A stretch of 64,000 nucleotides of DNA from an uncultured Atopobiaceae bacterium. GTDB taxonomy: Bacteria > Actinomycetota > Coriobacteriia > Coriobacteriales > Atopobiaceae. The notes beneath the pieces were generated by a model that did not search any database, was not told the origin of the DNA, and saw only the letters and a program-made list of their open reading frames with translations. This document shows positions 1 through 64,000 of the stretch, in pieces (position 1 is the first letter of the stretch; every line of letters begins with the position of its first letter). Made by a program: the position numbers and the translations under genes. The stretch spans positions 124,001 through 188,000 of the forward strand of contig CANQOF010000001.1 in assembly GCA_947625405.1 (NCBI GenBank), written 5' to 3'.

Positions 1-808
1 CGATGGCGTCGGAGAACTGCGTGCCGATGTAGGCCTTCGCGAAGACCTCGATGATGCCGAGGAGAATGCCGCCGAGCACGGCGCCCGGGATGGAGCCGAT
101 GCCGCCGAAGACCGCGGCCGTGAAGGCCTTGATGCCCGGCATGGCGCCCGTGGTGGGCATGAGCGTGGGGTAGCTCGAGCAGAGGAGCACGCCCGCGATG
201 GCGGCGAGGCCGGATCCGATGGCGAACGTGGTGGAAATCGTGCTATCCACGTTGATGCCCATGAGGCGCGCGGCGCCGGGATCCTCGGAGACGGCGCGCA
301 TGGCCTTGCCCATCTTCGTCTTGTGGATGAAGAGGACCATGAGGACCATGATCACCGCGCACACGACGATCGTCACGATGGTCTCCGCGCTGATGATGAG
401 TTGGCCGTCGAAGAGCATGAGCTTCGGCCATCCCGCCACCACCGAGGTGTAGACCTTCGGGTTCGCGCCCCAGATGAGGAGCGCGAGGTTCTGAAGCAGG
501 TAGGAGACGCCGATCGCCGTGATGAGCACCGTGAGGCTCGCCGATTGGCGGAGCGGTTTATATGCCACCTTCTCGATCGTGATGCCGAGGAGCGTGCATA
601 CGACGACGGCGGCGAGGATGCCGAAAAGCGGGTTCAGGCCCATGGAGCTCGCGATGATGAAGCTCACGTAGCCGCCGACCATGATGACGTCGCCGTGCGC
701 GAAGTTCAGCATGCGCGCGATGCCGTACACCATGGTGTAGCCGAGCGCGATGATCGCGTAGACGCTTCCGAGGCTCACGCCGTTGATGAGGTTTTCCAAA
801 AACCCCAT
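1..808 (-). CDS. livH: branched-chain amino-acid ABC transporter permease LivH (3' end cut by window edge)
   Basis: Membrane permease of a LIV-type ABC importer for leucine, isoleucine and valine. The reverse strand reads MGFLENLINGVSLGSVYAII and continues for 269 codons to the window edge without a stop. Family-typical stretches are visible: YAIIALGYTMVYGIARMLNFAHGD in the first 50 residues, several hydrophobic helices, the cytoplasmic MGKAMRAVSEDPGAARLMGI coupling loop, and the late FGGIGSIPGAVLGG motif. The ATG at 808 has a clear CAGGAGGAG ribosome site just upstream. It follows livJ by 124 bp on the same strand, which is the usual order binding protein then permease. The other permease and the ATPases presumably lie beyond the window. 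Confidence 0.93.
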   Translation of the reverse strand, partial: MGFLENLINGVSLGSVYAIIALGYTMVYGIARMLNFAHGDVIMVGGYVSFIIASSMGLNPLFGILAAVVVCTLLGITIEKVAYKPLRQSASLTVLITAIGVSYLLQNLALLIWGANPKVYTSVVAGWPKLMLFDGQLIISAETIVTIVVCAVIMVLMVLFIHKTKMGKAMRAVSEDPGAARLMGINVDSTISTTFAIGSGLAAIAGVLLCSSYPTLMPTTGAMPGIKAFTAAVFGGIGSIPGAVLGGILLGIIEVFAKAYIGTQFSDAI

Positions 809-845
809 GGACTCCTCCTGCCTCGCTCGGGTTGGTCTTAGGTAG

Positions 846-920
846 CGGTGACGGCTGCCCGCCATTTCGGACAGCCGTCACCGGATATTGCCATAGTGCT
901 CGGGACTCCGTGGTCCGAGC
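846..920 (-). other. two intercistronic stem-loops between livJ and livH
   Basis: A perfect 12-bp stem CGGTGACGGCTG / CAGCCGTCACCG lies at 846-883, and a second weaker hairpin (GCTCGG / CCGAGC) at 898-920. Neither is followed by a T-run, so they do not look like complete Rho-independent terminators. Hairpins in this position commonly protect the binding-protein mRNA from 3' decay and reduce read-through to the permease; that role is inferred here. Confidence 0.6.
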
Positions 921-932
921 GTATCTTTCAGG

Positions 933-2228
933 CTACTCGCCCTCGCTCGCGGGAGCGGTTTCGGAGGTCTCGGTGGTGGCGTTCTCAGGCGACACGTAGG
1001 CGCCGTCTTTGATGACGACCGCGCGCGGCTCCTTGGAAACCTCGCCCGTGTCCTGCCAGGTCATGGTCTCGCCGGTGAGGCCGTCGAACTCGAAGGTCGG
1101 GTCGCTGAAGACGGCCACGAGCTTGTCGCAGATCTCGGAGGCGCTCATCTCGGGCGTGCACTCGGACTTCTCGAGCGCCGCCTTCACCGCGTAGACGCAG
1201 TCGTAGGCGTCGGCCGCGAACTGGTTCGGGGTGTCGCCGAACTCTTTCTTGTACTCCTCGACGAACTTCTGGGTCTTCTCGTCGGCGGAGTCGGCGGAGA
1301 AGGGGGTGAGGAGCATGACGCCCTCGGCGAGCTTGGGATCGAAGCCCTCGAGCGTAAGGATGCCGTCCATGCCGTCAACGCCGAAGAAGATGGGCTTGTA
1401 GCCGATCTGGTCGGCGTACTTGAGGATGAGCGACGCGGGGGTGTAGTAGATCGGGAGGAAGACGACGTCGGCAGCGGCGTCGCGGCAGGCGTTCACCTGC
1501 ACGGAGAAGTCGGTGGCGTTGTCGTCGGTGAAGGTCTGGACGCAGACGATCTCGAGGCCAAGGCTCTCGGCCTCCTGCTGGAACTTGTTGTAGATGCCGG
1601 TGGAGTAGGCGTCGGAGTTGTTGTAGATCACGCCGACCTTGGCGCCAAGCTCGTTGTCCTTGATGTACTTCGCGGAAGCCGTGCCCTGGTTGGGGTCGGT
1701 GAAGCACATCTGGAAGACGTTGCCCTTGCGCTGGATGGTGACGTTGCCGTCGGCGTCGGCCTGGCCGCCGATGACGTCGGTGGAAGAGGCGGACGGGGTG
1801 AGCATGAAGATGTTGTCCTTGTTGGCCTCTTCGGAGACGGCGATCGCAGGAGCCGTGGTGGTGGTGCCGACGAGCACCTGCATGCCCCAGTCCTTGAGCG
1901 TGTTGAACGCGTTCACCGACTGCGTGGCGTCGTGCGCGTCGTCCTCAAACTGCTGCTCGAAGGTCGCGCCCTCGCCGGCGGCGTTGATCTCGTCAACGGC
2001 GAGCTTGATGGCGTTGGCGCAGGCAGTGCCGTAAATGGCGGCCGGACCGGTCGTCGGCCCGATTCCGCCAAGCTTGTACGCAGCCGCGGTTCCCTCGGTG
2101 GTGGAACCCTCGGTGCTCGTGCCACTGGCGGGATTCTGGTCACAACCGGCAAGCGCGAGAGCCCCGGCGGCACCAGAGAGGCCCATGGCCTTGAGGAAGC
2201 CCCGACGGGACACAGACGAATACCTCAT
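933..2228 (-). CDS. livJ: branched-chain amino-acid ABC transporter substrate-binding lipoprotein
   Basis: Extracytoplasmic receptor that captures branched-chain amino acids (or a related compound) for the LivH system. The 431-residue product starts MRYSSVSRRGFLKAMG: a twin-arginine motif (SRRGFLK), a short hydrophobic segment, and a lipobox ending LALAGC, so it should be Tat-exported and lipid-anchored. The body is a periplasmic-binding-protein type I fold (YKLGGIGPTTGPAAIYG, then EINAAGE, VGTTTTAPAIAVSEEA, GVIYNNSDAYSTGIY). I chose the ATG at 2228 because GGGAGGAACGTC precedes it and because the Tat signal begins there; an in-frame upstream ATG at 2318 would add 30 unlikely residues. The substrate is inferred from family and neighbour only. 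Confidence 0.93.
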   Translation of the reverse strand: MRYSSVSRRGFLKAMGLSGAAGALALAGCDQNPASGTSTEGSTTEGTAAAYKLGGIGPTTGPAAIYGTACANAIKLAVDEINAAGEGATFEQQFEDDAHDATQSVNAFNTLKDWGMQVLVGTTTTAPAIAVSEEANKDNIFMLTPSASSTDVIGGQADADGNVTIQRKGNVFQMCFTDPNQGTASAKYIKDNELGAKVGVIYNNSDAYSTGIYNKFQQEAESLGLEIVCVQTFTDDNATDFSVQVNACRDAAADVVFLPIYYTPASLILKYADQIGYKPIFFGVDGMDGILTLEGFDPKLAEGVMLLTPFSADSADEKTQKFVEEYKKEFGDTPNQFAADAYDCVYAVKAALEKSECTPEMSASEICDKLVAVFSDPTFEFDGLTGETMTWQDTGEVSKEPRAVVIKDGAYVSPENATTETSETAPASEGE

Positions 2229-2448
2229 GACGTTCCTCCCTGTTCTCGGCCTTCCCCACATACGCACGCGGAATTCGGAAGGCTTTACGAATAAGTTCCG
2301 GCCATGGTAGTGGTTCACGGAACGCTTGTGTACTCAAAATCGCCACATTCCTCGCTTGAAACAAGTTGTTTACCGAGAATATCGACCCAATTGTGGCAAT
2401 AGGTCGACCATTCGCCGCGAAGGATATTGACTTTGATGGACTTAGATA
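2229..2448. promoter_or_regulatory. AT-richer livJ upstream region with an inverted repeat
   Basis: This 220-bp gap lies between murJ (ending at 2449) and livJ (starting at 2228), both on the minus strand, and must hold the livJ promoter. It is visibly richer in A/T than the coding DNA. An inverted repeat with TCGACC / GGTCGA arms spans 2382-2407 around a partly symmetrical AATTGTGGCAAT core, a plausible repressor site. I found no confident -35/-10 pair and no strong terminator for murJ. Confidence 0.4.
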
Positions 2449-4236
2449 TCACCCATGCCGCACCCTGCGCAGCAACCCGGAGATGTAGGACGCCTCGGGC
2501 ACCTTCAAGAGGAGCGTGAGCCCGAAGGTGGCCACGAGCGCGGGGATGCCGCCGATGACGCAGTAGAGCGCCGCCTGGAGAAGGCTCGACGCGGGGCCGA
2601 TAAACGCCGTGAGCGCGGCGAGGATGCCCCAGCCGAGCACCGCGCCGATGGCGCCGAAGACGAGGCTGCGCAGGCCGCTCTTGAGTATCGCGGACATGCC
2701 GATCGGGCCGAGCCCCCGACGAAGCTGCGCGTAGGTGACGGCGTCCACGAGGATGAAGAAGATCACCGACGACACCGGCACCGTCGGCAGCCCGAAGATA
2801 GGCGTCCCCCAGAGGCAGATCGCGAGCTGGACGATGCTCGCCGCGACGTTGGCCATCGCGAAGAGGAGCATGTGGCGCCACGCGCTGCAGATCTTCTGGA
2901 GATACGTCGCGAGGCCGTAGAACGGAAGCGCGAGGGAGAGCCAGCGGAGGAACTCGATGTTCATCGCGCTCTCCTCGGCCGTGAACGACCCCGAGCCGAG
3001 GAGCGCCACGAGGCAGGGCGCGAAGACGATGAGGTAGAGCATGAAGGGCACGAGGAAGAAGAGGATGCGAGAGGAGCCCTGCCAGATGCCCCGGATGAAG
3101 AGCGAGACGTTGTTCGCGCTCATGGCATCCGAGAGCTCGGTGAACATCGCCGTGGTCACGGGGATCGCGAGGACCGCGTAGGGCAGCGTGTACCAGAGTC
3201 GCGAGTAGTAGTTGATGGCCGCGCCCGAGGCCGTGACGGAAAGGGCCGAGCTCTGCATCACCGAGACCGTCACGAAGCTCGTGAAGGTGACGATGAGCGA
3301 GGGGAGGCCGATCGCGAGGGTCTCCTTGATGGCGGGATCGTGCACGTTGAAGTACGGGCGGAAGCGAATGCCGTGGCGCCTCAAGCTCGGCACCTGGAGG
3401 ACCACCTGCGTGAGAATGCCGAGGGGGTTTCCGAGCGCGAGCACGAGGAGCGCCGCCTGGGGGTTCGAGTTCGCGATGATGCCGTAGATGAGGAAGACGA
3501 GGCAGATGATGATGTTGTTCGCGATCGGCGCCGCGGTGGACCAGAAGTAGTCGCGCTCCGCGTTGAGCACCCCCGAGAAGACCGACGAGAGGCCGTAGAG
3601 CACGATCGAGATCGTGAAGAACCGGAAGAACCACGTGGCGAGATCGTGGTCGAAGTCCGCGGTCGCGCCGAAGGACTGCGTCCACACCACCTGCGCCGCG
3701 AAGATGAAGCCGAGGATGGCGAGCGCGCCCATCGCGAGGACCACGAGGGAGACAAGGTTCGACGCGTAGGCCGAGGCGCCCTCCGTGCCGAGCCTTCGCT
3801 TCACGCTCATGTAGACCGGCAAGAACGCCGTCACGAGCATGCCGCCCATCACGAGCTCGTAGAGCTGATTCGGGAGGTTGTTCGCCACGGTGTAGCAGCT
3901 CGCGAGCATGGTCGCGCCGAGCGCCCACGCCTGGCTCGAGGTGCGCAGGAATCCCGTCACGCGGCTGATGATCACGAGCACGCTCATCATCGCCGCAGAT
4001 CGCCCGACGCTTTGGTCGAGTTCCACCTCGGTGAGCGCGGCCTCGGGCTCCACGAGGACGCCATCGGCCTCCACGGGATCGGAGATGCCATCGTCGGAGA
4101 GGAAGGGCTCGGCGGCCTCGGACTCCTCGAGCCCGCGGGGCGGCAACGCGGCGTCTCGAGCGCGTGCGCCCTCGGCCGGGCGCTCATGCGCCTCGAGCAC
4201 GCCACGCGTTCTCGCCGTCGGCCGCCGCTTGGCCAT
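2449..4236 (-). CDS. murJ: lipid II flippase MurJ (MviN family)
   Basis: Integral membrane flippase that moves the peptidoglycan precursor lipid II to the outer face of the membrane. The 595-residue protein has about 14 hydrophobic helices and diagnostic MurJ segments (SVLVIISRVTGFLRTSSQAWALG, YTVANNLPNQLYELVMGGMLVTAFLPVY). An 80-residue acidic, proline-containing cytoplasmic N-terminus precedes the first helix, longer than in the E. coli protein (511 residues). The ATG at 4236 follows the uvrA stop codon with no base between, so translation of the two is likely coupled. Confidence 0.93.
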   Translation of the reverse strand: MAKRRPTARTRGVLEAHERPAEGARARDAALPPRGLEESEAAEPFLSDDGISDPVEADGVLVEPEAALTEVELDQSVGRSAAMMSVLVIISRVTGFLRTSSQAWALGATMLASCYTVANNLPNQLYELVMGGMLVTAFLPVYMSVKRRLGTEGASAYASNLVSLVVLAMGALAILGFIFAAQVVWTQSFGATADFDHDLATWFFRFFTISIVLYGLSSVFSGVLNAERDYFWSTAAPIANNIIICLVFLIYGIIANSNPQAALLVLALGNPLGILTQVVLQVPSLRRHGIRFRPYFNVHDPAIKETLAIGLPSLIVTFTSFVTVSVMQSSALSVTASGAAINYYSRLWYTLPYAVLAIPVTTAMFTELSDAMSANNVSLFIRGIWQGSSRILFFLVPFMLYLIVFAPCLVALLGSGSFTAEESAMNIEFLRWLSLALPFYGLATYLQKICSAWRHMLLFAMANVAASIVQLAICLWGTPIFGLPTVPVSSVIFFILVDAVTYAQLRRGLGPIGMSAILKSGLRSLVFGAIGAVLGWGILAALTAFIGPASSLLQAALYCVIGGIPALVATFGLTLLLKVPEASYISGLLRRVRHG

Positions 4237-7200
<2,964 letters not shown>

Positions 7201-7378
7201 GTAGCTCGATGTTCCTTCCTTGGAGCGGCGAGGATGAGCACATCCCCGCCACATCCCGGAGCCGTTTTTCACGCAATCTTCGAGTGTAGGCGAGAGCGCC
7301 CTGGCGTGCCGAGCGCAGGACGCGGTGCACGGAATGCCCATCGGGCCCGCGCCGAGACGCCTCGCGCGCTCCTCACCG

Positions 7379-8917
7379 CTACTTGAACTGCGCCTTCCAG
7401 CGCGCGATGTCCGCGCGCGGGATCGTGAGCGCGGGCTCGTGCGAGCCGGCGATCCACTCGCGCAGGCGGTCGGCAACCGCGTAGCGGCGAAGGGAGGGCA
7501 GTGAATAGAGGTCGCAGACGCCGATCGAGCGATCATCGCCCGTGAGGATGAGGGTGCGACGACCCGCCTTGAGCGCGCGCACGCCCACCTCGAGCTCGGG
7601 CCCCACGTAATCCGTGCCCTCAAGGGCGAGGTAGGCGTCGAGCGCCTCCATCGTGGGCGAGAGGATGGTGGTCTTGTCCTCGAGACCTGCCGCCTCCATG
7701 AGCTTCGCGGCGTAGTAGACGGGAAGCGTTTCATCGCGCGGCCAGATCGCGATCTCTGGATACGCCTCGCCAAGGCGCTTCAGGGCGATGAGGTCGTTCT
7801 TGGGGTCGCGGTAGTTCTCATCGGACGCGAAGAGCACCCGCGCGCCCTTCGTGGCGGGGATCTTCTCGATCGTCTCGTCGTCGAGATCCCAGAGCGAGGG
7901 GGTGCCCACGACGACGAAGTTCTGCACGCCCGCCTCGCGCAGGAGTTGGGCGGTGAAGGCGTCGCGCACGCCGTGGAGCCAAGGACCGCCGAAGAAGAGC
8001 TGGAGGAGCTGCCGTTGGCGCCGCGAGGGCTCAAAGCCGTGCTCGCCGGGGAGGCCGAGCACGGAAAGCCCGGCGCTCACGAAGCAGAGCGAGCGCAGGC
8101 GCTCGAGGTCCGCGGGCACCTTCCACGGCTTCTTGCCGAAGGAGGGGCCGAACGCGCTCTGCGCGAAGCAGAGCGTGAGCGCCTTGCCAGAGAGGTCGCC
8201 GAGCGAGCCCGAGCGCACCTCGCCCGAAAAGCCGAAGAGCTCCTCGGCGAGGTTCGCGAGCGACTGCTCGAGGAGGAGGTCCTCCGGGTCGACCATGTTC
8301 GGCTGAGGGTCGATGACGATGTCGAGCTCGCTCGCGCGCGTGGGGAGCGCGGGGCGCGCGAGGCGCTTTCTCGCGCGCACCTCGGCCTTCACGCGCGCGG
8401 GGTTCCACGCGGAAAACGCGTCCCGGCGATCGGGATCGGCGATCACCTGCTCGAGCGTGACGCGGGCGGGATCCACCCCGCCTTCGCGCACGAGGAGCTC
8501 GCGCGCATGGCGCTCGTCCTTTGCCGCGACGACGCGAAGGGCCTTGATGTGCGTCTCCCCCGCGCGCTCGATGGGATCAATGCGCACGTGCTCCATCGGC
8601 TCGTCGAAGGAGAGGATGGTGGCAAGGGGGCCGTTCGAGAGATCGAAGGGGATCGAGGTGTCTTCGGTGATGGGCGCGCCGTTTCCCTGCGCGTAGTAGA
8701 GGCAGAACCGGTCGCCGGAGTAGGCGCCGTCGAGCTCCACCGCGAGGCCCACGTCGTGGAGGGGCGTGGGGAACGTGATGTTGATCTGCGAATCGATCCC
8801 GGTGGACACGAGGAGCCCGTCTGCCACCGCAAGGCGCGCAACGTCGAGCCCAAACCACTGCCCGTCGAGATCGACGGAAAGAAGCCCCGCGAGCTCCCGT
8901 GGCGCTTCCTGGCCCAT
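7379..8917 (-). CDS. polysaccharide pyruvyl transferase-like protein
   Basis: Two-part protein of 512 residues. The first 130 residues look like a beta-rich carbohydrate-interaction module ([31 protein letters not shown]). The region from about residue 320 matches the C-terminal Rossmann part of polysaccharide pyruvyl transferases: [41 protein letters not shown], and DYVG followed by a ring of Gly/Arg residues. In active family members a conserved RLH triplet follows YVGT; here the positions are ELE (residues 441-443). It may therefore bind glycans or act as a glycan-synthesis regulator rather than transfer pyruvate. ATG at 8917 has AAGGAGG upstream. It is followed by uvrA after 178 bp. Confidence 0.6.
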
Positions 8918-9025
8918 CGCCGCCTCCTTGTTGTAGATGTCGGCCTCCTAGTCTATACGCCCCCGCGCATCGCTCGTGGGTGCGAGCCCAGTCGGTAGAA
9001 TTGACGAGGATCTCGAAGGGACGCC

Positions 9026-10333
9026 ATGGGCAGGTCGCAGGAACGCAGACGTTGGCTGAGGGAACGCGAGGCAGCGCTCGCCCGTGCGCGGATCGTGCGC
9101 GTGCCGTCGTCCGCCGACGTGTGCGTCGTGGGCGCGGGGGCCTCGGGGCTCGTGGCCGCGCTCGAAGCGGCGCGCGCGGGCGTCGCGGTCGTCCTCCTCG
9201 AAGCGCGCGAAAGCCCCGGCCTCCCCATCCTCGCCACGGGAAACGGCCGCTGCAACCTCGCGAACGTGGACCTCTCCCCCGCGCATTACCACGAGCCTCG
9301 TTTCGTGGCGCGCGTGATGGGCGCGAGTCCGCTCGAGGCGATCCTCGATTTCTTCGGCGAGCTCGGCCTTCGCACCTGCGAGGAGGAGGGTCGCCTCTAT
9401 CCCCGGAGCCTCCAAGCCGCGAGCGTGCGAAACGTGCTCGTGGCCGCCGTGGAGGAGGCGGGCGTGCGCATCGCGTGCGCGCGCCCCGTCACGATGCTCG
9501 AGCCGAGCGAGGATGGCTGGATCGTGCGCTTCGAGGATGGTTCGAAGGTCACGCGAAGCGGCACGGACGGCATGCCCGAGCAGGGGGAACTTCGCGCGAA
9601 AACCGTCGTCTGGGCGTGCGGGGGCGCTGATCGCGCGGCCCTCGAGGCGCTCGGCGTGGGGATGGTGGCCACCCGCGCGGCGCTCTGCCCGATCATCGTC
9701 TCGCAAAGCCCGCTCGACGCGCTCGCGGGCCGCAAGGTGCGCGGGCTCCTTCGCCTTCTTCGCGATGGCCAGGTGATCGCCGAGGAGGAGGGCGAGATAC
9801 TCCTCCGAGAGGCCGCGGTGTCCGGCATCCCGGCCTTCGACCTCTCGAGGAAGGCGCGGGCGGGAGACGCGCTCTCCCTCGACCTCGTTCCCGAGCTCAC
9901 GGAACGCGAGGTGGCGGGGGAACTCGCGCGCCTCTCGAAAGACCCCCTGCATCCCACGCCGCACTGCCTCGACGGCCTCATCGATCCCGCGATCGCGCGC
10001 ACGATCCTCGATCTCGCGAAACGCGGTTGGCCCCTTCCCGCGGATAGCGTTGCCGAGAGCGCGGCCTCGCTCGCAAAGCACCTCCCCTTCGAGGTGAGGG
10101 GCACCGACGCGACGCACCCCCAGCTCACGCTCGGTGGCATCGCGCTCGAGCGCGTGGATCCCGAAACCCTGCGCATCCTCGAAGGCGCCGAGGGCGCTCC
10201 CCTTTCCCCGGGCCTCTTCGCAAGCGGCGAGGCGCTCGACGTGGATGGGCCCTGTGGAGGCTACAACCTCTCCTTTGCCTGGCTTTCCGGGGCAAGGGCG
10301 GGGCGCGAGGCGGCGACGAGGGCCCTCGCATGA
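9026..10333 (+). CDS. HI0933/BaiN-like FAD-dependent oxidoreductase
   Basis: Flavoprotein of the HI0933 family (often annotated aminoacetone oxidase or NAD(P)/FAD-dependent oxidoreductase); physiological substrate unknown, though one family member acts in gut bile-acid metabolism. The 435 residues hold the dinucleotide-binding GxGxxG motif (VVGAGASGLVAALEAARAG, near residue 37), the family signature ATGNGRCNLAN, and the C-terminal FAD loop CGGYNLSFAWLSGARAG. The ATG at 9026 has GAAGGG upstream. It is divergent from the pyruvyl-transferase-like gene and overlaps the next oxidoreductase by 4 bp (ATGA), so the pair is an operon. Confidence 0.88.
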   Translation: MGRSQERRRWLREREAALARARIVRVPSSADVCVVGAGASGLVAALEAARAGVAVVLLEARESPGLPILATGNGRCNLANVDLSPAHYHEPRFVARVMGASPLEAILDFFGELGLRTCEEEGRLYPRSLQAASVRNVLVAAVEEAGVRIACARPVTMLEPSEDGWIVRFEDGSKVTRSGTDGMPEQGELRAKTVVWACGGADRAALEALGVGMVATRAALCPIIVSQSPLDALAGRKVRGLLRLLRDGQVIAEEEGEILLREAAVSGIPAFDLSRKARAGDALSLDLVPELTEREVAGELARLSKDPLHPTPHCLDGLIDPAIARTILDLAKRGWPLPADSVAESAASLAKHLPFEVRGTDATHPQLTLGGIALERVDPETLRILEGAEGAPLSPGLFASGEALDVDGPCGGYNLSFAWLSGARAGREAATRALA

Positions 10334-11958
10334 TCGAAGTCCGCAACCTCAGGATTCCGCTCGAATCGATAGACGGCACGCCGCTTGGCGAAGCGAGGGC
10401 GCGTAGGACGCGCGCACTTCGCGCCCTCGGCCTTCGCGAGGACGCCCACGCGGAGATCCACCTGCTCAAGCGCTCCATCGACGCGCGCAAGCAGCGCGTG
10501 CGCCTCGTGGAGAGCGTCGCCGTGGACCTCGGGGATCCCTCCCGCGAGGCGAAGATCATCGCGCGCCGAGGCAGCCGAGACGTCCTTCCCCACACGCCCT
10601 CCGTGCCCGCGTGGCCGCACGCCCCGCGACACGCCCCCTCGCATCGTCCCGTCGTCGTGGGCGCGGGCATCGCGGGAATCTTCTGCGCCCTCGCGCTCGC
10701 CCACGCGGGGCTCGAGCCCCTCCTCGTGGAGCTCGGCCCCGAAACGGCGCTTCGTCGGGAGGCGATCGAGCGCTTCAACGCGAGCGGGGAGCTCGACGAG
10801 CACGCGAACGTGCAATTCGGGCTCGGAGGCGCGGGCGCCTTCACCGACGGCAAGCGCGCGCTCGCCGAGGCGGGCGCCGGGAAGCGCATCCTCTCCGACG
10901 CGAAGCCGCACATAGGCTCTGACGTGCTTCCCGGCGTGGTGGACGCCCTCGTGGAGGATCTCCGCGCCCATGGGGGCGAGCTTCGCCTGGAGACGCGCCT
11001 CGTCGACCTCTTCACCGAGGGAAGCGGCTCGGGGAGGAGGATGCGCGCCGTGGAACTCGAGCACGCGGGCCTCGTGGAGAGGATCCCCGCGCGCTGCGTC
11101 GTCCTCGCGACCGGCCACTCCTCGCGCGGCGTGTTCGAGCTCCTCGAGCGCCGCGGGGTCGCACTCGAGGCGAAACCCTTCGCCGTGGGGGTGCGCATCG
11201 AGCACCCGCAGGACGACGTCAATCGCGCGCTCTATGGCCACTTTTGGGAGAGCCCCCTCCTTGGCGCCGCCCCCTACGCCATCGCGAGGCGGGCGCAAAA
11301 CGGGCTTCGCTGCTTCTCCTTCTGCATGTGCCCCGGAGGCCAGGTGGTGGCCGCGGCGAGCGAAGCGGGCGGGGTCGTCACGAACGGCGCGAGCCTCGCG
11401 GCGCGCAACGGCGAAAACGCAAACGCCGCGCTGCTCGTGAACGTCGGCGGGCCCGAGGAGTTTCCCGACGACCCCCTTGGCGGCGTCGCACTCCAACGCA
11501 TGCTCGAGCGCGCCTCCTTCGAGCGTGGCGGCGGATGCTTCGCCGCCCCCGCCCAGCTCGTGGGCGATTTTATCGAGAAGAGGGCCTCCTCGGGCGCCGG
11601 AAGCGTCACCCCGAGCTACCCGCGCGGCGTCGCGTGGACCTCCCTCGATGATCTTCTCCCCGAGACGGTGGCGAGCACGATGCGAGAGGCGCTTCCCGCA
11701 ATGGCGCGAAGCCTTCCCTTTTTCGCCAATCCCGAGGCCCCCCTGACCGCGCCGGAGAGCAGGTCCTCCTCTCCCGTGCGCCTACCGCGCACCGCCGACG
11801 GGCAGTCCGTGAGCGTGGCGGGTCTCTATCCTGTGGGAGAGGGCGCGGGCTGGGCGGGTGGCATCATGAGCGCCGCCGCCGACGGCATGCGCGCCGCCTG
11901 CGCGATCATCTCCTCGCTTGACGAGCGAGAGTGGGCTTTTGACAACGGCATTTCCTGA
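10330..11958 (+). CDS. FAD-dependent dehydrogenase (COG2509 type)
   Basis: Predicted cytoplasmic flavoprotein of 542 residues. An N-terminal domain of about 100 residues (MIEVRNLRIPLESIDG, then a basic SIDARKQRVRLVESVAVDL stretch) is typical of the COG2509 uncharacterised FAD dehydrogenases. A Rossmann FAD motif VVVGAGIAGIFCALALAHAG follows, with NVQFGLGGAGAFTDGK and the late GLYPVGEGAGWAGGI FAD contact. No substrate can be assigned. Its start codon overlaps the stop of the preceding oxidoreductase, and the rRNA methyltransferase starts 14 bp after its stop, so all three are probably cotranscribed. Confidence 0.87.
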   Translation: MIEVRNLRIPLESIDGTPLGEARARRTRALRALGLREDAHAEIHLLKRSIDARKQRVRLVESVAVDLGDPSREAKIIARRGSRDVLPHTPSVPAWPHAPRHAPSHRPVVVGAGIAGIFCALALAHAGLEPLLVELGPETALRREAIERFNASGELDEHANVQFGLGGAGAFTDGKRALAEAGAGKRILSDAKPHIGSDVLPGVVDALVEDLRAHGGELRLETRLVDLFTEGSGSGRRMRAVELEHAGLVERIPARCVVLATGHSSRGVFELLERRGVALEAKPFAVGVRIEHPQDDVNRALYGHFWESPLLGAAPYAIARRAQNGLRCFSFCMCPGGQVVAAASEAGGVVTNGASLAARNGENANAALLVNVGGPEEFPDDPLGGVALQRMLERASFERGGGCFAAPAQLVGDFIEKRASSGAGSVTPSYPRGVAWTSLDDLLPETVASTMREALPAMARSLPFFANPEAPLTAPESRSSSPVRLPRTADGQSVSVAGLYPVGEGAGWAGGIMSAAADGMRAACAIISSLDEREWAFDNGIS

Positions 11959-11972
11959 AGGAAGGTCCGACG

Positions 11973-14240
11973 ATGGATTTCTTCGCGAGCTGCGCTCCGG
12001 GCATCGAGGAGCTCCTCGCACGCGAGCTCGAGGAACTCAAGGCGCGATCCATCGAGGTCGAGCGCGGACTCGTGAGGTTCTCGGGCGAGGTGGTGGACGC
12101 GCTTCGCGCGTGCCTTTGGAGCAGGCTCGCCACGCGCGTGGCCGCCATCGTCGGCGAGGGCGCGGTGCGTTCGCGCGATGAGCTCGAGGAGCTCGTCGCG
12201 AGCATCCCTTGGGAGGAATCGGCGCCCCGCGGAACGGGCTTGGACGTCTTCTGCGAGGGGTCATCCGCGCTCTTCGCGCGCTCGAAGGCCGCCTCGAAGT
12301 TGATCCGCGCCGTCATCGACGCGCGCCTCCTCGAAAAGCTCGGCACCCACGCGCCCGAGGATGTGCCGGGCGTGCGCGTCCAGGTGCGCATAGCCGGGGA
12401 AGGGGACGCGAGCCACGTGATCCTCGGGATCGACCTCTCGGGCGAGCCGCTCTATCGGCGAGGCTACGAGGGCATGGCGCGCCGTGACCTGCCCACGCTT
12501 CGAAGCGACCTCGCGGCCGCGCTCCTGGTCTCGGCCGGTTGGCCGGAGCTCGTGGAGGGCGCGGAGGGCGAGACCGCGGCCCTCGGAGTCGCCTTCTCGG
12601 GCGGAGCCACGCTCATTTCCGAGGCGGCCGCGATGGCCCTCCAGATCGCCCCCGGGCTTTATCGCTCCAACTGGGGCTTTCGCGCCTGGCCACTCGCGAG
12701 CCCCGCTTCGTGGCGGGCGCTCGTGCGCGACGCGGAGCGCAAGCGCGAGCGCGCGAAGCACAAGCCGCTGCGCTTCCTCGCCTCCGACGTGCGCCACGGC
12801 TGGCGAGCGCGCCCCCAGGCGGCGCTCCGCGCCCTCGGCCTCGACCTCGATCCCGAGATCCTCGAGCCCGCGAACCTCGCACACGCCGAGCTCTCCCTCG
12901 AGGCGCCCGCCCTCTGGGTGGCCGATCTCTCGTGGGCGACGGGCGAGGGAGCGCTCGTTGCCGCCGAGGCGGCCCTCGTGCCCTTCGCCTGTGCGATGGG
13001 CGATTCATCGCCTTGCGCCATCGCCGCCCCCTCGGCCGATCCCACCCTCCTCTTCGGAGAGCCCCTCGCCTCGCTCGGCACCCTCTCGGGGCGAAATCGC
13101 GTGGAACTCCTCTCCTTCGCCGCAAGCCCCCTTGGGGGTTGCCAAGTGGACGTGGCGGGCACCACGACGTTCGCCTTGTCCGATGACGCCGCTTCCTTCG
13201 CGCGTCTCTTCACCGAGTCCTACGAGAAGCGCCTCGCGGAGGCCGCCGCGGAGGACGTGACGTGCTATCGCATCTGGGATCGCGATCTTCCCACGATGAA
13301 CCTCGCGATCGACCTCTACGAGGGAGCCAGGCAGACTCCGGGGCGTTGGCTCGTGGTCTCGGAGTTCGAGGCTCCGGGCACCGTCGCCAGAGAGACCGCC
13401 CGTCATCGCCTCCTCGACGCGGTGGGCATCGCGGCGGGCGTTGCGCACGTGGAGCCGCTCGACGTCTACGTGAAGGTGCGCCGCCATGCCAAGGGCGGCT
13501 CCCAATACCGTTTGGCCGATGAGGCCCCGCGCTCGCGCAGGAAACCTCGTCGCGTCGCGGGCGCCGAGCTTCCCGCGGGTTCCGCGCTCATCGAGGAGGG
13601 TGGCCTTCTCTTCGAGGTGGATCTCGCGAGCCACCTCGACACCGGCATCTTCCTCGATACGCGCGACGTCCGCTCCCTCATCCGCGAGAAGGCCAAGACG
13701 TCCACGGGCAAGAAGCGCTTCCTGAACCTCTTCGCCTACACGGGCACCGCGACGGCCTACGCGGCAGATGGCGGCTGCACGGAGACGACGACGCTCGACC
13801 TCTCCTCCACCTACCTCGCGATTGCCGAGCGCAACCTCACGCGCAACGGCTTCACGCGCGGCCAAGACGACGACCCGAAGGCAAGGCCTCCCCACCGCTT
13901 CATCCGGGCGAACGCGATGGAATGGCTCGCGCGCGAGCGCAAGGGCAAGCGGCGCTGGGATCTCATCTGGTGCGACCCTCCGACCTTCTCGAACTCAAAG
14001 GCCATGGGCAGGAGCTTCGACGTGCAAGACGACCATCTCGACCTCATCATCGGGATGTCGCGAATACTCACGCGAGACGGCCTCGGGATCTTCTGCTGCA
14101 ACCTGAGGAACTTCAAGCCGGACATCGAGCGCCTCGAGCGAGCCGGCGTCGCCCTCGAGGACATCACCGGCCGGACGATCCCCTTCGACTTCCCGAAGGA
14201 CCGCCCCCCGCACCACTGCTATTTGGTGAGGAGAGCCTAG
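11973..14240 (+). CDS. rlmKL: RlmKL-type 23S rRNA methyltransferase with degenerate RlmL half
   Basis: Homologue of the bifunctional E. coli enzyme that makes m2G2445 (RlmL half) and m7G2069 (RlmK half) in 23S rRNA. Residues 1-165 carry the leader and THUMP-like RNA-binding region; about 170-400 correspond to RlmL; about 430-755 to RlmK. The RlmK half is intact (NLFAYTGTATAYAA near 585, CDPPTFSNS from 667). In the RlmL half the SAM motif expected as DPMCGSGT reads VAFSGGAT (206-213), and the catalytic NPPYG region reads APSADP (about 352-357). Surrounding similarity (EAAAMALQIAPGLYRSNWGF) shows these are the matching positions. Only the m7G activity is thus expected. ATG at 11973 has AAGGAAGG upstream. 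Confidence 0.88.
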   Translation: MDFFASCAPGIEELLARELEELKARSIEVERGLVRFSGEVVDALRACLWSRLATRVAAIVGEGAVRSRDELEELVASIPWEESAPRGTGLDVFCEGSSALFARSKAASKLIRAVIDARLLEKLGTHAPEDVPGVRVQVRIAGEGDASHVILGIDLSGEPLYRRGYEGMARRDLPTLRSDLAAALLVSAGWPELVEGAEGETAALGVAFSGGATLISEAAAMALQIAPGLYRSNWGFRAWPLASPASWRALVRDAERKRERAKHKPLRFLASDVRHGWRARPQAALRALGLDLDPEILEPANLAHAELSLEAPALWVADLSWATGEGALVAAEAALVPFACAMGDSSPCAIAAPSADPTLLFGEPLASLGTLSGRNRVELLSFAASPLGGCQVDVAGTTTFALSDDAASFARLFTESYEKRLAEAAAEDVTCYRIWDRDLPTMNLAIDLYEGARQTPGRWLVVSEFEAPGTVARETARHRLLDAVGIAAGVAHVEPLDVYVKVRRHAKGGSQYRLADEAPRSRRKPRRVAGAELPAGSALIEEGGLLFEVDLASHLDTGIFLDTRDVRSLIREKAKTSTGKKRFLNLFAYTGTATAYAADGGCTETTTLDLSSTYLAIAERNLTRNGFTRGQDDDPKARPPHRFIRANAMEWLARERKGKRRWDLIWCDPPTFSNSKAMGRSFDVQDDHLDLIIGMSRILTRDGLGIFCCNLRNFKPDIERLERAGVALEDITGRTIPFDFPKDRPPHHCYLVRRA

Positions 14241-14415
14241 GGTGGGAGCGCCCCAGATACGCAGGGTTTTGAGGGCGCAACAACCCAGTGGGTTGTTGCG
14301 AATGCAATGACCTGCAGGTTTAACTAGCGCAAGCATCCCTCCCAAGACAAGCTTGAGAGGGTAGCGCACTTACGCCACGTAGGCCCTCAAAACCGCGCGT
14401 AGATGGGGTGCACCC
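14241..14415. repeat. palindromic intergenic element, copy A (with internal insertion)
   Basis: Copy A of a three-member family (B at 23611, C at 45876). Conserved boxes CCCCAGATACG and GATGGGGTGCA lie near the ends. The middle arms GGTTTTGAGGGC (14265-14276) and GCCCTCAAAACC (14383-14394) pair perfectly over 12 bp but differ in sequence from those of B and C. The central GTAGCG..CTTACGC..CAC box is imperfect here. Compared with B, about 85 bp are inserted between the left middle arm and the core; the insert holds its own hairpin. The element begins directly after the rlmKL stop and separates it from the convergent carboxypeptidase gene. Confidence 0.75.
14277..14299. other. perfect 10-bp hairpin inside repeat copy A
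   Basis: GCAACAACCC and GGGTTGTTGC pair perfectly around a 3-nt loop. It lies just inside the left half of repeat copy A and close after the rlmKL stop. No T-run follows on either strand, so a terminator role is not clear. Confidence 0.6.
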
Positions 14416-14428
14416 GCGTCTCGCAGCG

Positions 14429-15940
14429 TCAGCTCAGGGCTTTCTCGTAGAAAGCCCTGAGATCGCGAGTCATCGCGGCGGCGGCCTCCTCATCCTCGTA
14501 GATCATGTGGCCGGCGCCGTAGAGGTGGAACTCCTGGTGCTCCTTCAGCTCCTTGGAGAGGTACTGGGCCGAGAGGTCGTGGATGAGGTTCCAGTAGGGC
14601 GTGGCCGCATCATAGCGTCCACCGAGGTAACACACGCGCATGCAGGGATTCCTGCGCATGGCCTGCGCCATGTCGAAGGCCACGTTGGGTGCGGGATCGC
14701 GCTCGAGGCCACCCGGCACCTTGTGGCTCCAGTTCCAGCCCTCGTTCGCCTTCCAGTTCGTGGAGAGGTAGGGCGCGGGGTTCTCGTAGCCGATGGCGTC
14801 GAGGAGGGCGTGGAAGGCGGCGGTCCACACGCTCTCGAGCGCATCGTCGGCCGCGTCCTCGCCGCAGATGAATTCCGTGGAACCCTGCGCCGAGGGGAGC
14901 GCGTCGCCCGTGAAGCGCATGTCGAGGCGCCCGAGCACCTTGCCCTCGCTCGCGAGGAGCTCGCGTCGGAAATCTTGGAGCTCCACGCGAAGGTGCTGCT
15001 TGGCGAGATAGTCGGCGGAGAGGCCCACGTAGGTGCTCATCTCCTCGGCGATCTCGCGCTCGCGCTCCTTGGAGAGGCGGTCGCCGAGCGTGAGCGCGGG
15101 CACGAGCGTCTCGTTCACGAAGATGCAGGCCTTGTCGAACCATCGGTTGGGCTCGACGTCTTTACCCGCCTTGCCCAGCCACTGCGCCACGGCGGCGTAG
15201 GTGGGGATCATGCCGAGGTAATGGGCCTCTGAGCCAGTGAGCGTGGACGCCCAGTCGTAGATCGTGGAGAGCTGCACGACGCCGCGGAGGCCGAGGCCCA
15301 CTTCGCCGAGCACGCGCGCCAGCACCGCGTCGCGCACGGTGCCATAGGACTCGCCGAAGAGGAAGACGGGCGCGTTCCAGCGCCTATGCGCGGTGAGCCA
15401 CGTTTGGATCACGCGGCAGAAGGCATCGGCGTCGCCATCGACGCCCCAGAGCTTCTTCGGGTCGTAGCCCTCCTCCACGAACGACCATCCGGTTGACGGC
15501 GCGTCGATGAAGACGAGGTCCGAGAGCGGGAGGAGGCAGGATGGATTGTCCTCGAGGATGGCAGGGGTCGTGAGATGGCGCGTGCCGTCGGGTCGCGCGC
15601 GCACTGGGCCGATCCCGCCGAAATCGAGCGGCACGCTCGCGCAGCCGGGGCCGCCGTTGTAGCAGAAGGTGACGGGGCGCGAGGGCTCGAACCAGTTGTC
15701 CTCGGGGTCGCCGTCCTCGGCCTTCGCCACATAGGAGCGGCAGAAGACCTTCGCCATCGGCACGCCCTCGTCATCGGTGATGGCGAGGTGCTCGACGCGC
15801 ACCGTGTAGTCGATGGCGCCCTCGGGGCCGTGCCAGGTGAAGCTCCCCTCCTTGGCGGGGGGCGCCACATTGACGTGCTTCGGCTTGGCGGCCTCGGGGG
15901 TCTTGGGATCCAGTGGGATGCGTTCGGCGGTCTGTTCCAT
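14429..15940 (-). CDS. peptidase S10 family serine carboxypeptidase, no export signal
   Basis: Alpha/beta-hydrolase that should remove C-terminal residues from peptides. The 503-residue protein has the oxyanion-hole stretch CYNGGPGCAS, the nucleophile elbow GESYG (Ser198), the acid in GGRYDAATP (Asp444) and the base in GAGHMIY (His478), so the S10 triad is complete. No signal peptide is seen: the N-terminus (MEQTAERIPLDPKTPEAAKP) is hydrophilic, unlike the secreted or vacuolar eukaryotic enzymes. ATG at 15940 has GAGGAAGC upstream. A perfect 13-bp hairpin (14433-14461) overlaps its last codons. It lies 42 bp downstream of kup. Confidence 0.88.
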   Translation of the reverse strand: MEQTAERIPLDPKTPEAAKPKHVNVAPPAKEGSFTWHGPEGAIDYTVRVEHLAITDDEGVPMAKVFCRSYVAKAEDGDPEDNWFEPSRPVTFCYNGGPGCASVPLDFGGIGPVRARPDGTRHLTTPAILEDNPSCLLPLSDLVFIDAPSTGWSFVEEGYDPKKLWGVDGDADAFCRVIQTWLTAHRRWNAPVFLFGESYGTVRDAVLARVLGEVGLGLRGVVQLSTIYDWASTLTGSEAHYLGMIPTYAAVAQWLGKAGKDVEPNRWFDKACIFVNETLVPALTLGDRLSKEREREIAEEMSTYVGLSADYLAKQHLRVELQDFRRELLASEGKVLGRLDMRFTGDALPSAQGSTEFICGEDAADDALESVWTAAFHALLDAIGYENPAPYLSTNWKANEGWNWSHKVPGGLERDPAPNVAFDMAQAMRRNPCMRVCYLGGRYDAATPYWNLIHDLSAQYLSKELKEHQEFHLYGAGHMIYEDEEAAAAMTRDLRAFYEKALS

Positions 15941-15982
15941 GCTTCCTCTTTCGGTGGATGGGCGGATGCAAGCAAGTGCGAG

Positions 15983-18316
15983 CTACGGACGCTCGGAGGG
16001 TCGATCGGTGGCTCCCGAGGTGAGCGGGGTCTTCCCGCTCGAATGGATGCCGGGGCTCGAGGCGAAATGGCTTCCCCTGGAACCGCGATCGAGGCCGATG
16101 GGATGGCCGGTGGAGTCGTAGACGATCCTCGGGTGGACGCCCGTGCCGTCGACGAGCTCCTCGCCGCCGATGACCGTGGCCTCCGTCTCCGCGATTGATT
16201 CGGCGGCGTCGTCATCAAGGTCGAGCGAGATGATGTCGTCATCCCCCTCGTCTTCCTCCTCGTTGAGCTCGTCTTGCGACGGCACGAACTGCGCGAGCGG
16301 GAGGCGCTTCAGCGGCTCGAGGTTCGCCTGGCGCGCGAAGAGCGGCACGTACTCCACCACCACGTTCGAGGCCTGGAGGCCAAACCACTGGGCCGCCGAA
16401 CCGCAAAGGCGCCTGATGGCGTACTTCACCGCCATCACCGAGCGATCCGAGGGCGAGAGCACGGTCTCGGGGGTGAGGAGCTTTCGGAGCATGACGAAGC
16501 GGAAGTCGCCCACGGGGTCGGGCTCGCGGTAGATGGAGTAGGTCCTCGGCTGCATGCGAATCTCGCCCGCCTGGATGAGGTCGCCGATCACCTGCCTGAG
16601 GTATTGGTTGATGCGTTGCGGCACGCGGAAGCCGAGGAACATCGTGATCTTGAAGATGTAGTCCGTGCCGAAGGAGTTCACCGTATAGGCCTTGGTGAAG
16701 GGCTCGTCGGTGACGACGACGCTGATGAAGTAGTAGCAAATCGCGCGCTTGGGGCGCTTGTCGAAGATCGAATAGAGGATGTCGCGATCGAGCACGCCGG
16801 GCACGGGGTCCTTCGAGAGGAAGACCACGTTGTCCGCGAGCTTCGCGACGCGCGTATCCTTCGTGAGCCTCTCGAATTGGTCGAGGTAGCTCGCCACCGG
16901 CAGAAACGCGGACTGGGCGCGTTCGATGGCGCTCCCGCGTCGCCAGACGTACATCACGTAGAAGAGGAGCGCGCTGATGATCACCGTCACATAGCCGCCG
17001 TGCACGAACTTCGCCATCGAGGAAATGAAGAAGCACGTTTCGATCGTGCCGAAGAACGCGAGGAAGACGATGGCGAAGGCGAGGTGCCCCCGTATCTTCC
17101 AGAGCCAGGAGGATATGAGGACGCTCGTCATGAGCATCGTCGCCGTGATGGCTAAGCCGTAGGCCGCCTCCATGCGCTCGGATGTGCGGAAGAGCAGGAC
17201 GACGCAGATGGTGCCGATCCACATCACGGTGTTCACCAGCGGAATGTAGAGCTGGCCCTTCGTATCCGAGGGATAGGTGATGCGCATGTGCGGCATGAGG
17301 TCGAGGCCCATGGCCTCGGAGACGAGGGTGTAGCTCGAGGTGATGAGCGCCTGGCTCGCGATGATGGCCGCGAGCGTGGCGAGGATCACCGACGGGATGC
17401 GCAGGAACTCGGGGTTCATCTCGAAGAACGGGTTCACGTCGGGGATGGCGCCCATGGCGGCGTTCTGCGCGTTCGCGATGATCCACGCTCCCTGCCCCAT
17501 GTAGTTCAGGAAAAGGCAGACCATGACGAACGGCCAGCTCGCGTGGATGTTCGCCTTGCCCACGTGGCCCATGTCGGCGTAGAGCGCCTCGGCGCCGGTG
17601 GTGGCGAGGAAGACGAAGCCGAGCACGTCGAAGCCCGCCTTGTTCTGGGGCCCGAAGAGGAAGATGAGGCCGCGAAGGGGGTTCAGCGCGCGGAAGATGT
17701 TCCAATCAAGCGCGATGTGCATGAGCCCCGTGATGGCGAGGAAGAGGAACCACACGAGCATGACCGGCCCGAAGGCGTGGCCGATGCGCGAGGTGCCCGA
17801 GCGCTGCACGAGGAAGAGCACGGAGATGATGATCACCGTGATCGTGACCACCATCGTGGGCGTGTTGCCGAGGAAACGCGCGGCCACGTCGATCGTGCGA
17901 AGGCCCTCGATCGCCGTCGTGACGGTCACGGCGGGAGTGAGGATGCCGTCGGCGAGGAGCGCCGCACCGCCCACCATCGCGGGGAGGATGAGGTAGCGCC
18001 CGCAGCGTCGCACGAGCGAGTACAGCGCGAAGATGCCGCCCTCGTTGTGGTTATCGGCCTTCATGGCGATGAGCACGTACTTCACCGTCGTGAGGAGCGT
18101 GACCGTCCAGATGATGAGCGAGAGGGCGCCGAGCACCGTGTCCATGTCCATGGAGGCGAGCCCGCCGTTTCCGGCGATGATCGCCTTCATGACGTACATC
18201 GGCGACGTGCCGATGTCGCCGTAGACCACGCCGAGCGTGACGAGGGTCATGCCCAGGGAAAACGGAATGGCTCCATGGGAGGCCTGGGACTCCTTGGTGG
18301 GAATGATGGATGCCAC
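15983..18316 (-). CDS. kup: KUP-family potassium uptake permease
   Basis: Proton-coupled potassium importer in the cytoplasmic membrane. The N-terminal signature LGVVYGDIGTSPMYVMKAII, about 12 hydrophobic helices up to residue 440 and a cytoplasmic C-terminal domain (GVLDRDILYSIFDKRPKRA) mark the family. I place the start at the GTG at 18316 (MASIIPTKES), preceded by GAGAGG, giving 777 residues; the reading frame is open to 18430 but the extra stretch is arginine-rich and unlikely. The protein is longer than E. coli Kup (622 residues) mainly because of an acidic tail (EEDEGDDDIISLDLDDDAAES) followed by a low-complexity Ser/Gly/Pro end, which could be regulatory. Confidence 0.9.
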   Translation of the reverse strand: MASIIPTKESQASHGAIPFSLGMTLVTLGVVYGDIGTSPMYVMKAIIAGNGGLASMDMDTVLGALSLIIWTVTLLTTVKYVLIAMKADNHNEGGIFALYSLVRRCGRYLILPAMVGGAALLADGILTPAVTVTTAIEGLRTIDVAARFLGNTPTMVVTITVIIISVLFLVQRSGTSRIGHAFGPVMLVWFLFLAITGLMHIALDWNIFRALNPLRGLIFLFGPQNKAGFDVLGFVFLATTGAEALYADMGHVGKANIHASWPFVMVCLFLNYMGQGAWIIANAQNAAMGAIPDVNPFFEMNPEFLRIPSVILATLAAIIASQALITSSYTLVSEAMGLDLMPHMRITYPSDTKGQLYIPLVNTVMWIGTICVVLLFRTSERMEAAYGLAITATMLMTSVLISSWLWKIRGHLAFAIVFLAFFGTIETCFFISSMAKFVHGGYVTVIISALLFYVMYVWRRGSAIERAQSAFLPVASYLDQFERLTKDTRVAKLADNVVFLSKDPVPGVLDRDILYSIFDKRPKRAICYYFISVVVTDEPFTKAYTVNSFGTDYIFKITMFLGFRVPQRINQYLRQVIGDLIQAGEIRMQPRTYSIYREPDPVGDFRFVMLRKLLTPETVLSPSDRSVMAVKYAIRRLCGSAAQWFGLQASNVVVEYVPLFARQANLEPLKRLPLAQFVPSQDELNEEEDEGDDDIISLDLDDDAAESIAETEATVIGGEELVDGTGVHPRIVYDSTGHPIGLDRGSRGSHFASSPGIHSSGKTPLTSGATDRPSERP

Positions 18317-18505
18317 GACCGACCTCTCTCCCCTATCCCGCCTTGCTTGGGCGGAGGATGACCTGCGCTCTAGAACCACGCGCCCGCAAATGCGCCGCCG
18401 AACCGCCGACGCCCCGCGAAATCCTCGCACGCCATGCTAGCGCTTGCGCGTGGTGCCCGACGCGAATCACGGGGCGATGCAACCGCATACGGCGATGACG
18501 GGAGG

Positions 18506-19396
18506 CTATGCGCACATGGCCTCCAGGAGGTAGGCGCCAAGTCCGCCTTCGGAGCAGCCTAAGCGGGTGACGTCATCGGCGAGGGCCGCGACCCCGGGCT
18601 GCGAATCCGCGAGGGCCACGCCAAGCCCCGCGGCCTCCATCATCGAGACGTCGTTCATGCCGTCTCCGAAGGCGATGGCGCACGCGGGACTGATGTCGAG
18701 CCGCGCACAGAGCCACCGAAGCGCGCAACCCTTCGTGGCCCCGAGGGCGGAGGCCTCGAGGTTCGAAACCTCGCTCGACGTGACCACGAGCCGGGGATCG
18801 GCCTCGAGCGTGGCGCGGATGCGAGCGCGATCCTCGGGCGTGCGGTAGTAGAGGGTGATCCGCTCGGGTTCCTCCACGCGCTCGAGGAGCTCCGGCACCG
18901 TCGCGTCCACGGGGGTGCGCGAGAGACGGATCTGATGGAGGAGGTTCGGCTCGAGGCCGAAATCCCCCAGGCGCTCGAAGCGTCGCCGCTCGCTATAGGC
19001 GCGCCCGTCGGCGAAGAGATCGAAGGTGATGTCGAGGTCTTTGAGCTCGCGATACGCATCGAGGATCGCCTCGCGGGAAAGCGCCACCTTGTGGATGCAC
19101 GCCCCGGGGATGTGGCGTCCGAAGGCCGCCTCGGCCCCCGGCCCCCCGGCCTCGAGGTCCCAGATGCCCGCGCCATTCGCGTAGACCACGTAGCGGATGC
19201 CGGGAAGCTCGAGCACCACCGGCGTGAGCCCCGAGATCGGACGCCCCGTGCAGGGCACGAGGGGAATTCCGCGTGCGGCGAGCAGGTGCGCCACCTCGAG
19301 GTTTATCTCCGGCACGGTCTTATCCCTCGCGAGGAAGGTCCCGTCGAGATCCGTGAAGACGATGGCCGGCGAGAAACCGCTGGGCACCTCACCCAC
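18506..19396 (-). CDS. HAD-superfamily Cof-type phosphatase
   Basis: Cytoplasmic phosphatase, probably acting on small phosphorylated metabolites (sugar phosphates, flavin or nucleotide cofactors). All HAD motifs are seen: motif I FTDLDGTFL near the N-terminus, motif II PCTGRP, motif III lysine in the GATKGCALRWL stretch, and motif IV FGDGMNDVSMMEAAG, which with the GVALADSQ segment defines the Cof/IIB subgroup. The GTG at 19396 (296 residues) has GAGGG at a good distance; the GTG at 19411 overlapping the citrate synthase stop as GTGA is an alternative. Either way it is coupled to gltA. Confidence 0.85.
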   Translation of the reverse strand: MGEVPSGFSPAIVFTDLDGTFLARDKTVPEINLEVAHLLAARGIPLVPCTGRPISGLTPVVLELPGIRYVVYANGAGIWDLEAGGPGAEAAFGRHIPGACIHKVALSREAILDAYRELKDLDITFDLFADGRAYSERRRFERLGDFGLEPNLLHQIRLSRTPVDATVPELLERVEEPERITLYYRTPEDRARIRATLEADPRLVVTSSEVSNLEASALGATKGCALRWLCARLDISPACAIAFGDGMNDVSMMEAAGLGVALADSQPGVAALADDVTRLGCSEGGLGAYLLEAMCA

Positions 19397-19407
19397 GACG
19401 CGCGCCC

Positions 19408-21030
19408 TCACTCGCCGCGCTCGACGAGGGGCTTGTAGCGGCGCTCGGCGAGGATGCACCGGTATGCCGGGCGGATGATGCGCGCGGCGCCATAGAGCTC
19501 CTCCATGCGGTGCGCCGCCCAACCCGAGAGCCGCGCCATCGCGAAGATCGGGGTGTGGAGCGAGGGCGGGATGTCGAGCATGTCGTAGACGAAGCCCGTG
19601 TAGAGGTCGATGTTCGCGCACATGGGCAGGGCGTTCGGGTGCACGGTGCGCACGACCTCGGGCGCCACGCGCTCGATGGTGCGGATGAGCTGGAAACGAT
19701 CGATGCACCCCTTTTGGTCGGCGAGCGTCTCGGCGTAGGAGCTGATGAGCTCGCAACGGGGATCCGAGAGCGTGTAGACCGCGTGCCCCACGCCATAGAC
19801 GAGGCCGGTCTTGTCGAAGGCCTCGCCGCGGGCGATCTTCTCGAGGTAGTTCGCCACCTCGTCCTCGTTTCGAGGATCCGCCACGTGCGCGGCGATGTCG
19901 GCGATCATCTCCGGGGCCTTCGAGTTCGCGCCGCCGTGCTTGGGCCCCTTGAGCGAGCCCATTGCCGCGGCGTAGGCGCTATAGGCATCGGTGCCCGAGC
20001 TCGAGAGCACGCGCGTGGTGAAGGTGGAGTTGTTGCCGCCGCCGTGTTCGGCGTGGAGCATGAGCATCACGTCGAGCAGCAGCGCCTCCTCGCGCGTGAA
20101 GGGCTTGTTGCCGCGGAGCACGTCGAGGATCGTCTCCGCCATGGAATAGCCCATGCACACGGGCGGGATGCGAAGGTCGCTCGCCTCCTGCTCCGCGGCG
20201 TAGGCGGTGTGGGCCACGGCGGCGATGCGCGGGAGGCGCCCGAGGAGCGAGAGCACCACGTCCACCTCGTGCTCGGGCGAGGTGTCGTCGGGATCGTCGT
20301 CGAAGGCGTAGAGCAAGAGCGTCGCGCGCTGGAGCACGTTCATGATGGACGAGGAGCGCGTGCGCCTCGGGAAGAGCGAGAGGTAGCCGAGCGAGAGCCG
20401 GCGCCTCGAATCGATACGGCGGTTGAAGTCGTCGAGCTGCTGCACGGTGGGGAGGTTTCCCGAGAGGAGCAGGTAGGACACTTCCTCGTAGCCAAAGCGT
20501 TGGTCCTTCTGCGCGCCCTTGACGAGCTCCTCCACGTCATAGCCGCGATAGGAAAGCCGGCCGCGATCCGGATGCACGCCGTCAGCGTCCTTCGTGTAGC
20601 CATGCACCTCGCAGACGGTGGTGAGGCCCACGAGCACGCCAGAACCGTCGGCGTTGCGCAGGCCGCGCTTCACGTCGTATTGCCTGTAGAACTCCGGGGC
20701 GATGCGGTCGAAGCGCACGAAGTCCTCGTAGAGCTCGTCGGAGACGGGCCCGCGCCCGCAGGAGACGCTCGGCATGGGGCTCACGTCGTTGATGCGCAGC
20801 ATGGCCGAGGTGGAGTTCGCCGAGATCACCGTCTCGTGTGTGTCGCCCGGGTTGCTTGCCGCGCGGCGCGCGCCGCGCAGGGCGGCGATCACGGCCCTTC
20901 GCCCGAGCTCCTCCTCCTTGAGGTCCTCGGGGCTCAAGTCGCTGTCATGGATTGCGACCATCGCCTCCTCGGCGACGTCGTTGCTTTTTGGATTCCCGAG
21001 ATTCACCTCAGGGTCGTGTTCGTGGTTCAC
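19408..21030 (-). CDS. gltA: citrate/2-methylcitrate synthase
   Basis: Condenses oxaloacetate and acetyl-CoA to citrate. Family residues are visible: LHAEHGGGNNST (first catalytic His), GVGHAVYTLSDPR (second His), and TGFVYDMLDIP (Asp). The GVGHAVY form instead of GFGHRVY is seen in anaerobe-type citrate synthases. At 540 residues it has an N-terminal extension of roughly 80 residues beyond usual type II enzymes; it is charged (EEAMVAIHDSDLSPEDLKEEELGRR) and of unknown role. GTG start at 21030 with AGGAGGACGC. It follows the ACT-domain gene and is translationally coupled to the HAD phosphatase. Confidence 0.92.
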   Translation of the reverse strand: MNHEHDPEVNLGNPKSNDVAEEAMVAIHDSDLSPEDLKEEELGRRAVIAALRGARRAASNPGDTHETVISANSTSAMLRINDVSPMPSVSCGRGPVSDELYEDFVRFDRIAPEFYRQYDVKRGLRNADGSGVLVGLTTVCEVHGYTKDADGVHPDRGRLSYRGYDVEELVKGAQKDQRFGYEEVSYLLLSGNLPTVQQLDDFNRRIDSRRRLSLGYLSLFPRRTRSSSIMNVLQRATLLLYAFDDDPDDTSPEHEVDVVLSLLGRLPRIAAVAHTAYAAEQEASDLRIPPVCMGYSMAETILDVLRGNKPFTREEALLLDVMLMLHAEHGGGNNSTFTTRVLSSSGTDAYSAYAAAMGSLKGPKHGGANSKAPEMIADIAAHVADPRNEDEVANYLEKIARGEAFDKTGLVYGVGHAVYTLSDPRCELISSYAETLADQKGCIDRFQLIRTIERVAPEVVRTVHPNALPMCANIDLYTGFVYDMLDIPPSLHTPIFAMARLSGWAAHRMEELYGAARIIRPAYRCILAERRYKPLVERGE

Positions 21031-21046
21031 GCGTCCTCCTTAAGGC

Positions 21047-21067
21047 GCGTGGGCTCGAAGCCCACGC
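21047..21067. other. hairpin in the gltA leader
   Basis: GCGTGGGCT and AGCCCACGC pair perfectly (9 bp, 3-nt loop) just 17 bp upstream of the gltA start and 7 bp from its ribosome site on the minus strand. No T-run follows. It could protect or modulate the intercistronic ACT-gltA mRNA; this is inference. Confidence 0.5.
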
Positions 21068-21093
21068 TTCGAAACCGCGCGCCCCTTTGGGGG

Positions 21094-21384
21094 TTAGAGA
21101 CGGTACATGAGCTTGAAGAGCTCCTCGCGCTGTATCGTGATCTGCACGCCGAGCTCCTTCGCAAGCGCTTCGAAGGCGTCGTGGAGCACGGAGAAATCGC
21201 AGTCCATCGGCTCGAGATCAACGAGCATGGTCATGGTGAAGGTGCCTTGGAGGATGGTCTGCGAGATGTCGAGGATATTGGCATTGTGATCCGCCAGCTC
21301 CCCCGCTACCCGTGCCACGATGCCCGCACGGTCGGACCCCAGCACCGCCACGATGGCGCGGTTGGTGGATACGTCGCTTGTCAT
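21094..21384 (-). CDS. ACT domain-containing protein (UPF0237 type)
   Basis: Small 96-residue cytoplasmic protein made of one ACT domain (RAIVAVLGSDRAGIVARVAGELADHN then ANILDISQTILQGTFTMTMLVDL), the ligand-binding fold used for allosteric control by amino acids. Members of this small family are predicted regulators; none of its partners is evident here. ATG at 21384 is preceded by CGGAGGGAG; an upstream in-frame start at 21420 lacks support. It precedes gltA by 63 bp and follows rsmI closely, so it may be in one transcript with both. Confidence 0.88.
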   Translation of the reverse strand: MTSDVSTNRAIVAVLGSDRAGIVARVAGELADHNANILDISQTILQGTFTMTMLVDLEPMDCDFSVLHDAFEALAKELGVQITIQREELFKLMYRL

Positions 21385-21445
21385 CTCGCTCCCTCCGTTC
21401 GCGAGCGTACATGGCCCCATGATAAAGGTGCGCGACGATGCGCCG

Positions 21446-22351
21446 CTATGCGCCCTCTTCGTCGCGCTCCGCGCCGCCTTTGAGCTCGAGCACCACGAGA
21501 TACGCTTCCTCGCGGGAAACGCCGTATTCCCTCGCGAGCGCCTTCGCGGCCTTTGACGGGGGACATCCCTCTCGCAGGAGCTCCGCGGCGCGATGGGAGA
21601 GCTCGCTCGCGGCCGGCGCGCTCCGCGTGCGTTCCCCCTGGCTCGGCGCCTCGATCACGAGCACGCACTCGCCCTTGAGCGCTCCTTGCCCTTCCTCGCG
21701 CGCGCGAAGCGCGTCCTCGACCTCGTCGGCCGAGCCACGAAGCACCTCCTGATGAAGCTTCGTGAGCTCCCTGCAGAGGGCCACGCGCCGCCCTGGCATC
21801 GCCCTCGCGAGGTCCGCGAGCGTCGCGCGCACACGGTGGGGCGATTCGTAGATCACCGCCCCCACGGGCGACGACGCCACGAGCGAAAGCTCCTCCTCGC
21901 GAGAGTGGCCCTTCCGCGCGAGAAAGCCGAGGAAGAGGAAACGCGCGCATGAGAGGCCCGACGCGGCCACGGCGGCCGTCAGCGCCGAGGGGCCGGCCAC
22001 CACCTCCACCCTCACTCCCGCGTCGAGTGCCGCGTCCACGAGGACTTGCCCGGGATCAGAGATCGCGGGCATGCCGGCATCGCTCGCGAGCGCGAGCGTT
22101 TCCCCCGCGAGGAGGCGCGAGACGATTTCCGCCGTCCTCTCAGGCAGCTTCCTCGCGTCCGCGCGCTCGAGCGGCTTGGACACGCCCCAGGCGCTCAAGA
22201 GCTTTCCCGTCACCCGCGTATCCTCGCAGAGCACCGCCGAAGCGTGCTCGAAGGCCTCTCGCATCGCGGGAGAGCCCTCGGAGAGGTTGCCGATGGGAGT
22301 GCCCACCACGTAGAGCGTTCCGGAAGGACGCGCCTGCACGTTCGCCGCCAT
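21446..22351 (-). CDS. rsmI: 16S rRNA (cytidine(1402)-2'-O)-methyltransferase RsmI
   Basis: SAM-dependent enzyme that 2'-O-methylates C1402 in the ribosomal decoding centre. The 301 residues begin with the SAM-binding start GTLYVVGTPIGNLSEGSPAMREAFEHAS, followed by CEDTRVTGKLL, SDAGMPAISDPGQ and VVAGPSALTAAVAASGL, the tetrapyrrole-methylase-like signature. The C-terminal HTH-like segment (GCPPSKAAKALAREYGVSREEAY) is also usual for RsmI. ATG at 22351. It starts 3 bp after the stop of the GH5-like gene. Confidence 0.95.
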   Translation of the reverse strand: MAANVQARPSGTLYVVGTPIGNLSEGSPAMREAFEHASAVLCEDTRVTGKLLSAWGVSKPLERADARKLPERTAEIVSRLLAGETLALASDAGMPAISDPGQVLVDAALDAGVRVEVVAGPSALTAAVAASGLSCARFLFLGFLARKGHSREEELSLVASSPVGAVIYESPHRVRATLADLARAMPGRRVALCRELTKLHQEVLRGSADEVEDALRAREEGQGALKGECVLVIEAPSQGERTRSAPAASELSHRAAELLREGCPPSKAAKALAREYGVSREEAYLVVLELKGGAERDEEGA

Positions 22352-22354
22352 CCG

Positions 22355-23413
22355 CTAGTTGAGCATTCCGCGCTCGAAGCTCGAGAGCGCGATACGCGCG
22401 TCCCATGATGAAAGGCGCGATTCCGTCTTCCACGTTTGGAAGAACCAGCCCTTTGCCTCGGAGAACTCTTGCATCTGCACGGAGGCGTAGATGCGCTCGA
22501 GGGCGATCCTCCCCTCGGGGGTGACGATGGCGGAACCCACCGGGAGCGCCGCCGACCACTCCCCCACCACGACGGGCAGCCCGCCCGTCTCGGCCTCCTT
22601 GAGCGCGTCCTCCGAGCGCTTCGCGAGGATCCTCAGTCCCGCGGGCCCCGTGAGGAGGATCGATTCGTCGAACTGGTAGCAGTGCACGTCGAGCCACACG
22701 TTCTCGTAGCGCGAGGACACCATGAAGCGCTTCCACGCCTCGGGCCGCCCGCCGCAGGAAAGCAAGAGCGCGAGCGAGGGGCCCGCAACCTCGCGCACGA
22801 GAGCGTAGCAGTCGCGATAGTAGTTGCGAAGGATGGGAAGCGGGAGGCCACCCACCGTGCGAAAGCCCCGCCTCCGCTCCACCACCGGCTCCTCGAGGGG
22901 CTCGATGGCCAAGAGCGCGGGATGGCTTCCAAATCGCCTGGCGATCTCGCCCACAATGGCGAGGGCGCCCGGGCGCCAATCTCCATCTTCGCCCACCACG
23001 ATACTGTGGCCGTTCGGCGCCACGCCCATTCCCGGCACGGAGGCGAGGTCGAGGATCACCCTCAGGCCGTACTCCTCAGCCCAGTCGAGCGAGCTCGCCA
23101 CGTAGCCCGCGCACTCGGGCACGGTCGTGGGCTCGGGGCCCTCGGGGCCGAAGAGATGCCAGGGCACGGGCAGGCGCACCGCGTTGTAGCCGCGGATGGC
23201 GATGGCCTCGAAGTCCATCTTCGTGATGAACTCGTTGCGGTGCTTCTCGAGGATCTCGCGGAAACGCTCCTCGCGCACCGCGCGCGCGAGGCCCTCCTCG
23301 TCGAAGGAGCCCGTCGAGGCGAAGAGCGAGGGGGTGATCCACGTCTCGAGCACGAGCCACCCGGCGAGATTGACGCCGCGTAGCTTCCGAAGCTGCGGAT
23401 GTATGGCCTCCAT
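22355..23413 (-). CDS. glycoside hydrolase family 5-like protein (exo-1,3-glucanase-like), altered active site
   Basis: The 352-residue product resembles fungal exo-1,3-beta-glucanases of GH5: LRGVNLAGWLVLETWITPSLF, IAIRGYNAVRLPVPWHLF, and VVVGEWSAALP with the nucleophile Glu. Two positions that are normally fixed differ: the acid/base region usually read as NEP is LEEP (AIEPLEEPV), and the usual DLHGAPG reads DLASVPG. The enzyme may be changed in specificity or inactive. No signal peptide is seen, so it would act on imported oligosaccharides or phosphoglycosides. It is adjacent to rsmI, with 304 bp upstream separating it from the GH1 gene. Confidence 0.75.
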   Translation of the reverse strand: MEAIHPQLRKLRGVNLAGWLVLETWITPSLFASTGSFDEEGLARAVREERFREILEKHRNEFITKMDFEAIAIRGYNAVRLPVPWHLFGPEGPEPTTVPECAGYVASSLDWAEEYGLRVILDLASVPGMGVAPNGHSIVVGEDGDWRPGALAIVGEIARRFGSHPALLAIEPLEEPVVERRRGFRTVGGLPLPILRNYYRDCYALVREVAGPSLALLLSCGGRPEAWKRFMVSSRYENVWLDVHCYQFDESILLTGPAGLRILAKRSEDALKEAETGGLPVVVGEWSAALPVGSAIVTPEGRIALERIYASVQMQEFSEAKGWFFQTWKTESRLSSWDARIALSSFERGMLN

Positions 23414-23531
23414 AGCACCTCCCTCCCCTCGCTCTGTACCCGCTCGCGCCTAGTCTACGCGAGCCGTCTCGCAACAATTTCCGCCCCACCGTTCGTGCCT
23501 CGAAATGGTTACCTGAAAGGCATACGGCTCT

Positions 23532-23568
23532 ACACAAAAGCCCTCGATGTCGAAAGGCATCGAGGGCT
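23532..23568 (-). terminator. Rho-independent terminator downstream of the 6-phospho-beta-glucosidase gene
   Basis: On the minus strand, AGCCCTCGATG pairs perfectly (11 bp) with CATCGAGGGCT around an 8-nt loop and is followed by TTTTGTGT. It lies 150 bp after the bglA stop, beyond repeat copy B. Confidence 0.8.
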
Positions 23569-23607
23569 TCGCTCGAATTCGCGGCTAGATGAGGTGCATC
23601 CAGCTAT
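23569..23607. repeat. decayed right half of the palindromic element
   Basis: The segment ending AGATGAGGTGCATCCAGC matches the right end of copy B (AGATGGGGTGCATCCAGC) at 17 of 18 bases, and AATTCGCGG before it resembles AATCGCGCG. No matching left half is seen, so it looks like a remnant next to an intact copy. Confidence 0.5.
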
Positions 23608-23610
23608 TTC

Positions 23611-25241
<1,631 letters not shown>

Positions 25242-25294
25242 CTAAGTGCGGAGGTTCTATGGAGAGTTCGTGAACGCGAGATACCGAAATCCCC

Positions 25295-25350
25295 ACAAAA
25301 CGGGCGATCGGGGTGACGCAGCCGGCGGATGCCGAAGGGCCCCGATCCCT
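25295..25350 (-). terminator. attenuator-like terminator in the bglA leader
   Basis: On the minus strand AGGGATCGGGG pairs with CCCCGATCgCCC (one bulged base), followed by GTTTTGTG. It lies about 140 nt upstream of the bglA start, so it would stop transcription before the gene. Its loop carries CCTTCGGCATC, complementary over 11 positions (one G-U) to GGTGCCGAAGG at 25402-25412. Confidence 0.6.
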
Positions 25351-25386
25351 TACGCCGCTCCCCACTACTTGCGCCTGTCTCCTTCA

Positions 25387-25438
25387 TGCGGACGATCAAC
25401 TCCTTCGGCACCTTTCCAGGTGCTAATAATCGTCCGCA
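25387..25438 (-). promoter_or_regulatory. nested stem-loop in the bglA leader (candidate sensor RNA)
   Basis: A perfect 10-bp outer stem TGCGGACGAT / ATCGTCCGCA encloses an inner hairpin GCACCTGG..AGGTGC. The 3' side of the inner part (GGTGCCGAAGG) can instead pair with the loop of the downstream terminator. GCCGAAGGAG resembles part of the glycine riboswitch core, but the other conserved elements of that class are missing, so I assign no family. Confidence 0.5.
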
Positions 25439-25484
25439 CCCCCATCCTTCGTGCCCCCAATGATTCGTTCGACTTCATCGTGGT

Positions 25485-25516
25485 ATCGTGCGATTTGTCC
25501 AGATGTATCGCACGAT
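25485..25516 (+). promoter_or_regulatory. double operator of the toxin-antitoxin module
   Basis: Two copies of the palindromic box TATCGYRCGATT (ATCGTGCGAT at 25485-25494 and ATCGCACGAT at 25507-25516) repeat exactly 22 bp apart, two helical turns. Together they also form a 10-bp inverted repeat. They end 19 bp before the antitoxin start, as expected for a site bound cooperatively by antitoxin dimers. Confidence 0.65.
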
Positions 25517-25535
25517 TGAATGGAGCACCTCGGCC

Positions 25536-25751
25536 ATGGTCGTTACCGCAACGGAGTTCAAGAACAACTTGGGTCGCTACCTCGAAAGCGTGAACGAGGA
25601 GGACGTGCTCATCACCCATTACGGGCAGGCCATCGCACGCCTCACGACCCCCGCCGACCCTCGACGCGAACTCCTGGACGAGCTCGTGGGGTGCCTTGAT
25701 TCCTCGATGACGATCGAGGACGCCAAGGCTGCGCGCGCGGCGACCCTGTGA
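25536..25751 (+). CDS. type II antitoxin, Phd/YefM family
   Basis: A 71-residue protein, MVVTATEFKNNLGRYLESVN then EEDVLITHYGQAIARL, which is the DNA-binding Phd/YefM fold; the remaining 30 residues (LLDELVGCLDSSMTIEDAKAARAATL) would wrap the toxin. It should neutralise the PIN toxin and repress the operon. The ATG at 25536 fits the family start and has GGAG upstream; the frame is open to 25488, but that region holds the operator. Its stop overlaps the toxin start (GTGA). Confidence 0.88.
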   Translation: MVVTATEFKNNLGRYLESVNEEDVLITHYGQAIARLTTPADPRRELLDELVGCLDSSMTIEDAKAARAATL

Positions 25752-26182
25752 GGCCCCACTCGAGGAAGCCGCAGAAGATCCTCGTCGATTCCAACGTCGT
25801 GGTGGATCTTTTGCAATTGCGCGATCCGTTTCTCGACGATGCGCTGGCCATCTTCGAGGCGGCGATTCGCGATGCCGTCTTGCTCGTCGTCACGGTGAAG
25901 CAGGTCTCGGACATCCACTACCTCATGAGTTCGTCCCTCCATTCCAAGGAGGAGGCGTCGCAGCTGCTTCGCAAGCTTCTGAAGATCGTGGTCGTTGTGG
26001 ATGCGGCAGCCTCCGACGTCGACGTCTCCCTAGCGAGGGGCTATGCGGATTTCGAGGATGGCCTGCTCATGGCCGCCGCCGAGCGCTTGAAGCTCGACGC
26101 CATCGTCACCCGCGACGCAACCGGGTTCAGGGATTCGCCAGTCCCCGTGCTCTCCCCCGCCGAGTTCGTTCAGCAGCTTTAA
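25748..26182 (+). CDS. PIN-domain toxin (VapC-like ribonuclease)
   Basis: A 144-residue PIN-domain protein, expected to be a Mg-dependent endoribonuclease that arrests growth when free of its antitoxin. Acidic residues of the fold are in place: ILVDSNVVVDLL (first Asp), YADFEDGLLMAAAERLKLDAIVTRD (two further acids). Start is a GTG overlapping the antitoxin stop by 4 bp. It converges on the surface-protein gene 55 bp away. Pairing of a Phd/YefM-type antitoxin with a PIN toxin is common. Confidence 0.87.
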   Translation: MRPHSRKPQKILVDSNVVVDLLQLRDPFLDDALAIFEAAIRDAVLLVVTVKQVSDIHYLMSSSLHSKEEASQLLRKLLKIVVVVDAAASDVDVSLARGYADFEDGLLMAAAERLKLDAIVTRDATGFRDSPVPVLSPAEFVQQL

Positions 26183-26237
26183 CGACGGGCAAGGGGGCCT
26201 TCCTGGTCGCTTGCGTCTCTAAGCCGCCGCGGTCTGC

Positions 26238-29200
26238 CTACGCTCGGCGGCGGGGGCGGAGGAGGATGACGGCCAAGACGAGGAGCGCGATGCCGGTTGC
26301 CATGAGGGCTGCAGGGAGCGTGAGCGGGTTGTCGTCGCCCGTCTTGGGGAGGGCGTTCGGGTTCCGGGGCGTGCTGTGGTGCTCGTTGGAGTCTGAGCCA
26401 GTGCCGGGGGTGCCGGGCTGGCTGCCCGGGCTATCCGGGTTCGATGGGTTCTCCGGCGTGTTTGGGTTGCTCGGGTTGTCGGGGTTATCCGGGTTGTCCG
26501 GCGTGTCGGGGTTGTCTGGGTTATCCGGAGTGTCTGGTGTATCCGGGTTGTCCGGGTTGTCGGGCTGCACCGGGCCCGGAGGCGTGGGGCCGGGTGCGGG
26601 CTTCGCGTTCGTGCAGACGAGGGCCGCGGTCGCGTTGGATTCGATCGTGCCCGAGGATCCCGTCGTGCCGTCCGCCTTCCAACTCGGCACGAGGCCGCCG
26701 GAGTCCGTCTCCTGGGCCGTGAACGTGGTCTTGGCGAGCAGGTTCCCGAACTTCACGGATTGGCCGGCGCTCAGCGTGAACGTGATCGAGCCGTCCGCAT
26801 CCGGCATGGTCATGCCCTCCGCCGGCGGAGCGATCGGCGTGAGCGAGCCGATGCCCTCCCCTTCGAACTCGTAGGAAATCGCCCGGCTGTAGGGGTTGCC
26901 GTTGATGTCCGTGAAGGTGACCTTGAAGGCAAAGGGGCCCTCGGCGCTCGTTCCCGGCGCGAGTTCCTTCGCCACCGTGAGGAAGCCAGGGTCATCCACG
27001 ACGAGCGCTGGCGTCTCGACCACGGTGGCCTCGTTGTCGATGGAGATGACGGCCGCGTTCTCGACGGAGCCGGCGGTGAAGGCGCTCTCATTCACCTCGA
27101 GCGTGACGGTGACGGAGCCGCGCTGGCCCGCTGCTTGCTTGCCGAGATCCCACGTGACGACGCCGTGGTAGTCGTAGGGCTTGGCCACGTCTGCCGGCAG
27201 CTCGCCGCTCGAGTCATATGAACCCTCCCCGCTCGCCTCCTTGAAGGTGAAGCCCATGCAGATCGGGTCGTAGATGACGACGTCCTTGGCCTCGGAGGAG
27301 GTGTTCTCCCAGGCGATCGTGTAGGTGATCTCCTGGCCCACGAGCAGGTTCGCGTTCTCGTAGACACTGGGGAGCTTGTGGTTTCCGCCGAGGATGTTGT
27401 TGCAGGTGATCGTCGTTGCGGGGCTCGCAATGGTGCCCGAGATGGCTCTTGCAGAGATCTCCGCGTTGGCATCGTCGCTTTGCCAAGCCGTGATGGACTC
27501 GCCGATCGTGGTTTCCTCGATCCTGTACTTCAAGCCCTCGGGGAGGTTCGGGATGGTGAGCGTCTCGCCGTCCTCGAGGCTCACCGTCGCGGGGTTGCCC
27601 TTGAATGTGACGCTTTGGGAACTCGAGCTGCCGGGCTTCGTGACGGTGCCCGCGATCACGCTCGCTTCGAGCTCCTCGAAGTCGCTGGCATTCGGGAACT
27701 GGATGGTGAAGTCGAAGGATGTGCCCGGAATGGATCCGCCAGATCCCACCAGCACCCTCTTCGTGATGCTGAGCGATCCCGTCGTGTAGGCGTTCGTGAA
27801 GGTCACGGCTTTCGTGGCGCCGCTCGCGATGATTGCGGTGGCGACACCGTCGACCGCTTCGGTGGCATCGCCGGAGACCGTGGCCTTGTAGCCGGGCACG
27901 GCCGTCTCGGAGATAGTGATGGCGCCGTCAGGTAGTCTCGCGATCGTGGCCGTCTCGTCGCCGGTGAGCGTGAGCGTAGCCGCACCGTTCGTGAAGTCGA
28001 TCTTTGTGGGGCGAGTCGCGCTTGGCGTGCCTCCGGAACACGTCACGGGCCTCGGCCCTGTGATCGGCGTGCTTGCTTGCAGCGTGAACGTGAAATCGCG
28101 CGTCGAATCCGTGCCCGTCACCTGCTTCGTGAGTGCCAGTGCGCCGCTGCTGAACGTGTTCGTCACTACCACGTCCGCGCTGCCCTCGTACGGAACGCTC
28201 GCGGTCATTCCGCCTTCGGCCGCAGCGCCGCCCGAATAGCTCGTGCTGTAGCCGTAGCTCCTATAGTCGGCCTCGCTCACGAGGTAGTCGCCCGCGGGGA
28301 GCGCGAGGAACGTGGCCGTCTGGCCGCCGGAGAGCATGAGGGTCACGGAATTCTCCCCGATCGTCACCGGATCCCCACCGCCGATCGAGTAGCTGTAGCC
28401 CCGCATGCTCGCCGTCGGGTCCGCGGGCGAGACGGTGATGGCGAACGACTGCCCCTCGACGCCACCACCAATGACCTGCTTCGTGATCGTGAGGGAACCC
28501 ATCTTGAGTGAGTTGGTGAAAGAAGCGGTTTTGGTCTCGCCGGATGCGATGATCCCCTCGGCATTCTCCGAGCTCGTGCTGTAGCCGGCGCACGGCTCTT
28601 CGGTCACGACGTATTTGGCACCGGCGGGGATGCCGGAGAGGAGCTGGCTGCCGCCGTTTCCCAGTTCGAACGAGGCCTTGCCGTCCTCGAAGGAAACGCC
28701 ATTGCTGGTACCCGTGAAGACTTTCCCGCCAGCCAGAGTTATCCCCACGCTGAACGTGAACTTCCGGCTAGTCGTCACGCCATCTGGCAGGCCCGAGACG
28801 GTCTTGGTCACCTTGAGGGCACCTGGATCAGGCTCGCTCACTTCCACGCTCTGGGACGCGTTTGCCGCTTGGAGGTCTCCATTGCCCTTGAAGTTGATTT
28901 GCACCGACTTCGAGCCCGAGGTGCCTGCAGGTGCAGTGATGGTGAGCTCGACGACATCATCGGAGCCTTCGACCGCCTTGAAGCTCGCATCCAAGCCATC
29001 GGCGCCTGTGACGGTGAAATCATCCGGCGAAATCGACCCAAGCGGAGAATCGTAGGCAACCAGATCCCCGCTCGCGCCGTTGTACATCACCTGGAGCCGC
29101 ACGGTAACTGATCCCCCCGGATCCAAGGTCAGCGTGCCGGCTGGCCCAGAGCCGCTCGCATCGAGAATAGAGATCGTCGGCATTGCCTTGTCGATGGTGA

Positions 29201-31166
29201 AGTGGACCGTCGTGGTCGAGGCTTCGAGCGTTATCGAATCCGCTGGGGCATCCTTGAATCCGATCTTTCCCTTGAGCGTCGCGGGCACGGCGTTCACGAA
29301 GTCGACGGATGCCGTGACGTCGTACGTGCCCGCGTGGGTGCCGGATACGCTTAGTCTGTCGGATCCGATCGTGCCGTTGTATTGCGTGCCTTTTTGAGAT
29401 TCGTTCATGGCTTGCGTGAACGTGTAGTAGTTCGTCCCTGCCCACTGCGCAGCCTCGAGGCCGCTCACCTGCGACGCGCCATTGAACGTGAGCGACGCAT
29501 TGCTATCTACCGGCGGAATAATGGAATTCGTGAAGTAACCCGTCGTTGGATTGCAATACGAGCTGTCATTTTTGAGATTTTCGTACGTTGCCCCACTCGA
29601 CTGCGATTTCAATGCACCACTGCAACCCTCGAAAACACTCCCTCCTTTTCCGGTTTCAACATCCCAAGAGCCGTCACAGTAGATGGTCTTCAAGCTGCTG
29701 CAGCCACTGAACATGGAGCTCACATCACAATTTGTTTTAAGAGACTGGCCCTCCAGCCCCCAATCCCAAATTACGACGCGTTCAAGGTTCGCATCGTGGT
29801 AAAAGAGATAACTGAGATCAGTTGCACCGGATACATTCCAGGTGCCCAGTCCATCAACCGTCTTCAAAGCAGTGCAACCTCTGAACATATCGTCCATCTT
29901 CGTCACTTTGCTGGTGTCCCAATTGAGAGATCCGACGGTTTTGAGTGACGAGCATTGTTCAAACATGCTGAACATGAGTGTCGCGCTGCTGGTCTTCCAG
30001 TTCGAAAGCGCCGATATGTCTTCCAAGCTGGAGCAACCCTTGAACATGCTGCTGAATTCCTTGACGCTTTCTGGCCGCCATCCTTCAAGTGCAGTGACGT
30101 TGCCGAGACTCCTGCATCCATCGAACATACTCTGCATGAGCGTAACTTCGCTGACATCCCACCTTTCAAGCCCATCGAGCGTGGCAAGCGAGGAGCACGA
30201 GGTCTTGTTATCAAATATGCTCATACCAAACATTAAGCTCATGTTTTTTACGGCACCGGTTTGCCAATTTTCTAGCGCCTTCACGCTTGTAAGGTTTTCG
30301 CAGCCCGCGAACATGGAGCTCATGTTGGTTACGCTATGTGTATCCCAGCTCGCAAGAGCGCTGATGTCCTGGAGGCGTAGACACTCCGAGAACATCATTT
30401 GCGTTGTCGTAACCTGTCCTATGCTCCACTTTTCAAGCGCGCCAATATTCTCGAGAGACTGACATTGCACGAAGGTTTGCAGCAGTCCGAGAGCACCCGA
30501 CATATCCCAATCGGAGACGCCCGAAATGTCCACAAGGGCAATACAACCCGCAAACAACCGGTTGGCGTAGTGCGGTGTGATTGTGTTGGAGCCGCTCGCC
30601 GTATGCACCGCGTAGATGGACTCTTGGTAATTCGCGGGATAGGATCCGCCAGTTTTATACCAACCAGGATAGTTTGAATCGTTCGTGTTCCAAGTACCCT
30701 TGTACGCCGCGCTCTCAATTTTCAGATTATCGCCGTACTTCTCGTCGCTATAGGTGTCGCTCAGCGGATTAGTACTGAGAACGAGCAGCTTTGGACCCGA
30801 GGTACCCTCATAGCCGGGCGTTTTATCGATGTCAGTAATTGTATAAAGCGCCCAGTTGACCGAGTCCGTGTACTTGACATCTGCCGCAGCATGCCGCGTT
30901 ATCCCGAATACCAGGCCGACGACCGCCACGAGCGCCATCGCGAGCGCGGTGAGGAAAGCAATGGGCCGACGCGAAGGACGCGCGGTGCGGCGAACGTGCC
31001 GCGGGCTACCCGCTCGACGGCCACCTTGGGCCCGCGGGGCATTAGCCGGCATTCTTCCGCCAGCTCTCGAGGCTCGCCGCCGAACAGATCGACGAGCGAC
31101 ACCCCCCCCCCACGAGTTTTTGGAATCAGCTCCCCGGCGAACCCGTTGTTGCCCGATGCCACTCAT
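26238..31166 (-). CDS. BspA-like LPxTG-anchored surface protein with repeated adhesin domains
   Basis: Very large wall-anchored protein (about 1642 residues). In order: a long basic N-terminus with a signal-type hydrophobic segment (PIAFLTALAMALVAVVGLVFG, about residues 68-90, then AADV); BspA/DUF285 leucine-rich repeats of the form W..S.VT.M..MF.GC..L....L (about 200-540); an Ig-like region; four to five Cna-B/DUF5979-like beta domains, each beginning L.ITK.V and ending FTN; a DUF11-like domain; a PDNPDTP spacer; and the sortase signal LPKTG, hydrophobic helix and RPRRRA tail. Such proteins bind host or bacterial partners. Start unclear: ATG 31166 (AGGGAAGAG upstream) is preferred; 31199 and 31052 are alternatives. 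A G10 tract lies at 31102-31111. Base composition of the repeat region is clearly lower in GC than neighbours. Confidence 0.88.
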   Translation of the reverse strand: MSGIGQQRVRRGADSKNSWGGGVARRSVRRRASRAGGRMPANAPRAQGGRRAGSPRHVRRTARPSRRPIAFLTALAMALVAVVGLVFGITRHAAADVKYTDSVNWALYTITDIDKTPGYEGTSGPKLLVLSTNPLSDTYSDEKYGDNLKIESAAYKGTWNTNDSNYPGWYKTGGSYPANYQESIYAVHTASGSNTITPHYANRLFAGCIALVDISGVSDWDMSGALGLLQTFVQCQSLENIGALEKWSIGQVTTTQMMFSECLRLQDISALASWDTHSVTNMSSMFAGCENLTSVKALENWQTGAVKNMSLMFGMSIFDNKTSCSSLATLDGLERWDVSEVTLMQSMFDGCRSLGNVTALEGWRPESVKEFSSMFKGCSSLEDISALSNWKTSSATLMFSMFEQCSSLKTVGSLNWDTSKVTKMDDMFRGCTALKTVDGLGTWNVSGATDLSYLFYHDANLERVVIWDWGLEGQSLKTNCDVSSMFSGCSSLKTIYCDGSWDVETGKGGSVFEGCSGALKSQSSGATYENLKNDSSYCNPTTGYFTNSIIPPVDSNASLTFNGASQVSGLEAAQWAGTNYYTFTQAMNESQKGTQYNGTIGSDRLSVSGTHAGTYDVTASVDFVNAVPATLKGKIGFKDAPADSITLEASTTTVHFTIDKAMPTISILDASGSGPAGTLTLDPGGSVTVRLQVMYNGASGDLVAYDSPLGSISPDDFTVTGADGLDASFKAVEGSDDVVELTITAPAGTSGSKSVQINFKGNGDLQAANASQSVEVSEPDPGALKVTKTVSGLPDGVTTSRKFTFSVGITLAGGKVFTGTSNGVSFEDGKASFELGNGGSQLLSGIPAGAKYVVTEEPCAGYSTSSENAEGIIASGETKTASFTNSLKMGSLTITKQVIGGGVEGQSFAITVSPADPTASMRGYSYSIGGGDPVTIGENSVTLMLSGGQTATFLALPAGDYLVSEADYRSYGYSTSYSGGAAAEGGMTASVPYEGSADVVVTNTFSSGALALTKQVTGTDSTRDFTFTLQASTPITGPRPVTCSGGTPSATRPTKIDFTNGAATLTLTGDETATIARLPDGAITISETAVPGYKATVSGDATEAVDGVATAIIASGATKAVTFTNAYTTGSLSITKRVLVGSGGSIPGTSFDFTIQFPNASDFEELEASVIAGTVTKPGSSSSQSVTFKGNPATVSLEDGETLTIPNLPEGLKYRIEETTIGESITAWQSDDANAEISARAISGTIASPATTITCNNILGGNHKLPSVYENANLLVGQEITYTIAWENTSSEAKDVVIYDPICMGFTFKEASGEGSYDSSGELPADVAKPYDYHGVVTWDLGKQAAGQRGSVTVTLEVNESAFTAGSVENAAVISIDNEATVVETPALVVDDPGFLTVAKELAPGTSAEGPFAFKVTFTDINGNPYSRAISYEFEGEGIGSLTPIAPPAEGMTMPDADGSITFTLSAGQSVKFGNLLAKTTFTAQETDSGGLVPSWKADGTTGSSGTIESNATAALVCTNAKPAPGPTPPGPVQPDNPDNPDTPDTPDNPDNPDTPDNPDNPDNPSNPNTPENPSNPDSPGSQPGTPGTGSDSNEHHSTPRNPNALPKTGDDNPLTLPAALMATGIALLVLAVILLRPRRRA
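26430..26575 (-). repeat. short tandem repeats coding the PDNPDTP wall spacer
   Basis: Repeated 9-18 bp units built on (on the coding strand) CCGGACAACCCGGATAAC encode alternating Pro-Asp-Asn/Thr-Pro. This is the flexible, wall-spanning segment in front of the LPKTG signal; unit number is expected to vary between strains. Confidence 0.75.
31102..31111 (-). repeat. G10 homopolymer tract at the 5' end of the surface-protein gene
   Basis: Ten consecutive G on the coding strand, read TGG GGG GGG GGT (Trp-Gly-Gly-Gly) if translation starts upstream at 31166 or 31199. With the length shown the frame continues into the signal peptide; a change by one base would break it. If the real start is 31052 the tract is about 50 bp upstream, in leader or promoter. 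Confidence 0.8.
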
Positions 31167-31311
31167 GGCCGTGCTCTTCCCTGCAGTTGTGGTGACCATG
31201 CTCGCAAGAGCATTACGGAGACTCTAGTCATGCACGCATTTCGATGCAAGGCGCAAACCCGCAGATGGAAGGGCCTATTAATTCGTCGTTCATGCTCGCG
31301 GAGCCTGCCAC

Positions 31312-31341
31312 GAAAACGGGCCCCGGCTGAGTGCCGGGGCC
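31312..31341 (-). terminator. Rho-independent terminator after the PTS IIB gene
   Basis: On the minus strand GGCCCCGGC pairs perfectly with GCCGGGGCC around a 5-nt loop (31319-31341) and is followed by CGTTTTCG. It closes the IIA-IIB transcript 28 bp after the IIB stop and insulates the surface-protein gene. Confidence 0.8.
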
Positions 31342-31368
31342 TGGTGAGTGCGAACTTTTATCAGCGGC

Positions 31369-31653
31369 CTACAGATCCTTGATGGCTTCGATGAGCTTGT
31401 CGAGCTCCTCGTCTTGGCCCATGCCCGTGAGGAACGCCACGCCGTTGAAGACGGGGATGCCGTAGTCCTCGGTGACCTTCACCACGGAGATGTAGGCGTC
31501 GGCGCTCTTGATGTAGTGCTTCAGGGAGTGGATGTCCACGGCCTCCACGTCGGCGTCAACGCCGCGATCCTTCAGCAACTTGCTCACCTTGTTGGCGACG
31601 GTTTGCGAGGTGGCGATGCCCGACCCGCAGGCGACGATGATCTTCGCGGCCAT
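31369..31653 (-). CDS. PTS sugar transporter subunit IIB (galactitol/GatB type)
   Basis: A 94-residue phosphocarrier. It begins MAAKIIVACGSGIATSQTVANKV; Cys9 in the ACGSGIATS P-loop is the phosphorylated residue of the lactose/galactitol IIB class. It would receive phosphate from IIA and pass it to the sugar at the membrane IIC protein. ATG at 31653 follows GGGGGAG. It lies 87 bp downstream of the IIA gene, and a terminator follows. No IIC gene is found in the window, so the system is incomplete here or uses a IIC encoded elsewhere. Confidence 0.9.
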   Translation of the reverse strand: MAAKIIVACGSGIATSQTVANKVSKLLKDRGVDADVEAVDIHSLKHYIKSADAYISVVKVTEDYGIPVFNGVAFLTGMGQDEELDKLIEAIKDL

Positions 31654-31740
31654 GAACTCCCCCTTTGGTTCGTGCGTGGGACGGCGCCCCGGGCCGCCCC
31701 CCCAGAAGATGAGAAACGCCAGATGTTCTCGTTTCAGAGC

Positions 31741-32214
31741 TTACTCGCCGAAGCGGCTCACGATGGCCGAGACCATGCCCTCTCCGGTGGTTTGGGCCAT
31801 TATGTCGGCCACCGCTTCCGCGTCGCCGAAGAGATCCATCAGCGCCTGGAGCACCTGCACCTGGCCGCCCTCGCGCGTGATGCCGAGGTTGATGACGAGC
31901 TCGGCCGCCACGGGATCGCCCATGCCGGCCATGAACTCGAAGGTCACGGGGTGAGGTGGCTTCACCACGGCGATGTAGGGTCGCTCGATGTGCTCGGGAT
32001 CCACGTGCGGAATGGCGATCGGCGCGCCCGGCATGAGGAGGCCCGTCGGATAGTTCGCCTCGCGCTCCTTGATGGCCTCCGGCCAGCTCCCCTTCACGTA
32101 GCCCATGGGAGAAAGCCGCTCGTAGAGGGCATCGAAAAGTCCCGGCGCGTCATCGGCCTCGAGGTCGAAGAAGACGAGTTCGGGCTTGAAGAGCGAGGCA
32201 TCGGGCGAGGGCAT
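31741..32214 (-). CDS. PTS sugar transporter subunit IIA (fructose/mannitol/galactitol type)
   Basis: A 157-residue PTS_EIIA type 2 protein. His70 in the IAIPHVDPEH motif is the expected phosphorylation site, taking phosphate from HPr. The rest of the fold is recognisable (LFDALYERL, YPTGLLMPG, AAELVINLGI). It precedes the IIB gene on the same strand with 87 bp between, a gap that contains a C7 run but no gene. The presence of GatA/GatB-like subunits without GatC is unusual. The substrate is unknown. Confidence 0.88.
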   Translation of the reverse strand: MPSPDASLFKPELVFFDLEADDAPGLFDALYERLSPMGYVKGSWPEAIKEREANYPTGLLMPGAPIAIPHVDPEHIERPYIAVVKPPHPVTFEFMAGMGDPVAAELVINLGITREGGQVQVLQALMDLFGDAEAVADIMAQTTGEGMVSAIVSRFGE

Positions 32215-32291
32215 GGGATCCTCCTGGACGAAGCGGGACCAACGGGCGCGACGAGACGCCTCTCCCCATGCTAGCGCGCTCGGCCTCGCTC

Positions 32292-34526
32292 CTAGCCCTT
32301 CGTGCGACGCTTGCGCGGCCGGCGCCTCGTGGCGTGCGCGCTTCCCGCGCGAGCCGAGGCGCGGAGGCGGTTCATCACCTCGTCTTCCGGCGTGCCCTCG
32401 AGCTTCGAGCGGATCTCCACGATTTGGTCGCGGATGGTGGCGGCGCGCTCGAAGTCCATCGCGCGCGAGGCCTCCTCCATCTCGTCCGAAAGCGCGGCGA
32501 GCACGCGCTGCGTCTCCTCCTTCGGCAGCTCGGAGAGCTCCTGCGCGATCTTCTCCGCCGTCGTGGGCTCCATCTGCTGGAGCTTCTCGTCCCTGCGGTG
32601 CACGTCAGCCGCGTCCTCGATGAAGCCGGAGATGTCGTTGATGGCCTTGTGCACCGTCTTGGGCACGATGCCGTGCTCCTCGTTGAAGGCCTCCTGCAGG
32701 CGGCGGCGGCGGTTCGTCTCGTCGATGGCCTCGCGCATGGAGTCGGTCACGCTATCGGCGTACATGATCACCTTGCCGTGCGCGTTCCTCGCCGCGCGCC
32801 CCATCGTCTGGATGAGCGAGCGACGGTTCCTGAGGAAACCCTCCTGGTCGGCGTCCAAGATGGCCACGAGGGACACTTCCGGCAGGTCGAGGCCCTCGCG
32901 AAGGAGGTTGATCCCCACGAGGACGTCGATCTTTCCTGTGCGCAGGTCGCGCACGATGTCCACGCGATCGAGGGTCGCCGTGTCGGAGTGCATGTAGTTC
33001 ACGCGAAGCCCGAGGTCGAGGAGGTGGTCGGTGAGGTCCTCGGCCATGCGCTTCGTGAGCGTCGTCACGAGCACACGTTCCCTCTTCGCCACGCGCTGGG
33101 CGATCTCCTCGGTGAGATCGTCGATCTGCCCGCGCACCGGGCGCACGGAGACCTCGGGGTCGAGGAGCCCCGTGGGGCGGATGACCATTTCCACGTCCTT
33201 CTCCGAGACCGCGAGCTCGTAGTCGCCGGGGGTGGCGGAGACGTAGATGAACTGGGGGATGCGCTCCTCGAACTCGTCGAAGCGCAGCGGACGGTTGTCG
33301 AGCGCCGACGGAAGACGGAAGCCGTGCTCCACGAGCGTGACCTTGCGCGAGCGGTCGCCCTCGTACATGCCCCTCACCTGCGGCACCGTCACGTGGCTCT
33401 CGTCGATGATGCAGAGCATGTCGGCGGGGAAATAGTCGAGGAGCGTGTAGGGCGGCTCGCCGGGCGCGCGGCCGTCGAGGTGGCGCGAGTAGTTCTCGAT
33501 GCCGGAGCAAAACCCCATGGTGCCGAGCATGTCGAGGTCATAGGCCGTGCGCTGCGAGAGGCGCTGGGCCTCGAGGAGGCGGTTGTCGGCCTCGAGCGAC
33601 GCCACGCGCTCGTCGAGCTCGGCTTTGATGGTTTCGAGCGCGTGCGAGACCTTCGGGCGCTCCGTCACGTAGTGCGAGGCGGGCCAGATGGGGATGGCGT
33701 CGAATTCGCGCAGGATCTCGCCGTCGAGCTGGTCGATCTCGGCGATGCGCTCCACCTCGTCGCCGAAGAACTCCACGCGCACCGGATGCTCGGCGTAGGG
33801 CGGAAACACGTCCACCGAGTCCCCGCGCACGCGAAAGGTGCCGCGTGAGAGGTCGAGGTCGTTGCGGTCGTACTGCACCGCGAGGAGATCTCGCACGAAG
33901 TCATCGCGCTCGAGCGGGGTATCCTTCGCCACGTTCGGCGCGAGGCCCGCGTAGTCCTGCGGGCTGCCGATGCCGTAGATGCAGGAGACGCTCGCCACCA
34001 CGATCACGTCGCGCCGCGTGAGGAGCGAGGTCGTGGCCTGGTGGCGCAGCTTCTCCACCTCCTCGTTGATGGAGGCGTCCTTCTCGATGTAGGTGTCCGA
34101 GGCCGGCACATAGGCTTCCGGCTGGTAGTAGTCGTAGTACGACACGAAGTAGACGACCGAGTTGTGCGGGAAGAGCTCGCGCATCTCCGCCGCCACCTGC
34201 GCGGCGAGCGTCTTGTTGGGCTCGAGGATGAGCGCGGGGCGGTTCACCGCCTCGATGACCTTCGCCATGGCGTAGGTCTTGCCAGAGCCAGTGACGCCCA
34301 TGAGGGTTTGGTAGCGAAGGCCGTCCTCCACGCCACGGGCGAGCTTCTCGATGGCCTGGGGCTGGTCTCCCGCGGGCTCGAAGGGCGAGACGACCCTGAG
34401 TGGCTCGCCCTCGCTTTCGATGCCGAAGCGCTTGAGGGCTCCTCCGAGGCGCTCGGTGGGCTTGATGCCGCGGCGCGCCGCCTCCTCGGGCGTGAACGCT
34501 TCGGGATTTTCCCCGTGGCGCTTCAC
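32292..34526 (-). CDS. uvrB: excinuclease ABC subunit UvrB
   Basis: Helicase-like damage verifier of nucleotide excision repair. The 744-residue product has Walker [17 protein letters not shown], the beta-hairpin [16 protein letters not shown]-like IDESHV, motif [11 protein letters not shown], and the C-terminal UVR motif ([19 protein letters not shown]) that contacts UvrC. The tail is basic ([11 protein letters not shown]). I place the start at the GTG at 34526, which overlaps the stop of the lytic transglycosylase as GTGA and is preceded by CGAGGAGC; the open frame upstream is a shadow of that gene. Confidence 0.96.
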
Positions 34527-35560
34527 TCTTGCTCCTCGCCGAGGCCGTCGGGATAGATCTCGAGGTAGTTCGAAAGCGCGCTCTGCACGCGCTCGAGGTA
34601 GCTCGTGGTCTCCGGATACTTGATCGCGTCCTCGAAGGCGGAGGGCTCGGAGGCCCATTCCCGCGCCGCGCCTATCCCCGCGTTGTAGGCGGCGATCGCC
34701 TGCTCCACGTTTGCGGTGTTCTCCAGGCAATACGCGAGGTACGCCGTGCCGTAGGCGATGTTGGTCAAGGGATCTTCGAGGTTTTCCGGGGAGAATGCGG
34801 ACGGGTCCACGAGGCCGCGTTCGGCGAGCTCTTGGGCTGTCTCCGGCATGATCTGCATGAGTCCCACGGCGCCCGCCTTGGAGATCGCCTCGGGGTCCCA
34901 GCTGGATTCCGTACGAATGATGGACGCCACAAGCAGGGGGTCGATCCCCCACTTTTCGGCGGTTTCCTCGATCGCGTCCTCGTAGTGGATCGGATAGAGC
35001 CATTCGCGAATGCCGAAGAGTCCGTAGTTCACGGCGAACGAGGCACCGGCGGCGATGAGCATGACGACGATGGGAAGGGTGCGATACCACTTCCAGAAGC
35101 GGAGCTTGCGCGCGGGAACGCCGCGGCGAGCGCGTGGCGCTTGGGCAGCGGAAGGCCGTCCGGCGGGATACGCGGGCCCTTGCGGGGCATAGCCATAGGC
35201 GTATGCGCCCCCCGCGTCATGGCGCGCCCGCGCCGCTTCCGCGGCGGCGAGGCGCTGTGCGCTCGTCTTGGGGCGCGCCGCGGGGGAAGGCTGGTTCGCA
35301 GGGCCATAGGCGGCCCCTTGGGGTGCGTGCTGATGTGCCGTGGCGTAGGGCGAGGACCTGCGTGGGAGCTCGCGAGCCTCGGGCCTGCGCAGGGTGGGCA
35401 CGGGAAGGGGGGTCGCGGAGGCGAGCCGCGTCACCTCGCTCGAGGGTGCGACGAGCTCCTCCCCCTCATCGTCTTCGAGGGCGTCCCCCTCGAGGCCGAG
35501 ATAGGGATTGTCCGCGTTCGGCTTCCAGTAGCAGCCCTGCAGGTGACGAGGCGCGCTCAC
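34523..35560 (-). CDS. membrane-anchored lytic transglycosylase (SLT domain)
   Basis: Cleaves the glycan strand of peptidoglycan. The 345-residue protein has a long cytoplasmic N-terminal part rich in Ala, Pro and Tyr ([28 protein letters not shown]), one transmembrane helix ([23 protein letters not shown]) and an outer SLT domain with the catalytic Glu in [12 protein letters not shown], then [13 protein letters not shown] and AYNAG. GTG start at 35560 overlaps the coaE stop (GTGA). It sits in the tightly packed unit pepT-coaE-SLT-uvrB, an organisation that suggests cotranscription rather than shared function. Confidence 0.87.
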
Positions 35561-36171
35561 TCCTTGGTCGCCTCCCCATAGCGCCCCCTCCACCACGCGC
35601 GCGCCGCCTCCTTGAGATCCTCCTTGGAGAAGGCGTTCTCGATGACGTCGTTCGCGTGGGCGCGAAGGTAGGCCTCGCTCGGTTGGCGCGCGTCCCGAGC
35701 GCGGAAATCCGCCTCGGACACCCCGCGTGCCCGTGCGAGCGCGAGCCGCTTTTCAAAGGGGCAGTGCACGTAGACGACCGCATCGGCCATGGGCAGGAGG
35801 TCTTCGATCCTGTCGAGCAGCGGCACTTCCACGAGCACGCAATCGCCCTCCTCGGCGAGGGTTGCCGCCTCGGAGAGCGAATCGATAAGCGCACGGCGGA
35901 TATAGGGATGCTCGATGGCCTCGAGCCTTTCCGTCGCCTCTTCCGAGGCAAACGCGCGCTCTGCGAGCAGCGCGCGATCAAGCGAGCCGTCCTCGCCCAC
36001 GATGTCCGCGCCAAACTCGCGAGCGAGCTCGGCCAAACACGGGCTCGCGGGCGCCGTCACCGCACGTGAGGCGCGGTCGAGATCAATGCGCCACGCACCG
36101 AGCTCTTGGAGCTCGGAGGCTACGGTGGATTTCCCTGAGGCGATGGGTCCCGTGAGGAAGACGACGTCCAT
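35557..36171 (-). CDS. coaE: dephospho-CoA kinase
   Basis: Last step of coenzyme A synthesis: phosphorylates the 3'-OH of dephospho-CoA. The 204-residue kinase begins MDVVFLTGPIASGKSTVASEL (P-loop), then IDLDRASRAV with the catalytic Asp region, and IEHPYIRRAL, VEVPLLDR and YVHCPFEKRLALARAR, all standard for CoaE. ATG at 36171 is preceded by GAGGGGGCGT. It begins 19 bp after the pepT stop and overlaps the following gene. Confidence 0.93.
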   Translation of the reverse strand: MDVVFLTGPIASGKSTVASELQELGAWRIDLDRASRAVTAPASPCLAELAREFGADIVGEDGSLDRALLAERAFASEEATERLEAIEHPYIRRALIDSLSEAATLAEEGDCVLVEVPLLDRIEDLLPMADAVVYVHCPFEKRLALARARGVSEADFRARDARQPSEAYLRAHANDVIENAFSKEDLKEAARAWWRGRYGEATKE

Positions 36172-36190
36172 ACGCCCCCTCCCCTCTTCG

Positions 36191-37468
36191 CTATGCGGCC
36201 TGGGCGCTTTCGCAATCGCGCGCCGCCGCGCCCTGCGCATGCGCATAGCGGCCCACGAGATCGACGAGCACGTCGACCATGGTCTCGAGATCGCGCACGG
36301 CCACGTACTCCTTCGGCCCATGGGGGTTCATCGAGCCGGCTGAGAGGTTCGGGCACGGGAGCCCGCGGAAGGTGAGGTGGCCGCCGTCGGTGCCCCCGCG
36401 CACGGGCTCGGAGTAGGGCTCGACGCCACAGGCCTCGAACGCCGCGCAGGCGTTTTCGATGAGATGGCGATGCGGTTCCACGCCTTCGCGCATGTTGTAG
36501 TACTGATCGCGCAGGGAGAGAGTGAGGCACTCACACCCAAGCTCGGCGTTCACGGTGGCGATGGCGTCTTCCAGCATCCGCTTGCGGCCCTCGAAGCCCG
36601 CGCGATCGTGATCGCGGATGATGCAGATGGCCATGGCCGCCTCGACGGAACCCTCCATGCGCTCGAAGAAGTAGTAGCCCTCGCGCCCCTCGGTGTACTC
36701 GGGGCGCTCCTTGGCCGGAAGCAGCGCGTTTACCTTCATGATGGCCTCGACGGCATTCACCATGAGGCCCTTCGCGTAGCCGGGGTGCACGGCGGCGCCG
36801 AGCGCCTTGATCTTGGCCTCGGCCGCGTTGAACGTCTCATAGCTGCACTCGCCGATGTAGCCGCCGTCCACCGTGTAGCCCCACGTAGCGCCCCATTCGT
36901 CGAGGTCGAGGAGATCGGCCCCGTGGCCTATCTCCTCATCGGGCACGAAGGCCACCGCGATGCGCGGATGCGGAAGCGAGGGATCGGCGGCGAGGCGCGC
37001 GAGCATCTCGATGATCTCCGCCACGCCGGCCTTGTCATCGCCGCCGAGAAGTGACGTTCCATCGGTGCAGATGATGTCCTCGCCCACATAGTTTTCGAGG
37101 GTGGGGTTGTCCTTGGGAGAGGTCTTGATCACGCGCCCATCAACCACGCCCATCACGAGATCGCCGCCCTCATAGCGCACGATCCGCGGATGCACGGGGT
37201 TGTCCTGGGCTTGCCACGCGGTGTCGATATGGGCGAGGAGCCCCAGGCACGGAAGATCCTCCGCGCCGGGGCTCGCCGGCCAATGTGCGGTCACATACGC
37301 GTGCTCGTCCACGCGAACGTCTTCCGCGCCCACCTCCACGAGGTCGTTCGCCACGACCTCGGCCACGTCGAACTGCGTCTCGGTAGAGGGCGTCTGACGT
37401 TCGTTATCGGGATCGCTCATGGAAGCTATTTCGGCATAGCGAATGAATCGCGTGACGACGTCGCTCAC
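36191..37468 (-). CDS. pepT: peptidase T (tripeptide aminopeptidase, M20B)
   Basis: Zinc aminopeptidase that releases the N-terminal residue of tripeptides in the cytoplasm. The 425-residue protein shows the M20 metal ligands: LLAHIDTA (His, Asp), DGTSLLGGDDKAG (bridging Asp), VPDEEIGHGA (Glu pair), TVDGG and the late NLSAGSMNPHGPKEYV. GTG start at 37468 with GAGGGAGACC. It lies 36 bp after the rpsA stop, same strand, and may share its transcript. Confidence 0.94.
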   Translation of the reverse strand: MSDVVTRFIRYAEIASMSDPDNERQTPSTETQFDVAEVVANDLVEVGAEDVRVDEHAYVTAHWPASPGAEDLPCLGLLAHIDTAWQAQDNPVHPRIVRYEGGDLVMGVVDGRVIKTSPKDNPTLENYVGEDIICTDGTSLLGGDDKAGVAEIIEMLARLAADPSLPHPRIAVAFVPDEEIGHGADLLDLDEWGATWGYTVDGGYIGECSYETFNAAEAKIKALGAAVHPGYAKGLMVNAVEAIMKVNALLPAKERPEYTEGREGYYFFERMEGSVEAAMAICIIRDHDRAGFEGRKRMLEDAIATVNAELGCECLTLSLRDQYYNMREGVEPHRHLIENACAAFEACGVEPYSEPVRGGTDGGHLTFRGLPCPNLSAGSMNPHGPKEYVAVRDLETMVDVLVDLVGRYAHAQGAAARDCESAQAA

Positions 37469-37504
37469 GGTCTCCCTCTCGGAGTGCTCAGGTTGGCGTG
37501 GAAT

Positions 37505-38812
37505 CTACGCTTCGCTCGCAGGCGCCTCGGACGCGCCCTCGGCGGGAGCCTCGGCCTCGCCCTCAGGAGCGCCTTCCACGTCGTCTCCCTCGGCCTCCGC
37601 CTCGATCTCAGCGCCTTCCTCGGCGGCCTTGCGCGCCTCGCGACGCTGCAGGCTGCGCTTGCGAGCGGCTTCCTCCTCGGGCGAGAGCGGACGCACGGGC
37701 ACGTCGATGCCCAAGGTGTCCGCCGCGGCCTTCATGGAGAGCGAGATGCGACGGCGGTTGAGGTCGATTTCCATGACCTTCACCTGCACCTTGTCGCCCA
37801 CGTGGGTCACCTGCGCCGGCGCCTCCACGTGCGTGCGCGCCATCTCGGAGATGTGGACGAGGCCTTCGATGCCGTCACCAAGGTCCACGAAGATGCCGAA
37901 GGGCACGAGCTTCGTGACGGTGCCCTCGACGATGGCGCCCACGGGGTACTTCTTCACGAGCGTGCGCCAAGGATCCTCGGTAGTCTGCTTGTAGCCGAGC
38001 GAGATGCGCTCGCGCTTGGTGTCGACGTCGAGGACGAGCACCTCGATCTCCTGCCCCACCTTCACGACCTCGGACGGGTGGTTCACGTGGTTCCAGGAGA
38101 GCTCGGAGATGTGGACGAGGCCATCGATGCCGCCGAGGTCGACGAAGGCACCGAAATCGACGATCGAGGAGACCTTGCCCTTGAGGCGCATGCCCGGGGC
38201 GAGCTTGGTGAGGATTTCCGCGCGCTCGGCCTTGCGGGCCTCCTCGAGCACCACGCGGCGGGAGAGCACGACGTTGTTGCGATTGCGATCCATCTCGATG
38301 ACGCGCGCCTCGATCTGCTTGCCGAGGAAGTCGTTCAGGTTCTTCACGCGGCGAAGGTCGACGAGGGAGGCGGGCAGGAAGCCGCGAAGGCCGATGTCGA
38401 GGATGAGGCCACCCTTGACGACCTCGATGACCTCGCCTTCGATGTTGCCGCCGTTGTTGAAGATCTCCTCGACGCGGTTCCAGGAGCGCTCGTACTCGGC
38501 GCGCTTCTTGGAGAGGATGAGACGACCTTCCTTATCCTCCTTCTGGAGCACCATGGCCTCGATGGTCTCGCCGAGGGCCACGAGGTCCTCGGGATCGGCG
38601 TCCTTGCGGATGGTGAGCTCGCGAACGGGGATCACGCCCTCGCTCTTGAAGCCGATGTCGAGGAGGACCTCGTCGTGCCCGATCTTCACGACGGTGCCGG
38701 TCACCAGATCTCCCTCGTCGAAGTTCGTGATGGTCTCGTCGATGAGCTGGTTAAGCTCGTCGTCCGAGACGTCATCCATAGAAAAGACAGAGGAATTCTT
38801 GATCTCACTCAA
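37505..38812 (-). CDS. rpsA: 30S ribosomal protein S1
   Basis: mRNA-binding ribosomal protein. The 435 residues hold four S1 OB-fold domains: [21 protein letters not shown] (about 30-100), [19 protein letters not shown] (about 118-185), [19 protein letters not shown] (about 203-272) and [19 protein letters not shown] (about 290-358), then an acidic Ala/Glu tail. I set the start at the TTG at 38812 ([17 protein letters not shown]): it has GGAAGGGG seven bases upstream, while the ATG ten codons further in has no ribosome site. Four domains is usual for actinobacterial S1, against six in E. coli. Confidence 0.93.
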
Positions 38813-38908
38813 AAGTGGACCCCTTCCAAAACGGGGCCCCATCCATGGTCATCGCGAAGGAGCGCGGGGGCGGATCTCGAGATGAAAAACATGTCCGGGG
38901 GCCAATAG

Positions 38909-38928
38909 ATACGGTGTGCGACCCGTAT
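38909..38928 (-). promoter_or_regulatory. inverted repeat in the rpsA leader
   Basis: ATACGG and CCGTAT pair across 8 nt. It lies between the candidate promoter and the rpsA start, in the region where S1 mRNAs of other bacteria carry autoregulatory structures; the role here is not shown. Confidence 0.35.
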
Positions 38929-38944
38929 AGTCACACATTAGACA

Positions 38945-38974
38945 AGCATAGCCGGGCATGCCCGCCGCTTTCAA
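38945..38974 (-). promoter_or_regulatory. candidate rpsA promoter with palindrome in the spacer
   Basis: On the minus strand TTGAAA (-35), an 18-bp spacer and TATGCT (-10). The spacer contains the perfect 12-bp palindrome CGGGCATGCCCG (38953-38964), which could be an operator. The predicted start would give a leader of about 125 nt. Confidence 0.45.
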
Positions 38975-38997
38975 TACTCTCAATGCGTTTTCGCGAG

Positions 38998-39489
38998 TTA
39001 TTCGCACGCGGGGTAGCCCACGTCCTCCTCGAGGCGATCCGCGGTGGCGGCGGCGCGCGCGAGCTCGTCGCAACGCTCGTTGCGCTCCACGCCCGCGTGC
39101 CCCGGGGTCCATGAATAGCGCACGTCATGAGGGGTTTCCGCGGCTATGAGGCGCTCCCAAAGATCCCTGTTGGCCACCGGCTTCTTCGCGGCGTTCTTCC
39201 AACCGCGCGCCCGCCAGCCATCGATCCAGCCCTCCTCGTGCGCCTTCACGACGTAGTTCGAATCGGAGTGCACGTGCACGACGCAGGGGCGCCTCAGGGC
39301 CTCGAGGGCGCAGATGACGGCCATGAGCTCCATGCGATTGTTCGTCGTCTTCGAAAAGCCGCCGGAGAGTTCGCGGAGGTGTTCCTCGCCCGAGGAGTCG
39401 GTGAAGGAGAGGATGGCGCCGTAGCCCCCGGGACCGGGATTACCGAGGCTCGAGCCGTCGGTCCACACCTCCACGAGGCCCTTTGCCAT
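38998..39489 (-). CDS. rnhA: ribonuclease HI
   Basis: Cleaves RNA in RNA-DNA hybrids. The 163-residue enzyme has all four acidic residues: [16 protein letters not shown] (Asp11), NRMELMAV (Glu54), SDSNYV (Asp76) and the [11 protein letters not shown] Asp; the HAGVERNE loop has the conserved His upstream. ATG at 39489 is preceded by GGGAGGCGGGC; the open frame upstream is not needed. It is divergent from the NRAMP gene with 115 bp between, and lies upstream of rpsA. Confidence 0.94.
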
Positions 39490-39604
39490 GCCCGCCTCCC
39501 TTCGTATCGCACTTCGCCCATTTTCGCCAAAAGAGGAGCGTCGCCAAGGGACAGGCGATCGCGCGATTTGGGTAGCCTTCGATTGGCGAAGGGAGGAGAT
39601 GGGC

Positions 39605-40915
39605 GTGGACGAGCGGCCGATCTCGGAGACGACCTCGAAGGAAGACGTGCTCGCGTTGTCCTCGCGCGTGCGCGCGCGGCTCCTTGGCACGCGCCACACG
39701 GGGCAAATCGGCGGCCTCGAGATCCTTCGCTACATCGGCCCCGGGCTCCTCGTGACGGTGGGATTCATCGATCCCGGCAACTGGGCCTCGAACATGGCCG
39801 CCGGCTCGGAGTTCGGCTACGCGCTCCTTTGGGTGGTCACCCTCTCGACCATCATGCTCATCCTCCTCCAGCACAACGTCGCCCACCTCGGCATCGCCAC
39901 GGGCGAGTGCCTCGCGGAGGCCACCACGAAGTTTCTCCCGAAGGTGCCCGCGCGCGTGATCCTCCTCACGGGGTGGATCGCCACCGTCGCCACGGTGATG
40001 GCGGAGGTGCTCGGCGGCGGCATCGCGCTCCAGATGCTCTTCGGACTCGATCTCAAGATCGGCTCGGTGATCGTGGCCGCGGGCGCGCTCGTCCTTTTGC
40101 TCACGAACTCCTACCGCAGGGTCGAGCGCTACATCATCGCCATCGTGTCGGTGATCGGCATCGCCTTCCTCGTGGAACTCGCCCTCGTGGACGTGGACTG
40201 GGCCCAAGCGGCCGTCGGCTGGGTGCGCCCGCAGGTGCCCGAGGGCTCGCTCCCCATCATCATGAGCGTGCTCGGTGCCGTGGTGATGCCCCATAACCTC
40301 TTCCTGCACTCCGAGATCATCCAAAGCCGCCAGATCGACGCCGAGGGCGAGGAGGCCATCGAGAAGGGGCTCAAGTACGAGTTCTGGGACACGATGCTCT
40401 CGATGATCATCGGATGGGCCATCAACTCGGCGATGGTGATCCTCGCCGCGGCGACGTTCTTCCAAATGGGGCGTCCCGTCACCGACCTCGCGGAGGCCGC
40501 GCAGGTGCTCGTGCCCATCGCCGGCCAAGCCGCCTCGTGGATCTTCGCCGTGGCGCTCCTGCTCGCGGGGCTCTCGAGCTCGATCACCGCGGGCTTTGCC
40601 GCGGGCACCATCTCGGCCGGCGCCTCGGGCGAGCCCTACGACATCCATGATCGCCACTCCTCGATCGGCGTCGTGGCGGCCTTCGTGGCCTCGCTCATCG
40701 CGATCTTCTGCCTGAGCGACGCCTTCACCGGGCTCATCTGGAGCCAGGCGCTCCTCTCGATGCAGCTTCCGATCACCGTCTTCTTGCAGATCTACCTCAC
40801 GAGCTCGAAGCGCGTGATGGGCAAGTACGCCAACTCAACCCTCTTGAAGGTCGTGCTGCTCGTGATCGGCGCGATCGTCACCGGCTTGAATATCGCGCTC
40901 CTCGCCTCGATGTAG
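39605..40915 (+). CDS. mntH: NRAMP-family divalent metal transporter
   Basis: Proton-coupled importer of Mn(II)/Fe(II). The 436-residue membrane protein has both metal-site motifs, [16 protein letters not shown] in helix 1 and [17 protein letters not shown] in helix 6, and about 11 helices. The GTG at 39605 ([10 protein letters not shown]) is favoured because GGGAGGAG lies eight bases upstream; the ATG two codons before it would leave almost no spacing. Its stop codon directly abuts the polA stop codon on the other strand. The gene symbol is by homology; other NRAMP substrates are possible. Confidence 0.92.
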
Positions 40916-43570
40916 CTACTTCGCGTCGGCCCACGTGGCGCCGAAGGAGCACTCCGCGATGAGCGGGACCTTGAGCGCGACGACGCCCTCCATCGTCTCC
41001 TTCACGAGCGTGGACACGGCCTCGAGCTCGTCCTTCGGCACCTCGAGGTCGAGCTCGTCGTGGATCTGCAGCACGAGCTTCGCCCGGTATCCCCCCTCGC
41101 TGAGCTCGCGCGCCACGCGCACCATCGCGATCTTGATGATGTCGGCGGCCGAGCCCTGCATGGGGTGGTTCATCGCCGTGCGCTCGGCGAAGGAGCGCTG
41201 CTGGAAGTTGGTCGAGGTGATGTCGGGCACCGGGCGACGCCTGCCGTACATCGTCTCCGCGTAGCCGAGCGTCCGCGCGCGCTCCACCGTCTCGTCGAGA
41301 TAGCGCCGCACGCCGGGGTACGCGGCGTAGTAGGTGTCGATGAGCGCTTGCGCCTCGCCTCGGCTGATGGAGAGGTTCTGCGCGAGCCCGAAGGCCTGCT
41401 GGCCGTAGACGATGCCGAAGTTCACCGCCTTCGCGCGACGCCTGAGCTCGCCCGACACCTCCTCGAGAGGCACGCCGAACACGCGCGAGGCGGTCTGGGC
41501 GTGGAAATCGCGGCCGGAGTTGAAGGCCGCCACGAGGTTCTCGTCCCCCGAAAGGTGCGCGAGGAGCCTGAGCTCTATCTGCGAGTAGTCGCACGCGAGG
41601 AAGACCTCGTCCCCGGCCACCGTGAACGCGCGACGCACCTGGCGTCCCACCTCGCTTCTCACGGGAATGTTCTGGAGGTTCGGGTTCGAGCTCGAGAGGC
41701 GCCCCGTCGCGGCGACCGTCTGGTTGAAGGTGGTGTGGATGCGCCCGTCGGATCGGATGAGGTCGGGAAGCGCCGCGAGGTAGGTGGAGCGGATCTTATC
41801 GAGCTCGCGATAATCGAGCACGTCGCGCACGATCCCGAAGTCTTGCGCGAGCTCCTGGAGCGTTTGGGCGTTCGTGGAGTAGAAGCCCCGACGCGTCTTC
41901 TTGAGGCCGGTGGTGGGGAGGCCGAGCACGTCGAAGAGCACGTGGGAGAGTTGCATGGGGGATTCGAGCTTGAACTCCTCGCCCGCCTCTTCCCACACCT
42001 TCTTCTTGAGGGCGTCGATCGTCGCGGAGAGCTCGGCGTTTTCCTCGCGAAGGACCTCGGGGTCGGCCGCCATGCCCTCGCGCTCCATCTCGCAGAGCAC
42101 GCCCACGAGCGGCATCTCGATCTCCTGAAAGCACGGTAGCGCGCCCGCCTTGGAGAGTCGCTCGGACATGGGCTCCACGAGGCGCGCCGTGGCCCAGGCG
42201 CCCATGGCGCCCTCGGAGGGGGCGCCCTCCCCGCGCGGGCAGTCGATATCGAGGTAGTTCAGCACGAGCGGGCGGAGCGAGTAGTCGCCCACTGAGGAAT
42301 CCAGCAGGTAGGCGGCCACCGAGCAGTCGAAGAGACGCTCGCCCCGCACCTTATGGATGTCGAGCGTCGTGGGCTCGTGCGTGTTCGCGGGATAGACCTC
42401 GTGGATGAGCGACTTGAGGTCGATCGCCGCCACGCGATGCTCCTCGAGCGCGGCGACCGCGAGGTCAGTTGCCTCCGCGCCCTCGAAGCGAAGGAGCTCC
42501 GAGCCCGTGGCCACCCAGAGCCTCTGCGGCTCCGCGAAGATGTTCGCGTGGTCTCCCGCGTCCATCCCGAGGCAGAGCCAACGTCCCTCCTCGGCCGCGC
42601 GCGAGAAGGCGTCGCGCGCCGCGGTGCCCGTGAGGGGCTCCGGCACGGTGAGCTCGCGCTCCACCACCTCCGCGGCGCCGCCCGCGTCCTCGCCGGCAAA
42701 CGCGAGCACGCGCGTGGCGAGGCCACGGATGCCGAGCGACGCAAACGCCTCGCGCGCCACCGCGGGGTCGAAGCTCGGAAACCGGCTCTCGGAGAGGTCC
42801 ACCTCCACGGGCGCGTCGGTGCGGATGATGGCGAGCTTTCTCGAGAGGAGGGCGTCGTCCACGTGGGCGCGGAGGTTCTCGCCCATCTTTCCCCTCACCT
42901 CGTCCGCGTGCGCGAGCACCTCGTCGAGCGAACCGTACTCGCCGATCAGCTGGGCGGCCTTCTTCGGGCCGATGCCGGGCACTCCGGGGATGTTGTCCGA
43001 GGTATCCCCCTTGAGACCATAGAAATCCGGCACGAGCTCGGGCGTGATGCCGTTATAGAGGTCGGCCACGGTGTCGGGCGTCATGATCTGCACGTCCGTG
43101 AGGCCCTTTCGCGTGGAGACGATCTTCACCGCCTCGGAGGAGAGCTGGTACATGTCGCGATCGCCCGTGATGAGGAGCACGTCGTAGCCCTCGGCCTCGC
43201 CCTTTTTCGCGAGGGTGCCGAGGAGGTCGTCTCCCTCCCAGCCCTCGAGCTCCACGACCGGCACGTCGAGCGCGCCGAGGAGGTCCTTCGCGAGCGGGAA
43301 CTGCGTGCGCAGCGCGGGATCCATCGGAGGCCGCTTCGCCTTATAGCCGGGATAGAGCGCGAGGCGTTGCTCGGGCTTGCCCTTGTCGAAGCAGCAGATG
43401 ATGCCCCACGGGACGAAGCTCTCCTCGAGCTTCACGAGCATGGACACGAAGCCGAAGACGGCGTTCGTGGGCTCTCCGGAGGGCGAGGTCATGGTGGGGG
43501 GAATGGCGTGGAACGCCCGGTGCATGAGGGAGTTGCCGTCCACGATGGCGATGGTCTTGCGCTCGGGCAT
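40916..43570 (-). CDS. polA: DNA polymerase I
   Basis: Repair and Okazaki-fragment polymerase, 884 residues. The 5'-3' exonuclease domain is intact (AIVDGNSLMHRAFHA, GDRDMYQL, GLKGDTSDNIPGVPGIGPKKA). The middle domain has no obvious DxE proofreading motif where it is expected (RWLCLGMDAGDHANIF), as in Bacillus and Thermus enzymes. The polymerase domain has motif A DYSQIELRLLAHLSGD, the O-helix RRRAKAVNFGIVYG and motif C QIHDELDLE. ATG at 43570 follows GGAGGCTCCC. Convergent with mntH with no base between the stop codons; divergent from glnN. Confidence 0.96.
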   Translation of the reverse strand: MPERKTIAIVDGNSLMHRAFHAIPPTMTSPSGEPTNAVFGFVSMLVKLEESFVPWGIICCFDKGKPEQRLALYPGYKAKRPPMDPALRTQFPLAKDLLGALDVPVVELEGWEGDDLLGTLAKKGEAEGYDVLLITGDRDMYQLSSEAVKIVSTRKGLTDVQIMTPDTVADLYNGITPELVPDFYGLKGDTSDNIPGVPGIGPKKAAQLIGEYGSLDEVLAHADEVRGKMGENLRAHVDDALLSRKLAIIRTDAPVEVDLSESRFPSFDPAVAREAFASLGIRGLATRVLAFAGEDAGGAAEVVERELTVPEPLTGTAARDAFSRAAEEGRWLCLGMDAGDHANIFAEPQRLWVATGSELLRFEGAEATDLAVAALEEHRVAAIDLKSLIHEVYPANTHEPTTLDIHKVRGERLFDCSVAAYLLDSSVGDYSLRPLVLNYLDIDCPRGEGAPSEGAMGAWATARLVEPMSERLSKAGALPCFQEIEMPLVGVLCEMEREGMAADPEVLREENAELSATIDALKKKVWEEAGEEFKLESPMQLSHVLFDVLGLPTTGLKKTRRGFYSTNAQTLQELAQDFGIVRDVLDYRELDKIRSTYLAALPDLIRSDGRIHTTFNQTVAATGRLSSSNPNLQNIPVRSEVGRQVRRAFTVAGDEVFLACDYSQIELRLLAHLSGDENLVAAFNSGRDFHAQTASRVFGVPLEEVSGELRRRAKAVNFGIVYGQQAFGLAQNLSISRGEAQALIDTYYAAYPGVRRYLDETVERARTLGYAETMYGRRRPVPDITSTNFQQRSFAERTAMNHPMQGSAADIIKIAMVRVARELSEGGYRAKLVLQIHDELDLEVPKDELEAVSTLVKETMEGVVALKVPLIAECSFGATWADAK

Positions 43571-43784
43571 GGGAGCCTCCAGGAAGTCTCGGTACCACTT
43601 CGCCCATGCTAGCAGCCAGCCCTTGCGATGCTTCGGCAAGGGGCGCGCAATGGCCTTTGAGTCGCATACTGTTGGAACGGGTTTTGAAAAGAAGACGAAA
43701 CGCAGGCACCCTAGATTCTCGCGGTGATCGCTCCCCGGGAGCGCAGCGCGCGATGGGGAGACGCGCCGAGGAAAGTGAGGATCC
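43571..43784. promoter_or_regulatory. divergent polA-glnN intergenic region with two hairpins
   Basis: This 214-bp region must hold promoters for both genes. Two inverted repeats stand out: CCCTTGC / GCAAGGG (43620-43642) and CGCTCCC / GGGAGCG around a single base (near 43729-43743). A TTGAAA at about 43685 is too far from the nearest TAGATT to be a standard promoter. No known riboswitch or GlnR-type site is recognised. Confidence 0.4.
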
Positions 43785-45875
43785 ATGGCCGACAAGGTCA
43801 GCGAGGAGTACGGAAGCTTGGTCTTCAGCGACGTGGTGATGCAGGAGCGCCTGCCGCGTCCGACGTACAAGGAACTCTCGAAGGTCATCAAGGAGGGCCT
43901 GCCGCTCGACCTCGAGATCGCCAACGAGGTGGCCCATGCCATGAAGGAGTGGGCGCTCGAGAAGGGCGCGACCCACTACACGCACTGGTTCCAGCCGCTC
44001 ACCGGCATCACCTCCGAGAAGCACGACTCGTTCATCGCCCCCAAGGGCGACGGCACGGCGCTCATGCAGTTCCAGGGCAAGGAGCTCGTCCAGGGCGAGC
44101 CCGATGCCTCAAGCTTCCCCTCGGGCGGCCTTCGCGCCACCTTCGAGGCCCGCGGCTACACCGCGTGGGATCCCACGAGCCCGGCCTTCATCAAGGACGA
44201 GGTGCTCTGCATCCCCACGGCCTTCGTGTCCTACACCGGCGAGGCGCTCGACAAGAAGACGCCGTTCCTTCGCTCCTGCGTGGCGCTCGATCGCGAGGCC
44301 AAGCGCGTGCTCGCACACTTCGGCAAGACCCCGAAGAACGTCTCCACCACCGTGGGCCCCGAGCAGGAGTACTTCCTCATCAAGGAAAAGGACTACGCCG
44401 AGCGCCCCGACCTCATCATGTGCGGTCGCACGCTCTTCGGCGCGCCACCGGTGAAGGGCCAGGAGCTCGAGGAGCACTACTTCGGCGCCATCCGCCCCAC
44501 GGTGAACGAGTTCATGAAGGAGCTCGACGACGAGCTCTGGAAGCTCGGCATCCCCGCCACCACCAAGCACAACGAGGTGGCGCCCTGCCAGCACGAGCTT
44601 GCGCCGATCTTCGAGGCGGCGTCGGTGGCCATCGACCACAACCTCCTCACCATGGAGGAGATGAAGCTCATCGCCTCGCACCACGGCCTCGTGTGCCTGC
44701 AGCACGAGAAGCCCTTCGAGTACGTGAACGGCTCCGGCAAGCACGACAACTGGTCGCTCGCCGCCGACGGGCAGAACCTCCTCGACCCCTCCGACAGCCC
44801 CGAGGAGAACCTCCAGTTCCTCGTCTTCCTCAGCTGCGTGATCGCCGCGGTTGACAAGCACCAGGACCTCATGCGCGTCTCCGTGGCCTCCGCCGGCAAC
44901 GACCACCGTCTCGGAGCGAACGAGGCGCCCCCGGCAATCGTCTCCGTCTTCCTCGGCGACGACCTCATGGCCGTGGTGGAGGCGCTCGTGAACCACGACC
45001 ACGACTTCGTCTCGCCCGATCGCGAGGAGATGGACCTCGGAGTCCCGCAGCTCGCGAACATCATGCGCGACACGACGGACCGCAACCGCACGAGCCCCTT
45101 CGCCTTCACGGGCAACAAGTTCGAGTTCCGCATGTGCGGCAGCCGCCAGAACCTCTCCGACCCCAACGTCGTCCTCAACACCGCCATGGCCGAGATGCTC
45201 TCCGAGTACGCGGACGCCATGGAGGGCGTGGCCGAGGAGGACTTCGTGGGCCAGACGCTCCACTGGATCCGCAAGACCCTGCGCGCGCACAACCGCATCA
45301 TCTTCAATGGCAACGGCTACTCCGAGGAGTGGCCCGTCGAGGCCGAGAAGCGCGGGCTCCTCAACCTCCGCACCACCGCCGATGCGCTCCCCTACCTCGT
45401 GAAACCCGAGAACATCGAGTTCTTCACGCGCTTCAGCGTGCTCGATGAGGACGAGATCCGCGCGCGCTACATCGCAAAGGCCGAGCAGTATGCGAAGCTC
45501 CTCCACATCGAGGCGAACACGATGGTGTGCATGGCGAACCACCGCTACCTGCCCGCGCTCATGGCCTACTGCACCGAGCTTGCGGCAAGCATCTCCGCCA
45601 AGGCCGATCTCGGCGTGGAGAGCCCCGCTGAGCGCGGCCGCCTCGATGCGCTGAACGCCGGCATCCAGAAGATCGTCGCCGCCGCGGACGACCTCGAGAA
45701 GGAAAACGACGCCGCCGACGCCATGGACGACCCCGTGGCCGAGTGCCGCGTCTACGCCGACGAGGTGATCCCGAAGATGGACGTGCTCCGCGCAGCCGTC
45801 GACGCCATGGAGCCCCTCTGCGGCGTCGACTGGTGGCCCGTGCCCACCTACAACGACATCCTGTTCTACATCTAG
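43785..45875 (+). CDS. glnN: glutamine synthetase type III
   Basis: ATP-dependent ammonium assimilation into glutamine. At 696 residues it is the large GSIII form found in many anaerobes, not the 450-residue GSI. It begins [16 protein letters not shown], a GSIII-specific start, and has GPEQEYFLI, the [19 protein letters not shown] metal/ATP region, [10 protein letters not shown] and [17 protein letters not shown] at 43785 is preceded by GTGAGG. It is followed directly by repeat copy C and a strong hairpin. GSIII is usually controlled by nitrogen status; nothing specific is visible here. Confidence 0.95.
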
Positions 45876-45992
45876 CCAGGCTTTCCAGGGCACCCCACCT
45901 GCGCGCGATCTCGAGCGCTCACGTAGCGTTTAGTACGCTACGCGCCCGAGATCCCCCGCATCTGGGGCACTCCGAAAACCCTGGAAAGCTTG
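45876..45992. repeat. palindromic intergenic element, copy C
   Basis: Copy C, in the opposite orientation to A and B. Outer arms AGGCTTTCCAGGG (45878-45890) and CCCTGGAAAGCTT (45979-45991) pair with one G-T; middle arms GATCTCG (45907-45913) and CGAGATC (45947-45953) pair perfectly; core hairpin CGTAGCGT / ACGCTACG has a 5-nt loop (45922-45942). The boxes GGGCACCCC and ATCTGGGGCA match the reverse complement of copy B. It starts right after the glnN stop codon. Confidence 0.8.
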
Positions 45993-46010
45993 TGTAAACG
46001 AAATAGACGC

Positions 46011-46048
46011 AGGCCCCCTCGTTTGGCAAAGCCAAGTGAGGGGGCCTT
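46011..46048 (+). terminator. strong hairpin after glnN and repeat copy C
   Basis: AGGCCCCCTC pairs perfectly with GAGGGGGCCT, with an inner TTGGC-aaa-GCCAA stem. It is followed on the plus strand by only two T, so it is an imperfect terminator, but its position 135 bp after glnN and before a convergent gene fits that role. The rest of the 331-bp gap 45876-46206 holds copy C and the terminator of the convergent gene; no coding sequence is seen. Confidence 0.55.
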
Positions 46049-46146
46049 CCCTGTCCGGCCCTCTCCCACCACCAACCACAGGGTGCTTTCTTGCTTCCCG
46101 GTGCGTGCCAGCCGCAACCACCAGTTGCCTTCCGCAGGTAGAAGGC

Positions 46147-46180
46147 TAAAAAGCCCGCCCCTGCGACGCGGGAGCGGGCC
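46147..46180 (-). terminator. Rho-independent terminator of the HdeD-like gene
   Basis: On the minus strand GGCCCGC and GCGGGC pair, with further pairs inside, and TTTTTAGCC follows. It lies 27 bp after the stop of the HdeD-family gene. Confidence 0.8.
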
Positions 46181-46206
46181 TTCGCATGGCGAGATGTGGG
46201 CGCAGC

Positions 46207-46728
46207 TTAGAGCTGGACGCCTGCGATGATCTCGGTGATGCCGTCGAAGAGGAGCGCGACGCCGGCGAAGATCATCACGAATTCCGCGAAGAGCCACGGC
46301 GAGCTGAACACCATGACGCCGAAGATGAGCGTGATGATGCCGATGGCGAGCCAGAGCCCCCACATGCTGCCCTTCTCATGCGGCATGGAGATGGCCTCGA
46401 CGATGTCGAAGATACCCGTGATGAAAATGATGCAGCCGATCATGATGAAGAGGTAGAGCGCGAAGGATCCCGGCCAAATAAGGATGAGGATGCCGAGGAT
46501 CACCTCGAGGACGCCGAGGACGATGTCTGCCGTCGAGCGATCGCCCGTTTTGTTGGCGATGAAGGTGATGATGGTGACGATGCCGCCGATGAGGAACGCC
46601 CACCCGATGCAGAGCGTGACGAAGATCGTCGCGCTGATGGGGTTCACGAAGAACGCGATGCCAAGAAGCGTGAGCAAGATGCCCAAGATGATGCACGACG
46701 CCTTGGTGCGCGTCACAAGTCCATTCAT
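46207..46728 (-). CDS. HdeD family (DUF308) membrane protein
   Basis: A 173-residue protein made of six hydrophobic helices in a repeated pattern: CIILGILLTLLGIAFFVNPI, GWAFLIGGIVTIITFIA, ADIVLGVLEVILGILILIWPGSFALYLF, IIFITGIFDIVEAI, GLWLAIGIITLIFGVMVFSSP and GVALLFDGITEIIAG. The family includes the E. coli acid-resistance membrane protein HdeD; function elsewhere is unknown. ATG at 46728 is preceded by GGGAGGTTCT; a longer frame to 46797 has no better site. It is followed by a clear terminator. Confidence 0.87.
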   Translation of the reverse strand: MNGLVTRTKASCIILGILLTLLGIAFFVNPISATIFVTLCIGWAFLIGGIVTIITFIANKTGDRSTADIVLGVLEVILGILILIWPGSFALYLFIMIGCIIFITGIFDIVEAISMPHEKGSMWGLWLAIGIITLIFGVMVFSSPWLFAEFVMIFAGVALLFDGITEIIAGVQL

Positions 46729-46863
46729 AGAACCTCCCAAATCAGTCTCACTTATCCGGGCACTACGTACCCAAGCTCGCGAATTATAGTACGGCACGCT
46801 TTCAACGAGTCCTTGCGCTTGGCGTTTGCGCTGCTCTGCGGCGCGTTCGTGCGTCCGAACGCG

Positions 46864-47430
46864 CTAGCTGAAAAACGCGCGGATGCCGATGAGCACGAGC
46901 ACGACGCCGCCCACGATCTCCGCCTTGTTGCCAAGCGCGTTGCCGAGCCTTCGGCCGAGTGCCGCGGGGATGCAGCACACGAGGAAGGTGACGATGCCGA
47001 TGACGCAGACGGACGTGAAAAGTTCAGCGTTCATCGCGCGAAGCGAGACGCCGACGGCAAAGGCGTCGATCGCCGTGGCGATGGATTGCACGAGGATGAT
47101 CGCGAGGGAGAGCCTGGGCGACGCGGCACGCTCGGCATCCACGCCGCTCCCGCGCATCGCTCCCACGCCCTCGCGGATCATGTTTGCGCCGATGATCGCG
47201 AGCACCACGAACGCCACGATGCCCGCGTAGGCCTCGATGAGCTCGGCCGCGAGGCCCGAGAGCACGTAGCCCAAAAACGGCATGAAGCCTTGGAAGAATC
47301 CGAAGGCCACGGGGAGGACGAAGAGCTTCCTCGGGGATTCGCCGGGGTACGCTACGGCGTCCGAGAGCGTGGCGGCGAAGGCGTCCATGGCGAGCCCGAC
47401 GGCGATGACCAGGAGGCTCACGAAGTCCAT
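46864..47430 (-). CDS. mntP: manganese efflux pump MntP
   Basis: Membrane exporter that protects from excess Mn(II). The 188 residues comprise two similar three-helix halves with the family Asp motifs AVGLAMDAFAATLSDA and IATAIDAFAVGVSLR. ATG at 47430 with GGGGAGGCGGGC upstream. No yybP-ykoY manganese riboswitch is visible in the 58-bp gap to the upstream ATPase gene. The window also has a presumed Mn importer (39.6 kb). Confidence 0.9.
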   Translation of the reverse strand: MDFVSLLVIAVGLAMDAFAATLSDAVAYPGESPRKLFVLPVAFGFFQGFMPFLGYVLSGLAAELIEAYAGIVAFVVLAIIGANMIREGVGAMRGSGVDAERAASPRLSLAIILVQSIATAIDAFAVGVSLRAMNAELFTSVCVIGIVTFLVCCIPAALGRRLGNALGNKAEIVGGVVLVLIGIRAFFS

Positions 47431-47488
47431 GCCCGCCTCCCCGCTCGCTCCTTGGTTTCCTCCGCACGCAGCCGCAGTGTAGCGCGCC

Positions 47489-48700
47489 CTAGAAGAGTGG
47501 CACGTCGCCTGCCAGAAAGGCGCCGAGCTCGGAGAAGGCACTCCCTTCCCAACCCGCACCCTGCGGGCCCACGACGAGGCCCCTGGCGTTCGGATGGGCA
47601 TTGAGGAAGGCCTCGAGCCCGCCCATGCCCTTCACGGCACCGCTTTTTACCTCGATCCCCACAAGGTGGCCGCCCTTCTCCAAGACGAAGTCCACCTCGA
47701 GATTCCCCTCGCGCCACCACGAAAGGCCGAAATGCTCGGCCTTCGAGCGCCTGAGCAGCTCCGCGCCCACGGCACTCTCGACTATGCGTCCCGCCCTCTC
47801 GGCCTCCAAGTGGGAGATGCCCGTCGCCGATTGCCACACGCACGTGATGAGGCCCGTGTCGAACGAGATGAGCTTCGGGGAGCTCGCGCGCCTGCGCACC
47901 AGGTCATGGGCGTAGCGCTGAAGGCCGCCAAGCAATCCCGCCTCGCTCAGAAGGTTGAGGTAATGGGCGATGGTAGTGGCGTTTCCCACATCATCGAGCT
48001 GGCCGAGGAGCTTTCGATAGGAGATGGTTTGGCCGGAACACGAGGTGCCCAGTCGAAAGAGCCGCTCCATGAGGACGGGTTTACGTACTGGCTCGAGGGC
48101 CACGACATCCCTCGTGATGCTCGGGCGAACCACCGCCTCCTCCATGTAGTCGAGCCAGCGCCCCAGCTCGCCGACGAGCGGTGCGGCTCCGGGGTAGCCC
48201 CCATAGCGCAGATACTCGTCAAGCGAGAATCCGAAGGCCTCCCGGCACTCGCCAAAGCTCCATTGGGGGCTGCGAATCACTTCGAAACGACCGGTGAGGC
48301 CCTCGGCGAGATCACGTGCGAGGAGGAGCGCCGACGAGCCACTCAGGACAACGCGCAAGTCAACGTCGCCCATCGTGTCTTGATCCCAAAGTTCCCGCAC
48401 GTAGGAAGCCCATTGGGGTACGGCTTGAATCTCGTCGATCACGAGAAGGGCGGGAGTGGCTCCGTTTTCCGTGAGATAGCGCGCCTGCTGCCACTGGGCG
48501 CGAATCCAGTCACCCGTAGCCGCGTAGGCCGGCACCTCCACGTAATGCGTGGGATACTCCACGCTGCGAATCACTTGGCGAATGGCCGTCGACTTTCCCG
48601 TCTGACGAGGCCCGGTGAGGATCTGGATCCTTTGCCTCGGCCCCCGAATGCGCTTCCTGAGCACCGAGGCACATTCACGCTCATAGCTCGGCAAGGCCAT
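47489..48700 (-). CDS. AAA ATPase with C-terminal DUF4143 (archaeal-type ATPase family)
   Basis: A 403-residue protein of a widespread but functionally obscure family. Residues about 25-160 are an AAA_14 ATPase domain: Walker A ILTGPRQTGKSTAIRQ, Walker B ALLVIDEIQAVPQW, sensor RVVLSGSSALLL. The C-terminal part is DUF4143, with a PD-(D/E)xK-like core in WWREGNLEVDFVLEKGGHLVGIEVKSGAV, so a nuclease or DNA-binding role is possible. An intervening winged-helix segment (TISYRKLLGQLDDVGNATTIAHYLNLLSEAGLL) is typical. ATG at 48700 has TAGGGGATC upstream. The promoter region is covered by 22-bp tandem repeats. Confidence 0.85.
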   Translation of the reverse strand: MALPSYERECASVLRKRIRGPRQRIQILTGPRQTGKSTAIRQVIRSVEYPTHYVEVPAYAATGDWIRAQWQQARYLTENGATPALLVIDEIQAVPQWASYVRELWDQDTMGDVDLRVVLSGSSALLLARDLAEGLTGRFEVIRSPQWSFGECREAFGFSLDEYLRYGGYPGAAPLVGELGRWLDYMEEAVVRPSITRDVVALEPVRKPVLMERLFRLGTSCSGQTISYRKLLGQLDDVGNATTIAHYLNLLSEAGLLGGLQRYAHDLVRRRASSPKLISFDTGLITCVWQSATGISHLEAERAGRIVESAVGAELLRRSKAEHFGLSWWREGNLEVDFVLEKGGHLVGIEVKSGAVKGMGGLEAFLNAHPNARGLVVGPQGAGWEGSAFSELGAFLAGDVPLF

Positions 48701-48725
48701 GGTCGATCCCCTAATCGCCGCATAT

Positions 48726-48823
48726 ACTGAACACTTTTCTTGGATCTAGTGAACATTATAGATGGTCGTACTGAACACTTTTTATCGGTCTACTGAACAC
48801 TTTTTATCAGCCTAATGAACAAC
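48726..48823. repeat. four and a half 22-bp direct repeats upstream of the AAA/DUF4143 gene
   Basis: Units start at 48726, 48748, 48770, 48792 and (partial) 48814, exactly 22 bp apart. All share TGAACA; three full units share ACTGAACACTTTT, and the last two full ones ACTGAACACTTTTTATC. Unit two is the most diverged and carries the -10-like sequence. Two helical turns per unit puts every TGAACA on the same DNA face. Confidence 0.85.
48755..48760 (-). promoter_or_regulatory. TATAAT -10 element of the AAA/DUF4143 gene
   Basis: A perfect TATAAT on the minus strand, 55 bp upstream of the start codon and inside the second 22-bp repeat. No good -35 hexamer is found at the proper distance, which would fit an activator- or repressor-dependent promoter built on the repeats. 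Confidence 0.45.
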
Positions 48824-48963
48824 AAGGCAATGGCCACTCTCCATCCGGCGCGACGGGGCTTTGCTGCTGCGGGTGGCAAAGGCCAGCCGCCATCCGGCGC
48901 GCGGGCTAGTCGACGCCAGGAGCCAGGCGCCCTCCCAGAGAACTTACGCCGACCACGCGCGAA

Positions 48964-49067
48964 TGCGGTGCGTGCCCTTCGCACCGCAGTCGTTTGCGGG
49001 CGGCGCAGGTGGTAGGAACGCTGGATGCCGCGCGGCGGCTTCTGCGGTGCGTGAGCTTCGCGCCGTA
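48964..49067. repeat. two related hairpins 79 bp apart
   Basis: TGCGGTGCG-TGCCCTT-CGCACCGCA (48964-48988) has a perfect 9-bp stem; TGCGGTGCG-TGAGCTT-CGCGCCGTA (49043-49067) is the same element with substitutions that keep most pairs by G-U. A third, different hairpin follows at 49124. Confidence 0.5.
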
Positions 49068-49123
49068 AAGGCCGTTACGCGGCGTCGCTCCTTGGGATGC
49101 CCGTGTGCTCGATTATGCAGGAT

Positions 49124-49166
49124 GCCGGTTTCCGCGCACCGAAGACCACGGCGCACGGAAACCGGC
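49124..49166 (-). other. 11-bp hairpin downstream of arcC
   Basis: GCCGGTTTCCG and CGGAAACCGGC pair perfectly, with two more pairs after a mismatch. It lies 88 bp beyond the arcC stop on the minus strand. No T-run follows, so termination there would be Rho-dependent or inefficient. Confidence 0.45.
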
Positions 49167-49253
49167 CCCACGCGAGGCCTCGGGGTTGGGGCGTCGGGTT
49201 CGGTGTCCCAAAGAACTGGGAGGTCGCCGCCGAGCTGTCCCTAAGCGGGTTCC

Positions 49254-50219
49254 CTACGCGATGATCCTCGTGCCGGAGGTGCCGTCGATGGCCTCGGCGG
49301 CCTTCTCGAGGGAGCCGATCACGCACACGCGCCCGGGGCGGCTCTCGACGAACTTCACCGCGGCGCGCACCTTCGGCTCCATGGATCCCTTGCCGAACTC
49401 CCCCGCGTCGAGAAGCGCCTTCGCCTCGGTGACGGTCATCTCGGTGAGATCCTCTTGGTTCGGCTTGCCGAAGTTGATGGCCACGTGCTCCACAGCCGTG
49501 AGGAGCACGAGGTAGTCCGCGTAGCAATCCTCGGCGAGGAGCTCGGCGGACATGTCCTTGTCGATGACGGCCGCCACGCCCTTGTAGGCGCCCTTGTCGG
49601 AGTAGTCGCGCACGACGGGCACGCCGCCTCCCCCGCAGGCGATGACGATGAACTCGTTGTCGAGGAGGTTCAGGATCGATTCCGCCTCGACGATCTTCTT
49701 GGGCTCGGGCGAGGCCACCACGCGACGCCAGCCGCGTCCGGCATCCTCGACGATCGTCCAGCCGGGATGCTCCGCCTTCACGGCCTTCGCCTCGTCCTTT
49801 GAGAGGAAGGGGCCGATGGGCTTCGTGGGGGTGGCGAAGCTCGGGTCCTCGGGGTCGACCTCCATCTGCGTGACGACCGTGGCCACGTGCCAGCGCTTAT
49901 AGGCCTTGTGGAGCGCCACGCCGATCGCCTGTTGCAGGTGGTAGCCGATGTAGCCCTGGGAGAGCGCGCCACACTCGGGAAGGTCCATGAGGGGGGTCTG
50001 GCCGCCCGTGGCCTCGTGGGCCGCGGAGAAGACGTTTTGGATCATGCCCACCTGCGGGCCGTTTCCGTGGGTGATGATGATCTCGTTTCCCTTGGCGATG
50101 ACGTTCAAGAGGATCGGCGCCACCTCGCGCACGCGGGCGATTTGCTCCTCCGGCGTGCTGCCGAGGGCGTTTCCGCCGAGCGCGATGACGACGCGGTTGA
50201 AGTTGACCAGTGCGGGCAT
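49254..50219 (-). CDS. arcC: carbamate kinase
   Basis: Makes ATP and carbamate from carbamoyl phosphate and ADP, the energy-yielding step of agmatine (or arginine) fermentation. The 321-residue protein shows the family motifs VVIALGGNALG near residue 10, ITHGNGPQVGMI, QGYIGYHLQQAI, VACGGGGVPVV and the KPNQEDL stretch. ATG at 50219. It is last in the agmatine cluster and is separated from aguA by a strong terminator only 28 bp before its start. Confidence 0.95.
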   Translation of the reverse strand: MPALVNFNRVVIALGGNALGSTPEEQIARVREVAPILLNVIAKGNEIIITHGNGPQVGMIQNVFSAAHEATGGQTPLMDLPECGALSQGYIGYHLQQAIGVALHKAYKRWHVATVVTQMEVDPEDPSFATPTKPIGPFLSKDEAKAVKAEHPGWTIVEDAGRGWRRVVASPEPKKIVEAESILNLLDNEFIVIACGGGGVPVVRDYSDKGAYKGVAAVIDKDMSAELLAEDCYADYLVLLTAVEHVAINFGKPNQEDLTEMTVTEAKALLDAGEFGKGSMEPKVRAAVKFVESRPGRVCVIGSLEKAAEAIDGTSGTRIIA

Positions 50220-50246
50220 GGGATGCCCCCTCTCCCATCGTAGGCG

Positions 50247-50290
50247 AAAAAGACGAGGCGACCCCTCCCGCGCGGGGAGAGGCCGCCTCG
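50247..50290 (-). terminator. terminator between aguA and arcC
   Basis: On the minus strand CGAGGCG pairs with CGCCTCG, with a second inner stem of about 8 bp with one mismatch (CCTCTCCC / GGGAGGGG), followed by TCTTTTTCG. It stands between two genes of the same pathway and leaves only 28 bp before arcC. Confidence 0.75.
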
Positions 50291-50300
50291 AAACGCGCGA

Positions 50301-51419
50301 TTAGCCCCGCTTCGGAAGCTGCTGCGTGATGCAGTGGATGTTGCCGCCGCCGAAGGCGACCTCGACGGTGTCCACGCCCACGATCTCGCGATCGGGGAAC
50401 ATGGCCTGCACCTGCTCCATGGCGAGCGCGTCGTACTCATCGCGGTACTGCGGGAAGATGATGGCGCCGTTCACGATGAGGAAGTTCATGTAGCTCGCGA
50501 TGGAGTAGTCCTCGGGCGAGCGCGGAAGCGTCCCCTCCACGACGTCGATCGAGGCGGCCTGCTCCTCGTTCATGAAGGTGAGCTTCTTGGGCATCGTGAG
50601 CTTGTGGACCTTCAGCTGGCGGCCCTTGGCGTCGGTGGCATGCGAGAGCGTCTCGTAGGCGGCGTGGGAGGCCTCGTAGAAGGGGCTCTCCTCGTCGTCG
50701 GTCCAGATGCACGCGACCTCGCCGGGGCGAATGAAGCACGCGACGTCATCGATGTGGCCGTTCGTCTCCTCGGGATCGATGCCGTCCTTCACCCAGATGA
50801 CCTTTTCCACGCCGAGGTACTCCTTTAGGTAGCCCTCGATCTCCTCCTTGGAGAGCTCGGGGTTGCGGCCCTCGGAGAGCAGGCACATCTCGGTGGTGAT
50901 GACGGTGCCCTCGCCATCCACGTGGATGGAGCCACCCTCGAGCACGAAGCTATCGGGGCGATAGCGGTCGACGCCGGCGTGGTCGGCGACCTTCACGCCC
51001 ACGAGCTCGTCTTGATCCCACGGGAAGTAGAGACCGTCCACGTAGCCGCCCCAGGCGTTGAAGTGCCAGTGCACGGCGCGCACGTCGCCCTCGGCGTTCC
51101 TCACGAAGGTCGGGCCGCAGTCGCGCACCCAGGAGTCGTCTGAAGTCATCTCGACGACGTCGATGTGCTCGTCCTCGGCGAACACATAGCGCGCGGCGGC
51201 GTAGTCCTCGGGCTTCACGCCGATCACGACGGGCTCGAAGCGCGCGATGGCGCGAGCGACGTTGGCGTAGGTCTGCTGGGCCGGCTTGGCGCCCATGTTC
51301 CAGTTGTCGGGGCGATGCGGCCAGAGCATGTAGATGCGCTCCTGGGGCTCGAACTCGCCCGGCATCCAATAGCCGTCCTTCTTCGGGGTGGACTGGTTCT
51401 CGTAGATCGTCTTGCGCAT
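50301..51419 (-). CDS. aguA: agmatine deiminase
   Basis: Hydrolyses agmatine to N-carbamoylputrescine and ammonia. The 372-residue guanidino-group-modifying enzyme has the PMPGEFEPQE-like start (WMPGEFEPQERIYMLWPHRPDNW), TSDDSWVRDCGPTFV, HFNAWGGYVDG, NGHIDDVACF with the catalytic His, and the nucleophile Cys363 in GGGNIHCITQQ, all diagnostic. ATG at 51419 follows GAGGATTCC. It lies 39 bp after ptcA. Confidence 0.96.
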   Translation of the reverse strand: MRKTIYENQSTPKKDGYWMPGEFEPQERIYMLWPHRPDNWNMGAKPAQQTYANVARAIARFEPVVIGVKPEDYAAARYVFAEDEHIDVVEMTSDDSWVRDCGPTFVRNAEGDVRAVHWHFNAWGGYVDGLYFPWDQDELVGVKVADHAGVDRYRPDSFVLEGGSIHVDGEGTVITTEMCLLSEGRNPELSKEEIEGYLKEYLGVEKVIWVKDGIDPEETNGHIDDVACFIRPGEVACIWTDDEESPFYEASHAAYETLSHATDAKGRQLKVHKLTMPKKLTFMNEEQAASIDVVEGTLPRSPEDYSIASYMNFLIVNGAIIFPQYRDEYDALAMEQVQAMFPDREIVGVDTVEVAFGGGNIHCITQQLPKRG

Positions 51420-51458
51420 GGAATCCTCTTTTCCTTATGCGGCGTGGGGCGGACTGGC

Positions 51459-52520
51459 TTAGAGCGAGACCTCGGGGCGGTACTCTCGGATCTTGTCGAG
51501 CACGCAGGCGAGCTCGCCCTCGGCCTCTTCGGCGATCTCCCGCTCGTTGGGCAGCGGCGGGCAGAAGTAGACGAGGAGCGCGCGGATGGAGTGCTTGCGG
51601 TTCTCGGCCTCCACCCAGCAAAGCGAGCGCTCGGGGTCGTCCATGACCTCGTCTGTGACCTCTTCGCCCCTCGAGGCGGGCAGGCAGTGCATGAACTTCG
51701 AGTTCGGGCCCGCGAAGTTCATCATGTCCATCGTCACCTGATACTTCGGATAGAAGACGTCCATGTAGGACGCGCCGTCGGTCTCGGCGTCGTAGAGGCC
51801 GTACCACACGTCGGTGTAGACGAAGTCCGCGCCCTTGATGGCCTCGATGTCGTCGGTGATGGTGATGGTGCCGCCGGACTTCTCGCAGTTCTTGAGGCCG
51901 ATCGCGAGGAGGTCGACGTCGGTGTCCACCTGGAGGCCGCCGTCGGTGATCTGATGGCCCTTGGGGCCGAACTGCACGAAGTCCATGCCCATCTTCGAGC
52001 AGATGAACATGAGCGAGACGCACACCTGCGTGGCGTCGCCGATGAAGGCGAGCTTGCAGTCCTCGATCTTCTTGCCCTCGGGCAGGTTCTCGATCATCGT
52101 CAAGAGGTCGCCGAGCTCCTGGGTGGGGTGGTTGTATTCGCTCATGCCGTTCAGCACAGGCGCGGCAGAGTACTTGGCGAGGCTCACGACGTCCTTATGG
52201 CGATCGACGCGCGCCATGATGATGTCGAGGAGGCTCCCCATCACGCGGGCGGTGTCCTCGATGGACTCGTGGCCGCCGAGCTGGATGGTGCCGGGGCCGT
52301 AGAACTGGGCGTTTCCGCCGAGATCGGTCATGGCCGTCTCGAAGGAGATGCGGGTGCGGGTGGAAACCTGCTGGAAGATCATGCCGAGCGAGCGATGCGC
52401 GAGGAGCAGGGGATACTTGCCGGCTTTGATCGACTTCTTCATCGCGCGGGCGAGGTCGATCATGTCGAGGAGCTCTTCCTTGGTGAAGTCGTTGGTGTCG
52501 AGGTAGTCCTTGACGGGCAT
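51459..52520 (-). CDS. ptcA: putrescine carbamoyltransferase
   Basis: Phosphorolyses N-carbamoylputrescine to putrescine and carbamoyl phosphate. The 353-residue carbamoyltransferase has [12 protein letters not shown] (carbamoyl-phosphate site), [16 protein letters not shown], and [18 protein letters not shown]. The substitutions [19 protein letters not shown] and [10 protein letters not shown], and the long C-terminal helix, match putrescine rather than ornithine carbamoyltransferases, which agrees with its place next to aguA. ATG at 52520 with AAGGAGGCACC upstream. Confidence 0.93.
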
Positions 52521-52583
52521 GGTGCCTCCTTCTTGAGGTGTGGGGATGAAAGCCTTGCCAATACAGACGGAGTTCGGGAAGCG

Positions 52584-54221
52584 CTAGGTCTCCGTCTCGC
52601 GGATGTCGTTTCCCACGAGCCCCTCCTTTGCCGCTACGTCCTTGGATTCGTTTGCCATGGGGGAAATGGGGATGCCGGTGACGTCGGTGGCGTGCACCGC
52701 GGATTCGGCTTTCGCGGGAACTGCCTTCTCGGAGGTCTTGCCCGCCACGGGGTCGTAGTCGAGCTCCTCGCGAAGTTCCTCCTCCTCTTCCAGAAGGGCG
52801 AGGTCGATCTCGCGCGCGGGCGGCTCGCCTGAGACGGCCATGCCGAGGTAGGGCGTCTTGCGCCTGCGCGCGCAGACTACGCGCACGATCTCGCCCGCCA
52901 CGAGGAAGCCGATGGTGAGGCCGAGGAGAAGGAGCTTGCTCATCTCCTCGGGCGTGCCGTTCAGCGGCACGAGCGTCATGAAGGTGGCGATGAGGATCAC
53001 GGCCACGGGAACGTACGTGAGCGCCTTGTGGAAGCCGCTTCCGCCGGGCACTTCGAAGGGGCGCTCCGCGTTCGGATCCGCCTGGCGGAGTTTCGGAAAG
53101 GCGAGGAACATCGGGATGTAGCTCACGATGAGGAGCACCATGCCCACGCTGAAGAGCGCCCAGAAGAGGTCGGAGAGTCCCGCGAACTCGGCGAGGGGCA
53201 AGAGCACCACGCAGCCCGAAGCCACGATGCCGTTCATGATCGGCGCGCCCTTGGGCATGCCGTTCTTGGTTTCCGTGCCGAAGAACTTCGGGAGGTTGCC
53301 GTCCTTCGCGGCGCAGACGGCCACGAAGTTGATGCCGAAGGACCAGGAGACCATGTTGCCCACGAGGGTGATGAGGAAGAGGAAGCCGATCACATAGACG
53401 ATCCACGAGGTGCTTCCCGCCATCGTGGCCACGGCGTCCACCACGCCCGAGCTCGTGGAGAGTTCGTCCGCCGGGATGGCCGCGCCGATGCCGAAGGTGC
53501 AGATGATGTAGATCGCCGAGATGATGAGGCCGCCGATGATGATCGCCTTCGGGATCTGCACCCTCGGGTTCTCCATGTCGTCGGTGTAGGTGGCGATCAC
53601 CTCGAAGCCCATGAAGTTGAAGATGATGATGCCGATGTAGGTGAGGGAGTTCGGGTCGAAGCTCGGCAGGAAGCTCATCGGCTCGAGCCCCGAGGCGAAG
53701 CCGTGCGTGAGCGCGAACCAGAGGCCGAGGCCGCCGAGCGTGCAGGCGATGATGATCTTCATCACCGCCGCGGTGTTCAAGATCCACTTCGCGTCGGACA
53801 CGCGAGAGAAGGCGCAGATCGTCACCAGCCAGATGAAGGCGAGCTCGATCGCGATCTGCGCGAAGAGCGGGAGTTCGATGCCCGTGAGGGCCGTGATCGT
53901 GGGCGGGAAGACCACCGCGAGCGAGGCGATCCAAAGCGGGAAGTTGATCCAGTACATCCATCCCACGCGCGAGGCCATCTTGTCGCCGAAGGCGCGCCGC
54001 ACCCAGTCGTAGAGGCCGCCGTCGTCGTCCGCGTAGGTGGTGCCGAGCTCCGAGACCACGAGCCCGTAAGGCGCGCAGAAGAGCACGATCAAAAGCAGCC
54101 ACCAGAAGAACGCCGAGTTGCCGATGGCCGCCGCCGGCGCGATGGCCTCCGACGTGAAGACCACGCAGATGACCGACAGCATGCAGTCGATCATGCTGAA
54201 TTTCTTGACTTTCTCGCTCAC
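52584..54221 (-). CDS. APC-family permease, probable agmatine/putrescine exchanger (second copy)
   Basis: Membrane transporter with about 12 helices, 545 residues; begins MSEKVKKFSMIDCMLSVICVVFTSEAIAPAAAIG, then GLVVSELGTTYADDDGGLYDWVRRAFG and FNFMGFEVIATYTDDMENPRVQIPKA, as in APC-superfamily amino-acid and polyamine antiporters. A hydrophilic tail of about 95 residues is rich in Glu. The cluster suggests agmatine-putrescine exchange. I prefer the GTG at 54221 over the ATG at 54245 because GGGAG lies at a better distance. It is a close paralogue of the gene just upstream. Confidence 0.85.
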   Translation of the reverse strand: MSEKVKKFSMIDCMLSVICVVFTSEAIAPAAAIGNSAFFWWLLLIVLFCAPYGLVVSELGTTYADDDGGLYDWVRRAFGDKMASRVGWMYWINFPLWIASLAVVFPPTITALTGIELPLFAQIAIELAFIWLVTICAFSRVSDAKWILNTAAVMKIIIACTLGGLGLWFALTHGFASGLEPMSFLPSFDPNSLTYIGIIIFNFMGFEVIATYTDDMENPRVQIPKAIIIGGLIISAIYIICTFGIGAAIPADELSTSSGVVDAVATMAGSTSWIVYVIGFLFLITLVGNMVSWSFGINFVAVCAAKDGNLPKFFGTETKNGMPKGAPIMNGIVASGCVVLLPLAEFAGLSDLFWALFSVGMVLLIVSYIPMFLAFPKLRQADPNAERPFEVPGGSGFHKALTYVPVAVILIATFMTLVPLNGTPEEMSKLLLLGLTIGFLVAGEIVRVVCARRRKTPYLGMAVSGEPPAREIDLALLEEEEELREELDYDPVAGKTSEKAVPAKAESAVHATDVTGIPISPMANESKDVAAKEGLVGNDIRETET

Positions 54222-54257
54222 ATACCCCTCTTCTCCCTCGCACATGGCCCCTACGCA

Positions 54258-54279
54258 ATCCGGCCCCGAAGGGCCGGAT
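54258..54279 (-). other. UUCG-tetraloop hairpin between the two permease genes
   Basis: On the minus strand ATCCGGCCC-TTCG-GGGCCGGAT is a perfect 9-bp stem closed by a UUCG loop on a C-G pair, a very stable RNA fold. No T-run follows. It lies 37 bp upstream of the second permease start and may mark a processing or decay boundary. Confidence 0.6.
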
Positions 54280-54289
54280 GGTTCGTACG

Positions 54290-55783
54290 TCAGTTGTCAA
54301 TCGTCGCGTCGCTCGCCATATCCGCGGGCGGCTCGGAGCCGGGCATGTCGACGCCGGTACCGTCGTAGAGGCCAGGCGTCCTGCCCATGCCGAGGTAGTC
54401 CTCCTTGCGGCCGCGCTTGGAGGCGACGCGCAGGATCTCGCCGATGATGAGGAAGACGATGACTCCGATGAGCTGCGGGAGCTTGAACTCCACTTCCTCG
54501 GGCGTGGTGTTCAGCGGCACGATCGTCGCGATGATGGCGAGCACGAGGAGCACGAGCGGAAGCCACGTGCAGATCTGCTTCACCACCGCGCCGCCGGGCA
54601 CGGAAAAGACGCGCTCGCGCTCGCCGTCCACCTGGCGTAGCTTCAAGAACGCCGGGAACATCGGGATGTAGGAGAGCAGCAGGAAGACGACGTTCATGGA
54701 GAAGAAGATCCAGAAGAAGCCGTCCCAGCCCAGGCTCGTCAAGATCGGTTGGAGGACGATGAGGATCGAGGCCACGATGCCGTTGATCACCGCCGCGCCG
54801 TTCGGCATCTCATTTTTCTTGCTCTCGATGGCGAAGGGGCGCGGCATGTTCTGGTTCTGCGCCGCGCGGTCGGCCACGTAGTTCACGCCGAAGGACCACG
54901 ACACCATGTTGCCGATGAGCGTGACCATGAAGACGATGATGATGAGGTTCACGAGCGGGCTCGCCTCGCCGAGGACGGCGATGGCCGCGTCGTAGATGCC
55001 TGAATCGAGGGTGAGCTCGTCGATGGGCACGGCCGAGCCGATGCCGAAGGCGCCGAGGAGGTAGAGCGCCGCAATCACCACGCCGCCCACGAGGATGGCC
55101 TTGGGGATCTCGCGCTGCGGGTTTTCCATATCGCCCGCGAAGGTGGCGATGACCTCGAAGCCCATGAAATTGAAGAGGATGATCGAGAGGTACGTGAGGC
55201 CGTCGGCGTCGAAGGACGGCAGGAAGGTCGCGGGCGCCATGTCGTTCGCAAAGCCGCGCGTCACCACGAAGTAGATGCCGAGGCACGCGAGCACGACCGC
55301 GATGGCCACCTTGAGGACGGCGCAGACGTTCATGATCCACGCCGCGTCGGAGACCTTCGAGAAGGCGATGAACGTGACGCCCCACACGAAGGCGAGCTCG
55401 ATCACCATGAGCACCCAGATGTTGATCTCCACGCCGAGCACGAGGGCGAGGTTCTCCGCGAAGGCCACCGCGAGCGAGGCCATCCAGAGCGGAAAGTTCA
55501 CCCAATACCAATACGCCACGCGCGACGCCCACGCGTCGCCGAACGCCCGCCGCACCCAGTCGTAGAGCCCGCCCTCGTCGTCATAGGTGGAGCCGAGTTC
55601 CGACACCACGAGGCCGTAGGGCAGAAGGAACGTGATGATGAGGAAGATCCACCAGAAGTACTGCGCGTTGCCGATGGCAGCCGCCGGCGCCACCGCCTCC
55701 GCGACGAAGATGACGCAGATGACGGCGAGGACGGCGTCGATGAGCTTGAACCGCTTCTTCGCGGTCGAAGTATCCGAAGCCAT
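54290..55783 (-). CDS. APC-family permease, probable agmatine/putrescine exchanger (first copy)
   Basis: The first gene of the agmatine cluster, 497 residues, about 12 helices. It begins MASDTSTAKKRFKLIDAVLA and runs VAEAVAPAAAIGNAQYFWW, GLVVSELGSTYDDEGGLYDWVRRAFGD and FNFMGFEVIATFAGDMENPQREIPKA, parallel to its neighbour along the whole length. ATG at 55783 is preceded by GGGAGGGACC. Two transporters for one pathway may differ in substrate (agmatine, putrescine, arginine) or direction. Divergent from the LuxR gene. Confidence 0.86.
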   Translation of the reverse strand: MASDTSTAKKRFKLIDAVLAVICVIFVAEAVAPAAAIGNAQYFWWIFLIITFLLPYGLVVSELGSTYDDEGGLYDWVRRAFGDAWASRVAYWYWVNFPLWMASLAVAFAENLALVLGVEINIWVLMVIELAFVWGVTFIAFSKVSDAAWIMNVCAVLKVAIAVVLACLGIYFVVTRGFANDMAPATFLPSFDADGLTYLSIILFNFMGFEVIATFAGDMENPQREIPKAILVGGVVIAALYLLGAFGIGSAVPIDELTLDSGIYDAAIAVLGEASPLVNLIIIVFMVTLIGNMVSWSFGVNYVADRAAQNQNMPRPFAIESKKNEMPNGAAVINGIVASILIVLQPILTSLGWDGFFWIFFSMNVVFLLLSYIPMFPAFLKLRQVDGERERVFSVPGGAVVKQICTWLPLVLLVLAIIATIVPLNTTPEEVEFKLPQLIGVIVFLIIGEILRVASKRGRKEDYLGMGRTPGLYDGTGVDMPGSEPPADMASDATIDN

Positions 55784-55980
55784 GGTCCCTCCCAACATGT
55801 CGATGCGAACCTATGCCTCCATGAGCATAATGGGGCCTTCGCACCTGTGTTGGAAAGATTGGTTTCGGATTAGTTTCGAGGTCAAGGGGCCTAAACCCAA
55901 ATAAACTCGACGCTCGGCGCCCATCGGCGGACATGTTGCGGCACGCTTCCCGCGAGCTGCTACTCTCGAATGAGGTTGCG

Positions 55981-56967
55981 ATGCGCGGGGGAGGGCTTGT
56001 GGAACTCCTTTTCTACTTCTACACCATCCTCATCATGATCGTCTGCATCGCCGTCTGCGCGGTGGACCTCTCTGCTTTCTTCGCATCGCATAGGCGCGGC
56101 TTCCTCTTTATCGCGGCGTTCTTCGCCTTCTACTTCTGCGACCTCGCCCTCATCTTCGAGTTCGAGTACGCGGGGCAAAACGTGCCCTTCTCGCTCGAGC
56201 ATTTCTACGCCATCAACCTGCCCATCGTGCGGACGCTCCTCGCCGTGGGCTCGCTCGAATCGCTCTGGCTCCTTGTCTGCGACTATTTCGACGTGCGCAA
56301 CGTGGCGCTGCTCGTCTCGCCGGCGATCATGTTCGTTGTCGCGAGCGCGGCCGTGGTGTGGCTTATGCCCGAAGGCCCCTTCACGCAGTGGCTCTTCTAC
56401 ACGCTTCGCCAGTTCTTCCTCATCTGGACCGTCGCCTATTGCGCGTGGCGCTACCTGCACGCCACCGATGACGTGGAACGGGCCCGCATGTGGCGCCACC
56501 TCACGCTCTTCGTCATCGTCTGCATCTTCATCGTCCTCATCATGGTCGAGGACTTCCTGTTGATCATCGCGTGGACGCCTGAAGCCGCCACCACGCCGAA
56601 TCTCCTGCTCCTCTACCTTTCCGAGCGAAACTTCTCCGAGAACATCCTCGCCGTCATCTTCGCCGTCTTCGCGTTGCGCGAAGCGGTGGAGGAGCTCACG
56701 CTGCGCTTCGAACGTCCGCCCGCATCGGAGGAGTCGGGCGTGTCGCAGCACATCGAGGCGCTTCTTCCGAGCTTCTCGAAGCGCTACGGCCTCACGCCGC
56801 GCGAACAGGAGATCCTCGCGCTCGTGCTCCAAGGCAAGGACAACCAGAACATCGCGAACGAGCTCCACCTCGCCCTCGGCACGGTGAAGACCCACACGCA
56901 CAACATCTTCCGCAAGACGGGCCAGCCCTCGCGCACGGATCTCATGCGCGCGTTTTGGGGGCAGTGA
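55981..56967 (+). CDS. LuxR-family regulator with membrane-spanning N-terminus
   Basis: About 328 residues. The first 220 residues form six to seven hydrophobic helices (ELLFYFYTILIMIVCIAVCAVDL, GFLFIAAFFAFYFCDLALIF, NVALLVSPAIMFVVASAAVVWLM, HLTLFVIVCIFIVLIMVEDFLLIIA), and the C-terminus is a LuxR/GerE HTH (YGLTPREQEILALVLQGKDNQNIANELHLALGTVKTHTHNIF). Such one-component membrane sensors are frequent in Coriobacteriia. Starts at ATG 55981 (GAGG upstream) and GTG 55999 (GGGGGAGGG upstream) are both possible. Being divergent from the agmatine cluster, it probably controls it, perhaps in response to agmatine or pH. Confidence 0.87.
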   Translation: MRGGGLVELLFYFYTILIMIVCIAVCAVDLSAFFASHRRGFLFIAAFFAFYFCDLALIFEFEYAGQNVPFSLEHFYAINLPIVRTLLAVGSLESLWLLVCDYFDVRNVALLVSPAIMFVVASAAVVWLMPEGPFTQWLFYTLRQFFLIWTVAYCAWRYLHATDDVERARMWRHLTLFVIVCIFIVLIMVEDFLLIIAWTPEAATTPNLLLLYLSERNFSENILAVIFAVFALREAVEELTLRFERPPASEESGVSQHIEALLPSFSKRYGLTPREQEILALVLQGKDNQNIANELHLALGTVKTHTHNIFRKTGQPSRTDLMRAFWGQ

Positions 56968-56971
56968 GGAA

Positions 56972-57691
56972 CTATCCAAGCGCGGGGAGCGCGGCGACCA
57001 CGCGCGCGGCCATGGCCTTGGCGGCCACGGGCTCGAAGCGCGCGTAGGCGACGGGAGAGGTGCCCTGGGCGGTGTCGGAGATGGCGCGGCAGACGACGAA
57101 GGGAAGCTCGTTCATGAAGGCCACCTGCGCCACGGACGCCCCCTCCATCTCGCAGCACGCCGCGCTCGTGAGGTTGCGGATGCGCGCGCGGTCCTCGGCC
57201 TTGTTCACGAACTGGTCTCCCGAGGCGACGCCTCCCTTGAGGACTCTCCCTCCCGCCTCGGCCACGTGCGCCTGCGCGAGGGCGTTGACGAGGCGCGTGT
57301 CGGCTTGGAAGCGGCGGGGAAAGCCGGGGACCACGCAGCGCGGATAGAACTTGAGCGCGGTCACGTCGACGTCGTGGTAGGTGGCGAAGGTGGAGACGAC
57401 CACGTCGCCCACCTCGAGCCTCGGATCGAGCGCGCCCGCGACGCCCGTGTTCACGAGCGCGTAGACGGGGACGGCCGAGATGAGCGCCTGCGTGACGGCC
57501 GCGGCCGCGGCCTTGCCCACTCCCGATTGCACGATGGCCACGGGCACGCCCGAGAGCTCGCCCAACCACGCATCCGCCGGTCCGAGGTTCACCGCCTCGG
57601 GGTGCGCGAGTTCGGAAACGAGATCCTCCACCTCGACTTCCATCGCGCCCACGATCCCGACGCGCCACGCGTCGTGCGCCGCCTCGACCAT
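56972..57691 (-). CDS. mtnN: 5'-methylthioadenosine/S-adenosylhomocysteine nucleosidase
   Basis: Removes adenine from methylthioadenosine and S-adenosylhomocysteine, recycling by-products of polyamine synthesis and methylation. The 239-residue protein has VGIVGAMEVEVEDL (catalytic Glu18), IVQSGVGKAAAA, GVAGAL, CCEMEGASVAQVA and AISDTAQG (Asp general acid). ATG at 57691 has GGGGGAG eight bases upstream, that sequence being the end of carB; only 5 bp separate the ATG from the carB stop. It closes the carA-carB-mtnN unit. Confidence 0.92.
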   Translation of the reverse strand: MVEAAHDAWRVGIVGAMEVEVEDLVSELAHPEAVNLGPADAWLGELSGVPVAIVQSGVGKAAAAAVTQALISAVPVYALVNTGVAGALDPRLEVGDVVVSTFATYHDVDVTALKFYPRCVVPGFPRRFQADTRLVNALAQAHVAEAGGRVLKGGVASGDQFVNKAEDRARIRNLTSAACCEMEGASVAQVAFMNELPFVVCRAISDTAQGTSPVAYARFEPVAAKAMAARVVAALPALG

Positions 57692-57696
57692 CGCGC

Positions 57697-60926
<3,230 letters not shown>

Positions 60927-60927
<1 letters not shown>

Positions 60928-62189
60928 TAGCGGGGCCTCCCCTCTCGCACGTCGATGTTGAGGTAGTTCGGGTTGCCCTCGATGAGGCGTCGGAAGCTCT
61001 CGAAGAGGTAGTGGGAATCATGCGGCCCGGGGTTCGCCTCGGGGTGGTACTGCACCGAGAAGGCCGGCACGTCGAGGAACTGGATGCCCTCGGGCGTGCC
61101 GTCGTTCAGCGCCACGTGCGTGAGGCGCACTCGACCCACCTTCGCAGACACCGCCACCGGGGCGACGCCGCGCTCGGCCCACGCGCGAAGGTCGCGCTCG
61201 TGCTCGGTGTAGCCGCCGGAGAGCTCGGGGTCGATCGGCCCCAAGCTCGAGAAGTCGAGGCCGTAGTTGTGGTTTTGCGCGGTGACCTCCACCATCCCGG
61301 AGAAGAGGTTCTGCACGGGCTGGTTGCCGCCGTGGTGGCCGTAGGGGAGCTTCTCGATCTTCGCGCCGGCCGCGGCGCAGATCATCTGATGCCCGAGGCA
61401 GATGCCGAAAAGCGGCACCTTGCCGAGCAGTCTCTCGGCGATGCCCTGGGGGATGTCGAGCTCGCGCGGATCTCCCGGGCCGTTCGAGAGGAAGACGCCA
61501 TCGGGCTCGAGCGCGAGGATCTCCTTAGCCGAGGTGTCCCACGGCACGATCGTCACGTCGAGGCCTACGCGGCGAAGCTCGTCCAGAATCCCCTGCTTTT
61601 CGCCGCAGTCGAGTGCCACCACGCGGTACGTCTCGCGCTCCTTAGCCCCGGGCTCTTGATAAGCCTCGAGCGTGGAGACCTCGGCCACCCAGTTGTGCTC
61701 GGAGATGGAGGGGGATTTCCTCACGCGCTCGACGAGGCTCGCGGGGTCGAGATCGACGGTGGAGATGGCGGCGCGCATCGCCCCCCGCTCGCGCACGCGG
61801 AGCGTGAGGGTGCGCGTGTCCACGTCCTCGATGCCCACGACGCCATGGCGCTCGAGGTAGCCGGGCAGCGTCTCTTGCGAGCGCCAGTTCGAGGGCTCGT
61901 AGCAGAGGTCCTTCACCACCACGCCCGCGAGCGCGGGGGCCCCGGCCTGCTCGTCGTCTTCCGTGACGCCGTAGTTTCCGATTTGGGGATAGGTGAAGAG
62001 GACGATCTGGCCCGCGTAGGAGGGGTCGGTGATGATCTCCTGGTAGCCGGACATCGAGGTGTTGAAGACGATCTCGCCGAAGACCTCCCCGAGGGCGCCC
62101 GCCGAGCGGCCGAGCATCGTCGTTCCATCTTCCAAGGCGATGAGCGCCCGGGGCTGATCCGGGCGAAGGAGTGGATTCAGGCTGACCAC
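60927..62189 (-). CDS. carA: carbamoyl-phosphate synthase small subunit
   Basis: Glutaminase subunit that delivers ammonia to CarB. The 420 residues comprise the N-terminal CPSase_sm_chain domain ([34 protein letters not shown]) and a class I amidotransferase with nucleophile Cys in [11 protein letters not shown] and the His/Glu pair in [14 protein letters not shown]. Start given as GTG at 62189, although its ribosome site (GGGAGAG) directly abuts it, so the true start could be a few codons later. A leader hairpin and a TATACT -10 lie upstream. Confidence 0.95.
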
Positions 62190-62210
62190 CTCTCCCGAAA
62201 CGTGGGTTCA

Positions 62211-62261
62211 AAGGGGGTCGCGGCCGAAACTCCCCGCCAAGGCCGGACCCCGCCCAGTATA
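62211..62261 (-). promoter_or_regulatory. carA promoter element and leader hairpin
   Basis: TATACT on the minus strand (62256-62261) is a good -10, without a clear -35. Between it and the carA start, GGGGTC / GACCCC with an inner GGCC / GGCC pairing can form a stem-loop (about 62211-62248). A PyrR-binding loop is not recognised. Confidence 0.4.
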
Positions 62262-62422
62262 GGGGAGCCTCCTCGCCACGCCGCGCGCCTTCATGAGAAT
62301 CCGGAGCAGCCCCACAAGCCACCCATGGGCCCACGCTATGATGGGCGTGTCGAGCGAGCATCGCGCCTGTGGCGTGCACGCTGCGGTTTTGCTCACATCA
62401 TGCGAGGAGGGACGGGAAGCCC

Positions 62423-63919
62423 ATGCCCACGCGCGTCCCCACATGGGAGTTGGTTCTGCGAGTGCTCGTACTCGTGGCGCTCGGAAGCCTCTACGTGTGG
62501 TGGGCGCTCGACATCCCCTACGAGCCCTTCGTGGACACGCCGCCTGCGAACCTCAAGCTCGCGCCCGACGAGGGCATGCGCGTCGACGTCCTCCAATGGA
62601 TCGTCGAGCACGGATGCCTGCCGATCGGCACGGAGCCCGAACTCGCGGGCACGGTCTGGGGCTTTTCCTACGCGATCACGGTCTACGGCTCCACGCTCGC
62701 GGCGCTTCCCCTCGCCTTCCTCACGCACGCGCTTGGCATGGGCACGCTAGGGATCGTGCTCGCAGGGCGCCTCACCGACGTCGCGTTCGCGGTGGCCGCG
62801 CTCGCCCTGCTCTTCCGCATCTCGGATCGCCTCTTCTCCCATGCCTCTGCGAGGTTTCTGTGCGTGATCTTGCTGGGGCTCCTCCCGCAATTCGGCTTCA
62901 TCGCGAGCTACCTCAACTGCGAGTCAATGGGGGTCTTCTGCGTGGTGCTCACCACGCTCATGCTCATGCGGGGCGTCGAGCACGGATGGCGATGGGGCGA
63001 CGCCATCTTCCTCGGCGTCTCACTCGGCGTCACCGCGCTCAGCTACTACTTCACCTATGGGATCTTCCTCGTGAGCGTCCTCGTCTACTACGTCACGTGC
63101 GTGGAGGCGCGCCGAGGCGAGGGCACGTTCTCGCCCGTGCGCGACCTCCTCCTCATGCCCCTCGCCATCGCGGGCGTGGCGTTTGCCATCTGCGGCTGGT
63201 TCTTCATCCGCAACCTCGTCCTCCATGGGGACTTCTTCGGCTTCGCCACCGTGAACGAGATGAGCGAGGCGAACGCCGTCTTGCGACTCAAGCCCTCGAA
63301 CCGCGTCCTCGCGAAGGGCATGGGGCTGAGCCCCCTCGATATGCTCCTTGACACCCAAGACGACCCCTCCTTGCCTTGGGTGGCGCTCCCGTGGGTGAAG
63401 ATCACCGCCTGGAGCACGGTGGGGGTCTTCGGCTGGATGGCGTATCCGATGGGCGAGCTCGAGTACGCGGCGTACTTCCTCTTCATGGGCGTGGGATTTG
63501 TGCTCGGGGTCATCCGCCTCGTCGTCTCGGGCGTGACGGGGACAGATCGCCTTCCGCACCACTGGCTTGTCGTCGCGTCGGTGGCGCTCATGGTCATCGC
63601 CACCTTCGCCTTCTCCATCTACTACTCGTGGGGAGGCGACTACCAGCCCCAGGGGCGCTACATCATGGCGTGCGTGCCATTCATCCTCTTCGTGGTGGCG
63701 CTCGGCTACGGTGGCGGGCGATTCTCGCGCGAGCCTCGCGTGACGGCGGCGCACTTCGAGGAAGGCAAGGATGAGGGCGCCGCGGTAGGCTCGGCAAGCC
63801 TTGTCGAGCGCGCGTCCACGGTGGTCGCGATCGGCTCGATCATCCTCTGGACGCTGCTCTTCTGCTGGGTGTTCCTCACCCACATCGTGCCCAACACCAC
63901 GGCGCCGCTCTTCGGCTAG
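62423..63919 (+). CDS. DUF2142-like multispanning membrane protein
   Basis: A 498-residue integral membrane protein with about 11 helices. It has the layout of GT-C-type membrane glycosyltransferases: a first helix, an extracytoplasmic loop with an acidic pair (LKLAPDEGMRVDVLQWIVEHGCLP), and the motif SWGGDYQPQGRYIMACVPF near residue 410, which matches the DYQPQGRY signature of DUF2142. These proteins are presumed to glycosylate wall or surface polymers; the function is not established. ATG at 62423 has GGGAAG upstream; the open frame starts at 62369 but lacks a site. Divergent from carA. Confidence 0.75.
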   Translation: MPTRVPTWELVLRVLVLVALGSLYVWWALDIPYEPFVDTPPANLKLAPDEGMRVDVLQWIVEHGCLPIGTEPELAGTVWGFSYAITVYGSTLAALPLAFLTHALGMGTLGIVLAGRLTDVAFAVAALALLFRISDRLFSHASARFLCVILLGLLPQFGFIASYLNCESMGVFCVVLTTLMLMRGVEHGWRWGDAIFLGVSLGVTALSYYFTYGIFLVSVLVYYVTCVEARRGEGTFSPVRDLLLMPLAIAGVAFAICGWFFIRNLVLHGDFFGFATVNEMSEANAVLRLKPSNRVLAKGMGLSPLDMLLDTQDDPSLPWVALPWVKITAWSTVGVFGWMAYPMGELEYAAYFLFMGVGFVLGVIRLVVSGVTGTDRLPHHWLVVASVALMVIATFAFSIYYSWGGDYQPQGRYIMACVPFILFVVALGYGGGRFSREPRVTAAHFEEGKDEGAAVGSASLVERASTVVAIGSIILWTLLFCWVFLTHIVPNTTAPLFG

Positions 63920-63951
63920 CAGCGCTTCGAGATAGAGGGGGTTGGCTTTCA

Positions 63952-64000
63952 TGGAGGACCTTCATCGCGAGCTTTCCTGGGCCCTTGCGCGCTACCCCTA
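63952..64000 (+). CDS. start of an unidentified gene, cut by window end
   Basis: ATG at 63952 opens a frame reading MEDLHRELSWALARYP to the edge. A GAGGGGG lies 11 bases upstream and the gap to the DUF2142-like gene is 32 bp, so an operon is likely. Too short to identify. Confidence 0.4.

Follow-up and report, generated by a model that had tools for sequence, protein, structure and literature searches.

Immediately upstream of the gene for an AAA_14 - winged helix - DUF4143 protein of an uncultured Atopobiaceae bacterium there is a tandem array of short words, which we predict to be the protein's own (autogenous) operator, with a probability of about 0.85. The array recurs, in place and in phase, before homologues in 20 phyla and is nearly absent elsewhere in the genomes, and the letters of its word covary with the recognition helix of the very protein that it precedes. 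Judging from these sequence features, it is very probable that the gene is switched by its own product, and probable that this occurs by repression. The window referred to below is the whole stretch of 64,000 nucleotides that was analysed.

The array and its putative promoter

The five TGAACA words (TGTTCA in the direction of the gene) are separated by four steps of exactly 22 bp each, and the word nearest to the gene lies 28 bp from the A of the ATG at 48700 (Table 1). Tandem Repeats Finder picked up the same array independently (48725-48821, period 22, 4.4 copies, score 94). The pattern TGAACA-N16-TGAACA, with one mismatch allowed, has four matches in the 1.72-Mb genome, every one inside the array, and the reversed control pattern has none; given the frequency of TGAACA in the window (20 on both strands), about 1e-14 runs of five in phase would be expected. 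The array is thus real, in phase and unique in its genome. Of the "four and a half units" counted in the earlier note the period stands, but the count is better given as five words or 4.4 periods. The overlap of the array with a perfect TATAAT, also described there, is borne out as well, with a single base shared between the hexamer and word 2; no matching -35 box was found at the window's promoter, which we therefore call putative. The strongest tandem repeat that Tandem Repeats Finder reports in the window is a degenerate GGGTTGTCC-type repeat at 26446-26565, with periods of 9, 18, 27 and 36.

Table 1. The array, its putative promoter and the gene downstream of it (positions in the window)
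Feature	Position	Strand	Basis
Predicted operator array, five TGTTCA words (TGAACA on +), 22-bp steps	48728..48821	-	sequence, Tandem Repeats Finder, conservation in G004
Word 1, nearest to the gene	48728..48733	-	
Word 2, shares one base with the -10 hexamer	48750..48755	-	
Word 3	48772..48777	-	
Word 4	48794..48799	-	
Word 5, missing in the G004 orthologue (four words there)	48816..48821	-	
Putative -10 hexamer TATAAT	48755..48760	-	sequence; kept in G004; no recognisable -35
AGGGG, putative ribosome-binding site	48708..48712	-	sequence
AAA_14 - winged helix - DUF4143 protein, 403 aa, PDC-S01 family	47489..48700	-	Pfam, PADLOC, AlphaFold
AAA_14 ATPase domain, residues 23-151	48248..48634	-	Pfam
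Winged-helix region, residues 208-279	47864..48079	-	AlphaFold secondary structure
Turn and recognition helix, residues 236-253; apparent word-determining residues D236, V238, A241, T242	47942..47995	-	AlphaFold, covariation
PD-(D/E)XK-like motif EVDF...IEVK, residues 335-352	47645..47698	-	alignment

The protein

Pfam finds both AAA_14 (2.7e-22) and DUF4143 (1e-27) in the protein, and the PADLOC model PDLC04791 of the family PDC-S01 matches it over residues 6-385 (6.1e-145). Across 61 aligned rows the Walker A and B motifs are intact (GPRQTGKS and DE invariant or nearly so; G30, R32, Q33, G35, K36, D89 and E90 invariant), and in the PD-(D/E)XK-like motif E335 and D337 are invariant and E350 and K352 nearly so. 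In the AlphaFold model (pLDDT 90) a helix-turn-helix with a wing sits between the ATPase and the nuclease-like part, with helices at residues 208-220, 228-235 and 241-253 and strands at 257-260 and 276-279. The neighbours of the gene in the window are metabolic and transport genes.

PDC-S01, in which an ATPase is described as joined to a PD-(D/E)XK-type domain, was the fourth most common putative defence system of prokaryotes in one survey, with some 39,500 instances; like most such systems it still awaits validation, and we treat it as a very common candidate family for defence against phages (PMC12988326). In the literature on DUF4143 we found no published description of an operator or of autoregulation for PDC-S01, and searches on DUF4143, on AAA_14 with autoregulation, on DUF234 and on the operator sequence returned nothing on this operator.

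Near relatives and paralogues

In the related genome G004 the orthologue (93% identity) occupies the same location, between mntP and arcC, and the array, with four words, lies phased and in the same place before it; absence of the array upstream of orthologues had been named in the earlier note as a refutation. Over the 110 bp compared, all 24 word bases are identical as against 57 of the 86 other bases (the -10 hexamer is also conserved), and the third codon positions of the two genes are 81% identical. The similarity of the intergenic DNA ends at the array: upstream of it the G004 DNA (L255:3080-3290) shows no relation to the window's and contains many short inverted repeats, and the flanking genes are syntenic. 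This synteny also speaks against recent movement, and we have discarded the possibility of a mobile element for that reason.

The congeneric genome G002 (L256:2885-3055; L043:1500-1575) carries a three-word TGAACA array with 22-bp steps ahead of just a 57-codon 3' remnant of the gene, so that an array is able to outlive its gene. Locus L014 of G002 and the Atopobiaceae record L053 share the same upstream region. A match in G078 proved to be an unrelated 22-bp repeat (TGAACAGAGGGACGGTGGCTGG).

The search for TGAACA arrays at other DUF4143 genes that the earlier note proposed had a divided outcome. There are none at the other DUF4143 genes of this genome, because each of the close paralogues has a word of its own, in the same place and register; TGAACA/TGTTCA does reappear in L052, L054, L236, L244, L247 and L267, where the helix reads GNATT. 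In the first four of these loci the TGTTCA words form inverted pairs, whereas the window and G004 keep direct words only. We take the window's clade to be an unusual direct-repeat variant, in which the inverted partner half-sites would have decayed to leave four or five direct words. As to the paralogues, none of 20 close pairs within one genome shares an operator word; since 2.2 sharing pairs would be expected (p 0.10), any insulation between the copies is left as a suggestion.

Arrays upstream of other homologues

The upstream regions of homologues came from 80 loci found by a peptide-pattern scan of genome contigs and from further loci found by genome searches, with start codons picked by rule. 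The peptide patterns of the scan included the recognition helix, and this batch is consequently biased towards T241. In its commonest form the array alternates TTTACTCAATA and TATTGAGTAAA with a 22-bp period directly before the start codon. A self-match score of at least 9 at 21 or 22 bp within 110 bp upstream is reached by 66% of 123 homologues, compared with 0.6% of shuffles and 1.6% of GC-matched windows, the best lag being 22 in 46 of the homologues and 21 in 18; in some homologues a clear array is missing. At least two TACTCA words within 110 bp occur in 52 of the 74 genome-contig homologues as against 6 of 4,939 control windows, and the homologues with TACTCA span 20 named phyla together with unplaced records, although many of the loci come from MAGs and could have been given the wrong phylum. 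Across 16 genomes most copies of the canonical dyad lie at the gene's own operator and few elsewhere. A regulon was considered and set aside, the dyad being nearly confined to this place; one stray dyad, in G532, falls inside pth.

While the usual spacing of the words is 21-22 bp, it is often 32-33 or 23 bp in remoter DUF4143 subfamilies, whose tested members are PDC-S01 too. In these AT-rich upstream regions a self-match score of 11 is reached by 12 of 21, as against 11% of Markov resamples. Arrays of 32-33 bp (three helical turns) with other words precede the gene in L170, L171, L172, L177, L180, L183 and L186; a 23-bp array of GCGAAACGGTAGCGT-like units precedes DUF4143 genes in L181 and L182, other members of the phylum; and a PDC-S01 gene on a 61.6-kb IMG/VR contig (L188:2000-3283) has a TTTACTCAATG half-site just before its start codon.

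Where a promoter can be recognised, the array lies on it. Sigma-70 promoters, recognised at 10 of 12 matches, were found before 30 of 132 homologues (4.7 expected); in all 30 the array covers at least part of the -35 to +20 interval, and a word lies on the -10 itself in 23. Repressors typically occupy this same interval, and for that reason we favour autorepression over activation as the probable mode of action.

A member of the family in Thermus thermophilus merits separate mention. Its gene, which matches PDC-S01, is reported to increase 6.6-fold in the joint presence of plasmid DNA and Argonaute (PMC4406477), a response that loosely fits a phage- or stress-type switch, which the earlier note had raised as a possibility. 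In strain HB27 the PDC-S01 gene (L278:14854-16074), apparently TT_P0211 as judged from its position and domains only, has a dyad, TGAATGACTATCATTCA, over its start; there is no tandem array at this gene, the single dyad standing alone.

An apparent word-to-helix code

If the protein reads its own array, changes in the word should go together with changes in the reader. In the common register the half-site can be written T-b2-b3-b4-b5b6, usually followed by NTA (T-G-T-T-CA in the window), and the start of the recognition helix as QL-236-D-238-GN-241-242-T. Our covariation set comprised 147 non-redundant homologues, 134 of them with a word called by a procedure that fixes the register and restricts positions 5-6 to CA or AG. 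Base 2 is G with D or E at 236 (47/48) and A with other residues (79/86); bases 5-6 are AG with R, K or Q at 238 (30/33) and CA with A, V, S or T there (97/101); base 3 is T in 10 of 10 cases with A241 as against 2 of 122 with T241; and base 4 is G with A or S at 242 in 16 of 20 cases as against 6 of 114 with other residues, being T otherwise. Among 325 variable columns of the alignment, 238 is the most informative for the whole word and 242 the second (V238 and T242 in the window). In the AlphaFold model the covarying residues lie at the start of the second helix of the helix-turn-helix.

The words mostly follow clades and their independent changes are few. When independent pairs are pooled on a tree built without the helix region, they agree by 10 to 0 (p 0.002), and those for A241 with T3 by 4 to 0; tests of single positions are underpowered, with at most about four informative pairs per position. 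When a four-residue rule drawn from the first set was applied to a second, it returned the exact word for 18 of 19 non-duplicate homologues (mean 4.2 and maximum 10 in 2,000 shuffles); this batch is not strictly blind, since its upstream regions were already printed when the rule was coded. In a strictly blind third batch the rule gave the exact word for 4 of 8 homologues (shuffled mean 1.3, p 0.006). All four failures have helices of the type D-K/R-T-D/E, with the word TGATAG predicted as TGCTAG, so that base 3 alone was wrong. Taken together, these analyses support the view that the specificity of the array word tracks the protein's own reader helix. The rule resembles a natural specificity code, carried by the winged helix of an AAA+ protein, with which the word might be predicted from the protein sequence.

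A predicted autogenous operator and its alternatives

According to our model, the short half-site would be read by the winged helix that separates the AAA+ ATPase from the DUF4143 nuclease-like domain, with letters b2, b3, b4 and b5b6 contacted via residues 236, 241, 242 and 238 respectively. Half-sites at whole helical turns would line up the protomers along the same side of the double helix across the promoter, where they might bind cooperatively. Once enough protein had been made its own transcription would be blocked, and exhaustion of the protein or a change in its state would lift the block. The proposal in the earlier note that the protein regulates itself through its winged-helix segment is thus supported by the phased array in the orthologue and most homologues and by the covariation of the word with the protein's own recognition helix. 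It is conceivable, though rather unlikely, that the array is in addition a sensing docking site, at which an idle ATPase-nuclease oligomer would be held on one face of the chromosome until titration, DNA damage, foreign DNA or a change of nucleotide state set it free, at once derepressing the gene and liberating the active nuclease; subfamilies would change word and reader together, and several such systems could coexist in a cell without cross-talk.

Other explanations of the array have to be weighed. Its resemblance to iterons and origin boxes (22-bp direct repeats, a winged helix and an ORC-like AAA+ fold) might suggest a loading site for an AAA+ assembly engaged in a DNA transaction such as replication or mobility, the promoter overlap being secondary; yet the array lies on a 198-kb contig among housekeeping genes, its orthologue in G004 is syntenic, Pfam detects no Rep domain and every recognisable promoter is covered, which makes this a very improbable account. 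We consider about as improbable the idea that a separate host regulator of defence genes binds the array. Such regulators do exist, RptR (PMC12255303) being one, and binding by the protein itself is here a prediction from sequence; against this, the site is nearly unique in each genome, the same word precedes the gene in 20 phyla and its letters track the protein's own recognition helix.

The intact PD-(D/E)XK-like motif, beside a domain that seems to read the array, could also mean that the words are a sequence-specific target of the nuclease domain, for self-control or for telling self from foreign DNA. Cutting at a conserved chromosomal site would however call for protection, of which none was seen, and viral contigs show no evident enrichment of the dyad (36 stretches among 2.9 million IMG/VR contigs, a raw count); we would be most surprised if this were the explanation. 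Least credible of all is a role of the repeats in an RNA leader, as an attenuator or riboswitch-like element. The array would indeed be partly transcribed, but its RNA folds worse than shuffles (z +1.74), Rfam gives no match, and the direct words, their phasing at whole turns and the presence of some of them upstream of the -10 are more in keeping with DNA; with its poor fold and no Rfam match, the RNA element was dropped.

An autogenous operator that is both dedicated and predictable would provide a biochemical handle on PDC-S01, namely a DNA ligand for each protein. It would also serve to report whether the protein is on or off, and to test for the stress or phage that releases it.

Comparison with known systems

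The window protein, like the tested members with other periods, matches PDC-S01 and has the same fusion of an ATPase with a PD-(D/E)XK-type domain. Among structures, the top Foldseek matches are the Orc1/Cdc6-DNA complexes 2qby and 2v1u, with TM-scores of only about 0.3, and in a second comparison 1w5t gives a Z of 14.2 (rmsd 3.7 over 263 residues). As in Orc1/Cdc6 on origin boxes, an AAA+ domain is followed by a winged helix, here predicted to bind DNA; the window protein differs in its C-terminal DUF4143/PD-(D/E)XK part and in having its array at the gene's own promoter. The best Z values of the second comparison belong to the archaeal ATPases PAB2304 (2qen; 16.4, rmsd 3.2) and SSO1545 (2fna; 16.1, rmsd 3.7), with about 260 residues aligned and rows that cover residues 1-290 only; we know of no operator described for either.

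Plasmid iterons (R6K pi, P1 RepA, F RepE) are likewise tandem repeats of about 22 bp read by a winged-helix protein that regulates its own synthesis, as we propose here. The window protein, however, has no Rep domain (Pfam shows AAA-type families and DUF4143 only), its array is apparently chromosomal and placed over a promoter, and the canonical PDC-S01 form alternates inverted half-sites every half period. Comparable too are the operators of toxin-antitoxin and restriction controller systems, short phased repeats over a gene's own promoter that are read by its own product, which is the arrangement proposed for the array. They differ in that here a single protein would combine reader, ATPase and nuclease-like domain, and in that reader and word co-diversify.
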